Shown one piece after another: positions 1 through 50,817 of a stretch of DNA of 50,817 nucleotides (the first letter of the stretch is position 1; each line of letters starts with the position of its first letter). The position numbers were made by a program, and so were the translations under genes. The stretch comes from Clostridia bacterium. GTDB lineage: Bacteria > Bacillota > Clostridia > Oscillospirales > CAG-272. The stretch is from assembly GCA_017508195.1 (NCBI GenBank), contig JAFVZL010000049.1, positions 1-50,817 of the forward strand, in the 5' to 3' direction. Below the pieces are notes generated by a model, which saw only the letters and a list, made by a program, of their open reading frames with translations, searched no databases and was not told where the DNA came from.

Positions 1-10
1 AAAACACTTT

Positions 11-46
11 TGCGGAATCTGGCATTGATCAATGCCAGACCCCGCA
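11..46. other. Stem-loop upstream of scfB
   Basis: A 20-bp perfect palindrome (19-38) sits inside an outer stem of TGCGG (11-15) and CCGCA (42-46). No T-run follows, so it is not a clear terminator. It lies where the region between a SCIFF precursor gene and its maturase gene would be, but the precursor itself is not in this window. A further 9-bp inverted match links bases 3-11 with 108-116. Role unknown; it could be an RNA-processing or attenuation structure. Confidence 0.45.
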
Positions 47-164
47 AATGCTTAAATTATATTTCTGCTCAGGATTCTTGGAACTTGGAATTGCAAAATC
101 TTTCTTAAAAGTGTTGCACTTCTATTGACAATTCACTAAATTTTCTTTACGAACGGAGTAAACT

Positions 165-1544
165 ATGATACATCAGTACAAGCTCGGCGGATATAACGTG
201 GTGCTCGACGTATGCTCGGGCTCGGTGCACGTCGTCGATGACGTTGCATACGATATAATCGCTATGTACGAATACGAGAGCAAGGAAGATATCCTTCTCG
301 AGATGGAGAAAAAATACCTCGGTGTCGACGGTATAACAAAAGAGGATATACTTGAATGCTTCGAGCAGGTAGCGGAGCTTGAAAGCCAAGGCAAGCTCTT
401 CTCCCCCGACACCTTCGAGCCTATGGCGGGAAAGCTTAAGGAAAAGACCTCGGGCGTAGTCAAGGCGCTTTGCCTGCATATCGCCCATACCTGCAACCTC
501 AACTGCTCCTATTGCTTCGCAAGTCAGGGAAAATACCACGGCGAGCGTGCGGTGATGAGTCTCGAGGTAGGTAAAAGGGCTCTTGATTTCCTTGTCGAGA
601 ACTCGGGCACGAGACGCAATCTTGAGGTAGACTTCTTCGGCGGTGAGCCTCTTATGAACTTCGAGGTCGTAAAGGAGCTCGTTGCCTACTCAAGAAGCAT
701 CGAAAAGGAAAAGGGCAAGAACTTCCGCTTCACGCTTACCACAAACGGCGTCCTTATCGACGACGACGTCATAGATTTCGCTAACCGCGAGTGCCACAAC
801 GTAGTGCTCAGCCTTGACGGCAGACGAGAGATACACGACCGCTTCAGAGTCGACTACGCGGGCAAGGGCAGCTTCGACCGTATCGTGCCGAAGTTCCAAA
901 AGCTTGTCGAGGCGCGTGACGGCAAGGGCTACTACATGCGCGGCACCTTCACGCACGCAAACCCCGACTTCCTCGAGGATATTAAGGTCATGCTCGACCT
1001 TGGCTTCAACGAGCTCAGTATGGAGCCCGTAGTATGCGCCCCCGGCGACCCCGCGGAGCTCACCGACGAGGATATGGTAATAGTAAAGGATCAGTACGAA
1101 AAGCTCGCGGAACTTATGCTCGAGCGACATAAAGAGGGGCGCCCCTTCACCTTCTATCATTATATGATAGACCTTACCGGCGGCCCCTGCATCTACAAGA
1201 GGATCTCAGGCTGCGGCTCGGGAACGGAATACATGGCGGTCACCCCGTGGGGAGACCTCTACCCCTGCCATCAATTTGTAGGCGAGGAGAAATACAAGCT
1301 CGGTAACATCTATGACGGTGTCACCAATACCCGCGCACAGTGCGAGTTTGCCGAGTGCAACGTATACGCACGCGAGGAGTGCCGCAATTGCTGGGCAAGG
1401 CTCTACTGCTCGGGTGGATGTGCCGCTAACGCCTACCACGCGACAGGCAGCGTAAAGGGCGTTTATGAAAAGGGATGCGAGCTCTTCAAAAAGCGTATGG
1501 AGTGCGCAATAATGCTTGCAATAGCGAAGGAGCTCGACGAATGA
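165..1544 (+). CDS. scfB: Radical SAM/SPASM thioether-forming SCIFF peptide maturase
   Basis: This is a 459-residue radical SAM enzyme. The cluster motif CxxxCxxC is C110, C114 and C117. A SPASM-type C-terminal region carries many cysteines, including the run around CRNC and CSGGC near residues 405-425. The N-terminal 90 residues, with a GGYNVVLDVCSG start, form the precursor-recognition domain typical of SCIFF maturases, which install Cys-Thr thioether bonds in the small six-cysteine SCIFF peptide found across Clostridia. GGAG at 155-158 fits the ATG at 165. The precursor gene normally lies just upstream; the first 164 bases encode nothing like it, so it must lie before the window or elsewhere. 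The stop overlaps the next start (ATGA). Family assignment is firm; the substrate is inferred from the family. Confidence 0.88.
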   Translation: MIHQYKLGGYNVVLDVCSGSVHVVDDVAYDIIAMYEYESKEDILLEMEKKYLGVDGITKEDILECFEQVAELESQGKLFSPDTFEPMAGKLKEKTSGVVKALCLHIAHTCNLNCSYCFASQGKYHGERAVMSLEVGKRALDFLVENSGTRRNLEVDFFGGEPLMNFEVVKELVAYSRSIEKEKGKNFRFTLTTNGVLIDDDVIDFANRECHNVVLSLDGRREIHDRFRVDYAGKGSFDRIVPKFQKLVEARDGKGYYMRGTFTHANPDFLEDIKVMLDLGFNELSMEPVVCAPGDPAELTDEDMVIVKDQYEKLAELMLERHKEGRPFTFYHYMIDLTGGPCIYKRISGCGSGTEYMAVTPWGDLYPCHQFVGEEKYKLGNIYDGVTNTRAQCEFAECNVYAREECRNCWARLYCSGGCAANAYHATGSVKGVYEKGCELFKKRMECAIMLAIAKELDE

Positions 1545-2872
1545 TAAGCACTCCGATATCGGATTTCGTAGAAAAATATGCTAAATCGGATATAACGAGG
1601 CTACATATGCCGGGACACAAGGGTGTCGGCAATATCGAGGCTTATGACATCACCGAGGTGCTCGGTGCAGACAGCCTTTTTGACCCCGACGGTATTATCA
1701 GGGAGAGCGAGGAAAACGTATCAAGGCTCTTTGGCGCTCCTACCTATTACTCCACCGAGGGATCCTCTCTCGCAATACGCGCGATGATCTATCTTGCCGC
1801 GATCGATGCGAGGCTGAAGGGCAAGGAGCCAAAGGTCCTCGCAGGAAGAAATGCACACCGCGTTTTCGTAAGTGCAGCGGCTCTGCTCGACCTCGAGGTT
1901 GAATGGCTCACGGGCGATGGCGGTTATCTTTCGTGCGGAGTAACGGCAGGCGACGTCGACAATGCGCTTTCCGGAGATAGCACTCTGACCGCGGTATACC
2001 TCACCTCACCCGATTATCTTGGCAACACCGTAGATATCAAGGCTATATCCGAGGTATGTAAAAGACACGGGGCTTTGCTCCTTATCGATAATGCACACGG
2101 AGCATATTTAAAATTTCTCACACCCTCGCGCCACCCCATCGACCTCGGGGCGGATATGTGTGCGGATTCAGCGCACAAGACTCTCTCCGTGCTGACGGGC
2201 GGAGCCTATCTTCACCTCTCGGATTCTATATCTTTAAAGGTGTCCGTGATGGCGAAGGATGCACTCGCGCTCTTCGCCTCGACCAGCCCGTCATATCTCA
2301 TTCTTGCATCACTCGACAGAATGAACGAGTACTTAGACGGAGATTATAGGCGCGATTTGACAACTCTTGTTGACAAAATCAAAGTTGTTAAGCAAAAGCT
2401 GGCGGAAAACGGCTACACACTTATCGGTGACGAGCCGATGAAGATAACGATCGATGCATCGCTCTACGGTTATAGGGGTGATGCTCTCGCCAACCTATTA
2501 CGGGCAAGCGGTATAGAGCCCGAGTTTTCGGATAGAGATTACGTTACGCTGATGCCGTCAGTATCTGACACGGGTGCCGTGGAAAAGCTTCTCGACGTGC
2601 TTCTTGAAATTCCGGGAAAAGCACCCATACAAGATAATTCACTAAGGGTACTCTCTCCCGAGCGTGTAATGTCAATACGCGAGGCAACGATGATGCCCTA
2701 TGAGTCCGTACCGCTTTCTGAGTGTGCGGGCAGAATTCTGGCGGTTGCAGACGCGTCTTGTCCGCCCGCCGTCCCCATCCTGTTCCCGGGTGAGAGAATA
2801 ACCGAGGAGCACATTTCAGTCTTCGGCTACTATGGAAAAACCGCGCTTAAGGTAATAAAAGAAAAGATTTAA
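1541..2872 (+). CDS. Orn/Lys/Arg decarboxylase family PLP enzyme
   Basis: This is a 443-residue PLP enzyme of fold type I. HMPGHKG near residue 24 and DSAHKTL with K213 as the Schiff-base lysine are signatures of the Orn/Lys/Arg decarboxylase major domain. The protein is short for the family, lacks the N-terminal wing domain of inducible enterobacterial decarboxylases, and resembles the YaaO/SpeA type of Firmicutes. Such enzymes make polyamines or cadaverine; the amino acid used cannot be read from the sequence. The ATG at 1541 is chosen because it overlaps the scfB stop by four bases and precedes the first conserved residues; an upstream in-frame ATG at 1475 would lie deep inside scfB. The pair is probably translationally coupled. 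Confidence 0.8.
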   Translation: MISTPISDFVEKYAKSDITRLHMPGHKGVGNIEAYDITEVLGADSLFDPDGIIRESEENVSRLFGAPTYYSTEGSSLAIRAMIYLAAIDARLKGKEPKVLAGRNAHRVFVSAAALLDLEVEWLTGDGGYLSCGVTAGDVDNALSGDSTLTAVYLTSPDYLGNTVDIKAISEVCKRHGALLLIDNAHGAYLKFLTPSRHPIDLGADMCADSAHKTLSVLTGGAYLHLSDSISLKVSVMAKDALALFASTSPSYLILASLDRMNEYLDGDYRRDLTTLVDKIKVVKQKLAENGYTLIGDEPMKITIDASLYGYRGDALANLLRASGIEPEFSDRDYVTLMPSVSDTGAVEKLLDVLLEIPGKAPIQDNSLRVLSPERVMSIREATMMPYESVPLSECAGRILAVADASCPPAVPILFPGERITEEHISVFGYYGKTALKVIKEKI

Positions 2873-2922
2873 CTCTTTATCCGCATATACCTGAGGGCGT
2901 GTAACAAAATTTAAAGCTGTGT

Positions 2923-2969
2923 AAAACAAGAGGAAAACGCAACCATTGCGTTTTCCTCTTGTTTTGTTT
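2923..2969. terminator. Strong bidirectional terminator
   Basis: A perfect 20-bp stem (2923-2942 with 2946-2965) has a 3-base loop. T-rich sequence follows on the plus strand, and the A-rich left arm gives a U-run on the minus strand. It lies between the convergent ends of the decarboxylase gene and the long minus-strand operon, so it can stop both. Confidence 0.85.
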
Positions 2970-3058
2970 ATAAAGACAAATACGTGAAAATTCTTATCTC
3001 GGTATGAACTCACCGTTATGGCAAGCTCTGCTCCCAAGTCAATCTTCCTTTGTGTGTC

Positions 3059-4591
3059 TTACTTATATTCCTCGAGAACCTCTTTTAAGAGCTTCGGATC
3101 GTCAGTCATTATTGCATCACATCCGAGCTCGATAAGCCTTCTCATCTCGTCGGGATCGTTTATAGTCCAATACTGAACTGCTATATTTCTCCTGTGTGCA
3201 CGGTCGATGAGAGTTTTCTGATCGAGCGGAAGCTCGATACCAATATCATAGCTCATCGGTATCTGAAGGCAGGCAAAATCACTGTCGTTGAAGATATTTA
3301 CGAGGAGAAGCTGGGTTATGATGAAGCCCGCAGCAGTACCCGTGGGCGCACCGCGTAAAAGATCCGAGTACTTGTCCTTCAGCTCTGCCTCGATCTCATC
3401 GTGGAAGGTTCCTACTACGATATTATCCCTGTACTTAGGATAGTTGTTCAGAGTATCGTTAAGTATCCTTGCAGCCTCGTACCCGCGCTCACCGCTATCC
3501 TTTATCTCAACTATAAATAAAAGATCCGGATGGCTCTCGTAAAACTCCGAGAAAAGCTTCTCGACCGTTGCGATCTGAAGCCCCGTCAGGGCAGGATCGG
3601 TCTCATCCTTGTAAATCCTATCACCGTTTTCATCCTCGAAGTAATAACCGAAGTTATACTGTTCGAGCTCGGCAAGAGTCATATCCTTTATGTAGTGCCT
3701 GTTCGACTTCGTTTTACAAAGCTCCTCGACCTCATCAAGAGATATGTCACCGTTTACGTTACAGGTCTCATCAATGTAAGAGTCGTGATTATAAACGAGA
3801 TATCCGTCCTTTGTGAGGTAGAGATCGCTCTCTATTATATCAACACCTATCTCTCTAACCGCCTCGCGGAATGCTAGCATGGTGTTCTCGGGGTTGTTAT
3901 CACCGCCGCCTCTGTGCGCGGCTATCATCGGGAGCTCTCCGTCTAAAACAATAAAGGGGTTACTGTCTACGTTCTTTTTGGGCGGGATAATATTTATAAC
4001 AGCGAAGAAAAGAATAACCGAGGCAAGTATTGCCGCAGTGATGATCAATCCGAGGTGTCTTTTCGGCTTTTCTTCTTTAAGACTATTGTCTGTTACGGCT
4101 TCTTCCTTTACTGCTTCTTCCTTTGGGGTACCTTCGCTCGTGATGTCATCCGTCTGAGCATCTTCCTTAGCAGCAGAAAAGGATTTTTTCATAGGTACAT
4201 GCACCCTTCCCTGCTCGAGCTCTCTGTCACCGCACTCAATATAGCCGAGCCTTTCATAGAACGGTGCAGCATGCTCCTGCGCGTGGATTATGACCGCCTC
4301 GGCACCGAGCGAGCGGATATGCTCCTCTCCTCGGATAATGAGTGCCTTGCCGACACCCGAACCGCGCCTTTCCTTAAGCACGGCAAGTCTGCCGAAAAGA
4401 TAAACGCCGTCCTCGTCTGTCTTTAAGATCCTGAGAGTTCCTATTGCCTCATCACCCTCGTATGCAACGAGATGGGTGGCGTAAGCATCCTCCTCGCCCT
4501 CGAAATCATCGAAGCCCTGTTCGTCAACAAAGACCTTAATTCTTATATCGAGCGACTCTTTCGGTAGCTTATTGTAAATCTTTATTTCCAT
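3059..4591 (-). CDS. GNAT acetyltransferase - membrane helix - GDPD fusion
   Basis: This 510-residue protein joins two enzyme domains. Residues 1-135 form a GNAT acetyltransferase fold (FVDEQGF near 21-27; acetyl-CoA loop RRGSGVGKAL at 75-84). Residues 138-178 are a charged, probably disordered linker. Residues 180-202 form one membrane helix preceded by KPKRH, which predicts the N-terminus inside. From about 222 there is a glycerophosphodiester phosphodiesterase domain (HRGG at 226, ENTM, catalytic-type E and D residues in IESD, and YNHD). The GDPD would then face outside while the acetyltransferase is cytosolic. A possible internal start at M134 has only a weak ribosome site, so one polypeptide is more likely. 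It is the last gene of the ten-gene run. Substrates are unknown. Confidence 0.82.
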   Translation of the reverse strand: MEIKIYNKLPKESLDIRIKVFVDEQGFDDFEGEEDAYATHLVAYEGDEAIGTLRILKTDEDGVYLFGRLAVLKERRGSGVGKALIIRGEEHIRSLGAEAVIIHAQEHAAPFYERLGYIECGDRELEQGRVHVPMKKSFSAAKEDAQTDDITSEGTPKEEAVKEEAVTDNSLKEEKPKRHLGLIITAAILASVILFFAVINIIPPKKNVDSNPFIVLDGELPMIAAHRGGGDNNPENTMLAFREAVREIGVDIIESDLYLTKDGYLVYNHDSYIDETCNVNGDISLDEVEELCKTKSNRHYIKDMTLAELEQYNFGYYFEDENGDRIYKDETDPALTGLQIATVEKLFSEFYESHPDLLFIVEIKDSGERGYEAARILNDTLNNYPKYRDNIVVGTFHDEIEAELKDKYSDLLRGAPTGTAAGFIITQLLLVNIFNDSDFACLQIPMSYDIGIELPLDQKTLIDRAHRRNIAVQYWTINDPDEMRRLIELGCDAIMTDDPKLLKEVLEEYK

Positions 4592-4610
4592 ATTAGTATT
4601 ACCTCATCGT

Positions 4611-5453
4611 TTATTTTGAATCGTCGATGTCATTATCATACTCTGCCCTAGAAGCAGATACCGTAACTATCTCTTCCGTTTCTTTGATACCCTCGGTGCC
4701 CTCCTCTCTGTCATTGATTTTCTCGTCAGCCCTTTTTCCCCTTAAGGACTCGGGTATGAACATCTCGGTCGCAACGTCGAGCAGCCTCATGCACTGCATA
4801 CCTATCGTCAGAACGAGAACGACACCCGCAAGATATGCGAGCAGAGTCGCCTCATGACTTCCGAAAAGATCTATCATATATATCGAGCTGCTTCCGTACG
4901 GGTCCATGCCGAAATAGGTCTTATGGAATACGTAGTTTATAAACACTCCGAAGCCTATGACGGAAAACCAGAATACGATCGACCTTACCCAAGATTTAAA
5001 ATCAGGCTTCACCTGTCCCGAGAGCACTAAGAACATACCGAACAGTGCCGCGACCAGATGACACGCAGCCTCGCTGGTATAAATGAAGTTCGCTTCTATA
5101 TTGAAGCTGAAAAGATAGGCGTGCTCGGGGCTTATCATAAGCGCTAGGAACAGACCCACCGTAAGATTCGACAGTGCCGCATATGCATACTCGCGCACCT
5201 TATCGTTAAGAAATACCGTCAGCGGTATCAGGGTGCAGACAAAGGGACTGATGTTCTCGAAGGTCATCCAGCCCGAATCGAGCATGCCGCGCTCAAACCC
5301 GGCAAGATTCCAACAAAAATACACTACAATGTCGGCAATAATAAATGCTACGTTCCATATCTTCGGATCCATTCTATACCTGTAAAGGCACATCAGAACC
5401 ATGCTAGTGAAGAAGAAAAGCACCATTATGCCTACCATAAGCATCATGTTCAT
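4611..5453 (-). CDS. Multi-pass membrane protein, function unknown
   Basis: A 280-residue hydrophobic protein with about seven predicted membrane segments in the first 235 residues, followed by a charged cytosolic tail rich in Glu and Asp. GAGAGG precedes the ATG. Size and layout recall the YwaF/TIGR02206 group of membrane proteins, but I do not see a diagnostic motif and would not name it. It is 11 bases downstream of the leucine-rich-repeat gene and 19 bases upstream of the GNAT-GDPD gene, so it is almost certainly co-transcribed with both and may be their membrane partner. Confidence 0.65.
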   Translation of the reverse strand: MNMMLMVGIMVLFFFTSMVLMCLYRYRMDPKIWNVAFIIADIVVYFCWNLAGFERGMLDSGWMTFENISPFVCTLIPLTVFLNDKVREYAYAALSNLTVGLFLALMISPEHAYLFSFNIEANFIYTSEAACHLVAALFGMFLVLSGQVKPDFKSWVRSIVFWFSVIGFGVFINYVFHKTYFGMDPYGSSSIYMIDLFGSHEATLLAYLAGVVLVLTIGMQCMRLLDVATEMFIPESLRGKRADEKINDREEGTEGIKETEEIVTVSASRAEYDNDIDDSK

Positions 5454-5464
5454 GGGAATACCTC

Positions 5465-6427
5465 TCAGTCGGTGTCCTTGCCGGTACCGTCCGAATCATC
5501 GGAATTTTCGCTATCGGAATTTTCGCTATCGGAATTCTCATCCTCGGGTTCATATCCCCAATTCAGCACAGCTCCCTCGGCGCACCATCCGTGCGACCAG
5601 CCGACGGGCTTGTCCGCTTCGTCAATCGGAATATTTATTACAATATCCGCTTGATCAAAAGCACCGTATCCGATACTGACAAGCGATTCAGGAAGAGTTA
5701 TCTCTTTAAGAGATACGCACCCCTCGAACGCACCTTTGTCTATACTTAACAGATTGCCGTTGAATATCACCTCGGAGAGCGAGGTGCAGCCTATGAACGC
5801 ACCCGTTCCGATTTTCTCTAAGGTTTCGGGCAATGTCACGGATACGAGTCCCTCACATCCGTAGAACGCACTCTCGCCAATGTTCGTGAGCGTTCCCGGC
5901 AGAGCTATGCTCTCAAGAGAGGTGCAGCCCGAAAATGCACCCTTCCCTATGGAAATAATACCGTCGAGCATGTAAATATTCTTGATTGACCCGCAATTCT
6001 CGAATGCCCCCTCCTTGATGCCGAGAACCTTCTTACCGTCGTGATATGCACCGATGTACACGTCACCGTAAAGATCCTTGAAGCATCCCGAGATAACGCA
6101 ATAATTACTCTCAGGGGCGCTCTCGTATTCAATTCCCTCCGTGGTCTCATACTCCCAGACCGCACGGATAACGAGATCCTTCGTCACCTGCTTATAGGAT
6201 GCGCTCCACGAGTGAAGATAGCAGCCGTCCTTTGCCGCGACGGGTGGGGTTGCATTACCGCCCTGAACTATCGACTGAACGAGATCTCCGCTGAGAAGCG
6301 TGCCCCCGTTCAGGTCAAAGGTAACGGTGTATGTTTTCTTGCCCGCGAAGAAGACGAGAAGAAGTATAACTATTACTGCAATAAACTCTACTCCGAAAAT
6401 TATTCCGAGCTTAATTTTTTGTTTCAT
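5465..6427 (-). CDS. Membrane-anchored BspA-type leucine-rich-repeat protein
   Basis: This 320-residue protein has an N-terminal membrane anchor (about residues 4-27). A short InlB/Flg_new-like module follows (YTVTFDLNGGTLL and the W-x-A-x-Y pattern, residues 33-92). About five LRR_5 repeats follow, each with the pattern IGxGAFxGCxSLxxxxLP (about 120-270). The C-terminal tail is a low-complexity run of Ser, Asp, Glu and Asn. No sortase motif is present. The layout predicts an extracellular binding or adhesion protein held by its N-terminal helix. GAGGA lies upstream of the ATG. It is embedded in the hydrolase operon, which suggests surface capture of a substrate; that role is inference. Confidence 0.75.
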   Translation of the reverse strand: MKQKIKLGIIFGVEFIAVIVILLLVFFAGKKTYTVTFDLNGGTLLSGDLVQSIVQGGNATPPVAAKDGCYLHSWSASYKQVTKDLVIRAVWEYETTEGIEYESAPESNYCVISGCFKDLYGDVYIGAYHDGKKVLGIKEGAFENCGSIKNIYMLDGIISIGKGAFSGCTSLESIALPGTLTNIGESAFYGCEGLVSVTLPETLEKIGTGAFIGCTSLSEVIFNGNLLSIDKGAFEGCVSLKEITLPESLVSIGYGAFDQADIVINIPIDEADKPVGWSHGWCAEGAVLNWGYEPEDENSDSENSDSENSDDSDGTGKDTD

Positions 6428-6465
6428 TTAAAAATCCTCATTTGGTTTTATACATATGGTGCCAC

Positions 6466-7782
6466 TCAAGGCTTGATGATATCGTAGACGGGCTCACCGT
6501 CAGCGTCGGGAAGAAATACTCCGAGCACCTGCGCCATGGTAGGTGCATGGTTGAGAATACTTCCCTCGGGAATGATAACTCCCTTTTCAAATGACGGTCC
6601 CGAAGCGATAAATACGGGCTGCGGTCCCTTTTCGGGCATATGACCGTGCGTTCCTTTACCAAATCTGTAGTCACCGAGATCGTAGCCCCTTACAGATGGA
6701 CGCTCGAGATGCTCACCGAACGAGGTATATCCGTCACCCTCGAGCACGAAGGAGAAGTCACCGGTAAGCCCGTAAAGCCTCTCGGTTTCCTCTTTGGTGA
6801 AAACACGCTCAAAGCCGTATATTCCCTCCTCCGCCATATCCATAAGCAGATTATAGACTCTCATATTCAACTCACCGTCCTCGGGGCGTGAGAGGTATAC
6901 TCTTGCAGAAGCACCGCCCGAGCTGACGTACGCCTCGTAGGACATAAGGTCTCCATCATCGTCAACCTCGATAAGGCCGTTGTCTTTAAGATACACGTTA
7001 GGAGATACCACTCGCGTTATATTGATGTGACCGTGATCGGAAAGCAGAATGAAATCGGTCTCTTCATATATGCCCGCATCCTCGCACGCCGCGATAAGCG
7101 AGCCGAGCATGATATCCGTCTCATCGAGCGCGAGCCTGACTCCCTCTCCGAAAACGCCTGTTGCATGACGCCTGTTGTCAACGTAAGACGGGTGGGTCAG
7201 GAGAAGATTTGGCTTATAGCGCCTTATTATCTCGGATGCGCAGAATATCTGGAATCTATCTATATCAGGATGCTCGTCACGGTATCCGAAATGCGAAATT
7301 CCTTCCTCGATAATATCCATAACGGCATCACTCGCGCCCATCTCGCGATAGACCTCGAGCACGTTATCCTCTCTGCCATCAAAGTAATAATTCATAAGCC
7401 CCGGCACAAGATAATCGATGACCTCGCCTCCCCCGACGGTAAGCGGCCAGCTCGAAGCTGCCGTGGTAAGCCCCGCGCGCTTTGCAGCGTGAAGAATGGT
7501 ATCGCACTTAATGTCCGAAAGGTCGTTGAACCAGGGGGCAGGTCTTGCAGTCGGATCGTTCGGGTCGAATATCATATTACTGATTATGCCCGTTTTACCT
7601 GTGGGGCATCCCGTCATAATAGCGGAATGCACAGGGTGAGTCAGCGACGGATACACCGTCTTAACGCGCTCGATTATCGAGGCATTTTCCATTATTTTAG
7701 CAAAATTCGGTAGTGTTCTTGCATATTCAAGATCCTCGTAGACGAGGGCGTCTATGCTCACTACTATAAGATGCTTTCCCAT
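6466..7782 (-). CDS. Type I phosphodiesterase / nucleotide pyrophosphatase family enzyme
   Basis: A 438-residue member of the alkaline-phosphatase superfamily. The first metal ligand is D11 in VVSIDAL, and the nucleophile threonine is T48 in YPSLTHPVHSAIMTG, typical of nucleotide pyrophosphatase/phosphodiesterases. Later metal ligands are the DxxR/HATG region near 203-212, SDHGH near 248-252, and the HG..P segment (GTHGHMP) close to 375-380. There is no signal peptide, so it should act in the cytosol on a phosphodiester or pyrophosphate. GGGAGA precedes the start. Spacing of 15 bases to the MBL-GDPD gene puts both in one transcript. The substrate is not determinable from sequence. Confidence 0.82.
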   Translation of the reverse strand: MGKHLIVVSIDALVYEDLEYARTLPNFAKIMENASIIERVKTVYPSLTHPVHSAIMTGCPTGKTGIISNMIFDPNDPTARPAPWFNDLSDIKCDTILHAAKRAGLTTAASSWPLTVGGGEVIDYLVPGLMNYYFDGREDNVLEVYREMGASDAVMDIIEEGISHFGYRDEHPDIDRFQIFCASEIIRRYKPNLLLTHPSYVDNRRHATGVFGEGVRLALDETDIMLGSLIAACEDAGIYEETDFILLSDHGHINITRVVSPNVYLKDNGLIEVDDDGDLMSYEAYVSSGGASARVYLSRPEDGELNMRVYNLLMDMAEEGIYGFERVFTKEETERLYGLTGDFSFVLEGDGYTSFGEHLERPSVRGYDLGDYRFGKGTHGHMPEKGPQPVFIASGPSFEKGVIIPEGSILNHAPTMAQVLGVFLPDADGEPVYDIIKP

Positions 7783-7797
7783 AATTATCTCCCGGTA

Positions 7798-9282
7798 TTA
7801 AACCTGCTCTTTTATATACTCTGTGAGCTTATCGGGGAAGTTGACGGTCATACCGTCTGCCCCTGCATCACATACCGCCTTCATTACGTCTCGGTTCGAG
7901 ATATCCCAGGATCTCACACGGAAGCCGAGTCTATGCCATCTCTCAACTCTCTCGGGGGTGAAATCTCCTGCCGCGGGACAGATCTCGTCTGCTCCTATGC
8001 GTATAAGATCTGCAATCACCCTTTTCTCCTTTTCGTCACCTTCGACATCCTTGGGATAAAGTCTTGTAAGGAATCCGACTCTGAGTTCGGGCGCGCACTC
8101 TTTCATGGCTTCAATTGCACCGAAGATAAACGAGGTAATAATCACCTTGCCCTCGCAGCCGTGCTTGCGGATCATATCAGCGACCTCCCTCTCTATGCCC
8201 GCGACCTTAAGCTCGATAGCAAAGGTGAGATCAAAGTTTTTGAAATGGGAGAGGAAATCGTCGAGAGTGGGTATTTTGTCGCGAAGCTCACCGTTCTTTA
8301 CATCATAGGCGAGAAGCTCCTCGTAGGTGTAATCCTTGATGCTGCCCTCAATCCCGAGAATACGCCCGAGGGTATCGTCGTGATAGAGAACGAGCACTCC
8401 GTCCTTTGTCTTCTGTACGTCGGTCTCGATGCCGTTAGCACCCATATACACACCCGTGTAGAATGAAAGCATAGTATTTTCGGGGCAGTAGGTCGAAGCA
8501 CCTCTGTGCGCGTAATTAACAAACTCGGTGCGGCTCTCGTCCTTAATGATTCCCATAAGCCGCGCCTCGACCGCGTCGAGGAAGATGCCCCACTCGGTGG
8601 GATCTACGAAGGGGTTGGCAGATGCAGTCTTCATCAGCTCATATTTCTCGGGGGTCTTATTCTGTCTTGCGTGGTTTCCGACAAATACGTCCACCTTCTC
8701 CCTACGCAGTCTTTCGACAGAGTCAAAGAACATACCGCGGAGTCTGTACGGAAATCTCCATTTCGTAGCACTGTCCAGATAGCGTTTTTTAAGCTGATTG
8801 GTGCCCGCACCGCCAAACATACCCGCGCGGTAGGTCACGCCGTTCTCAGTCACGTCAAAGAAGAAGGATACCGTGCCGCGTGTGTGACCGGGAGTCTCAA
8901 GTATGAGTATCTCGGTGTTACCAAGTCTGATCACGTCACCGTCCGACATATCGTAATCGGGCTCGAACCTACCGCGAAGGAAGATCTCGTCCTCCTTTTT
9001 AACGTAGGTCTTTGCTAAGGGTGCGTGCTTTAAGAGCTCAGCGGTCGCAAGGGTGTGATCACCGTGACCGTGGGAGTGGAGAATGATCTTCACGTCCTTG
9101 ATATCGAAGCCCAGCTCCGCCAAGGACTCGATGATAAGCGGCGCATTCTCGACATATCCCGTATCGATAAGAATAAGTCCGTCACCCGTGTCGATAAGAT
9201 GCGAGGATGCCTCGAGCGTACCGACAAAATAAAGGTTTCCGATCATTCTGAAGGGTGTCATTTTTGTAAGATTTACAGCCAT
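7798..9282 (-). CDS. Metallo-beta-lactamase fold - GDPD fusion hydrolase
   Basis: This is a 494-residue two-domain enzyme. Residues 1-235 are a metallo-beta-lactamase fold hydrolase, with HxHxDH as H71, H73, D75 and H76, a further ligand histidine in ETPGHTRG near 130, and GNHAR near 202. From about 255 a glycerophosphodiester phosphodiesterase domain follows (AHRGA, ENTM, ETDVQ, YHDDTLGR). Both active sites look intact. A single-base gap to the downstream peptidase gene and the strong AAAGGAG upstream of the ATG support the boundaries. There is no signal peptide. A plausible reading is sequential hydrolysis of an ester and a glycerophosphodiester in one substrate, but this is inference. Confidence 0.85.
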   Translation of the reverse strand: MAVNLTKMTPFRMIGNLYFVGTLEASSHLIDTGDGLILIDTGYVENAPLIIESLAELGFDIKDVKIILHSHGHGDHTLATAELLKHAPLAKTYVKKEDEIFLRGRFEPDYDMSDGDVIRLGNTEILILETPGHTRGTVSFFFDVTENGVTYRAGMFGGAGTNQLKKRYLDSATKWRFPYRLRGMFFDSVERLRREKVDVFVGNHARQNKTPEKYELMKTASANPFVDPTEWGIFLDAVEARLMGIIKDESRTEFVNYAHRGASTYCPENTMLSFYTGVYMGANGIETDVQKTKDGVLVLYHDDTLGRILGIEGSIKDYTYEELLAYDVKNGELRDKIPTLDDFLSHFKNFDLTFAIELKVAGIEREVADMIRKHGCEGKVIITSFIFGAIEAMKECAPELRVGFLTRLYPKDVEGDEKEKRVIADLIRIGADEICPAAGDFTPERVERWHRLGFRVRSWDISNRDVMKAVCDAGADGMTVNFPDKLTEYIKEQV

Positions 9283-9283
9283 T

Positions 9284-10003
9284 TTAATTCTCCTTTTCCT
9301 TTTGCTCTTTTGCCTTATTTATAAAATCAATAAAAATATTTCTCTCAAGCTCATCAATTCTGTAAAGTCTCTCGGGGTGCCACTGATAAGCCCTGATATA
9401 CTGCTCCCCTGTCGAATAGAACGCCTCTATGACACCGTCGGGCGCAGTTGCCATGACCGCAAGCCCCTGACCGAGCTTTTTTACAGCCTGGTGGTGAAAG
9501 CTGTTTATCATAATATTGGTTGTCCCCGAAAGCTCAAACAACGGAGTGCCCTCAATTACCGTGGCGGGGTGCGAATGTACGTATTTATTTACCGTCTGCC
9601 TATGTGGGAAGCTCTCGCCGAGCTCGCTCGGTATATCCTGATAAAGAGTACCGCCGAGCGCCACGTTTATAAGCTGTGCGCCACGACAGATGCCGAGCAG
9701 CGGCTTACCCGATACCAGAATCTTCGGCATGATTGATAGCTCCAGCTTATCACGCATATGCTGTACCTCTCCGCACTCTGCCGACTTCTCCTCACCGTAA
9801 TGCGAGGGATCGATGTCTAAGCCGCCTAAAAGAGCAAATCCGTCGCATAATCTTATATATCCCGAGAGGACCTCATCCGAGTCGGTGTAAGGCAGCAGCA
9901 CGGGTACTGCTCCGCTTTTCTCAAAAGAGTGAACGTAGTCGAGCACGACCGAGTGTAATCCATCGTTGTCGATCGTAGCGAGCAATCCTATTACAGGTCT
10001 CAT
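9284..10003 (-). CDS. Class I glutamine amidotransferase-like gamma-glutamyl hydrolase (peptidase C26)
   Basis: A 239-residue protein of the PuuD/peptidase C26 family, whose members hydrolyse gamma-glutamyl bonds such as that in gamma-glutamyl-GABA. The nucleophile elbow is LLGICRGAQ with C106, and the His-Glu pair is in YQWHPER (H209 and E211). SFHHQAV, a typical substrate-side segment, is present near 168-174. AAGGAG precedes the ATG. Its place among phosphodiesterases is unusual for puuD, which normally clusters with putrescine genes. The only polyamine-type enzyme in this window is the decarboxylase at 1541, on the other strand. Confidence 0.82.
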   Translation of the reverse strand: MRPVIGLLATIDNDGLHSVVLDYVHSFEKSGAVPVLLPYTDSDEVLSGYIRLCDGFALLGGLDIDPSHYGEEKSAECGEVQHMRDKLELSIMPKILVSGKPLLGICRGAQLINVALGGTLYQDIPSELGESFPHRQTVNKYVHSHPATVIEGTPLFELSGTTNIMINSFHHQAVKKLGQGLAVMATAPDGVIEAFYSTGEQYIRAYQWHPERLYRIDELERNIFIDFINKAKEQKEKEN

Positions 10004-10018
10004 CTTTTCTCCTTAAAG

Positions 10019-10804
10019 CTAGCCGAACACCTCGGCAGCCGCGACCGTAAGAAGCTTATCCTCGTCGATCATATCTCTGCCGTAGGCATCAAAAAATATA
10101 TTTCTGTACTCATCTGTATGAAGATTAAAGCCAAGTGTCCAGGCACCCCAGAACAGGTCTATATGCCTGTCGGATATACCCGCCATACCGAGGTCGATAT
10201 ATCCCGAAAGCTTCCAATCATTAAACAGTATATTCGGAAAACAATAGTCGCCGTGTATAAGTGTATCTGCGACAAGGCTGTCTAAGCCCCTAAGAAGTAC
10301 ACCGTGCGCCTCGTCTGCGGAGCGATATCCGAAGCTGTCGGGAAAATGCGAGCTGTCATAATTGCCCGTTCTGTAATTATCCTCGGCACGCCCGAGATAT
10401 TCACCGAGTCGGACGGGCATATCAAGACTCGACGTGTCTATATCGTGCAGAGCACGCATATTCTCGCCAAGAGCAGCAGCAAGCCTTTTCGGGTCAGAGA
10501 GATACGTACCGTCGGTAAGATCCTTACCTGCCACTCGCTCTGTGAGCATAATATCCCTCTCACCCGTCGAGTAGTGTAGAACCCTCGAAGTAAGCGACAG
10601 CTTATTAAAACGCTCTATAAGCTCTGCCTCGCGCCCGAGCGCACCGGACTCTCCGATCTTCAGAAAGTATCCGTTATCCCTCTCGATAAAGTATACTCTA
10701 GCCTCGGGTGAGGACGAGCTGTCATACACCGCAGCACCGTCGGCAAGCCGCAAAAGCTCTGCCGGCAGCTCTCGCGGTATACGGTCGATTTTTGTCATTT
10801 TCAT
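10019..10804 (-). CDS. APH(3')-like aminoglycoside/small-molecule phosphotransferase
   Basis: A 261-residue kinase of the APH family. The ATP lysine is K49 in YFLKIG. The catalytic loop is HGDYCFPNIL with D186 and N191, and the metal-binding segment is SGYIDLGMAGISDRHIDL with D204. The C-terminus, ending close to YGRDMID plus a short helix, matches the length of APH(3') enzymes. Many Clostridia carry such genes as intrinsic kinases, and resistance is not implied. Either M1 or M3 could be the start; the upstream stop lies one base away, so translation is probably coupled. Its operon neighbours argue for phosphorylation of a sugar-like compound that the hydrolases release, which is inference. 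Confidence 0.78.
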   Translation of the reverse strand: MKMTKIDRIPRELPAELLRLADGAAVYDSSSSPEARVYFIERDNGYFLKIGESGALGREAELIERFNKLSLTSRVLHYSTGERDIMLTERVAGKDLTDGTYLSDPKRLAAALGENMRALHDIDTSSLDMPVRLGEYLGRAEDNYRTGNYDSSHFPDSFGYRSADEAHGVLLRGLDSLVADTLIHGDYCFPNILFNDWKLSGYIDLGMAGISDRHIDLFWGAWTLGFNLHTDEYRNIFFDAYGRDMIDEDKLLTVAAAEVFG

Positions 10805-10805
10805 T

Positions 10806-11450
10806 TTAATAGCCTACGTTCTCTGCTGAGTATTTTTCGGGATCGAAGCCCACGAGCTTCACCTCTGCCGCATCGATCCCGAGCTCCTTCGTAAGCTCTG
10901 CGAGCACAAGACCGCCCATAAGCTCTCTGCCGAGATCGGTGTAGAAGTGTACCGCGTCGGTTCTGTATTCGCCGCCCGTATTCTTCGTGAGAGCGTAGAG
11001 ATCGTGGATGACCGTGTCGGTCGCGGAGAGTGCCTTCTTAGCCACCTCGTTATACTGCTCGATAACCGAGTTTCTTCTCTTGAAGTTAGGGCCGCATCTG
11101 TCCTCGATAACGGATACCGATGTAGCGAATACCATCTTAGCCTTCGGGAAAAGCATTCTGAGCCGCTTATCCACTCTCGGGATGGCGTTGGCGTAGCAGT
11201 CAACGGGTACGAGAGGCTCATCACCGAACATCTCGATAACGTCCCAGAGTCCCGCATTCCAATATACGAGATCTGCATCCTCGGGCCACTCATACTTATT
11301 TTTCCAATCGTGTGCGAAGCGGAGCACGTTGAGCGCGTATCTTCCGTTCTCGGGTGCATAATACACCTCGGCTGCGCCCTCGAGCGCCTCTTTTACGTAT
11401 TTATCGTAGCCCATTCGGGTCGAATCACCTATAAGTATGATTTTTTTCAC
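10806..11450 (-). CDS. SGNH/GDSL-type hydrolase
   Basis: A 214-residue cytosolic esterase-like protein. The SGNH blocks visible are GDS at 8-10 (nucleophile S10), WNAGLWD with the block III Asn near 66, and DAVHFYTDLG, which supplies the Asp-x-x-His pair near 168-171. Enzymes of this family deacylate or deacetylate sugars and lipids. The start is GTG (11448-11450), supported by AAGGAG at the right distance. No signal peptide is present. It lies 29 bases after the DUF5677-like gene and one base before the APH-like kinase. The acyl substrate is unknown. Confidence 0.8.
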   Translation of the reverse strand: MKKIILIGDSTRMGYDKYVKEALEGAAEVYYAPENGRYALNVLRFAHDWKNKYEWPEDADLVYWNAGLWDVIEMFGDEPLVPVDCYANAIPRVDKRLRMLFPKAKMVFATSVSVIEDRCGPNFKRRNSVIEQYNEVAKKALSATDTVIHDLYALTKNTGGEYRTDAVHFYTDLGRELMGGLVLAELTKELGIDAAEVKLVGFDPEKYSAENVGY

Positions 11451-11479
11451 AGTCCTATCTCCTTATGTTAGCTTAGCAT

Positions 11480-12685
11480 TTAACAGCCTCTCTGCTGTTC
11501 CATTCTTTCAAGAGCAATCTTTACTGTTTTCTTATACGCCGTATACGAGCTTTCGATAACGGCACGCATCTCATCATCTATTGGCACGCTGTACTGACGT
11601 AAAAAATTGATGAATGCGTTGTAAACGTTGTCGGCACTAAGCGATAAATTATGCTGTACGAAGTGATAGATATTCCCCTCGTTGAGCTTCTCGCCCGCAT
11701 ATTTTCCGTTGGAGTGTGAGAGCAGACAGGCGATGCGGTATTCAGCATAACGCCTCGGATCTGCGTCGGTGCTCTCCCCTGTGGCGAGGCTGACGAGCTG
11801 CTTTAAGCTCGGCTGAAGCTCTCCTTGGTCCTGTATAGCCAGTATCCAGCCATAATTTTTGAAGCAGGGCGCACACGGACTCTTATACCCGTATTCGCTC
11901 GCGTATTCCCTGAGCCGCTCTTCGTCCTTCTCCGAGAGCTCACCGTCTACAGGAGCGAAGTCTCCGAACTCCTTGTATACTGCGGCTAAGGTAGCATCGT
12001 AGTCGATGAGAACGAGTAGCTTGTATTCGACCTCAAAGAGCGAACGCCACGAGGACACGGCCTCTGAAGGTAAACTGCCCGTGAGCTGTAATAGAATATT
12101 CTTCATTTGTAATAGAGCGCTCGAAAGAAGGCTACACAGAACCTTATAGCGAATGAGCTCATCGCCCTCGAGCGAGAACTCACCCAAGCCGTGTATAACC
12201 CTGATAAGATTGTCTACGAATATCTCGCAGGCGTATATCTCGGGATTATATTTCGTAGCAGGAACTACCTTCTTCACACCCGTTATATCGGCGATGAATA
12301 CCCTCTTTACAGCGCTTATCAACATTTCCCTATAAGAGGCGTTTCTCTGAAGCTCAGCACGCTCTCCGTCTTCAAGATCAGCTACGTTAAAGTAGTGGGT
12401 ATGAAAAGCGTACCTTATAATCTCAAATGACGAATGCATACTCCAAAGGTCAATAAACCTCACGGCTATCCCTTTGCTGTCATAATCGTGTTGTATTTCT
12501 GCAATTGTCTCAATGCATCGGTCCAGGCTCTCCAAGAATACTTCCCTCAAGAAGTTTTCCTTTACCTTCTTTGCCTTTTTTGGAAATTGCTTCTTCAAGG
12601 ATTCAAATTCCACTTTAAAAAGCAATGCGTGTGTCGCTATCGTTTCTTGCTTCAACTGTTCTTGTGCAAAATTCGGATTTTTCAT
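11480..12685 (-). CDS. DUF5677-like helical protein, function unknown
   Basis: A 401-residue, mostly alpha-helical soluble protein. The segment around 190-245, with SWRSLFEVEYKLLVLIDYD, resembles the core of DUF5677-type proteins, whose function is not known; some relatives accompany defence loci. The N-terminal 150 residues are strongly charged helices. One cysteine pair (CAPC, near 268) may bind metal. The ATG overlaps the stop of the upstream GH28-like gene by one base (TAATG), which indicates coupling. I cannot assign a role; among its enzyme neighbours it is the odd one out. Confidence 0.6.
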   Translation of the reverse strand: MKNPNFAQEQLKQETIATHALLFKVEFESLKKQFPKKAKKVKENFLREVFLESLDRCIETIAEIQHDYDSKGIAVRFIDLWSMHSSFEIIRYAFHTHYFNVADLEDGERAELQRNASYREMLISAVKRVFIADITGVKKVVPATKYNPEIYACEIFVDNLIRVIHGLGEFSLEGDELIRYKVLCSLLSSALLQMKNILLQLTGSLPSEAVSSWRSLFEVEYKLLVLIDYDATLAAVYKEFGDFAPVDGELSEKDEERLREYASEYGYKSPCAPCFKNYGWILAIQDQGELQPSLKQLVSLATGESTDADPRRYAEYRIACLLSHSNGKYAGEKLNEGNIYHFVQHNLSLSADNVYNAFINFLRQYSVPIDDEMRAVIESSYTAYKKTVKIALERMEQQRGC

Positions 12686-13761
12686 TATGTATTCTCTGCA
12701 GTATTCCTTTCATCAAGCAGCATCCTCGTGCCCTTGGCGCACTCGATACCGTACATTGTGAAGTCGCGCATATCACCCGCGAGCGACACGGCGTACTCAC
12801 CGTTGCCGTATACGTTCTTCACCTTGATGTTATAGGTCTCGTCTTTCGTTGCGTGGCGCTCACCGTAAAGACGAACGTCACCGATACGCACGGCATAAAG
12901 ACCCGTGTCGAAGTAATCGTTGCTCTCCGAGGTATCGTATACACCGTCAACAGTGATGTCATGGAGCTTTATACCGCCCTGATTAAGCATCCTTACTATC
13001 GTACAGAATGCCGATGATCTTATATTACGCACAGTCACGTTCGCGATGTCCGAGCATAAGCCATCTACTCTGAAGTGCTGCTCGAGCCTGCCGTTAAGGC
13101 CGGTTATCGCAATCGTATCATCCTCGGTAAAGCCTGTGATATTCTCTATCACGATATCGTGACAGCCCTGTCTTATATCCACTCCGTCAGCATTCTTGAC
13201 GAGGGTCTGCTCATACCTTGAACGGATAAGTCCGTGATAGGCGTTGCCGCTTTCGTCTATACCGACATCCGATGCACAGAAGTCGATATTACCGATATAT
13301 CCGTTCCTCGAATATATGAAGTTGAGCGACCACCAGCGCTGATTACGGCAGAAAAGATTTTTCACACAAAAGCCGTCAACGTTGGTAAAGAGAACGAAGC
13401 TGTTCCTCCATATCGGTGGCATACCGTCCTTCTCGGAATTTCTTTCGGAAAGACCGTTGTACTCTCCGCCGTCAAGTATAGCCTCTCCCCTGCCGACGAT
13501 ATTTATATTCACGTCGACGCCATCGGGCGTTCTTCCTACATCGGTATCGTGGTGCTCGTTCACGAAAATGTTGGTGTACGAGCCATCGGCAAGCCTGAGG
13601 TGACAGTCCTCGAGAATAAGAGTAAAGTTCGAGGGCAGCCTGACCGCCTTATCCATTATGTATTTTCCCGTTACGGTTGCAGTACGGCTGCCATCCGCAA
13701 CAGCCTCGGCTATAAGTGCCGTAATATGCTCGTAGCCGTTATTGTTAAATGTATTATTCAT
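12685..13761 (-). CDS. GH28-like right-handed beta-helix protein (polygalacturonase family)
   Basis: A 358-residue beta-helix protein and first gene of the ten-gene run. The GH28 blocks NADGVDI (about residue 190) and EDDTIAI (about 215) match the NTD and DD motifs that hold the catalytic aspartates. The GHG motif of true polygalacturonases is not evident, and the usual RIK is replaced by VRIG near 300, so activity is uncertain. There is no signal peptide; a secreted pectinase is therefore unlikely, and it may act on imported oligosaccharide or be non-catalytic. AAGGAG stands before the ATG. The upstream 180 bases should hold the operon promoter, but I could not find a convincing one. Confidence 0.7.
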   Translation of the reverse strand: MNNTFNNNGYEHITALIAEAVADGSRTATVTGKYIMDKAVRLPSNFTLILEDCHLRLADGSYTNIFVNEHHDTDVGRTPDGVDVNINIVGRGEAILDGGEYNGLSERNSEKDGMPPIWRNSFVLFTNVDGFCVKNLFCRNQRWWSLNFIYSRNGYIGNIDFCASDVGIDESGNAYHGLIRSRYEQTLVKNADGVDIRQGCHDIVIENITGFTEDDTIAITGLNGRLEQHFRVDGLCSDIANVTVRNIRSSAFCTIVRMLNQGGIKLHDITVDGVYDTSESNDYFDTGLYAVRIGDVRLYGERHATKDETYNIKVKNVYGNGEYAVSLAGDMRDFTMYGIECAKGTRMLLDERNTAENT

Positions 13762-13961
13762 TTTAATATCTCCTTAACGTAGAAGCGGTTTTCATATACC
13801 TCGTAATGATCCACAGTGTCCACCAACTGTAACTATATTCTCACGCTCCGACTCGCCCGACCTGAGCCATCGGGGGCAAAGATTTATCGAGTTGCCCCGT
13901 CACGCGCCAGACAAGCGGCTCCTTCCCCGTTGTGAGAGGGTAGAAGTTTTTGGGGATAAAA
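13762..13961. other. Intergenic region ahead of the ten-gene run
   Basis: The 200 bases between the YitT-type gene and the GH28-like gene hold a 7-bp hairpin (GGGGCAA 13873-13879 with TTGCCCC 13892-13898, no T-run) and a weak inverted pair (ACAGT 13813-13817 with ACTGT 13826-13830). Either could be regulatory. No promoter of good quality is visible on the minus strand, so the operon start is unresolved. Confidence 0.3.
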
Positions 13962-14849
13962 TCAAACCTTTCTTTTAAAGTTTCCAAACACTTCGTTTAC
14001 CTTTTCAAAGCTTGCGAATGTATCGGGGTAGCTTTTAAGAATCTTCATCATTTCACCGATCTGGCGCTTATTAATGATGCATATCAGCATATATTTATCG
14101 GTGTCCGAATACATACCGTGAACTCTCATCTCGGTTACACCGTGCTTAAGACGTGTCATCAGCTCGGATGCCAATTCGTCCGGGTGGGATGTAACGATCT
14201 CAAATTTGTATCCGTTTTTAATACCGCTGAGTCCTTTATCAACTATCAGATTTGCTATAAACAGATTGAGCAAGGTACACATTACGGGAGTTACCTTCAT
14301 TCCGTACACGAAAAATGCAATAAACACAACACAGGCATCCATAACGAAGGAAACGTATGCAATATTAATTTCCGGCTTTGCTTTTTTTATTAATGCGGAT
14401 ATTCCGTATGTACCGCCGCTTGCACCAAACCTTCTGAGCATAAGCGAGAAGCCAAAGCCCGAAATCACTCCGGTAGCTATACTTGCAAATACGATATTAA
14501 AATCAGCGTGATTATTTGCCAAGCAATACGGGCTCGCACCTAAGGCGTTGTAAAGCTCCGGCATAAATGATTGGACGAGCATGTAAATACTCAACATAAA
14601 TCCCAGCTTCTTATTGACCATAGCACTCACCAAAATGAATATTGGCAAATTGAACGCCAGCATCAAGATCGACCAGCTGATCCTGTTGGAAAGCAGATAA
14701 TGCGTAATCGTGGCAAGTCCGCCCACCCCACCCGGAGCAAACTCATTACTGTTCTGGAAAAAATGATATGCAGTACCGACAATTATACCCGCGATTATCG
14801 CGCAGGCTATGTCAGTACAGATTTCTCTGATTTTAGACGCGTTCTTCAT
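13962..14849 (-). CDS. YitT family membrane protein (DUF161/DUF2179)
   Basis: A 295-residue protein with about five to six membrane helices in residues 12-205, including the family motif FAPGGVGGLATI near 37-48 and the ASGGTYGIS loop near 140. A soluble DUF2179 domain follows (about 215-290). YitT proteins are common in Firmicutes, often several per genome; their transport substrate is not established. GGAAGG stands upstream of the ATG. It is separated from its neighbours by about 75 and 200 bases, so it may be transcribed alone. Confidence 0.85.
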   Translation of the reverse strand: MKNASKIREICTDIACAIIAGIIVGTAYHFFQNSNEFAPGGVGGLATITHYLLSNRISWSILMLAFNLPIFILVSAMVNKKLGFMLSIYMLVQSFMPELYNALGASPYCLANNHADFNIVFASIATGVISGFGFSLMLRRFGASGGTYGISALIKKAKPEINIAYVSFVMDACVVFIAFFVYGMKVTPVMCTLLNLFIANLIVDKGLSGIKNGYKFEIVTSHPDELASELMTRLKHGVTEMRVHGMYSDTDKYMLICIINKRQIGEMMKILKSYPDTFASFEKVNEVFGNFKRKV

Positions 14850-14925
14850 TGTGTTTCCTTCCGATATGTTATAGTGAGATTGTGAAAAATATATTTTTAG
14901 TTTTATTGAATGTTGTATTAGGTCC

Positions 14926-15276
14926 TTAACCGTTTTCCTTTGCGGTGGTGATGGAGGTGATGAGTCTGCGCCGTATCGAACCGCATTTGTTTCTTAAATC
15001 CTTATATGTATTCTCGCTCATTTTTCCTTTTCTGAAAATCAGTTCGAGCCAATATTCAGTTTCAGAGCACTCTTTCAAGGAGATTTCAAGCTTGTTTATA
15101 AAATCCGCTTTGCTCTGTGCGTACTTGGCTTCGTGGATATTTGCGCCAATAGACGATGAAGAACGAACGATCTGATTTACATAAACAGAGCAGCCTTTAA
15201 TTTCATCGCACAAGTCGGAGATTTGGATTGCTAACTCTATGGCATCCTCTCGGAGTTGGTTTTTATTGTCGGTCAT
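14926..15276 (-). CDS. Four-helix-bundle protein (S23/IVP type)
   Basis: A 116-residue protein of the family TIGR02436, first known from 23S rRNA intervening sequences. The hallmark VNQIVRSSSSIGANIHEA lies near residues 34-51, and EYWLEL lies near 75-80. The ATG at 15276 is chosen because AAAGGAC precedes it; further upstream in-frame codons run into the palindrome array. No rRNA gene is nearby, so this is a stand-alone copy, as is frequent in Clostridia and Bacteroidota. Function is unknown. Confidence 0.82.
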   Translation of the reverse strand: MTDNKNQLREDAIELAIQISDLCDEIKGCSVYVNQIVRSSSSIGANIHEAKYAQSKADFINKLEISLKECSETEYWLELIFRKGKMSENTYKDLRNKCGSIRRRLITSITTAKENG

Positions 15277-15299
15277 TTGATAAAAGTCCTTTCTTTTTG

Positions 15300-15541
15300 T
15301 CGATATGTTGCTTCGCAACTCGATATTTGCTCGCATCGCGAGCAATCGATATATTTCTCGCTACGCTCGAAATTCGATATGTTGCCTACGGCAACGAGTG
15401 TCGATTGCGCCGCTGTTGTTACTTATCTCGCGTTGCCCTTTGGCAACGCATATCGAGCGCTTTAGCGCCATATCGAGTCGCAGACATATCGAGCGACGCG
15501 TCAGCGGCGCATATCGACGTCGAGCCGACGTGTGAGACACA
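15300..15541. repeat. Array of short palindromes linked by TCGATAT / ATATCGA
   Basis: About nine small hairpins stand side by side. The clearest are 15307-15319 (5-bp stem), 15327-15345 (8-bp), 15381-15395 (6-bp), 15430-15449 (8-bp), 15457-15468 (4-5 bp), 15518-15530 (5-bp) and 15531-15541 (4-bp). In the left half the linker reads TCGATAT (15320, 15346, 15374); in the right half it reads the reverse complement ATATCGA (15450, 15470, 15486, 15511). The whole array is therefore a large inverted composite centred near 15415. It supplies the last dozen codons of the methyltransferase gene. It resembles an intergenic palindromic repeat element, not a CRISPR. Confidence 0.8.
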
Positions 15542-16889
15542 CGACGGACTCGACATGTCCGGTGAGAGGAAAAAGATCAAACGGAAAAACAGTGCTTGCT
15601 TCAAACCCAAGAGCCAAAAACAGCTCGACGTCGCGGGCGAGAGTCTTGGGATTGCAGGAAATGTATACCACCCTCTTAGGCGCGAGGCGCGCAACAAAGC
15701 GCACGAGCTCCTCATCGCATCCCGCGCGGGGCGGATCAAGGATAACTATGTCGGGGTCAATAGCTCTGCCGAGCTGCGCTTCTGCATTTTTCAAAAGGTT
15801 TTCGGTGTTCTTCGCATCACCCGTAAAGAAGTGCGCGTTTGTAATGCCGTTCATCTCTGCGTTCTCTTTTGCACATTCTACGGCACTGTCAACGATCTCT
15901 ATACCTATCAGCTCTCCGCACTCGTCAGCCATAGACAGACCGATAGAGCCCGCACCGCAGTATAGGTCAAGGACTGTGTCAGTCTTTTCGGGTGCGGCAA
16001 GCTCCTTTGCTTTCTTATAGAGAAGCTCGCAGCAGGAGTGGTTTACCTGATAGAACGAGGGCGCGGTTATCTTAAGGCGCACTCCGCCGAGCGTATCGTA
16101 GATATACGGCACGCCAAAGAGGGTATGATATTCGTCACCGAGCACCACGTTGGTGTCGGCGGAATTCTTGTTAAGCAATATTCCCACAACGTCGGGAAAA
16201 CGCTCGGTCACCATTCCAACAAGGACGTCTGTGTGCGGAATATCAAACGAATTGACAACTAAAGTTAGCAAAATCTCCCCTGAAACCTCGCCTCGCCTCA
16301 GATATACATGTCGGAGAAGCCCCTCACCCGTGGTTTCGTCATACACCGAGAGATTATACTTCGAGAAATATTCTATGAGGCAGCTGACAATTTTAGAGAA
16401 CACTTCGGGAGTAAGGGGGCAATCGTCAACAGGCGTCACTCTATGTGATTTGGGAGCATAAAAGCCGACGGCATAACCGTCCTTCGTCTTTGAGATGGGG
16501 TACTGCGCCTTATTGCGATAGCGGATCTCCTTCGGGGATGCGGTGATCTTTGCGGTGGGGATGCCGATGCTTTTTTTCGAGAACAGTCTGCGTACGCTCT
16601 CCTCTTTCATCCCGCTCTCAAGCGAATACGGGATATGGCGGTATGCACAGCTGCGGCACTGCTCGGTGCATCTCGGGGAGCACCTCTTTTCGCTGTATGA
16701 CAGATATTCTGCTACACGTCCGACGAGATAGGATGAGTTGACTTTTATAACGCTCGCGCGCACGGTATCACCCGTGACGGTATCGGCAATGAATATCGCG
16801 CATCCGTCAATATGTCCGACACCGAAGCCGAGGTCGGTCATATCCTCTATCTCTACTGTAAATACCTCATTCTTCTTAAACTTTCTCAT
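15501..16889 (-). CDS. rlmD: 23S rRNA (uracil-5-)-methyltransferase, RumA/RlmD type
   Basis: A 462-residue SAM-dependent methyltransferase. An N-terminal TRAM domain (about 1-60) precedes a cysteine group typical of the [4Fe-4S] cluster of RumA-type enzymes (around CSPRCTEQCRSC, 70-81). The SAM-binding DLYCGAGSIGL is near 305-315, DPPRAG is near 385, and the catalytic cysteine is C412 in SCNPKTLARD. These enzymes make 5-methyluridine in 23S rRNA; the exact site (RlmD, RlmCD) cannot be read. The gene begins two bases after the AraC gene. Its last codons, from about residue 451, are encoded by the palindrome array, so the native C-terminus may have been altered by element insertion. Confidence 0.85.
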   Translation of the reverse strand: MRKFKKNEVFTVEIEDMTDLGFGVGHIDGCAIFIADTVTGDTVRASVIKVNSSYLVGRVAEYLSYSEKRCSPRCTEQCRSCAYRHIPYSLESGMKEESVRRLFSKKSIGIPTAKITASPKEIRYRNKAQYPISKTKDGYAVGFYAPKSHRVTPVDDCPLTPEVFSKIVSCLIEYFSKYNLSVYDETTGEGLLRHVYLRRGEVSGEILLTLVVNSFDIPHTDVLVGMVTERFPDVVGILLNKNSADTNVVLGDEYHTLFGVPYIYDTLGGVRLKITAPSFYQVNHSCCELLYKKAKELAAPEKTDTVLDLYCGAGSIGLSMADECGELIGIEIVDSAVECAKENAEMNGITNAHFFTGDAKNTENLLKNAEAQLGRAIDPDIVILDPPRAGCDEELVRFVARLAPKRVVYISCNPKTLARDVELFLALGFEASTVFPFDLFPLTGHVESVVCLTRRLDVDMRR

Positions 16890-16891
16890 TA

Positions 16892-17716
16892 TCAGATAAA
16901 ATCTTCCTTAAATCTGTTTCTGTAATCCTTCGGAGTCTCGCCAAATGTCTGTCTGAAGGTCTTGGTAAAATAGGATGCATCCGAGAATCCGCACTCCTCC
17001 GCTATCTCGGCAACGCTCTTTGCCGTACATTCGAGCATACTCTTCGCCATCTTCAGCCTGTACGAGATTATGTATTGTCTCAGAGTCTGCCCCTTCGCGT
17101 TCTTCAATACGTTGCTTATATAGAAGGGATGGTAGCCGAAGGTAGCCGCGACCTCGGTGTTCGATATCTCATCACCGATGTTTTCTCTTATATACTCACC
17201 GAGTGCGACAGTCATTCTCGATGTCAGTGCATTCTCATCGCACGCCTCAGCGACTCTTAAAAGCATAAGCTTCACACGCGCGGAAAGCTCGGCAAGATAC
17301 GCGCCCTCACCCGCGGTATAGACCTCACACATGCGCTCGAGCTCGTCCCGCTCGCTCTCCATGCCCTTAAGAAGTCTTACCTTATCAAAGGGGGAGGCGT
17401 CTATATCCGAAAGGAGCGATCTGTCGAACTCCGATGAGAGTACCGCACCCGAGCGAGCCGCCTCTCCGAAAAGGTCGAAGGAAAGAACAACGAGTGAAAT
17501 ATACTGTGCCTTCATCTTATATGTAGTACCCGCGGGAATATACACCATAGTGCCTGCACCGAGATGGCCGAGGCTCTCGCCGCCCGCCGTGATGACAACG
17601 TCACCCGAAATTACGTATATAAGCCTCGAGTCGTATGCGATGCACTCCTCTTTTCTGTTTATCTTCTCGTAAGTCTTAGCCGAAAATACCGTAGGTGCAA
17701 GTTTTATAAGCTCCAT
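16892..17716 (-). CDS. AraC family transcriptional regulator
   Basis: A 274-residue regulator with an N-terminal cupin-type sensor (about 20-90, including HLGAGTMVYIPAGTTYKM) and a C-terminal double helix-turn-helix (about 170-270, ending in CGFSDASYFTKTFRQTFGETPKDYR). Such proteins usually sense a sugar or related ligand and act on a nearby operon; no obvious sugar operon adjoins it apart from the GH28-like run 3 kb away. GGAGG stands before the ATG. Its own promoter lies at 17767-17795. Co-transcription with the rRNA methyltransferase two bases downstream is an odd pairing. Confidence 0.88.
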   Translation of the reverse strand: MELIKLAPTVFSAKTYEKINRKEECIAYDSRLIYVISGDVVITAGGESLGHLGAGTMVYIPAGTTYKMKAQYISLVVLSFDLFGEAARSGAVLSSEFDRSLLSDIDASPFDKVRLLKGMESERDELERMCEVYTAGEGAYLAELSARVKLMLLRVAEACDENALTSRMTVALGEYIRENIGDEISNTEVAATFGYHPFYISNVLKNAKGQTLRQYIISYRLKMAKSMLECTAKSVAEIAEECGFSDASYFTKTFRQTFGETPKDYRNRFKEDFI

Positions 17717-17766
17717 TTATCCTCCGATCGCGCATGCGCGGTAAGTTAATATAATTATTTAATTTT

Positions 17767-17795
17767 ATTTTAGCACTACTACTCTGTTTTTGCAA
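17767..17795 (-). promoter_or_regulatory. Promoter of the AraC-rlmD unit
   Basis: Read on the minus strand, TTGCAA (17790-17795), a 17-base spacer and TAAAAT (17767-17772) form a good sigma-A promoter. The palindrome GCGCATGCGC (17729-17738) lies in the leader just before the AraC ribosome site and could be an operator. Confidence 0.65.
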
Positions 17796-17843
17796 GACTA
17801 TTTTCGGTTAAAACGCCATTCTTTTTGGAAGTTCTACAAAAGC

Positions 17844-17873
17844 AAAGGGCTCACGATCTGCCGTGAGCCCTTT
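17844..17873 (-). terminator. Terminator after the DEDDh exonuclease gene
   Basis: A 12-bp stem (17844-17855 with 17862-17873) with a 6-base loop. On the minus strand the U-rich stretch TTTGCTTTT follows. It is positioned about 80 bases after the exonuclease stop. Confidence 0.75.
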
Positions 17874-17950
17874 AAGCTGAATATTCAAGCTGTCTTTTTT
17901 TGAATTTTACCGAGTAAATCGGCAAATAGTGCCTACCCGTGTCAGATAAA

Positions 17951-18925
17951 CTAATCGGTAGTTTTCTCCTGACGCCTTGGTCTGCGATTCTTTCTCGGTC
18001 TTGTCTTGCGCCTGATGCTGGCGCGCTCGACACCTCGCTTGAATCCTTCTATATCCTCCGCCGTTGCTTGGGCAACCGTGCGCCTTGCGCGCCAGGTATC
18101 ATTGAAATTGCGGTGAAGCTTCAGTGAAAGAAGCATATCGCCATCGGTGGAGCAATTAAAGTAGAAGGTATATCTTTGTCCCTTTGTATGTAAGCTCTCC
18201 TCCATCTGCTTAAGAGGCTTTTTACAAATGGGACATATCGGATGCTTTACAATACCGTCCTCTAACATCTCGGTAATTGTAACGTATCCATCGTCGCCCG
18301 CATCGGCATCTCCGATGACAGACTCCTCAAGGAACTCCCCGCGCTCCTCGTTGTATTTTCTGACTCCCTCGGGAACGTCGAGCTTCTGTCCCACGAGTGC
18401 CGTAAAGTAAGCATCGTTCAAAGCATCGTGCGCAGGGAGAGTCTGCTCCAGCTCGAAGTAATCCATGGCATATTCAAGCGAGCGCTGTCTTTTCGTATCT
18501 CCGTCGGTCTGCCTGTTGAATATCTGCTGAAGATCGTAGGAGCACTCGAGCCATGAGGCATCGAGCTTATGTGCGTTGAAGTTTTCCTTAAGCATCGGGA
18601 TATCATCAGGACCCCAGGTGAGAAATACGAAATCCGTACCGCACCAATTCCTGAAGCTCTCGGCTGCCTCGGCAAGCGGCATCCCCGCATCCATCTGCTC
18701 CTGAGTGATTCCTGTCAGAGTAGATACGTGTCTATGCAATTTTTTGAAAAATTTCGGTTTTACTATGACCTGGTAAGAGCCGCAAATGCGCATATTCTTG
18801 TCGAGCTTGACCGCGCCGATCTGTATGACCTCGCCGCGAAGCCTGAGAGACAGCTGCCTTTGCACCGCCATAGCCTTTTGGGCATATGCCTGATTCCACT
18901 CCAGGTCGAGTGTTATATAGTACAT
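17951..18925 (-). CDS. DEDDh 3'-5' exonuclease (KapD/ERI-like) with zinc-ribbon-like tail
   Basis: A 324-residue protein. The exonuclease domain (about 1-185) shows D7 and E9 in LDLEWN, DDIPML near 106, and HDALNDA near 163-169, the DEDDh catalytic set. ERI1/KapD-like proteins trim RNA or DNA 3' ends. The C-terminal third has a CPICKKPL pair and a later cysteine, suggesting a small metal-binding ribbon. A very basic end (RRKTRPRKNRRPRR) may bind nucleic acid. GAGGA precedes the ATG, a strong promoter lies 40 bases upstream, and a terminator follows; the gene is a single-gene unit. Confidence 0.8.
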   Translation of the reverse strand: MYYITLDLEWNQAYAQKAMAVQRQLSLRLRGEVIQIGAVKLDKNMRICGSYQVIVKPKFFKKLHRHVSTLTGITQEQMDAGMPLAEAAESFRNWCGTDFVFLTWGPDDIPMLKENFNAHKLDASWLECSYDLQQIFNRQTDGDTKRQRSLEYAMDYFELEQTLPAHDALNDAYFTALVGQKLDVPEGVRKYNEERGEFLEESVIGDADAGDDGYVTITEMLEDGIVKHPICPICKKPLKQMEESLHTKGQRYTFYFNCSTDGDMLLSLKLHRNFNDTWRARRTVAQATAEDIEGFKRGVERASIRRKTRPRKNRRPRRQEKTTD

Positions 18926-18964
18926 TTAAGATCCTCGCATGCTCTGCGTTATTTTCCACATTAA

Positions 18965-18993
18965 AGTATAACACCATAACCCCAAAAAGTCAA
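18965..18993 (-). promoter_or_regulatory. Promoter of the exonuclease gene
   Basis: On the minus strand TTGACT (18988-18993), 17 bases, then TATACT (18965-18970), with TG just upstream of the -10. It is about 40 bases from the ATG and back to back with the glnN promoter. Confidence 0.75.
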
Positions 18994-19038
18994 TAGAGGG
19001 CGGCTAAATGAAGAAAGAAAAAACGCATTTTTTCTGTA

Positions 19039-19067
19039 TTGACAAGGTGCTCCTTATCGTTTATAAT
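19039..19067 (+). promoter_or_regulatory. Consensus sigma-A promoter of glnN
   Basis: A perfect TTGACA (19039-19044), a 17-base spacer and a perfect TATAAT (19062-19067) lie 42 bases before the glnN start. A strong AAGGAGG at 19092-19098 completes the signals. I see no TnrA/GlnR-like palindrome, so high constitutive expression or other control is likely. Confidence 0.88.
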
Positions 19068-19108
19068 ATTTATATTAATTAAGACCGACCTAAGGAGGCC
19101 ACGGCAGT

Positions 19109-21208
19109 ATGGACAAGCATAACAGCATACCGAATATATTCGCATCCGCCGTCTTCAGCGAGGACGTAATGAGGGAGAGACTTCCAAAGGACGTCTATAA
19201 ATCTCTTCTCCACACCATCGCCGAGGGTACAGAAATAGATGCGAGCATTGCCGACGTTGTCGCAGGTGCGATGAAGGACTGGGCTATCGAGCACGGTGCC
19301 ACTCACTTCACCCACTGGTTCCAGCCGCTCTCGGGTGTAACAGCCGAGAAGCACGATGCTTTTCTTACCCCGGTCGGTCACGGAAAGGCGATAATGGAGT
19401 TCTCGGGCAAGGAGCTTATCAAGGGTGAGCCCGATGCATCCTCGTTCCCCTCCGGCGGACTTCGCGCGACCTTCGAGGCGCGCGGCTACACTGCTTGGGA
19501 TCCCGCATCCTACGCCTTTATCAAGGACGGATCACTCTATATTCCCACCGCCTTTTGTTCTTACACGGGTGAGGCTCTCGATACGAAAACTCCCCTTCTA
19601 CGCTCAATGGATGCCATCAACCGAGAGGGGCTTCGTATACTTCGCCTTTTCGGTGACACCACCACAAAGCGCGTTATAACCACGGTAGGTGCCGAGCAGG
19701 AATACTTCCTCATCGATAAGGAGCATTTCAAGGCAAGACGCGACCTCTACTTCTGTGGCAGAACACTCTTCGGTGCGCCCGCAGTAAAGGGTCAGGAGAT
19801 GGAGGACCACTACTTCGGACAGATACCCATGAGAGTAGCTGAATATATGCACGCTCTCGATATAGAGCTATGGCGGCTCGGAATATCCGCAAAGACCAAG
19901 CACAACGAGTCGGCTCCGAGTCAGCACGAGCTTGCTCCCATGTACGGCACCGTGAATATCGGCGTAGATCACAATCAGCTGATCATGGAGTACATGAAGA
20001 AGCTCGCTCCCTCTTTTGGTATGGAATGTCTTCTTGCCGAGAAGCCCTTCGAGGGCATTAACGGCTCGGGTAAGCACAACAACTGGTCTATCGGAACAGA
20101 CACGGGTATCAACCTCCTGAAGCCCGGCAAGACACCCGAGGAGAACAAGCTCTTTCTTCTTACCCTTGCCGCAGTTATAAAGGCTGTCGACGAGTATCAG
20201 GACCTTCTCAGAATTTCATCGGCTACTGCCGGAAATGACTGCCGTCTCGGCGGAAACGAGGCACCGCCCTCTGTTATCTCGATATTCCTCGGTGACGAGC
20301 TTGATAATCTCGTTCACTCCATTATAGACGGCTCCGCATACTCGAAGAAGTCATCAAAATATATGTCCTTCGGTGTTTCGACGGTGCCTTCCATAAGACG
20401 TGACACGACCGACAGGAACAGAACCTCACCGTTCGCTTTTACGGGTAACAAGTTCGAGTTCCGTATGATCGGCTCGGCACAGTCGATAGCTCTTGCAAAC
20501 ATCGTTCTGAATACGGCAGTTGCGGCTTCACTTGCCGAATTTGCCGACAAGCTCGAGAATGCCGACAGCTTTGATTCCGCACTCGAGAAGCTTATACAGT
20601 CAACACTCAAAAAGCATCAGAGAATACTATTCCTCGGCAACTCCTACACAAAGGAGTGGGAAATCGAGGCAAAGGAGAGAGGACTCTCCAACTACAAGAA
20701 TTCTCCCGAGGCTTACGCTCACTTCCTCGACAAGAGAAACATCGAGCTATTCACACGATTCGGTGTTATGAGTGAGACGGAAATGCGTTCGCGCCGCGAG
20801 ATACTTTTCGAGAGCTACAGAAAAACCAAGAATATTGAGGCGCGCACCATGATAGAGATGACCCTGCGTGACTTCATTCCTGCGGTCAGCTCATACGTCG
20901 GTTCTCTCTCGGAGAGCGTTAACAGAAAGCGCCTCGTGAGCTCGAAAATTGACACGGCTGCCGAGTGCGACATCATTGAAAAGCTCTCATCACTTATCGA
21001 TAAGGCTTATACCGCGGCATGTGAGCTCGAACGAGTCGAGGGCATCGCCAACAAGAAGAATGCCGAGGATGCATCCTACTACTACATAAAAACGGTAATT
21101 CCGAGGATGGACGCACTGCGTAAAACCGTCGATGCTATGGAAGCTCTCACCGCAAGAAATTATTGGCCCGTACCCACATACGGAGATATACTTTTCAGCG
21201 TAAAATAA
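19109..21208 (+). CDS. glnN: Type III glutamine synthetase
   Basis: A 699-residue glutamine synthetase of type III, which makes glutamine from glutamate, ammonia and ATP. Length fits the type (about 700, against 440-470 for type I). Recognisable segments are HFTHWFQPL near 71-79, the metal-ligand region [10 protein letters not shown] near 195-204, [10 protein letters not shown] near 315-324 and the NRTSPFAF substrate segment near 435. The long type III C-terminal helical region follows. The start has AAGGAGG and a consensus promoter, and an intrinsic terminator follows the stop. It is a monocistronic unit central to nitrogen assimilation. Confidence 0.95.
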
Positions 21209-21245
21209 GTATTTGTCGCGCGATTTGCTAATAATTATTTACAAT

Positions 21246-21286
21246 AAAAGCACCTGCAATGCTGTTGCAGGTGCTTTTATTTTTTT
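21246..21286 (+). terminator. Terminator of glnN
   Basis: A 14-bp stem (21246-21259 with 21265-21278) with a 5-base loop is followed by ATTTTTTT. Classic rho-independent terminator about 40 bases after the glnN stop. Confidence 0.92.
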
Positions 21287-21343
21287 GGGTCCGTCATAAT
21301 TGGCATCAAAGCAATAAGCTTTTTGTCAATTATTTTAGCCTTA

Positions 21344-21372
21344 TTGACAAATCAGTAAGAATGTGATAAAAT
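21344..21372 (+). promoter_or_regulatory. Promoter of the structured RNA
   Basis: TTGACA (21344-21349), a 17-base spacer and TAAAAT (21367-21372). The predicted start is at about 21379, which is exactly the first paired base of the 13-bp closing stem of the downstream RNA fold. Confidence 0.75.
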
Positions 21373-21378
21373 AATCTC

Positions 21379-21533
21379 GTCACACGAATTGAATATTTAA
21401 CCCCAAGATGGGAAAATACTTTGGTAAAAAGTGTTTTCTCTCTTTTCTCATTCCGTCATTGGGGAGCAATTCGTGTGACAACAATTGAGGGGGAAGCATT
21501 TTTTCGGTGCGTTCCTTTGGGGCGCACTTTTTA
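21379..21533 (+). ncRNA. Structured RNA, about 155 nt, unknown class
   Basis: The transcript would open with a perfect 13-bp stem (21379-21391 with 21467-21479). An asymmetric internal loop of 9 against 2 bases follows. The inner stem is CCCCAA (21401-21406) with TTGGGG (21459-21464), then GGAA with TTCC, and an apical hairpin (21415-21421 with 21429-21435, one G-U). A single-stranded link with a GAGGGGGAAG stretch (21487-21496) leads to a terminator. This is either a free-standing small RNA or the aptamer-like leader of the small cysteine-rich gene at 21550. The fold has a 6S-like long-rod look but I cannot match it to 6S, SRP, tmRNA or a known riboswitch. Confidence 0.55.
21507..21532 (+). 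terminator. Terminator of the structured RNA
   Basis: GTGCGTTCC (21507-21515), loop TTT, GGGGCGCAC (21519-21527), nine pairs with two G-U, followed by TTTTT. It ends 17 bases before the small ORF, so it can separate the RNA from that gene or act as a regulated terminator in its leader. Confidence 0.7.
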
Positions 21534-21549
21534 TATGCTGATAATATGA

Positions 21550-21714
21550 ATGAATAAAGATCTTCTTAAAATAGCAACTGATGGAACAGGTATAGAACTT
21601 AAGCCCGGAGAGCCTAAAGCTTGCCTTGGTAACGGAGAGCAAGGCTTTGAATGCTGTTGCGACGAGTGCGACTACTATTTACTTTGCTTTCCCGAATACA
21701 ATCCAAAAGGGTAA
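21550..21714 (+). CDS. 54-residue cysteine-rich small protein, unknown
   Basis: The frame from ATG 21550 to TAA 21714 encodes 54 residues with six cysteines (C25, C35, C36, C37, C40, C46), including the dense block ECCCDECDYYLLCFPEY. The preceding in-frame codon is a stop. Codon choice looks coding (varied codons, aspartate and glutamate codons as in neighbours). No Shine-Dalgarno site is seen directly before the ATG. An overlapping short frame (GTG 21507 to TAA 21557) could couple translation, and the strong GAGGGGGAAG lies within the upstream RNA. A metal-binding or redox peptide is plausible; I do not recognise a family. It is not the SCIFF precursor. Confidence 0.55.
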   Translation: MNKDLLKIATDGTGIELKPGEPKACLGNGEQGFECCCDECDYYLLCFPEYNPKG

Positions 21715-21855
21715 AGCTTATTGTAAATCAATTCCTAAGTAGCTTTTACAAATCTAGACTATCATACGATGTTTGCAGTTATTTCAACAACATTCAATTA
21801 ACCGTAAACATGCCCTACTGTCACGTGATAGCCACTCCGTTTCCGTTTTAGAATT

Positions 21856-21899
21856 AAAGGGACCGTCTCAAACTTTGTATTTGAGATAGTCCCTTTTTT
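21856..21899. terminator. Terminator between the small protein and the ABC exporter gene
   Basis: Arms 21856-21872 and 21880-21896 pair over 17 positions with one mismatch and one G-U. TTTTTT ends the right arm on the plus strand, and the A-rich left arm gives a partial U-run on the minus strand. It can serve both convergent units. The bases 21715-21855 before it contain nothing I can identify. Confidence 0.75.
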
Positions 21900-21900
21900 A

Positions 21901-23631
21901 TTAGTCTGTATTCTTAAATTGATAAGAATAGAGCGTTGCATACTCTCCGCCAAGCTCGAGAAGCTCCTCATGGCTTCCCTGCTCTATTATTCCGCCCTCA
22001 CCGACAACAACGATGGTATCGGCACTCTTGACAGTGGAGAGTCTGTGAGCCACTACGATAACAGTTCTTCCGCGCGATAGCTCCTCGAGAGAGGACTGTA
22101 TCTGCATCTCGGTAATATTATCGAGTGCACTCGTTGCCTCGTCGAGAATAAGGAGCTTCGGGTTTTTAAGGAATACTCTCGCGATTGCGATCCTCTGTCT
22201 TTGTCCGCCCGAGAGCTTGACTCCGCGTTCTCCGACCTCGGTATCGTATCCGTGCTCGAGAGTTGTCACGTACTCGTGTATATTTGCGCGCCGTGCCGCG
22301 TCAATTATCTCCTCATCCGTGGCATCGGGTCTCGCGTAAGCTATGTTCTCGCGTATCGTTCCGTCAAAGAGGAATACGCTCTGCGATACTGTTCCGATGC
22401 ATCCTCTCAGCGAGGAGAGTGTGATATCTCTTATATCGGTGCCGTCGAGAGTGATGCTTCCTTCCTTAATATTATAAAATCTCGGTATCAGGTTACAAAG
22501 TGTGCTCTTGCCGCCGCCCGAGGGCCCGACAAGTGCGACCGTCTCACCTGCGTTTATCTTCAGTGTGAAATTCTCTATTACGGGTCTGTGGTCGCTGCCG
22601 TCATCGGCATTATAACCGAAGGTCACGTCATCGAAAACTATATCTCCCCTGACGTCGTCAATAACAACGGTGCCGTTATCCTCCTCGTCGGGAGTATTCA
22701 TTATATCCGTGAAGCGCGAGAAGCCAGCCATACCCTCCTGGAGCTGCTCGAAGAGGGTGACGAATCTCTGTATCGGGTTTAAGAACATACCGATATACAG
22801 TATAAACGCGGCAAACTCTCCCGCATCTATCTCGCCCCACATGAAGAACAATCCGCCAAAGAAAATAACTATAAGGTAAAGAAGGTCCTGCATGAACTCC
22901 ATCACCGCATGGAAGGAGCCGAGCGAGCGCATCGCGTCGCAGCGGTACTTGCGGAATAATCCGTTCACCGCATCAAACTTACATATCTCCCCAGTCTCTC
23001 TGACATACGCCTTTGTCTCTCTGACACCCGTAATGGAATTCTCGAGGGCTATGTTTATCTCTGCCATCTGACGGTGCGAGTTCTTCATCGCCGCAGACAT
23101 CGACTTGCGCGAAAGGATTGCAAAGAGGATCATAAACGGAACCGTCGCGAACATTATGAGCGTCAGTCTGTAATCAATACCGACAAGCATAACAAACGAG
23201 CCTATCAGCATAAGAAGCGCGAGAAAGATATTCTCGGGGCCGTGGTGAGCAAGCTCGGATACGCTGTTGAGGTCGCTCGTCAGTCTGGAGAGAAGATCAC
23301 CCGTCTTATGCTCGTCAAAGTAGGAAAACGGAAGCTTCTCATACTTACAGAACAGGTCGCGGCGCATATCCGCTTGCATTCTTACACCGACAACGTGGCC
23401 GTGATAGCCTACGATATAGTTGCAAACGCACTTTAAGATATATACTCCGAGAAGCACGAGTGAGCCGATTATCAGGGAATCGGCGGTATCACGCAGAGCA
23501 TAGTCGTTAATGATGTTCTTCGCTAAGGTCGGATATACGAGGTTGCAAAGAGATACCAGCAGTGCCGCTATCATATCTATCGTAAACAAAAACAGATGCG
23601 GCTTATAATAGCTTATAAACCTTTTTATCAT
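21901..23631 (-). CDS. ABC exporter, fused permease and ATPase
   Basis: A 576-residue half-transporter of the MsbA/BmrA/multidrug type. Six membrane helices fill about residues 15-300. The ATPase domain has GPSGGGKST (Walker A, about 362-370), the LSGGQRQ signature (about 470), LLILDEATSALD (Walker B, about 490) and the AHRLST H-loop. It would act as a homodimer exporting a lipid or hydrophobic compound, or with an unlinked partner. The ATG overlaps the recX stop by four bases (ATGA) and a GAGGAGG site precedes it, so it is translated from the recA-recX message. Such coupling with recX is unusual and may simply reflect gene packing. Confidence 0.9.
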   Translation of the reverse strand: MIKRFISYYKPHLFLFTIDMIAALLVSLCNLVYPTLAKNIINDYALRDTADSLIIGSLVLLGVYILKCVCNYIVGYHGHVVGVRMQADMRRDLFCKYEKLPFSYFDEHKTGDLLSRLTSDLNSVSELAHHGPENIFLALLMLIGSFVMLVGIDYRLTLIMFATVPFMILFAILSRKSMSAAMKNSHRQMAEINIALENSITGVRETKAYVRETGEICKFDAVNGLFRKYRCDAMRSLGSFHAVMEFMQDLLYLIVIFFGGLFFMWGEIDAGEFAAFILYIGMFLNPIQRFVTLFEQLQEGMAGFSRFTDIMNTPDEEDNGTVVIDDVRGDIVFDDVTFGYNADDGSDHRPVIENFTLKINAGETVALVGPSGGGKSTLCNLIPRFYNIKEGSITLDGTDIRDITLSSLRGCIGTVSQSVFLFDGTIRENIAYARPDATDEEIIDAARRANIHEYVTTLEHGYDTEVGERGVKLSGGQRQRIAIARVFLKNPKLLILDEATSALDNITEMQIQSSLEELSRGRTVIVVAHRLSTVKSADTIVVVGEGGIIEQGSHEELLELGGEYATLYSYQFKNTD

Positions 23632-24224
23632 ATATCCTCCTCATAGTAGTCACCGCTGCGATACCCGTACTTATATAAAAGCGCATAGCGCACGTTAGGG
23701 TCGGTTGCGCCCCGCTTCTCGCATAAGAGCTTAAAATTCTTCGTAAAATCGATCTCTCCGTCTTTGATAAGCTCGTCGGTTATCTCACGGATATCAGCCG
23801 TCTTATATCCCTTGCTGCCAAGCCTGCGCAAAATGTATGCAGGGCCGTATAGCGAACGGTTTGCATCGTTCAGGATAAGCGAACGGAGCTGCCGCCTCTC
23901 ATCGATATAACCGAGCCTTTGACATTCGGCAACCGCCTCCTCGGAGATCTCCCGGGAGAACCCTGCGCGAAGGAGCTTTAAAAACAGCCCGTGCGCGGTG
24001 TTGTCGCCGTATGAAAGGAGCGAGAGAGCCTTCTTTAGCGCTCTGTATGATGCATCTTCTGTTTCAATCTCAGATAGCATCTCTTCGTCTATCTCCATCC
24101 CCCTCACAAGCCCGAGCCTCGAGAGCGTTAGGGCTGAGAGAGTATAACGGCAGACATCATCGCCATCGCCTATACCGATACGTATTCTTTTGTTCTCCAT
24201 CTCGCGTATAAAGAGAACCTTCAC
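23628..24224 (-). CDS. recX: RecX family regulator of RecA
   Basis: A 198-residue RecX protein built from the usual three-helix repeats; AECQRLGYIDERRQLRSLI near 104-122 is the family signature. RecX binds RecA filaments and limits their activity. The start is read as GTG at 24222-24224, eight bases after GAGG; an ATG nine codons later is an alternative. It follows recA by 90 bases across a hairpin terminator that may lower its expression relative to recA, and it overlaps the ABC gene by four bases. Confidence 0.85.
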   Translation of the reverse strand: MKVLFIREMENKRIRIGIGDGDDVCRYTLSALTLSRLGLVRGMEIDEEMLSEIETEDASYRALKKALSLLSYGDNTAHGLFLKLLRAGFSREISEEAVAECQRLGYIDERRQLRSLILNDANRSLYGPAYILRRLGSKGYKTADIREITDELIKDGEIDFTKNFKLLCEKRGATDPNVRYALLYKYGYRSGDYYEEDI

Positions 24225-24255
24225 CTTAAAAACCTCGCAAAAAGTAAATAATTAC

Positions 24256-24287
24256 TTACACCCGAGCATCATTCTGCTCGGGTGTAA
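24256..24287 (-). terminator. Hairpin between recA and recX
   Basis: A 13-bp perfect stem (24256-24268 with 24275-24287) with a 6-base loop. On the minus strand a moderately U-rich stretch with TTTTT follows. It may act as a partial terminator between recA and recX. Confidence 0.65.
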
Positions 24288-24314
24288 CGTCACTTGGGGA
24301 TAATCCGACTCCAA

Positions 24315-25412
24315 TCAGTCGAGATTGTCATCGAAATCCTTTATCTCAAAATCGTCGTCGCTCGCAGGGCTGATCTCTTCGTCAGCACCGAGGTTCATAA
24401 CCTTCTCGCGAACCTGTCCCTCGATCTTATCCATAAGCTCCTTGTCGGTCTCGAGGTACTTTCTTACGTTGTCCTTACCCTGTCCGAGTCTGTCGCCCTC
24501 GTAGTAGAACCAGGCACCGCTCTTTTCAATAATCTCGAGCTGGATAGCCATATCAATGACCTCGCTCGACTTGGAGATACCCGTGCCGTAGAGGATATCG
24601 AATTCCGCTACCTTAAAGGGGGGAGCAACCTTATTCTTTACTACCTTACACTTTGTGTGAGCACCGTAGACCTCTGTACCGCGCTTAAGCACCTCGGTCT
24701 TTCTTACGTCGATACGTACCGATGCGTAGAATTTGAGTGCCTTACCGCCCGTGGTGACCTCGGGGTTACCGTACATAACGCCAACCTTCTCGCGGAGCTG
24801 GTTTGTAAATATAACGATGCAGTTGGACTTTGCAATAGAGCCCGAGAGCTTTCTCATAGCCTGAGACATAAGTCTTGCCTGAACACCTACGTGGCTCTGA
24901 CCCATATCACCCTCTATCTCCTGACGGGGAACGAGTGCCGCAACCGAGTCGATAACGATAATATCGATAGCACCCGAGTTAACGAGTGTTTCAGCGATCT
25001 CGAGAGCCTGCTCACCGCAGTCGGGCTGAGAGACGAGAAGGTTGTTTATATCAACACCTATATGCTTTGCATATACGGGATCGAGTGCGTGCTCAGCATC
25101 GATGAACGCAGCCTCGCCGCCCTGCTTCTGTACCTCAGCTATAACGTGGAGCGCGATGGTAGTCTTACCCGAGGATTCGGGACCGTATATCTCGGTGATT
25201 CTGCCCTTCGGAATACCGCCTACACCGAGAGCAAAGTCGAGCGAGAGCGAGCCCGTAGAGACTGCGCTGACGTTCATTGCCGTGTTCTCACCGAGGCGCA
25301 TAATAGCACCCTTTCCGCATTCTCTTTCTATTCTCGAAATAACAGTTTCAATAGCCGCCTTCTTTTCGGATACAGGATTCTCCTGTATAGCGGCAGTTGC
25401 TTTCTTTGCCAT
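24315..25412 (-). CDS. recA: Recombinase RecA
   Basis: A 365-residue RecA. Walker A GPESSGKT is at 77-84, the [15 protein letters not shown] loop is near 155-170, and [15 protein letters not shown] and [17 protein letters not shown] follow. The C-terminal tail is acidic (ending in repeated Asp and Glu). It drives homologous recombination and LexA autocleavage. AAAGGAG precedes the ATG. It starts only 26 bases after galK and no LexA box is seen there, so it may be driven from a promoter further upstream or inside galK. Confidence 0.97.
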
Positions 25413-25438
25413 TTTTTATATCTCCTTTAGTTTTATTC

Positions 25439-26698
25439 CTAGATTATTCTTACGGCACCCGCGCCTCTGACCTCGAGCACCATTGTCGCACCCTCACCGA
25501 AAACGCTGTCCATAAAGGCGCGGTAATCCTCGACGTGCTCGGTCGGTACGATAGCCTGTACAGTACCCGCAAAGCCGCCGCCGTGAACTCTGACCGATGC
25601 GCCCTTGCCCTCAAGATATCTCTCGGTAAGAGCTATCGCAAGCGAGAGTCCCTGATCTATATGCTTAGTCGTATATACGTTCTGTAAATACTCGAACGAG
25701 GAATGACCCGATGCCGTATGAAGGCGCAAAACTTTCTCCATGTCGCCATCCATGAGCGCAAGATGCATATCCTCTACTCTCTCACACTCGCTGACAAAGT
25801 GTATTGCCCTGAGGATCTCTCTGTCATCGAGCTTTCTGTAAAGCCTCGGCATAGCCGCCATAAGCTCACAGCGCGTCGTACCCGCGAGCCTTTCCTTGCC
25901 GAGCGCACACGCGACCTCTTTCATTTCTCGGGGTATCGAGGCATAATCCTCGTTAAGATCGGAATGACTGCCCCCCGTGCCGATTATACAGAGTCTGTAT
26001 CCCGCAGCCGAAAGAGAAAAATCTATCGGCTCTACTACGGCTTCCCTGCCGCCAAAATCAAGATAGACGAAGCCGCCCACGGCTGCCGCCATCTGATCGA
26101 GAAGTCCCGAGGGCTTGCCAAAATACTCATTCTCGGCAAACTGCGCTATCTTCGCGATCTCGGTGCTCGGTATCTTACCCTCGTTATAAAGATGGTTGAG
26201 TATATTTCCTATCATAACCTCGAACGCAGCCGATGAAGAAAGACCGCTGCCCGAGAGCACCTCTGTCATAGTGTAGGCATCAAAGCCGCCCACCCTGTAT
26301 CCTCGGTCCATAAATCCGCGGACAACTCCTGCGATAAGTCCTATCGACTTGTAGCGCGGAAAATTTGCAGGGCTCGAAGCTGAGTCTACACTGAAGCTGT
26401 CCTCGCGCCTGCCCTCTGACTGAACGTTCACCATACCGTCCGTACGCCTTGCTGCAACCGCGACGATATCTTTGTTTATTGCCGCGGCTATCGCGACACC
26501 GCCATTATGGTCGGTGTGATTGCCGCATATCTCGCTTCTGCCCGGTACGGACAGGAGCATTACACCGTCTCTGTCACCGAACTTCTTGCCGAAGCCGTCA
26601 ATAAGAGCGGTCAATCGCTCGAGAGCGCGCTCCCTGTCGGGATACAGCTCCGAGAGATCTGTTTCGTATAGCTTTCTCTTAAGCTCCTCTAAAATCAT
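25439..26698 (-). CDS. galK: Galactokinase (GHMP family)
   Basis: A 419-residue GHMP sugar kinase. The galactokinase signature is PGRSEICGNHTDHNGG (52-67), the ATP loop is LSGSGLSSSAAFE near 153-165, and the third motif is VHGGGFAGTVQAI near 378-390. It phosphorylates galactose at C1 in the Leloir pathway. No galT or galE is adjacent, and the variant first motif (EICGNHTDH rather than NLIGEHTDY) marks a divergent Firmicutes clade, so another sugar is possible. GGAGAAAAAGGA lies before the ATG. The next gene upstream, miaA, ends 47 bases away. Confidence 0.85.
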   Translation of the reverse strand: MILEELKRKLYETDLSELYPDRERALERLTALIDGFGKKFGDRDGVMLLSVPGRSEICGNHTDHNGGVAIAAAINKDIVAVAARRTDGMVNVQSEGRREDSFSVDSASSPANFPRYKSIGLIAGVVRGFMDRGYRVGGFDAYTMTEVLSGSGLSSSAAFEVMIGNILNHLYNEGKIPSTEIAKIAQFAENEYFGKPSGLLDQMAAAVGGFVYLDFGGREAVVEPIDFSLSAAGYRLCIIGTGGSHSDLNEDYASIPREMKEVACALGKERLAGTTRCELMAAMPRLYRKLDDREILRAIHFVSECERVEDMHLALMDGDMEKVLRLHTASGHSSFEYLQNVYTTKHIDQGLSLAIALTERYLEGKGASVRVHGGGFAGTVQAIVPTEHVEDYRAFMDSVFGEGATMVLEVRGAGAVRII

Positions 26699-26745
26699 TT
26701 CCTTTTTCTCCGACGGAAGCCACCGTCATTATTTCCATCCGAGCA

Positions 26746-27705
26746 CTATCTGCTTAAGCTCGAACGAGCATATTCGAGAGCCTCACAGAGCACATCCTCA
26801 CTCGGTCTTAATCTGCCAGAAACATCGTCAATATAGAGCCTGTACGCATCCTTTTCATGCCTGAACCAGGTGAGCTGCCTCTTAGCATATCTTCGCGAGG
26901 AGAGCTTTATCAGCTCTATTGCCTCGTCAAGCGTACATTCACCCTTTAAGTAGGAGACGATCTCCTTATATCCGATAGCCTGCGAGGATGTGTATTCGGG
27001 CTTAAGCTTATCCGCCAGGTACAGCCTCTCGACCTCGGAAAGAAGTCCCTCTCGCATCATCTCGTCAACGCGCATATCCACTCTTTTATAAAGAGTGTCG
27101 CGGTCGTGAAAGTCAAGGGTTATCATTTTTACGTCTATATCGGCACTGACAGCTCTCGAAAGCTCATCAAAATAGCTTTTCGTCTTTCCCGACAGCTCGT
27201 ATATCTCGAGCGCGCGCACAACGCGCCTTGCGTTGTTGTAATGATTCTTTTCGGCACTCTCAGGGTCTATTTCCGAGAGCCTTTTCCAGAGCGCGATGCG
27301 CCCGTCTTCGGTCTCGGCTATAGCCATAAGCCTCTCGCGCACAGCAGCGTCTGACGGGGGTGACTGTACCTCACCGCCGCGCATGACAGTATCTATATAA
27401 AGTCCCGTTCCGCCGACGAAAAGGGGAAGTCTCCCTCTTTTTGTTATATCGAGAGCCACCGCCATAGCAGCCTGCTTATAGTCCTCGGCACTGTATACCT
27501 GCGACGGATCGCACAGATCGATCATATGGTGCCTTGCGCGGGCGCGCTCTTCGGGCGTAGCCTTTGCGGTTCCTATATCCATACCTCGGTATATCTGCAT
27601 CGAGTCGCAGGAGATTATCTCCCCCGAAAGAGCCTCGGCAACACCGAGAGAGAGCGAGGTCTTGCCCGATGCGGTGGGGCCTGTGATCGCGAGTGCCCGT
27701 ATCAC
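26746..27705 (-). CDS. miaA: tRNA dimethylallyltransferase
   Basis: A 319-residue MiaA, which transfers a dimethylallyl group to A37 of tRNAs reading UNN codons. The P-loop is GPTASGKT (9-16), and DSMQIYRGMDIGTAK (34-48), FVGGTGLY near 99-106, and SSQAIGYKE near 240 are family blocks. The start is GTG (27703-27705), overlapping the stop of the alpha/beta hydrolase gene as GTGA; the ribosome site is weak, so translational coupling is likely. Confidence 0.95.
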   Translation of the reverse strand: MIRALAITGPTASGKTSLSLGVAEALSGEIISCDSMQIYRGMDIGTAKATPEERARARHHMIDLCDPSQVYSAEDYKQAAMAVALDITKRGRLPLFVGGTGLYIDTVMRGGEVQSPPSDAAVRERLMAIAETEDGRIALWKRLSEIDPESAEKNHYNNARRVVRALEIYELSGKTKSYFDELSRAVSADIDVKMITLDFHDRDTLYKRVDMRVDEMMREGLLSEVERLYLADKLKPEYTSSQAIGYKEIVSYLKGECTLDEAIELIKLSSRRYAKRQLTWFRHEKDAYRLYIDDVSGRLRPSEDVLCEALEYARSSLSR

Positions 27706-28637
27706 CTTACAGTACCGTCAAGCCAAGCGATAAGATCGGCAAAATACTCTTCTCTGTTCGTCTCGTTAAAGAGCTCGTGGCGCGCGCCCGGATAGAGCTT
27801 AAGCTCGACGTTGGATGCGCCCTCAAGCATGAGCTTGCGGTAAACCTCGTTCGGTCCCTTTCCGTAGTCGCCTACGGGGTCGGCATCACCGCTGACAATA
27901 TAGGTGGGCATATCCTTCGGATAGGTCTTGTACCACTTCTTGGAATTGCACTCAGCGAGTGCGGTAAATAAATCTATATATCCCGAAACGGTAAACTTGA
28001 ACGAGGTGAACTTATCCTCGCTCCTGCCCGCAACGAGTGCTACCTCGCGAGTGAGCCAGGCATTCTCGCCCTCCTCCTTCGGGAATCTCTTGTTATACGC
28101 ACCGAAGGCAAGCGTTTCTATGAGGCGCGAGCGGTGCCTCGGACCGCGAAATGCGCGTATGATACCCGCGACCGCCTTACCCATACCGACAAGAGGATTG
28201 CTGCCGCCCGTGCCGTGGATAACGAAGCCCTTTACGCTGTGCGGATGCTTCGCAACGTAAAGCCTCGAGAGGAAGGAGCCCATGCTGTGGCCGAAAAGAA
28301 TTACCGGCAGCGCAGGAAATGTCTCGCGAAGCTTCTTATTCATAGTGTGCATATCCTCGAGAACGTAGCCTAGACCGCCCCTCTCCGCGAAGAAGCCGTA
28401 GTCATCGTCGGAAGCAACGCTCTTGCCGTGTCCGAGGTGGTGGTTGCCTGCAAGAATATATCCCTCTGCTGTGAGATAGTCGGCAAGCTCGGTATATCTG
28501 CCCGTATAGTCTATCATTCCGTGTGCGAGCTGAACAACGCCCTTTGCGGTAGCGTTTTTCGGAGAATATATCTCCGCATATATAGTGTGTACTCCGTCAC
28601 TTGACGGATACGTAAGCTCAGTAAGATTGTAATTCAC
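27702..28637 (-). CDS. Alpha/beta hydrolase, monoacylglycerol lipase-like
   Basis: A 311-residue serine hydrolase of the S33/hydrolase_4 group. The nucleophile elbow is GHSMGS with S118, preceded by the oxyanion segment AHGM (38-41). The acid is near SGDADPV (about 255) and the histidine lies in GARHEL (about 287). The start is taken as GTG at 28635-28637, nine bases after AAGGGG. The frame stays open for 55 more codons upstream, but those codons are the palindrome repeats and should not be part of the protein. It is first in a likely message running through miaA, galK and recA. Confidence 0.82.
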   Translation of the reverse strand: MNYNLTELTYPSSDGVHTIYAEIYSPKNATAKGVVQLAHGMIDYTGRYTELADYLTAEGYILAGNHHLGHGKSVASDDDYGFFAERGGLGYVLEDMHTMNKKLRETFPALPVILFGHSMGSFLSRLYVAKHPHSVKGFVIHGTGGSNPLVGMGKAVAGIIRAFRGPRHRSRLIETLAFGAYNKRFPKEEGENAWLTREVALVAGRSEDKFTSFKFTVSGYIDLFTALAECNSKKWYKTYPKDMPTYIVSGDADPVGDYGKGPNEVYRKLMLEGASNVELKLYPGARHELFNETNREEYFADLIAWLDGTVR

Positions 28638-28662
28638 TTTGATTGCCCCTTTTCTTAAACAA

Positions 28663-28750
28663 AAATCGACAAATCTCAATTCTGAAATTTGTTGGCAAAT
28701 CTTTGATTTGCGGTCGAAATACATTAATTTCGACTTTCGATTGCAGTTAT
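28663..28750. repeat. 88-bp palindromic repeat, copy 1
   Basis: It matches the copy at 28857-28944 at 81 of 88 positions by my count, in direct orientation with a 194-bp offset. Inside are three hairpins (from about 28669, 28697 and 28716), and the ends AATCGA and TCGATT can pair to close them, giving a cloverleaf-like four-way fold. Confidence 0.8.
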
Positions 28751-28766
28751 AATGATCATAGAATAT

Positions 28767-28834
28767 CGAAAAGGCGGATAAGCCTTTTCGCGGCTGATAC
28801 ATCAGCCAATCAAAAAGCCAAACGACGGCTTTTT
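28767..28834. repeat. Three palindromes between the 88-bp repeats
   Basis: Three perfect hairpins follow one another: 28767-28775 with 28782-28790 (9 bp), 28792-28798 with 28801-28807 (7 bp), and 28812-28819 with 28827-28834 (8 bp). The last ends in a T-run on both strands and could terminate transcription of the PfkB kinase gene. Confidence 0.7.
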
Positions 28835-28856
28835 GTTTCTATATCTATTTCAACGG

Positions 28857-28944
28857 AAATCGACAAATTTCAATTTTGAAATTTGTTGGCAAATCTCTGA
28901 TTTGCGGTCGAAATCCAAAAATTTCGACTTTCGATTGTAGTTAT
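28857..28944. repeat. 88-bp palindromic repeat, copy 2
   Basis: The better-preserved copy. Its first hairpin has 11-bp perfect arms (28863-28873 with 28876-28886). A 7-bp hairpin (28889-28895 with 28899-28905) and a second 7-bp hairpin (28908-28914 with 28921-28927) follow. AATCGA (28858-28863) and TCGATT (28931-28936) can close the set. The copy ends at the stop codon of the PfkB kinase gene. Mismatches between copies fall mostly in loops or preserve pairing. Confidence 0.8.
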
Positions 28945-29882
28945 CAATAGCCGAAGCCTGTATTCAGCATAAAGTCCCTTATTTCCTTATCGGTCGGGAT
29001 AGAGCCGAAGGTACCCTCTTTCGTTACTGTAATTGCGCCCGCCGCAACACCGAATCTGACCGCCGTGCGTATATCACCGCATCTTAAATATTCGAGCGTC
29101 ATGGCAGCGGTAAATGCATCTCCCGCACAGGTGGTGTCAACTGTCTTTCCAGCCTTTGCCGAGCCTATGAGGAAATACTTCTTTCCATCGTAGATGAACG
29201 CACCGCGCTCACCCTGCTTTATTACTATATATTTTGCCTTAACCTTTTTGCGAAGCGCGAGAGCTGCACGGAGCGAGCTGTCCACGCTCTGCGGCATAAT
29301 TCCCGTATAAGCAAAGGTCTCATCGTCGTTAGGCGAAAAGATCTCGACCTCGGGAAGTGTGTCGAGCGGCTGATCCGTCAGTGCAGGAGACGCATCAACA
29401 AAGATCGGTATTCCGCGCGAGGATGCGGCACGAGCCGCAAGAAGAACGATATTGAAGGGGATGCCGAAGCCAAGATAAAGAGCATCGGGGGCGAGTGACA
29501 TAGCCTCTGCAATGTTTTCGGGCGTGTACTTTGCACTGGCACCGGGATAAAGCAGTGTCCTCTCTCCCGAAGCATCTCTCATGGTAACCGAAAGTGCGGT
29601 AGGCTCCTCGCGGTCGACCTTTATCATAGACGTGTTGATGCCTGCATCCTTATAGAACTTGTAAAGTCTCTGACCGTGCGCATCCGCACCTATCTTTCCC
29701 GCGAGTATCGGATCTGCTCCAAGCTTTGCAAACGCCATAGCCGAGCCTGCACCCTCACCGCCCGGCACATAGGCAACGCCGCCGTCATCGACAAGAGTCT
29801 CGCCGAGATCGGGAACCTTATACATATTCATTATCAGGCTCATCGACATTCTGCCGATGATGAGTATTCTCTTTGCGCTCAT
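28944..29882 (-). CDS. PfkB family carbohydrate kinase (ribokinase-like)
   Basis: A 312-residue ribokinase-fold kinase. The N-terminal GG motif region is YVPGGEGAGSAMAFAKLG, and the C-terminal signature with the catalytic base is DTTCAGDAFTAAM near 245-257. Family members phosphorylate ribose, fructose, nucleosides and similar compounds; the substrate is not clear. The ATG at 29882 is preferred over one eight codons upstream because AAAGGAC stands before it. The stop is immediately followed by the palindrome repeats. Confidence 0.85.
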   Translation of the reverse strand: MSAKRILIIGRMSMSLIMNMYKVPDLGETLVDDGGVAYVPGGEGAGSAMAFAKLGADPILAGKIGADAHGQRLYKFYKDAGINTSMIKVDREEPTALSVTMRDASGERTLLYPGASAKYTPENIAEAMSLAPDALYLGFGIPFNIVLLAARAASSRGIPIFVDASPALTDQPLDTLPEVEIFSPNDDETFAYTGIMPQSVDSSLRAALALRKKVKAKYIVIKQGERGAFIYDGKKYFLIGSAKAGKTVDTTCAGDAFTAAMTLEYLRCGDIRTAVRFGVAAGAITVTKEGTFGSIPTDKEIRDFMLNTGFGY

Positions 29883-29939
29883 ATACGGTCCTTTCTTTTG
29901 TGTCATTTATAGCTTGAACGGTAACTCAACAACCCGACC

Positions 29940-29960
29940 GCACCGCCAAGGATGCGGTGC
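29940..29960. other. Small hairpin upstream of the PfkB gene
   Basis: GCACCGC (29940-29946) pairs with GCGGTGC (29954-29960). No U-run follows on either strand, so it is not a clear terminator; it sits in the 116-base gap between the ATPase and kinase genes. Role unknown. Confidence 0.35.
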
Positions 29961-29998
29961 ATATCACCGGTATCACCGTCCGTAGGTAAAAGCCTGTT

Positions 29999-32332
29999 TT
30001 ACGCTATCTCGTCATCGGATACCGAGAGCTTGAAGACTCCCGCACCCTTTGAAAGCTCGGTAGCAAGAACGCCCTCACGCGCACGGCAGGTAAATACGAA
30101 GCTCTGGTAGCCTTCCTCGGCAAGGTGCGCTATCGAGCGCATCATTGAACGGGCTCTGTTGTTATCCTGGTGAGCAAAGGTCTCGTCAAAGCAGATGGGC
30201 GGGTGCTCGGAATAGAGCATATCCACGAGTGCCATTCTCACCGCAACGTAGGCAAGATCCCTCGTTCCGCCGGAGAGGAAGTCCACCGACTTATCCTGTC
30301 CGTCCTCGTTTACAAAGGTAACCTTAAGTCCGTCGGATACCGAGAAGCTCTTGTAGCGCTTGTCGGTCATAACACCCATAAGCTCGGTAGCGAACTGCCC
30401 GAGTCTCGGTGAAACACCCTCTCTGAGGTTGTCCGTCGCACACTCGATAGCAGTAAGCGCAAGATTATAAGCCTTGTGCTTTTCCTCAAGCTCCTCGATC
30501 TGCTCATCGAGGATATCAAGCTTCGCATACACATCATTCGGGTCGCATGCTCTCGAGCGCAACGATATAAGCTCGCTCTCGATAGCAAACTCCTCGCGCT
30601 CGCACTCGGTGATCCTTGTACGGAGAGTCTCGATGCCGCTTACGATATCGTCGTGATTAATGGTGGCGAGCACCTTACGTCTCATGGGAGAAACGAGTGC
30701 TCTGATATCTATCTCGCTCTTATCGGAGAGAGTCTTTCTGATCTCTCTTACCGTAAGCTCGATAGCATTCTTCTCTTCGAGAAGTATATTTCGTCTTTCA
30801 AGGAATGCAGAGACCTTTGCCGCGAGCTTATCGAGGAATTCCTCGAGGCCCGACATGGGAGGCTCCTCTCCCCAGCGAACGATAACGCGGGTGAGCTCAG
30901 CCTTAGCCGCATCGTACTCGCTGCGGCACTTCTCAAGGCGTGCTCTCGCGAGGTCGGTAGCTCGCATCATTCCGTCGCGCTTAGCACGAGCTTCAGAGAT
31001 AACGGTAAGCTTGCCGAGAAGATCACGGTAGCCCTCGACACCGAACTTTGCCGCAAGCGATGCAAGATTCTTGCTCTCACGCATTGCCATAAACGCGAGC
31101 ATTGCCGCAGAGGTAAGGGCACCAAGCCCGAGCACTCCGAATACGATACGCCACACGAGCTCGGCAATAGCACCCGTTGCGACTATCTGGTACACTGCCG
31201 CGGCAACGCCGAGAAGAAGCGCAATCGCTGCGATCGCAATATTCTTGACAAATCCGATCCTGTTCGACTTAGCCTCCTCGACTACCTTTGCCTCACCGCC
31301 GTATGTATCTGAAAGAGCGATCATTCCCTCTATCTCGTTGGTAATACCGATCGCCGCACGCTCACGCTCGTAGCCATCCTCAGCCTCGAGAAGCGCACGG
31401 TAGGTGTCGCCAACCGCACGACGTGCGACCGCGATATCGGTCAGATAATCTTCGCTCGGAACGTAGCCTGCACGGGTATTCTCTGCTATATAGCTATTAT
31501 ACGCCTCAAGCTTTGCGGCGCTCTCCTCCTCAAGCTCGTGGAGCCTGTCGAAGGACTGTATCATCATAACATTCTTGTAGCAATCGTCAAGCTCGCGGAG
31601 CTTCTCGAGTCTGACCTCGGACTCCTTTCGCTCAACTCTGACACTGTGAAGCTCGGTCTCCTTTGCAAGTATCTGCTTGTTATCCTCGTTGGATCTTGCA
31701 AGCGTTGCCTCGAGATCCTCACGCCTGCGGATGAGGTCTCCGATAACACCACCCGTGCCGGAACGGTGGATAAGACCGTCGATCTTCTCGGCAACCTTCA
31801 TTGCCGCTCTCTGAGTATTCATTCTCTCGTTACCCGAGAAAAGAATATTTTCTATCGACTCACGGACCGAGCCCTCGTTGATAGACGAGTCGCCTATCTG
31901 ACCTATGAATGCGGTGTTGCGGAAAAGATCTCCCGTAACCCCGAAGAACACCTCGCCCGCCGGAAGCTTACCAAAAGAGGTGGTACCCGTCTCAAGGTCA
32001 ATAATTGAGGAGTCCTCCTTATAGCTCTCTCTGCCTGCGGCATCGTTAAGCGGAACTGTGGTGCGGTTGATAAGATACTTCTTATTCTTCACCCTGACCA
32101 CCATAGAGCCCTGAGCTATGCCCGTTCTCCAGCTGATCCTCTTCTGTCTTTCCGAGAGCATTCCCTCGTCACCGTCGGCACCGAAGCCGAAGAGCATATA
32201 GCGGATAAATGCCGCAATAGTACTTTTTCCTGCCTCGTTCTGTCCCTCTATGACGTTGACGCCGTCTCCAAAGGTAAGAGAGAGGTCGGAAAGCGAGCCA
32301 AAGCTCTTTATGTCAATCTTCTCAATAATCAT
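29999..32332 (-). CDS. YhaN/SbcC-like AAA ATPase with membrane segments in the coiled coil
   Basis: A 777-residue SMC-like ATPase. Walker A is GQNEAGKST (30-38). Long coiled coils run from about 190 to 345 and from 425 to 640. The signature and Walker B are at the C-terminus (LSGGTRDLAYVAVRMALVD and PPICFDETFAHQDNNR, about 690-735). Two hydrophobic helices (about 358-380 and 393-417) interrupt the coiled coil, as in Bacillus YhaN, so the protein is probably membrane-tethered at its hinge. The usual partner, an SbcD/YhaO-type nuclease, is absent here; the neighbour is a Cys/His-rich DUF6062 protein 22 bases upstream. GGAGG precedes the ATG. A DNA-end or DNA-membrane role is inferred. Confidence 0.85.
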   Translation of the reverse strand: MIIEKIDIKSFGSLSDLSLTFGDGVNVIEGQNEAGKSTIAAFIRYMLFGFGADGDEGMLSERQKRISWRTGIAQGSMVVRVKNKKYLINRTTVPLNDAAGRESYKEDSSIIDLETGTTSFGKLPAGEVFFGVTGDLFRNTAFIGQIGDSSINEGSVRESIENILFSGNERMNTQRAAMKVAEKIDGLIHRSGTGGVIGDLIRRREDLEATLARSNEDNKQILAKETELHSVRVERKESEVRLEKLRELDDCYKNVMMIQSFDRLHELEEESAAKLEAYNSYIAENTRAGYVPSEDYLTDIAVARRAVGDTYRALLEAEDGYERERAAIGITNEIEGMIALSDTYGGEAKVVEEAKSNRIGFVKNIAIAAIALLLGVAAAVYQIVATGAIAELVWRIVFGVLGLGALTSAAMLAFMAMRESKNLASLAAKFGVEGYRDLLGKLTVISEARAKRDGMMRATDLARARLEKCRSEYDAAKAELTRVIVRWGEEPPMSGLEEFLDKLAAKVSAFLERRNILLEEKNAIELTVREIRKTLSDKSEIDIRALVSPMRRKVLATINHDDIVSGIETLRTRITECEREEFAIESELISLRSRACDPNDVYAKLDILDEQIEELEEKHKAYNLALTAIECATDNLREGVSPRLGQFATELMGVMTDKRYKSFSVSDGLKVTFVNEDGQDKSVDFLSGGTRDLAYVAVRMALVDMLYSEHPPICFDETFAHQDNNRARSMMRSIAHLAEEGYQSFVFTCRAREGVLATELSKGAGVFKLSVSDDEIA

Positions 32333-32354
32333 TATTCATCCTCCTGTAACGGGG

Positions 32355-33083
32355 CTACTGTCCCGAGGTATTTGGCGAGTCCTCCTCGCCGAAAGTGCCG
32401 CCGAGAAATCTTATCGCTCGTTTGACCGAGTCCTTGGAATTGTACCACGGCTCCTTGTCGTATCTGTAATCGAACTTCTTACAGAACCACGATACGTCCT
32501 CCGTGAGCGTTTCCATATAAGCCTTCTCTATCCCTTGGGCAACGGAATACATATCCTGATAAATGCGCTTATTCAGCTTCTTTGACGCATAATCCATCAT
32601 AGCACGGTAATGCGGCAGACAGAAGTACGGCTGGGCGGCAAACTTCTTACGGAAGCCGTTGTTGTCGGTCTCAAAGAGATAACACACCGTCGCTATCATG
32701 GCATCGAGGTTCTTTTCTATCCTCGTGCAGACATAGCAGTCACATTCGAGCTTGCCGAGTGCGGTGATAGCCGCCTTGCGCTTATCCCCAAGGATCACAG
32801 GACCGTCGAGCTTCTTCATCACCTCTTTGAGGTGGCTCTCCATCATAAGACCCATACCGAGCATCCTGCGCCTCGTCAGCATCATGTTATAATGAGTGAG
32901 ACAGAAGCCCTGCTCGTTTGTTTTTATCCGTATGTCCGGCTCCATCATAGATGCACCGAGTATAATGTCTAACTCATCCTCCTGAAGCTTCTTATACAGA
33001 GTGCATATCGGGCAGCCGCATTCGGGATGCTCCTTACACTTATCGAACGCCTCATTGACGGGAATAGAATATATCTGCTCCAA
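32355..33083 (-). CDS. DUF6062 Cys/His-rich putative metal-binding protein
   Basis: A 242-residue protein with an internal duplication. Each half carries CxCxxC followed by FCLxHY or YFCLPHY: C22, C24, C27 with C61 and H64, then C114, C116, C119 with C155 and H158. This predicts two similar zinc or other metal sites. The start is TTG (33081-33083); no upstream ATG is in frame, and AAAGG plus GGAG stand before it. It is the first gene of the unit with the YhaN-like ATPase, 22 bases apart. Function is unknown; the tight pairing suggests the two act together. Confidence 0.72.
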   Translation of the reverse strand: MEQIYSIPVNEAFDKCKEHPECGCPICTLYKKLQEDELDIILGASMMEPDIRIKTNEQGFCLTHYNMMLTRRRMLGMGLMMESHLKEVMKKLDGPVILGDKRKAAITALGKLECDCYVCTRIEKNLDAMIATVCYLFETDNNGFRKKFAAQPYFCLPHYRAMMDYASKKLNKRIYQDMYSVAQGIEKAYMETLTEDVSWFCKKFDYRYDKEPWYNSKDSVKRAIRFLGGTFGEEDSPNTSGQ

Positions 33084-33223
33084 GGCTCCGCCTTTCTCCG
33101 CCTTAAGCGGGATAATTTTACGCTTGAATTATCGCAAAAAATATGTTAAAATATTTCTAAAGATAATATATCAGTATTATTATACAATATAACGACAGCT
33201 TTTGCAAGGGGTGATATAAGAAA

Positions 33224-34165
33224 ATGTTGAAGAAAATCGAATGTGTCAAAACCGACTCGGGGATTACAGTATCCGGACTCGGAGAATACTCTCTTTCCGA
33301 CACGCTCGAATGCGGTCAATGCTTCCGTTATGAAAGAGTCGCGGTGAATACCGTGATGAAGGATGAGTACATCGTTACCATGAAGGATGCGGTCGTTCAC
33401 GTTGGGCAGAATAAGCCGGGTGAGCTGCACTTCTTCGGCATAAGCAGAGATGATCTCGAAAGCGGAATATCCGAGTTTTTCTCGCTCGAGCGCAATCTTG
33501 AGGATATAAAGCGCGATATCGTCTCCCGCACGGACTCCGAGTGGCTTAAGAGCGCCGCAGAGTGCGCGGGCGGCATTGCAATTCTTAAGCAGGACGAATG
33601 GGAGATGCTCATCTCGTTCATAATTTCTCAGAACAATAATATTCCGAGGATAAGAAAAATAATCCGCCAGATCTGTGCGGAATACGGAAGAAACCTTGCC
33701 ACGGAATCAGGATTCAGAAAATGTCCTTTATCCCGTATCGACGGTACCCCGTGTGAAGAGAAATGCAAGGGCTGCGGTGTCTGCTACAGCTTTCCGACAC
33801 CTCGCGATATTGTGGACTACCCCGACGGGCTTCTACCCTCCCGACCCGGCTTCCGCTTCGCTTACATACTCGATGCTGCAAAAAAGGTAGCCGCGGGAGA
33901 GATCGACCTCGGTGATATCCGCGAGCATGAGAGCTACGCCTACACCGTCGATACCTTGAAAAAAATCAAGGGTGTCGGTGACAAGGTCGCATCATGTGTT
34001 GCACTTTTCGGCTTTGCTAACCTCGAGGCATTCCCCATCGACGTCTGGATGAAGCGCGCTATCGATACCTATTTCGGCGGCGATCTCGACTACGTATCTC
34101 TCGGAAGATACGCAGGTGTGGCTCAGCAATACATCTTCCACTACATAAGAAATCTCGAAAATTAA
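33224..34165 (+). CDS. OGG1-type 8-oxoguanine DNA glycosylase with a Cys-rich insert
   Basis: A 313-residue HhH-GPD glycosylase. The N-terminal OGG domain has LECGQCFRY near 29-37. The helix-hairpin-helix and catalytic pair are KKIKGVGDKVASC with K254 and FPIDVWMKR with D273; the 19-residue gap equals that of human OGG1 (K249/D268). It would excise 8-oxoguanine and cut the strand. Between the core helices is an insert with C167, C177, C181, C184 and C187 (CxxxCxxCxxC), not usual for OGG1 and able to hold a metal or iron-sulfur cluster. AAGGGG stands before the ATG. It is divergent from the DUF6062-ATPase unit. Confidence 0.85.
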   Translation: MLKKIECVKTDSGITVSGLGEYSLSDTLECGQCFRYERVAVNTVMKDEYIVTMKDAVVHVGQNKPGELHFFGISRDDLESGISEFFSLERNLEDIKRDIVSRTDSEWLKSAAECAGGIAILKQDEWEMLISFIISQNNNIPRIRKIIRQICAEYGRNLATESGFRKCPLSRIDGTPCEEKCKGCGVCYSFPTPRDIVDYPDGLLPSRPGFRFAYILDAAKKVAAGEIDLGDIREHESYAYTVDTLKKIKGVGDKVASCVALFGFANLEAFPIDVWMKRAIDTYFGGDLDYVSLGRYAGVAQQYIFHYIRNLEN

Positions 34166-34193
34166 TCGACACGGGCAGGCACTAAGCCCCGAA

Positions 34194-34212
34194 TGTAACA
34201 CGAAATGTTACA
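34194..34212. promoter_or_regulatory. Inverted repeat upstream of the XRE gene
   Basis: TGTAACA (34194-34200), five bases, TGTTACA (34206-34212). It ends 30 bases before the -35 box of the XRE promoter. It could be an operator for that regulator or for another protein; there is no T-run on the plus strand, so it is not the terminator of the glycosylase gene. Confidence 0.45.
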
Positions 34213-34241
34213 AAAAAACGACCAAGGCAACCAATAAATGC

Positions 34242-34270
34242 TTGCGCCGCCCCGAGGAACGTGATACAAT
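34242..34270 (+). promoter_or_regulatory. Promoter of the XRE regulator gene
   Basis: TTGCGC (34242-34247), a 17-base spacer and TACAAT (34265-34270). AAGGAGG stands before the ATG at 34324. Confidence 0.6.
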
Positions 34271-34323
34271 AAAGGCGTAAAGGGGGGAGAAGTTCAATAT
34301 CCCCATGGCAAGGAGGTGCTTTT

Positions 34324-35262
34324 ATGAGCTTTGGCAACAACGTTGTTTATTACAGAAAGAAACTAAAGATAACGCAAGAGGCGCTCGCTGACATGCTTTA
34401 CGTATCAAGGCAGACAGTGTCGCGCTGGGAGACCGACTCGACCTTCCCCGACGTTGATATGCTTATACGTCTGTGTGAGCTTTTCGATACCGATATGGAT
34501 ACACTTGTAAGGGGAGATGCCGAGAGCATGGATAAATCTTCGGAAAGAGAAGAAAATACCGTACCCGAGCAAGAAGAAGTAATACCGACACCGGGATATG
34601 AAAGACACGAGGCGGAGACCTCGCGCTTTGCTATCTCTATCGCACTCGGTACCGTTCTGATAATTTTCGGTGTGGCTCTTCTTTTGTTCACAGGCTTGAT
34701 ATCGGAGTTGCTTGGAGTTACACTGCTTCTTCTCTTTATTACTGCGGCAGTCGCGATATACATAGTAAGCGGACTGCGCCACTCCGCGATGAAATCGGAA
34801 TTTCCATCACACCCGGTATATCCAAAGGAAACGGTTGACTCTTTCTTAAAGAAAACTCCCTTCCTTTATGCAGGTGCGATAAGTCTTATACTCCTCGGCG
34901 TTATAGCAATGATACTCGCTTTATCGTTAGGTCCGAATACCGACGATCTCTACGGCTCGGTCGTGATGGGCATCTTCCTTACGATCGTCGCGCTCGCTGT
35001 GGGTGCGCTGATATACACGAGAATCAGACATTCGGGTTATACGGGTGAGGATGACGACGAAAACGAGAGGATGAACGACAAGGGTAAGCGCATCAACGAG
35101 GTGATAAGCTCGGCGATTATGTCGCTCGCTACGACACTCTTCCTTCTCGGCGGATTCCTCTATGGATTGTGGCATCCCGGTTGGATAGTTTTCCCCATCG
35201 GCGGCTGTATCTCAGGTATTGTGGCTTCTATCATTTCAGCAGTTTATCCTAAAGAAAAATAA
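34324..35262 (+). CDS. XRE-type HTH regulator with membrane domain
   Basis: A 312-residue protein. Residues 6-60 form an XRE helix-turn-helix (KITQEALADMLYVSRQTVSRWE). A charged linker follows, and then about six membrane helices in three pairs (about 100-150, 178-240, 265-308). HTH proteins with a membrane domain of this kind are common in Clostridia and are thought to be membrane-linked repressors; the signal is unknown. AAGGAGG precedes the ATG, with a promoter at 34242 and an inverted repeat further up. It is convergent with infB and shares a terminator. Confidence 0.82.
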   Translation: MSFGNNVVYYRKKLKITQEALADMLYVSRQTVSRWETDSTFPDVDMLIRLCELFDTDMDTLVRGDAESMDKSSEREENTVPEQEEVIPTPGYERHEAETSRFAISIALGTVLIIFGVALLLFTGLISELLGVTLLLLFITAAVAIYIVSGLRHSAMKSEFPSHPVYPKETVDSFLKKTPFLYAGAISLILLGVIAMILALSLGPNTDDLYGSVVMGIFLTIVALAVGALIYTRIRHSGYTGEDDDENERMNDKGKRINEVISSAIMSLATTLFLLGGFLYGLWHPGWIVFPIGGCISGIVASIISAVYPKEK

Positions 35263-35340
35263 TAATTTTCCGCAATATCTACCGCCAAATAACGATATTT
35301 GACAATATATATTTACAATAAAACGCTATTTTAAAAAATT

Positions 35341-35377
35341 AAGAGGTTGGCTCTGACGGAGCCAACCTCTTTTGTTT
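35341..35377. terminator. Terminator shared by the XRE gene and infB
   Basis: A 13-bp perfect stem (35341-35353 with 35359-35371), 5-base loop, then TTGTTT on the plus strand; on the minus strand the A-rich flank gives TTAATTTTTT. It ends both the XRE unit and the rimP-infB operon. Confidence 0.88.
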
Positions 35378-35438
35378 ATCATTATTACGGGAGCTGTGCC
35401 CCCTTGTCAGAGTGTGGTTTTACACACCTTGAAGAAGC

Positions 35439-38375
35439 TTATCTTGCAACCTCTTCGATGATGAACGCCTCGAGAGTATCACCCTCGCGGATATCGTTGA
35501 ACTTCTCGATACCGACACCGCACTCGTATCCGTCATTGACTTCCTTGACGTCATCCTTGAATCTTCTGAGCGATGAGATTTTATCCTCAAAGATTACGAT
35601 ACCGTCACGGACTATACGGATAGAGGACTGACGGGTAATCTTTCCGTCCTGAACGTAGCATCCTGCAATGATACCGACGTTCGGAACCTTGATCGTCTGA
35701 CGAACCTCGGCATGACCGAGAAGCACCTCGCGATAGGTGGGAGCAAGCATACCCTTCATTGCCGCCTCGACCTCATCGATTATCTCATAGATGATACGGT
35801 GAGTACGGATATCTACCTTATTACGCTCCGCGGAATCGAGAGCGTTCTTATCGGGACGTACGGAGAATCCGACGATAATAGCATCGGATGCCGCAGCGAG
35901 CATAACGTCACTCTCGGTGATGCCGCCGACCGCACTGTGAATAACGTTTACCTTTACTTCCTCGTTCGAGAGCTTGAGAAGCGAAGCCTTTACTGCCTCG
36001 GCAGAGCCCGCTACATCAGCTTTAACGATTATATTGAGAACCTTCGTACCCTCGGAGATACGGCTGAAGAGGTCGTCGAGGTTGACTCTTGCGTTAGCGG
36101 CAAGTATTTCCTGACGCATCTTTTCTCTTCTCTGCTCCGCGAGGTCACGTGCCATTCTCTCGTCCTCTACCGCGTTAAGCTCATCGCCCGCCTGGGGAAC
36201 GTCGTCAAGACCGATTATCTCAACGGGAACGGAAGGACCTGCAACCTTGACCGTCTTACCCTTATCGTCTATCATTGCTCTTACTCTACCGGTAGAATTA
36301 CCTACGATGACGTAGTCACCCTGATGAAGTGTACCGTTCTGGATAAGCACGGTCGCAACGGGACCGCGACCGCGATCGAGCTTCGACTCGATTACAAGAC
36401 CGCGTGCGCGCTTTGCGGGGTTGGCCTTAAGCTCCTTGACCTCCGCTACGAGAAGCACGCTCTCGAGAAGGTCATCTATACCCATACCCGTGAGTGCGGA
36501 AACGGGAACTGTAATAACGTCACCGCCCCATGCCTCGGGAACGAGCTCGTACTGAGTAAGCTGATTAAGAACGTTGTCGGGATTAGCGTGCGGCTTATCC
36601 ATCTTGTTGATAGCTACGATGATATCAATGCCTGCCGCCTTAGCGTGGTTGATAGCCTCAACGGTCTGGGGCATAACACCGTCATCTGCCGCTACTACGA
36701 GTATCGCGATATCGGTGGACTTAGCGCCGCGCATACGCATTGCGGTGAACGCCTCGTGTCCGGGAGTATCAAGGAAGGTGATATCCTTGCCGCTTGCCTT
36801 TACTCTGTAAGCACCGATCGCCTGAGTGATACCGCCGGCCTCGCCCTTGGTTACGTTAGTATGTCTGATAGCGTCAAGAATAGAGGTCTTACCGTGGTCA
36901 ACGTGACCCATTACGCAAACAACAGGAGCACGCTCTACGAGATCCTCCTCGTTGTCCTCCGCCTCGGTAAAGAGCTTCTCCTCGATGGTAACTACTACTT
37001 CCTTCTTGACCTTAGCGCCGAACTCGTCAGCGATAAGCTCTGCGGTAGCGAAATCGATAACGTCATTAAGGCTCTTCATCTCGCCCATCATCATGAGCTT
37101 CTTGATTACCTCGGCCGAGGTCTTCTTAAGTCTTATTGCAAGCTCGGAAACAGTGATCTCATCGGGAACGGATATCTCGAGCTGCATCTTTCTTGCACGC
37201 TCTGCCTCCATGCGCTTGATGCGCTCCTGGTTGGCTCTCTCTCTGTCCTTCGCGCTCTTCTGGTTCTGACCGCGGTTATCCTGCTTCTTGATCTTGGTCT
37301 TTGACGTAGTGGGCTGACCACCTCTCGAGCCGCCGTTAGCGATAGCATAGTACTGATCGTTGAAGCGATCGTCGTACTTCGAAAGATCGACATCGGTGGT
37401 TCTCGTATCGATAACTCTCTTACCGGGTGCGGTAGTGGGAGCATCTGCACCGATATTTACGCCGCCCGTAACCTGACCGCGATCAACGGTAATGGTTCTG
37501 AGCTGCTGACGCTGAGCGGGAGTCTTCTTCTCCTCGCGCTTAGGCTGCTTCGGAGCCGTAACTGTCTCCTGAGCCTTCTGGCGTCTTTCGAGCTGCGCCT
37601 GCTGTGCCTGCTGAGCGGGACGCTCTGCCGATGCAACGCGAGCTGCCTCCTCTACCTCCTTCGGGCGTACTGCCTGAGGCTGAGGCTGCTGCTGAGCAGG
37701 TCTCTGTCCCACGGGACGCGTCGGCTGTCCCTGTCCTGCGGGGCGTCTGCCCTCAGCATTTCTGTTCATATTTTCACGGCGCTTTGCGAAGGGATCCTCT
37801 GAGGGTCTTGCGCCGTATCTCGAATTCTGCTGGCCGTAGGTTCTCTGTCCGCCCTGTGCGCCCTGTGCGCCCTGAGGACGTCTGTCCTCTCTGGGTCTCT
37901 CGGCTCTCTCGGGCTGACGGGGTCTGTCCTCACGCTTATCCGCGGGCTTCTCAGCCGCCTTCTGCTGAGGCTTGGGCTCTGCCTTCTGCTGAGGCTTGGG
38001 CTCTGCCTTTGCCGCAGGCTTAGGCTCTGCCTTTGCCATAGGCTTGGGCTCTTCCTTTGCCGCAGGCTTCTCCTCAGCTTTAGGCGCAGGAGCCGCCTTT
38101 GGCTCCTCCTTAACCTCGGTATTTTCCTCCGCCTTGGGCGCGGGCTTTTTCTTGGCCTGTGCCGCCTTTATTGTCACCTTACCCGAGGTATACGCCTCGA
38201 GATCATGGATCTGGTGGGTAGACGTCATGTGCTGCATGAATATCTCAAACTCGAGATCCGTGACCGATGCACCGGTATTTTTATCAATTTTAATTTCTTT
38301 AAATCCCTCGATAACATCCTTGGTTTTCATTCCGAAATCCTTGGACATCTCCGAGATCTTAGTTACTTTTGCCAT
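35439..38375 (-). CDS. infB: Translation initiation factor IF-2
   Basis: A 978-residue IF-2, the GTPase that places initiator tRNA on the ribosome. IF2_N modules stand at the N-terminus ([15 protein letters not shown]) and near 400. Between them is a long disordered linker rich in Ala, Pro, Lys and Glu, then Arg and Gln. The GTPase has GHVDHGKT near 483-490, DTPGHEAF and NKMDKP. The C-terminal domains C1 and C2 follow. The ATG at 38375 has GGTGG before it and is the conserved start, preferred over a GTG three codons upstream. It is the last gene of the operon: a terminator follows and rbfA is not adjacent. Confidence 0.97.
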
Positions 38376-38425
38376 GTAAGCCACCGTTCGACCTTATATT
38401 TCAGCCGAACTTCCTTTCGTCGAAT

Positions 38426-38737
38426 TTAGGTTGACCCGATAATCTCCATCAGTGCCTTAGCGAAATTCTCATCGCATACTCCCACGCACGCGGGCGCGTA
38501 GGTCTTACCGAGCATTCTACCGAGCTCTCCTATTTCTATATCAGCGCTTATCAACCGAACGCCGTAGTACTCGCACTTTGTGCGGATCTTTTTCTTAGTT
38601 CCCTCGGATGCCATAGCCGATGCTACGACGAGCTTTATTCTGCCCTTTGCCATAGCGACGAACACCTGTTCGGTGCCTACCGTCAGCTTGCCTGCCCGCA
38701 TTGCGAGCCCGAGCATACCGATAAACTTATCACACAT
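38426..38737 (-). CDS. ylxQ: L7Ae/L30e-family RNA-binding protein YlxQ
   Basis: A 103-residue L7Ae-type protein (GLAMRAGKLTVGTEQV near 8-23, and KLVVASAMASEGTKKKI near 35-51). Members bind kink-turn RNA and occur between ylxR and infB in Firmicutes. The start ATG (38735-38737) overlaps the ylxR stop by eight bases; the frame is open further upstream, but those codons are the ylxR gene in another frame. GAGGGTGAG provides a ribosome site. Confidence 0.9.
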   Translation of the reverse strand: MCDKFIGMLGLAMRAGKLTVGTEQVFVAMAKGRIKLVVASAMASEGTKKKIRTKCEYYGVRLISADIEIGELGRMLGKTYAPACVGVCDENFAKALMEIIGST

Positions 38738-38999
38738 CTCTGATCTCACCCTCGAGCCTGTCGTATACCTCCTCGGGTATCGCGCACTCAAGAGAAGCGG
38801 ATATCCTTCCCGACTTCCTTGCGCGCTTGAGGCAGGCTGCGTTTCTGCAGAGGTAAGCACCTCTGCCTGACGCCTTGCCGACTAGGTCGAGCACGATCTC
38901 TCCTTCGGGCGTTCTGAGCACACGCATCAGAGTGTTTTTCGGAAAATGCTCGCCGCATCCGACACACCGCCTCTCGGGGATCCTTCTAACCTGTGCCAT
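38730..38999 (-). CDS. ylxR: YlxR/RnpM family RNA-binding protein
   Basis: An 89-residue DUF448 protein. RRCVGCGEHFPKNTLMRVLR (11-30) and GRGAYLCRNAACLKRA (45-60) are the family blocks. YlxR (RnpM) has been described as an RNase P modulator in Bacillus. GGAGG stands before the ATG. It overlaps ylxQ by eight bases and follows nusA by 15. Confidence 0.93.
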   Translation of the reverse strand: MAQVRRIPERRCVGCGEHFPKNTLMRVLRTPEGEIVLDLVGKASGRGAYLCRNAACLKRARKSGRISASLECAIPEEVYDRLEGEIRDV

Positions 39000-39014
39000 A
39001 CGATGCCTCCGCTA

Positions 39015-40049
39015 TCAGTCTGCCTTGATATCTATCTTGCAGCCTGTGAGACGTGCAACGAGCTTAGCGTTCTGTCCCTCTCTGCCGATTGCAAGAGAGA
39101 GCTGATCGGGAGCTACGGTAACGCGAGCGGTGCGCTCGTCCTCCATAACGACCGAGATTACCTTGGCGGGAGAAAGAGCCTCTGCGATATAATCCTCAAT
39201 ATAGTCGCTGTACTTGATGATGTCTACCTTCTCTCCACCGAGCTCATCGAGAATAGCACCGATACGCATACCGTTCTTACCGATGCACGAGCCTACTGCG
39301 TCAACGTTCTCGTCACGCGACTGAACCGCGATCTTGGTTCTGCTGCCCGCCTCGCGCGATACTCCCTTAATAAGAATCGTACCGTCCTGTATCTCGGGTA
39401 TTTCAAGCTCGAATAGCCTTCTTACAAAGTTGGGATGAACTCTCGAAAGATTAACGATAGGTCCGCGGGTCTCACCCGAGTTGACCTCGGAAACGAACAC
39501 CTTGATCCTGTCGCCGACATCATGGACCTCGCCGGGGATCTGCTCGGACTTGATAAGAGTCGCACGGCCTGTTCCCGTATCGAGAATGAGGTTTCCGTTC
39601 ACCATATCTACCTTATCAACTACCGCAGTAATGATCTCCTCGCGCATCTGCTCGTAAGCACGGGTCTGCATCTCGCGCTCCGCTGTGCGGATAGCCTGAA
39701 TGATCATCTGCTTACCGGGCTGAACCGACAGGCGGCGGAAGGTCTTGGTCTTTAGCTCGGTCTCAACGAAGCCGCCGAGCTTGTTTCTGCGGCTGAGCGC
39801 CTTTGCATCCGAGAGCGAGATTTCACACTTCGGATCGACAACCTCACCGTCGGGAACGACAAGACGCTGCTGGAATACCTTCATATCGCACTTAACCGGA
39901 TCGAGATGCACGCGGATAAGAGCGGTGGCACCCACTTCCTTTTTGCAGGCGTTTGCGAGAGCCTCCTCGATCTTCGCGAGCATATACTCCTTTGATATTC
40001 CGTTCTCCTTCTCGAGCAAGTCGAGAGCATTGAAGAGTTCTGCGTTCAT
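39015..40049 (-). CDS. nusA: Transcription termination/antitermination factor NusA
   Basis: A 344-residue NusA: N-terminal RNA-polymerase-binding domain (about 1-125), S1 domain (about 135-200, with GDRIKVFVSEV) and two KH domains (about 205-344, with GSCIGKNGMRI and SLAIGREGQNAKLVARLTG). It lacks the C-terminal acidic repeats of Proteobacteria, as is usual for Firmicutes. It binds polymerase and modulates pausing and termination, which is relevant to the leader hairpin of its own operon. AAAGGAA precedes the ATG. Confidence 0.97.
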   Translation of the reverse strand: MNAELFNALDLLEKENGISKEYMLAKIEEALANACKKEVGATALIRVHLDPVKCDMKVFQQRLVVPDGEVVDPKCEISLSDAKALSRRNKLGGFVETELKTKTFRRLSVQPGKQMIIQAIRTAEREMQTRAYEQMREEIITAVVDKVDMVNGNLILDTGTGRATLIKSEQIPGEVHDVGDRIKVFVSEVNSGETRGPIVNLSRVHPNFVRRLFELEIPEIQDGTILIKGVSREAGSRTKIAVQSRDENVDAVGSCIGKNGMRIGAILDELGGEKVDIIKYSDYIEDYIAEALSPAKVISVVMEDERTARVTVAPDQLSLAIGREGQNAKLVARLTGCKIDIKAD

Positions 40050-40155
40050 TTTTTCCTTTGTACCGTAACCCTTGGCGCATACTCGCGCCTTTGGTTTCCT
40101 TTCTTATATCTCAATTTAATTATAATCTCTTTTCAACCGAATATTACGAGAGGTA

Positions 40156-40617
40156 CTACTCCTCGACGTAAACCGTGGCGAGCTTCGATATCTCAGCCTT
40201 GGTAAGCGATACGGCATTATCGCCCTCGGTTATGGTTATCACACCGTCCTCGTATGCTGAAAGGATGCCGATTATGCTCTTTTTGCCATCCTTAGCCGCG
40301 AACAGCTTCGCCTCGACGGGCATACCGATAGAGGCGGTGATGTGATCGTCTGTTCTGAGCTCGCGCTCGATTCCGGGCGATGACACCTCAAGGTAATAGA
40401 ATCCCTCGATAGGATCACACTCGTCGAGTATGGGATCTATCGCACGATGCACGCGCTCGCAGTCGTCGATGGTAATACCGCGCTCATTGTCTATAGTGAT
40501 CTCGAGGTGGTAGTCTGCACCGATTTTTGAATAGGTAATATCCCATATGTCATAACCCAGCTCGGTTACCGTTGGTAGTATCGCCTCTCTGACTGTATCC
40601 CTGACGCTTTTCTTCAT
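40156..40617 (-). CDS. rimP: Ribosome maturation factor RimP
   Basis: A 153-residue RimP, needed for 30S subunit assembly. The blocks LGYDIWDITY (about 20-29), ITIDDCERVHRAIDPILDE (about 49-67) and YYLEVSSPGIERELR (about 74-88) are typical. The ATG at 40617 has AAAGGAG before it; an ATG 12 codons upstream lacks one. It is first in the operon with nusA, 106 bases ahead of it. Confidence 0.94.
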   Translation of the reverse strand: MKKSVRDTVREAILPTVTELGYDIWDITYSKIGADYHLEITIDNERGITIDDCERVHRAIDPILDECDPIEGFYYLEVSSPGIERELRTDDHITASIGMPVEAKLFAAKDGKKSIIGILSAYEDGVITITEGDNAVSLTKAEISKLATVYVEE

Positions 40618-40657
40618 TTGACGCTCCTTTAAAACAGACTTTGATCTTCTCACAAAA

Positions 40658-40685
40658 GAGAGAGTGACCTCTCAGCCACTCTCTC
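40658..40685 (-). promoter_or_regulatory. Leader hairpin of the rimP-infB operon
   Basis: GAGAGAGTG (40658-40666) pairs with CACTCTCTC (40677-40685). On the minus strand the stem is followed by TTTTG. It lies between the promoter at 40708-40735 and the rimP start, so it can act as a leader attenuator of the nusA-containing operon. It could also stop read-through from the upstream 70-residue gene. Confidence 0.55.
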
Positions 40686-40707
40686 CTTCTATCATGTTTA
40701 CGATACT

Positions 40708-40735
40708 ATTATAACATATATTTTATAAAAATCAA
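40708..40735 (-). promoter_or_regulatory. Promoter of the rimP-nusA-ylxR-ylxQ-infB operon
   Basis: On the minus strand TTGATT (40730-40735), a 16-base spacer and TATAAT (40708-40713), with an extended -10 TG. The start would be near 40700, giving a leader of about 83 bases. Confidence 0.7.
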
Positions 40736-40775
40736 TACTTTATTAAGATTTTCATAAAATATTTTACCCGAACGC

Positions 40776-40988
40776 TTAATTGTCGTTAGGGGAGTCGCCG
40801 AGCTTGTATCTGCGGCGCCTATATTTCGGGAGTCCCATTTCAAGCGAGATCTCATTCATAATGTCCTCTATCTCGTATACGGTCTCATCCCTGAGGCTCT
40901 CAAGGCGCTCTATGGCACGCCGGCGCTCTACGTCGGTCATATCCGACACCTTTTTCGTGAAAAGCTCTGCATCGCTGCTGATCGCCAT
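40776..40988 (-). CDS. Small 70-residue protein, function unknown
   Basis: A 70-residue, highly charged protein, mostly helical, with a basic RRRR segment near the end (KYRRRRYKL). The ATG at 40988 has AAGGAG before it; the upstream frame has no such signal. It lies 130 bases after the giant gene and just before the rimP promoter. I do not recognise it; it resembles small conserved Clostridia proteins with a helical hairpin. Confidence 0.6.
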   Translation of the reverse strand: MAISSDAELFTKKVSDMTDVERRRAIERLESLRDETVYEIEDIMNEISLEMGLPKYRRRRYKLGDSPNDN

Positions 40989-41082
40989 AACAAACTCCTT
41001 TTGCCAGAATCGGCATAAAATCAATCGTTTTTTAGTCTTTACGGGTAAAGAAAGAGGCACCCGTGTTAAATTTCCTCTGTAT

Positions 41083-41107
41083 TCCGCCGCGGATATGCCG
41101 CGGCGGA
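41083..41107. other. GC-rich hairpin after the giant gene
   Basis: A 10-bp perfect stem (41083-41092 with 41098-41107) with a 5-base loop, 12 bases beyond the giant gene's stop. No U-run follows on the minus strand, so termination would be weak; it may protect the 3' end of the long message. Confidence 0.5.
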
Positions 41108-41118
41108 TACCTTAGGTC

Positions 41119-44100
41119 TTAGGGTAAGAGCTGTCCAAGGAACGGGAAGAATGAAAGCACTATATTAAGTACTGCCTGCCACTTCCAGATAAGCACGCCT
41201 GCCGCAGCACCGATAACCAGGATAAGCATAAGAGCGAGGACGAACCTACCGTTCTTTATTCTTCTTTCTTTTGCCTCGGAGAGTGCTCTCTTTCCGATCT
41301 TGCGGATCGTGGACTTATTCTTCTTGAACGTCTTCTTACTCTTCTCGAGAGTCGTGAGCGCATCCTTACGGGCACGTCCCGAGGGTCTCTCGTTAGCAAG
41401 AATGTATCTGCTTCTTGCAATAGCTCCCGCCAGCTCTACCTGCTCATCCATGAGCTCATAAAGCTTCTCACGGTACTTATTGCTAACTTTTGTTATGGAA
41501 ATCTTGCGTGCAAGCTTGCTTTGAGTTCTGTGCTCCTTGTCACGCGCGATTCTTTCCGCCTTATCTCTTTCAGCAGCGTTACCATTTCTCGCGCTTCCGA
41601 GATAGAGCTCGGTCAGACGCTCGTTGATCTCATCTCTCTTAACGAGAAGGTTGATAAGCTTCTCACGAAGCTCGCCGAGCAACGCCATATCCATGGCTCC
41701 ACCGAATCTTACGGTCGAAAGGTCGGTCATCACGAAGGAGTAGTACCTTCTGTTATCCGCTTTCTCAAGGCTTACCGCGCGAGGTGCGCGCTTACGCGCG
41801 ATCTTGAGGTCACGCTTGTTGTCACGCAGCTCAAGATTTTCCTCCCATGTACGCTTGGAGAACTCCTTCGATGTCGTGCGACATTCGGTTTCGAGCGAGG
41901 ATACAATGTATGCCATCTTCGCCTTCATATACGCGATATCACGCATCTGATGTGCTCTCGAAAGCTTCTCGAGTGTCTTCTTATCATAGATAAGAGCCTC
42001 GAGCACGGGACCTTCGATAGGCTTGCCCCAACGTCTTTCATGGCGCGCCTTTCTGTTTTCGATACGGCGCTCATCTCTGATGAGAAGCTCCATCTCGCGT
42101 GCCTTTGTGCGTCTTTCCTCGGCTCTTGCCTCGCGCACGTTCTGCCCGTTGATAAGCTCGTATATACGCTGTGCCTCGCTGTCGATTCTACCTCTTTCAC
42201 CGTCGGTAGTCTCTATCTCGAGTATAGCAAGCTCGCGTGCGAGCTCCTCGTCTATCACGGGATCGTCAAAGACAGCTCTTTCGAGAGCCTCCGCCGCCTC
42301 GAGTTCACGCGCGTTTCTAGCCTTGATTGCCGCATCACGGCCCCTCGAATACTCACCGAATGCTACCGCATCGTTCTCGAGTGCCTCCTCGGCTATCTCC
42401 TCCTCACCGTCGAGGTTCATCTTGACGGGCTCTTCCTTCTCCTCATCGGGTGCGGTGTAAGGAAGATCGATCTTTTCCTCGTCAGTAATCGCGGGATCTG
42501 CCTTAATGGCATCGTCTCTCTCTCGAGAGTATTTAGCGAACTCAAGTGCGCTCTCGCCCTCTACCTTCCTAATATAAGCCGCCTCGCCGGATACCTTAAC
42601 CGATACCGCACTGCTTGCTGCTTCTTCATTAATAGTATAAGGAAGAGAAATCTCATCAGCTGCACAAGACGTTCCGCTCTTGAGAGCACGGTCTCTCGAC
42701 TCGAAGTATTCTCTGAACTTTACAGCATCCTCGCCGTCCAGCTTTTCCTCGTATGCCTTTTCGACAGCACTTACGCGCACGGTCGTACGTCTCGGCTCAT
42801 CAGTGACGGATACGGTATACGGTGTCTTGGGATCCTCCTCGGGAGTAGCGGCACCGGATCCCGCTATAGCACCGTCTCTTTCACGCGAGTACTTATCAAA
42901 TGCAAGTGCATCGCGTACCTCGTCGCGCTTCGATCCCGTAGCTTTCTTAGGAGATGTCGTCTTGGGAGTCGGGAGCTCATCCTCTACGATACTGATAGGC
43001 TCGGCAACCACCTCAGCCTCTCTGGTATTTTCGGACACCTGTACCCTTATCGCCTTATCTCTTTCGCGAGAGAATCTCTCGAAGGCGATAGCATCAGCTC
43101 TCTCCTCCTTAGGAGTCACACTGCTCTTGGCAGTATGTGTTACGGGAGCTGCCGTGTCGTCAAAGCTCTCCTTTACAACGTAACGGAGCTCGGGCTCGAC
43201 CGCGGATTCCTCGGCTCTGCGCCTTATCTCCTCGTCACGCCTCTTAGAATAGTCGCTGAATGCGATGGCATCGTTTTCGATGATCTCCTCGACCATATCA
43301 TCGACACCGGGTACATTGTTGATATCGTATTCGGGTGCTGCAGCCTCTTCTCCGATATCGTGTATACCTATAAGGCGTACGTCATCGGACTTTTTGGATG
43401 CTTCAGGCTTCTTACCCTTTTCCGTTACGGGAGTGCGTACGGGCTCAGCAACAGGCTCGGTAATTTCATAGCTTGCCGAAGCGGCAGCATTTTCCTCCTG
43501 AAGCTTAACCTGTATATCTCTTTCGCGGTTGTACTTCTCAAATTCAAGTGCAGCCTTAAGTCTTTCACGCCTTGCGGCCTTCGGATCAACACTCTCGCTC
43601 ACGCGGACGGGATCAATAACCTCGTCGATGGTGTGAGAAACGCTATCCATGAAGGGTTCTTTATTTGCTTCAGCACTTGCCGCAGCCTCTGCTGCCCTCG
43701 TTTCAAGCACCTTGTCGCGCTCGGTGTTGTATCTTTCAAATGCAAGCGCATCAAGAAGTCTGTCACGCTTGGTGACCTCGCTCTTAGGCTTGGTTACCGT
43801 TGCCTTAGTAGGTGTAGGCTCAACTACCTCGTTAACACCGTGAGGTACGGTGTCCGTGAACGGCTCTGTCGGAGCCGCTGCCGCTGCATCCACAGCCTGT
43901 GCCGCCATTGTTTCAAGAACCTTGTCGCGCTCGGTGTTGTATCTTTCAAATGCAAGTGCATCAAGAAGTCTGTCACGCTTAGTGACCTCGCTCTTAGGCT
44001 TGGTTACAGTTGCCGCCGTGGGTGTAGGCTCGACTACCTCGTTAACACCGTGAGGTACAGTGTCCGTGAACGGCTCTGTCGGAGCCGCTGCCGCTGCATC

Positions 44101-47100
44101 CACAGCCTGTGCCGCCATTGTTTCAAGAACCTTGTCGCGCTCGGTGTTGTATCTTTCAAATGCAAGTGCATCACGGATCTCGTCACGCTTGGTGACCTCG
44201 CTCTTAGGCTTGGTTACCGTTGCCTTAGTGGGCGTAGGCTCAACTACCTCGTTTACTGTATGAGGCTCGCTGTCCATGAACGGCTCTTTTGGAGCCGCCT
44301 CTGCTGCATCCACAGCCTGTGCCGCCCTTGTTTCAAGAACCTTGTCGCGCTCGGAGTTGTATCTCTCGAATGCAAGTGCATCCGCTACCTTATCGCGCTT
44401 GGTGACCTCGCTCTTAGGCTTGGTTACCGTTGCCTTAGTAGGTGTAGGCTCGACTACCTCGTTGACACCGTGAGGAGTACTGTCCATATACGGCTCAGTC
44501 ACACCTCTTGCCGCCGCATCAGCAACCTGTGCGGCTCTGGTCTCAAGTACCTTATCACGCTCGGTGTTGTAACGCTGGAACTCGAGTGCGTCCTTGACCT
44601 CGTCGCGCTTCGTGACCTCGCTCTTAGGCTTGGTTACGGTGGTCGCGGTGGGAGTAGGCTCGACTACCTCGTTAACACCGTGAGGTACACTGTCCGTGAA
44701 AGGCTCTGCCGGAGCCGCTGCCGCTGCATCCGCAGCCTGTGCCGCCCTTGTTTCAAGAACCTTGTCGCGCTCGGTGTTGTATCTCTCGAATGCAAGTGCA
44801 TCGCGGAGCTCGTCACGATCAGAGCTCTTTTTCTTCGGCTTGGCCTCCGGCTTAGCATCATCCGCAATGCTGAAGAACACAGACACAACGCGGTCGGTAT
44901 AAGCTACCGAGAGTGCGTGCTCACCGACACTTAACATATTAAGGTATATGGGCTTGATGGTGATTATAGTGCTACCGCTTCTCGCCTCATAATACTTTTT
45001 ATTGACTCTCTTTCCGTCAAGACTGAGTCCGCGGAATTTCTCAAACGGAGCATCGATCCTGAATTCGAGAGCCTTACCGCTACCCTTACTCCACTCACCG
45101 GGGTTAGCCTCGTAAGGAGAAGTATACTCATCTGCATGAGTCTCCCCCTCCTTGGCCTTGATAGCGCGGATCTCTCGGTCTCTATCCTCGGAGAACTGCT
45201 TGAATGCTAAAGCATCGGCTTCGATCGCGTCAGCAATAAGCTCCTTCTCACCGTCAATCTCGGCAGGAACTACTATGCGTACCTTTTCCTCGGGAACGCG
45301 ATAAGGAAGATCTATCTTATCCTCGTCGCTCGGCTCGGTGGATCTATACTCCTTGTCTCTCTCGCGGTAATACTTTTCAAAGGCAACGGCCTCATCACCC
45401 TCGAAATCAGCGAGAGCGCGGCTATCAACGTCGCCGCTATTTACGGAAATACTTGCATCCGTACTATCGGCAGCACCATAAGGTATGAATGCCTCGGTCT
45501 CGGGAATTCTACCCTCAGCCTTGATGCGTGCATCTCTTGTGCGGGACTCCTTAGCGAATGTTACCGCATCCTCGCCAGCCATAGCCTCGTCGTAAAGCTT
45601 TTCCGCCTTGGACTTGGTCGCGGTAGGCTTAGCCTCGGTTACTTCCTCGGCTCCGTAAGGCATGCTTGCCTCGGTCTCGGAAATTCTGTCCTCAGCCTTG
45701 ATGCGTGCATCTCTTGTGCGGGACTCCTTAGCAAATGCTACCGCATCCTCGCCAACCATAGCCTCATCGTAAAGCTTTTCCGCCTTGGACCTGGTCGCAG
45801 TAGGCTTAGCCTCGGTTACTTCCTCGGCTCCGTAAGGCATGCTTGCCTCGGTCTCGGGAATTCTGCCCTCAGCCTTGATGCGTGCATCTCTCGTGCGGGA
45901 CTCCTTAGCGAATGCTACCGCATCCTCGCCAACCATAGCCTCGTCGTAAAGCTTTTCCGCCTTAGACCTGGTCGCAGTAGGCTTAGCCTCGGTTACTTCC
46001 TCGGCTCCGTAAGGCATGCTTGCCTCGGTCTCGGGAATTCTGCCCTCAGCCTTGATGCGTGCATCTCTTTCGCGCGAATACTTCGCGAACTCGGTAGCCT
46101 CGAAGCCTTCCTCGAATACAACAAACTTTTCCTCTGCGGAGCTGATTCTTGACTTCGGCTTCGTCTCTTCAACATCGGTTGCAGAATAAGGTACGGCAAC
46201 CTCTTCCTTAGCCTCAGAAGCAAGCACGGATATTTCACCGTCTCTTGCGCGGGAATACTCCTCAAAACGAAGCGCATCCTTGACTTCATCGCGCTTGGAT
46301 ACGCGCGTTCCCTCTGCCTTTACGGTTACGGGTTCTATATCAGAAGTGTCCGCCTCATAAGGCTTGCGGATCTTCTCAGCTTCCCTTGCGAGAGCATCTA
46401 TTCTGATCGTCTCGTCTCTCTTGCGAGAGTACTCGGCAAACGCGAGTGTTTCCTCTTCAATAGCTTCAGCTATAAGATCGGACTCACCCGGAATGACAAC
46501 ATTTGTTTGCTTATCGACCGTTTCCGCAGCTACAACATACGGAATATCGATCTTTTCTTCTTTTATTATAGTGACAGAATCAGGCTCAACTACCTCGTTT
46601 ACTGTATGAGGTACGCTGTCCATGAACGGCTCTTTTGGAGCTGCCTCTCTTGCATCCAGAGCCTGTGCCGCTCTTGTTTCAAGAACCTTATCACGCTCGG
46701 TGTTGTAACGCTGGAACTCAAGTGCGTCCTTGACCTCATCGCGCTTCGTTACCTCGCTCTTAGGCTTGGTTACGGTTGCCGCCGTGGGCGTAGGCTCAAC
46801 TACCTCGTTTACTGTATGAGGTGCGCTATCCATGAACGGCTCTTTTGGAGCCGCCTCTGCTGCATCCACAGCCTGTGCCGCCCTTGTTTCGAGAACCTTA
46901 TCACGCTCGGTGTTGTAACGCTGGAACTCAAGTGCGTCCTTGACCTCATCGCGCTTGGTGACCTCGCTCTTAGGCTTAGTTACCGTTGCCGCCGTGGGCG
47001 TAGGCTCAACTACCTCGTTTACTGTATGAGGCTCGCTGTCCATGAACGGCTCTTTGGGAGCTGCCTCTGCTGCATCCACAGCCTGTGCCGCCCTTGTTTC

Positions 47101-50100
47101 AAGAACCTTGTCGCGCTCGGTGTTGTATCTCTCGAATGCAAGTGCATCACGGATCTCATCGCGCTTGGTCGGTCGGTCATTTTCGGAAGCCGACGCGTCC
47201 TCAATGCTGAAGGAAAGCACAACAGTTCTGTCCGTATAAAGAACGGAGATGGAGTGTGCACCCGTAGCAAGAGTCGCAAGATAAACTGCTTTAAGCGAAA
47301 TAATTGTGCTTCCGCTTCTAGCCTCGTAATATTTCTTGCTTACTCTCTTTCCATCAAGAGTAAGGCCGCGGAATTTCTCGTAAGGTGCATCGATCCTGAA
47401 CTCGAGCGAATCTCCGCTTCCCTTTGTCCATGTCGTAGCGCCCGGGAGATTTCCCTCTACTTCGGCATCTCTCGGTCTCTTATTCAAACTAGAGAGCTCT
47501 CTATCCCTCTGTCTCGAATATCTCTCAAATGACAGTGCAGCTTCTTCGGCATCACGGTCGGTAAGCTTTTCGGTAGGCGTAGCAATTACAGAAGGCTCTT
47601 CTTCGCCGTCCTCACTCAGTTTGTAAGGAAGAACAATTCCAGGTTCGGGCTCGTTCGCCTCTTTTCTGAGTGCTACATCTCTCTCGCGAGAGTATTCGGT
47701 AAATCTTGTGGCATCCTCCTCGATAATATCCTCGATGAGCTCTTTCTCACCGTCAATAAACTCAGGAACTCGCTCGGGCTCAACCTCCTCGGGAACCTTA
47801 TAGAGAAGATCTATCTTATCTTCACTAACCGTTCCCTCTCGAATTGCCCTTTCGCGCTCTGTGCTGTATTTCTCGAATGATACCGCATCCTCGCCTACAA
47901 CAGACTCATCATATGCCTTTTCAGCCTTAGTCTTAACGGACTCGGGCTTGGTCTCCGAAATCTGCTCGGTGGTATAGGTCGTAGTGATCTCTGCCTCGGG
48001 GATCTTACCCTCAGCCTTGATGCGTGCATCTCTTTCGCGAGTTTCCTTAGCGAATGCTACTGCATCCTCGCCAACTACGGACTCATCATATGCCTTTTCA
48101 GCATTAGTCTTGATAGTCTCGGGCTTTGTCTCGGAAATCTGCTCGGCGGTATAGGTCGTAGTGATCTCTGCCTCGGGGATCTTATCCTCAGCCTTGATGC
48201 GTGCATCTCTTGTGCGGGACTCCTTAGCAAATGCTACCGCATTCTCACCAACGACAGACTCATCATAAGCCTTCTCAGCCTTGGTCTTTACGGACTCGGG
48301 CTTGGTCTCCGAAATCTGCTCGGTGGTATAGGTCGTAGTGATCTCTGCCTCGGGGATCTTACCCTCAGCCTTGATGCGTGCATCTCTTGTGCGGGACTCC
48401 TTAGCAAATGCTACCGCATTCTCACCAACGACAGACTCATCATATGCCTTTTCAGCCTTAGTCTTGATAGTCTCGGGCTTAGTCTCGGTAATCTGCTCGG
48501 CGGTGTAGGTTGTAGCAATCTCTGCCTCGGGGATCTTTGCCTCTTCGGCAATTCTTGCATCGCGCTCACGAGAGGTCTTAAGGAAGGCTATTGCATCATC
48601 CTCAATAGCATCTGCCTCTATTTCCTCATCGTCGCGGGTGCGCTTATATTCGGTCTTTGTCTCGACTTCTTCGGGTACGTTATACGAGAGATCCGGCTCC
48701 ACTTCGGGTGCTTCGCCCTCGCGGATAGCCTTATCTCTTTCCTCACTGTACTGCTCGAATGCTACCGCATCCTCGCCAACCGCGGACTCATCATAAGCCT
48801 TCTCAGCCTTGGTCTTTACGGACTCGGGCTCTGCGAGCTGATCGGCAGTGTAAGGGATGGTGATCGTATCCTCGGGTATCTTACCCTCGGACTTGATTTC
48901 TTCATCTCTTCTACGCGAGTATCTTTCAAACTTGATCGCTTCATCTCCCTCGAGATGCTTATCAAGCATGCGCTCCTCGACGGTAGGTGCAAGAGAATTC
49001 GCAGGCTTCTTGATATTATCCGTCTTTCCGACATTCTCGACATTCTCGGGAGCATCATCTATCTTGTCCGCGATGGTCTTCAGCACCTCAAGAGGATTTG
49101 CGATATAGAACTTAATATCTATCTCACGGTCAATGAAAATGACTGTAAGCGTGTGTGTACCGTGGGCGAGCGTTTTAAGGAAGAGGATGCTGAGAGTAAT
49201 GATCGTGCTTCCCGCGCTTGCCCTATAATATTTGCTGTTAACCGGCTTTCCGTCTACCTTTATGCCCTTGAACTTCTCGAAGGGCGCATCAACACCGACG
49301 GTGAGAGGCTCCTTACTCTCCTGCTTCCATGCATTCTTACCGAATTCGAAGCCGCCCATCGGAGCATATTTATCTTCTTTTTCCGAAGCGGAATATCCGG
49401 CGTTATATCCATCTATGTAAGCCTCTTCAGATGTCAGACCGTCATACTGAGAACGGTCTCTGAACTGCTCGTTTTCACGGAAGAACTTATCGCGATCTCT
49501 GCTGTACTCAAGGAATGCAATCGCGGCATCCTCTTCACCATTAGCACCGCTCATACGAGTAGGCGTGTGATAATCGGCTACGTCGGGACCTTCGATATGC
49601 TCATAGAACCTCTTGTCCTCATCCGCAACGCGGCGAGCAAATTTATCCTCGGGTATCGGCTCTGCAACCGTCGGCTGTTCTTCTGCTGCCGGCTGCTCCT
49701 CCTCGACGGTCTCTGTGCTCTCGGCAATAAGTGCATCTCTGTCCTTGCTGTATTTAGCAAACGCAACGGCATCCTCACCGATAGCATCCTCGCTTACGAA
49801 ATCATCGTCCTCAAGCTCCCAAAGCTTCTTATTTCTCTCGCGAGAATAGCGGGCGAACTCCTCAGCACTCTTGATTATGTCCTGCTCGGTAGGCTCCTCA
49901 CCGTACTCGTAGTGATAGGTGTCATCCTCAAGATTTTCACTGACAGCTTTATCTCTTTCGCGAGAATATTCGACAAAGCGCTCAACGTCCGTCTCTATCT
50001 CCTTGTTATCGGGAGATAATACAGGCGGCTCTGCCTCTCCATCTTCCGGAGCAGTGGGTCTTTTAAGTATGTCAACAGAATCAGGATCGTCGAGAACAAC

Positions 50101-50817
50101 GTATACGTGCTGATCGCGCTCTGTGTAGATATCACTGTCGCGCTCTCGCGAGTAATCCTCAAAGCTGAGGGCATCGGATTCTATCTCACTGCTTGTAGGA
50201 TCCTTCTTTACCTCTACGATATCCGACTCATTCTCGACCTCGGCGAAATCATACTCTACTTCGGCTGTATCCTCAGCGGTAGCAACACGTTCATCGGAAC
50301 CGATATCGTAAATGACTTCAGTCTCGTCATTCTTTTGGGAAAGCTCACGGCTTCTTCTGGAGTACTCAGCAAATTCAAGCGCATCCTTCTCAAGATTGCT
50401 CTTGGTGGGTCTTCTAAGCTCTTCGGGTGCAGTTTCCTCACCGTCCGTGACGTAGACTACCTCTTCATCCTCACTTCTTTGCTCAGACTCCTCGCTATCG
50501 ACAACGTATTCTACGTCACCGTCCCTGCCAGACTCCGACTCATCCTCATCAAACTCGAATACAACCTCGCCGCGATCGATTGCTCTGTCTCTCTTCTTAG
50601 AGAACTCGGCAAATTCAAGCGCGTCCTTCTCAAGCTCGCTCGAAGTGGGTCTTCTCGACTCCTCGGGCTCGGACTTGTCTTCATCTGTTTCGTAGTCTAC
50701 GTTATCCGCATCGGATCCCTTTGCCTCGTCCTCGTCGGTTACGTAATCTACTTCCTCGTCATCGCTCTCTGAGGATTCCTCATCCTTGCCGAAGACATAG
50801 ACGATCTCCCCGTCGGG
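41119..50817 (-). CDS. Giant repetitive tail-anchored protein, 5' part outside window
   Basis: The minus-strand frame is open from the window edge to TAA at 41119-41121: 3232 codons, with no start needed inside. An ATG at 49554 is in frame, but about 420 codons of the same repeat pattern lie upstream, so the start is beyond the window. About 40 copies of an 18-residue amphipathic helix motif (DAxxFxxYSRERDxxI) are spaced by acidic, Pro/Thr-rich linkers that often carry LPYxVPEE-like segments. Three Ig/X2-like modules interrupt them. The last 450 residues are basic and helical. A membrane helix (about 41180-41245) and a short hydrophobic tail end the protein. Basic residues before the helix predict the bulk is cytosolic. 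I do not recognise a family. Confidence 0.88.
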   Translation of the reverse strand, partial: PDGEIVYVFGKDEESSESDDEEVDYVTDEDEAKGSDADNVDYETDEDKSEPEESRRPTSSELEKDALEFAEFSKKRDRAIDRGEVVFEFDEDESESGRDGDVEYVVDSEESEQRSEDEEVVYVTDGEETAPEELRRPTKSNLEKDALEFAEYSRRSRELSQKNDETEVIYDIGSDERVATAEDTAEVEYDFAEVENESDIVEVKKDPTSSEIESDALSFEDYSRERDSDIYTERDQHVYVVLDDPDSVDILKRPTAPEDGEAEPPVLSPDNKEIETDVERFVEYSRERDKAVSENLEDDTYHYEYGEEPTEQDIIKSAEEFARYSRERNKKLWELEDDDFVSEDAIGEDAVAFAKYSKDRDALIAESTETVEEEQPAAEEQPTVAEPIPEDKFARRVADEDKRFYEHIEGPDVADYHTPTRMSGANGEEDAAIAFLEYSRDRDKFFRENEQFRDRSQYDGLTSEEAYIDGYNAGYSASEKEDKYAPMGGFEFGKNAWKQESKEPLTVGVDAPFEKFKGIKVDGKPVNSKYYRASAGSTIITLSILFLKTLAHGTHTLTVIFIDREIDIKFYIANPLEVLKTIADKIDDAPENVENVGKTDNIKKPANSLAPTVEERMLDKHLEGDEAIKFERYSRRRDEEIKSEGKIPEDTITIPYTADQLAEPESVKTKAEKAYDESAVGEDAVAFEQYSEERDKAIREGEAPEVEPDLSYNVPEEVETKTEYKRTRDDEEIEADAIEDDAIAFLKTSRERDARIAEEAKIPEAEIATTYTAEQITETKPETIKTKAEKAYDESVVGENAVAFAKESRTRDARIKAEGKIPEAEITTTYTTEQISETKPESVKTKAEKAYDESVVGENAVAFAKESRTRDARIKAEDKIPEAEITTTYTAEQISETKPETIKTNAEKAYDESVVGEDAVAFAKETRERDARIKAEGKIPEAEITTTYTTEQISETKPESVKTKAEKAYDESVVGEDAVSFEKYSTERERAIREGTVSEDKIDLLYKVPEEVEPERVPEFIDGEKELIEDIIEEDATRFTEYSRERDVALRKEANEPEPGIVLPYKLSEDGEEEPSVIATPTEKLTDRDAEEAALSFERYSRQRDRELSSLNKRPRDAEVEGNLPGATTWTKGSGDSLEFRIDAPYEKFRGLTLDGKRVSKKYYEARSGSTIISLKAVYLATLATGAHSISVLYTDRTVVLSFSIEDASASENDRPTKRDEIRDALAFERYNTERDKVLETRAAQAVDAAEAAPKEPFMDSEPHTVNEVVEPTPTAATVTKPKSEVTKRDEVKDALEFQRYNTERDKVLETRAAQAVDAAEAAPKEPFMDSAPHTVNEVVEPTPTAATVTKPKSEVTKRDEVKDALEFQRYNTERDKVLETRAAQALDAREAAPKEPFMDSVPHTVNEVVEPDSVTIIKEEKIDIPYVVAAETVDKQTNVVIPGESDLIAEAIEEETLAFAEYSRKRDETIRIDALAREAEKIRKPYEADTSDIEPVTVKAEGTRVSKRDEVKDALRFEEYSRARDGEISVLASEAKEEVAVPYSATDVEETKPKSRISSAEEKFVVFEEGFEATEFAKYSRERDARIKAEGRIPETEASMPYGAEEVTEAKPTATRSKAEKLYDEAMVGEDAVAFAKESRTRDARIKAEGRIPETEASMPYGAEEVTEAKPTATRSKAEKLYDEAMVGEDAVAFAKESRTRDARIKAEDRISETEASMPYGAEEVTEAKPTATKSKAEKLYDEAMAGEDAVTFAKESRTRDARIKAEGRIPETEAFIPYGAADSTDASISVNSGDVDSRALADFEGDEAVAFEKYYRERDKEYRSTEPSDEDKIDLPYRVPEEKVRIVVPAEIDGEKELIADAIEADALAFKQFSEDRDREIRAIKAKEGETHADEYTSPYEANPGEWSKGSGKALEFRIDAPFEKFRGLSLDGKRVNKKYYEARSGSTIITIKPIYLNMLSVGEHALSVAYTDRVVSVFFSIADDAKPEAKPKKKSSDRDELRDALAFERYNTERDKVLETRAAQAADAAAAAPAEPFTDSVPHGVNEVVEPTPTATTVTKPKSEVTKRDEVKDALEFQRYNTERDKVLETRAAQVADAAARGVTEPYMDSTPHGVNEVVEPTPTKATVTKPKSEVTKRDKVADALAFERYNSERDKVLETRAAQAVDAAEAAPKEPFMDSEPHTVNEVVEPTPTKATVTKPKSEVTKRDEIRDALAFERYNTERDKVLETMAAQAVDAAAAAPTEPFTDTVPHGVNEVVEPTPTAATVTKPKSEVTKRDRLLDALAFERYNTERDKVLETMAAQAVDAAAAAPTEPFTDTVPHGVNEVVEPTPTKATVTKPKSEVTKRDRLLDALAFERYNTERDKVLETRAAEAAASAEANKEPFMDSVSHTIDEVIDPVRVSESVDPKAARRERLKAALEFEKYNRERDIQVKLQEENAAASASYEITEPVAEPVRTPVTEKGKKPEASKKSDDVRLIGIHDIGEEAAAPEYDINNVPGVDDMVEEIIENDAIAFSDYSKRRDEEIRRRAEESAVEPELRYVVKESFDDTAAPVTHTAKSSVTPKEERADAIAFERFSRERDKAIRVQVSENTREAEVVAEPISIVEDELPTPKTTSPKKATGSKRDEVRDALAFDKYSRERDGAIAGSGAATPEEDPKTPYTVSVTDEPRRTTVRVSAVEKAYEEKLDGEDAVKFREYFESRDRALKSGTSCAADEISLPYTINEEAASSAVSVKVSGEAAYIRKVEGESALEFAKYSRERDDAIKADPAITDEEKIDLPYTAPDEEKEEPVKMNLDGEEEIAEEALENDAVAFGEYSRGRDAAIKARNARELEAAEALERAVFDDPVIDEELARELAILEIETTDGERGRIDSEAQRIYELINGQNVREARAEERRTKAREMELLIRDERRIENRKARHERRWGKPIEGPVLEALIYDKKTLEKLSRAHQMRDIAYMKAKMAYIVSSLETECRTTSKEFSKRTWEENLELRDNKRDLKIARKRAPRAVSLEKADNRRYYSFVMTDLSTVRFGGAMDMALLGELREKLINLLVKRDEINERLTELYLGSARNGNAAERDKAERIARDKEHRTQSKLARKISITKVSNKYREKLYELMDEQVELAGAIARSRYILANERPSGRARKDALTTLEKSKKTFKKNKSTIRKIGKRALSEAKERRIKNGRFVLALMLILVIGAAAGVLIWKWQAVLNIVLSFFPFLGQLLP
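43612..44830 (-). repeat. Six tandem 210-bp (70-codon) repeats in the giant gene
   Basis: The segment encoding ERDKVLET recurs with anchors at 43711, 43921, 44131, 44341, 44551 and 44761, exactly 210 bases apart. Each unit encodes one RYNTERDKVL helix, an Ala-rich linker, EPFMDS or EPFTDT, and the VTKPKSEVTKRD segment. Near-identity at DNA level points to recent unequal exchange or slippage. Confidence 0.9.
44855..45115 (-). other. Ig/X2-like domain, third copy, in the giant protein
   Basis: About 85 residues with the pattern FRIDAPFEKFRGLSLDGKR, then YYEARSGSTIITIKPIYLN and a HALSVAYTDR strand. This is the beta-sandwich layout of X2-like or Ig-like modules of Gram-positive surface proteins. 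It is nearly the same as the copy at 47200-47455. Confidence 0.65.
45490..46090 (-). repeat. Four tandem 177-bp (59-codon) repeats in the giant gene
   Basis: The anchor CCTTGATGCGTGCATC occurs at 45519, 45696, 45873 and 46050, exactly 177 bases apart. Each unit encodes RIPETEASMPYGAEEVTEAK, a KAEKLYDEAM helix, and the AVAFAKESRTRDARI helix motif. Confidence 0.9.
46570..47180 (-). repeat. Three tandem 210-bp repeats in the giant gene
   Basis: The same 70-codon unit as at 43612-44830, with anchors at 46686, 46896 and 47106. The two blocks are separated by 1.7 kb of other repeat types, which suggests block duplication. Confidence 0.88.
47200..47455 (-). other. Ig/X2-like domain, second copy, in the giant protein
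   Basis: About 85 residues (FRIDAPYEKFRGLTLDGKR, YYEARSGSTIISLKAVYLA, VLYTDR). It stands directly before the 210-bp block, as the third copy does, so domain plus block were probably duplicated as one unit. Confidence 0.65.
47870..48560 (-). repeat. About four tandem 177-bp repeats in the giant gene
   Basis: Anchors at 48015, 48192 and 48369, 177 bases apart, with degenerate flanking units. The unit encodes KIPEAEITTTYTAEQISETK, KAEKAYDESV and the RTRDARI helix. It is a paralogue of the 45490-46090 unit with the same length. Confidence 0.88.
49090..49350 (-). other. Ig/X2-like domain, first copy, in the giant protein
   Basis: A more divergent copy (VGVDAPFEKFKGIKVDGKP, YYRASAGSTIITLSILFLK, LTVIFIDREI). 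Its position, about 490 residues into the visible part, may mark an older boundary between the acidic N-terminal repeats and the tandem blocks. Confidence 0.6.

Follow-up and report, generated by a model that had tools for sequence, protein, structure and literature searches.

A giant repeat protein with a basic, helical C-terminal domain encoded upstream of rimP, nusA and infB in gut Clostridia

The window, by which we mean the whole stretch of 50,817 nucleotides that was analysed, is a single complete contig, and the giant gene that dominates one end of it (Table 1) runs off the contig edge. As the preliminary description had stated, the frame is open for 3232 codons up to this edge; it is read from the minus strand, which that description did not give. 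The protein is cut there, and about 1,020 further residues, with 6 further motif copies, are found in the same genome on contig C4, which has a length of 8202 bases and ends in 93 bases identical to the initial 93 of the window's reverse complement. It also carries the CBS gene, which precedes the giant gene in the relatives, and the frame downstream of the CBS gene starts with AAAGGAGGAACC-TTG (GGAGG and a TTG start) and continues for 1051 codons to the contig end. Joined in this way the giant protein is about 4,252 residues long, with 40 motif copies from the window and 6 from C4, 46 in all, though the true length may differ from 4252 because the contig break falls between similar repeats. 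A contig end inside the giant gene was found at 9 of the 30 family loci, which implies that the gene may be under-represented in short-read MAGs. In G016, the nearest relative, an in-frame stop separates the likely start region from the remaining giant frame (L025:5446-5448), and this stop can be either natural or an assembly error.

Table 1. Position of the giant gene, its parts and its neighbours in the window
Feature	Position	Strand	Basis or remark
Giant gene, 3' 3232 codons	41119..50817	-	5' part on contig C4 (L132), same genome
Overlap with the end of contig C4, junction of the gene halves	50725..50817	-	93 identical bases
Arm with 40 copies of the 20-residue motif, consensus GEDALAFEKYSRERDKAIKA	42319..50631	-	regular expression and position-specific scores
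X2-like Ig domain 1	49075..49329	-	sequence profile
Tandem array, 177-base (59-residue) units	47876..48537	-	DNA-level repeat
X2-like Ig domain 2	47176..47430	-	sequence profile
Tandem array, 210-base (70-residue) units	46582..47169	-	DNA-level repeat
Second tandem array, 177-base units	45479..46069	-	DNA-level repeat
X2-like Ig domain 3	44839..45093	-	sequence profile
Longer tandem array, 210-base units	43683..44817	-	DNA-level repeat
Basic all-helical C-terminal domain, family-defining	41248..41982	-	profile and model
Single C-terminal membrane helix, 22 residues before the end	41188..41244	-	hydropathy
Small co-occurring gene, 70 aa, ending GDSPNDN	40776..40988	-	profile
rimP, flanking	40156..40617	-	
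nusA, flanking	39015..40049	-	
infB, flanking	35439..38384	-	

The long arm of the protein is acidic, with a net charge of -279 over 2892 residues. About 40 motif copies had been reported in it, and we counted 39 with a regular expression and 40 with a position-specific matrix. The 40 matrix matches score 12.5-47.9 bits, 39 of them at least 26.9, as compared to 8.1 bits for the best score in 30 full shuffles of the whole protein. Because the regular expression itself demands F and R and limits the choice in two more columns, these four columns were masked. With the masked matrix, whose training units were still chosen by the pattern, 39 matches remained above the best of 20 shuffles (10.7), and in these 39 both F and R were kept every time, D and A in 37 each and Y in 29. 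Most repeat units have a length of 59 or 70 residues, with one motif apiece. Among 16 hand-chosen units, 50 of 57 pairs had a dN/dS of 0.11-0.55, five lay outside this range (0 to 0.80) and two were saturated, which implies that for the most part the repeats are selected at the protein level. Within the window's own genome, which is 88% complete, the profile of motif and unit matches only contigs C40 and C4.

The preliminary description had not noticed the X2-like Ig domains, the conservation of the C-terminal domain or the small gene downstream, all described below, and two parts of its account of the arm had to be corrected. Its linkers were said to carry a second, LPYxVPEE-like motif, but this pattern matched only 4 times, and the periodicity expected of an amphipathic helix was not above chance, the mean helical moment being 0.248 in the repeat units and 0.269 in shuffled ones, which leaves the amphipathic-helix argument unsupported. 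AlphaFold2 nevertheless places helices over both of the motif copies that were modelled, with a pLDDT of about 70-93 in one and about 52-70 in the other; the linker between them falls below 50.

Besides the motifs, the arm holds three 85-residue X2-like Ig domains in the window and one in G016. There is no other copy elsewhere in the window's genome, and when 27 family proteins were scanned for the GST[IV]I pattern of these domains only those of the window and L025 carried it. The whole giant protein matches CBM_X2 (PF03442) with an E-value of 0.0023 and 18.4 bits, and domain 1 alone reaches 15.8 bits, both short of the Pfam cut-off of 28.9 bits; with the domains taken separately, PF03442 listed one of four at E 0.1. 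The X2-like profile has a single match among the PDB sequences, the IgA protease 9qa6 (E 3.3e-15 over 74 residues), and the matched stretch is presumably an Ig/X2 domain. Domains of this kind are usually found in secreted proteins. Here they sit inside a protein without a visible signal peptide.

The C-terminal domain of the window protein carries a net charge of +25 over 260 residues, and the earlier description of acidic repeats followed by a basic C-terminal part was thus accurate. The net charge of this domain is positive at all 30 loci (L084 in part only). An AlphaFold2 model of residues 2740-3232 has a mean pLDDT of 82 and a pTM of 0.55; the pLDDT exceeds 90 over most of the C-domain, and in a comparison of the model with solved folds none stands out. 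The dN/dS of the domain is 0.16-0.34 in 10 of 11 pairs, several of which have a dS above 1.5, and one pair is saturated; the values for NusA are 0.03-0.07. By these ratios between sequences, the C-domain is under purifying selection.

Close to its end the protein has a hydrophobic helix at residues 3192-3210 of 3232, which is the single C-terminal anchor already noticed in the preliminary description. A single helix this near to the C-terminus, less than about 50 residues away, is the layout of a tail-anchored protein. Such a helix is present at 25 of the 30 loci, with tails of 10-38 residues, and a few of the longer family proteins show extra weak hydrophobic peaks. At 22 of the 25 loci that have the helix, the stretch in front of it carries a higher net charge than the stretch that follows. 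According to the positive-inside rule this bias is expected when the body of the protein is cytoplasmic, so the charge bias would agree with a predicted cytosolic body and a putative post-translational insertion. When the initial 80 residues were scanned for hydropathy in the 19 frames that follow a CBS gene (L132 included), no hydrophobic segment was found; 18 of these frames have true starts, and that of L025 begins behind the in-frame stop. With no signal peptide in sight, a cytoplasmic scaffold tethered to the membrane is the most economical reading.

At the other five loci the helix is missing. Three of them (L031, L035 and L071) have a split gene, with an N-terminal giant and a separate soluble C-domain gene of 524-525 residues without a helix, or 535-541 residues when the whole frames are counted. 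Hydrophobic segments are present in the N-terminal part at L031 and L071; the N-terminal part of L035 spans two frames, and the scan covered the first one. At L037 and L083 the helix is absent with no replacement. The giant gene was also seen in more than one frame at L029 and L037.

The surroundings of the gene are well kept. Where the contig reaches, the order is a MutS-like gene, a pantothenate-kinase-like gene (Fumble/BadF match), CBS, giant, small, rimP, nusA, ylxR and infB. At L025-L037 the MutS-domain-V protein, the pantothenate-kinase-like protein and the small CBS protein recur as a run upstream of the giant gene. A large frame lies immediately behind the CBS gene at 19 loci, and rimP is found at most 3 kb downstream at 29 of 30, the last one, L079, stopping at the contig edge. 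Between the giant gene and rimP a profile detected a small protein of 64-80 residues at 29 of the 30 C-domain loci, with E-values that are optimistic because the profile was iterated on the same loci. Its start is at most 60 bases from the stop of the giant gene in 22 of the 29 (median 18, 130 in the window and 299 at L080). At the remaining locus, L028, a 65-residue frame unmatched by the profile occupies the same place, and it is possibly a fast-evolving member of the small-gene family. The profile had no match at any of the 16 loci without the C-domain, most of which are outside the clade or short. A profile comparison among the motif, the small protein and the C-domain found no link between them.

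The strongest sign that the giant and the small gene form one module is their joint absence. In G011 and G071, both inside the clade, the CBS gene is directly followed by rimP and both genes are gone, which also implies that the module is not essential there. The site next to rimP-nusA-infB suggests co-expression with factors of translation and transcription, which does not settle the function.

A search with the last 473 residues gave matches in 15 of 59 genomes, the window's own included, all of one genus. G003 was removed, its match being an unrelated helix-turn-helix protein. A profile built from 14 C-domains then had matches in 29 of the 69 genomes from this genus, and the family set consists of 30 loci from these 29 genomes. 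G079 has two module loci (L080 and L081), each followed by rimP and nusA, and these represent either a duplicated locus or mixed strains. A scan of named GTDB genomes with the initial part of RimP as query gave 30 clade loci, some of them without the module, and the titles of 26 name the gut of sheep, goat, roe deer, water deer, yak or horse, while four name no host. In a midpoint-rooted NusA tree, from which L073, L079 and L082 were left out, the module loci cluster in a single group with full support, made up of 30 rows, of which 27 have the module and 3 lack it; the third row without it, G085, ends at a contig edge. Outside the clade, G004 has a different frame of 2602 residues upstream of rimP (L097:1988-9796, reverse-complement orientation).

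It had seemed from the preliminary description that the motif array was the essence of the protein, but it is found in only 2 of the 27 family proteins scanned, the window's with 40 copies and that of G016 with 23; it is missing from the other 25, the scan having left out L035, L071 and L084. The two share one branch of the NusA tree (support 100/99), and when the motif region was compared to a set of 5.8 billion proteins one protein was found, of 2215 aa, apparently that of G016. What is kept in the family is the C-domain, the locus and the small neighbour, and binding through the motif cannot be a function common to all members. In place of the motifs, 19 of the 30 loci have 1-9 matches to a 123-residue domain, partial matches and split genes included, which has no match in the window or G016. 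In its model (pLDDT 93, pTM 0.86) this sister arm domain has three long helices and one that is short. The frames that carry the C-domain range from 535 to 3384 aa, if the 137-residue contig-end piece of L084 is excepted, and the charged fraction of the arm is 0.29-0.44 at all 30 loci.

We give an even chance to the explanation that the window protein is a tail-anchored, cytoplasmic and multivalent scaffold with an exchangeable arm, the 46 predicted-helical motifs of which would each bind a putative partner. The scaffold role is one that we infer from the architecture. Most likely the C-domain, basic and helical, would together with the membrane helix and the small protein make up a kept anchor complex at the membrane, from which the arm would extend into the cytoplasm as an exchangeable part that sets reach, valency and putative partner. 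In the lineage of the window this arm would consist of motif helices strung on acidic linkers with three Ig-like beads, and in many sister lineages of predicted three-helix domains. The fixed F and R of the motif make binding more likely than pure spacing. Against a scaffold speak the presence of the array in 2 of 27 proteins, the 5 of 30 loci without a helix, the X2-like domains, the low confidence of one of the motif helices, an amphipathicity no higher than in shuffled units, the two clade genomes that lack the module, and the negative profile comparison of motif, small protein and C-domain.

A wider and more tentative proposal concerns the family as a whole. It is possible, at rather less than an even chance, that the anchor C-domain and the small partner stay in place and that the arm is replaced wholesale between lineages, re-tooling valency and partner, so that the module would be a new intracellular scaffold system. 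Strings of motif helices, chains of three-helix domains and charged coils could then be interchangeable types of arm.

Somewhat unlikely, but to be taken seriously, is that the arm is a passive spacer or brush anchored in the membrane, with motifs that bind nothing and repeat types that are interchangeable, so that only length and charge matter and extension alone has been selected. The wide variation in arm type and frame length at one and the same locus would agree with this, as would the share of charged residues, which stays within the same limits at every locus. A spacer would not require the F and R that remain fixed in all 39 units found with those columns masked, and many units have diverged synonymously yet kept their protein sequence, beyond what a generic spacer would need.

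We find it improbable that the arm is exported and displayed on the surface, with the C-terminal helix as anchor, in the manner of giant adhesins with Ig-like beads. The three X2-like domains and an IgA protease as the sole PDB sequence match point in this direction, and giant proteins of Apilactobacillus kunkeei are reported to be extracellular (PMC12863079). No hydrophobic segment is seen near the start of any of the 19 frames that follow the CBS gene, however, the helix has its basic side towards the arm, and the X2-like pattern is confined to two of the 27 proteins.

It is very improbable that the arrays are a selfish repeat expansion, or an assembly artefact, without function. The genes that break off at contig ends, the in-frame stop near the start of the nearest relative's frame and the few repeat-unit pairs with a dN/dS of 0.6-0.8 could be explained in this way, but the C-domain and most repeat-unit pairs are under purifying selection, the locus is fixed and the small gene co-occurs with the giant one, and the motif array is also present in the separate assembly G016. 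It is hardly credible that the motif derives from a degenerate helix of the UVR type (PF02151), with an arm that would collect UVR-binding proteins such as UvrC or Clp components. In favour is an hhalign alignment of the two in register of F and RD (P = 0.067), the UVR motif being a two-helix hairpin with the conserved AA..L.FE.AA.LRD, but 463 of 3000 column-permuted controls did as well. UVR (cut-off 21.5 bits) gave no match on C40 at E 1 in a search of the own genome and is absent from the Pfam matches that were listed for the giant protein at E 10.

If the protein is indeed a membrane-tethered scaffold, these gut Clostridia with their small genomes spend up to about 13 kb beside rimP-nusA-infB on one that fits no family in the databases searched. 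It would also imply that a cytoplasmic scaffold can retain its anchor and partner while exchanging the whole binding arm. Evolution of this kind is familiar in surface proteins and toxins, but to our knowledge not in internal scaffolds. The 30 loci, with different arms on one type of anchor, and with close relatives and two natural absences among them, make up a set on which this could be tested.

As far as searches of Pfam, NCBIfam, PHROGs, PADLOC and the PDB reach, the C-domain family is undescribed, in line with the first impression of the giant protein. The motif, the C-domain and the small gene fit no Pfam family, with matches below threshold only, the X2-like domains aside. Neither NCBIfam (P0001) nor PHROGs (P0001, P0002) gave a match, the PADLOC defence models, compared to P0001, P0002 and one small protein, gave no family at E 0.01, and among PDB sequences and folds none fits the motif, the C-domain or the small gene. 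The likeness to CBM_X2 and X2-like Ig domains (PF03442) lies in the three 85-residue domains in the arm, which are below the Pfam cut-off and a minor part of a giant protein predicted to be cytoplasmic. With the UVR motif the repeats share a similar L-x-F and RD spacing, but the similarity was not significant in any test. The Giant1-5 proteins of Apilactobacillus kunkeei are likewise thousands of residues long; they are reported to be extracellular (PMC12863079), whereas the window protein has no visible signal peptide and its anchor is C-terminal.

A Foldseek search with the sister arm domain gave no match with an E-value below 1 and no significant match in the PDB. In general layout a parallel may be seen in EzrA, a spectrin-like scaffold of the divisome with five triple-helix repeats of about 100 residues, which has one membrane helix and a long, all-helical cytoplasmic body (PMC5354558). 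The anchor of EzrA is N-terminal, whereas that of the giant protein is C-terminal, and the giant protein is far longer, with a variable arm, an extra basic C-domain and a small gene at its side. The sister arms, though not that of the window, may come nearer to EzrA in that they hold repeated domains of three predicted helices.
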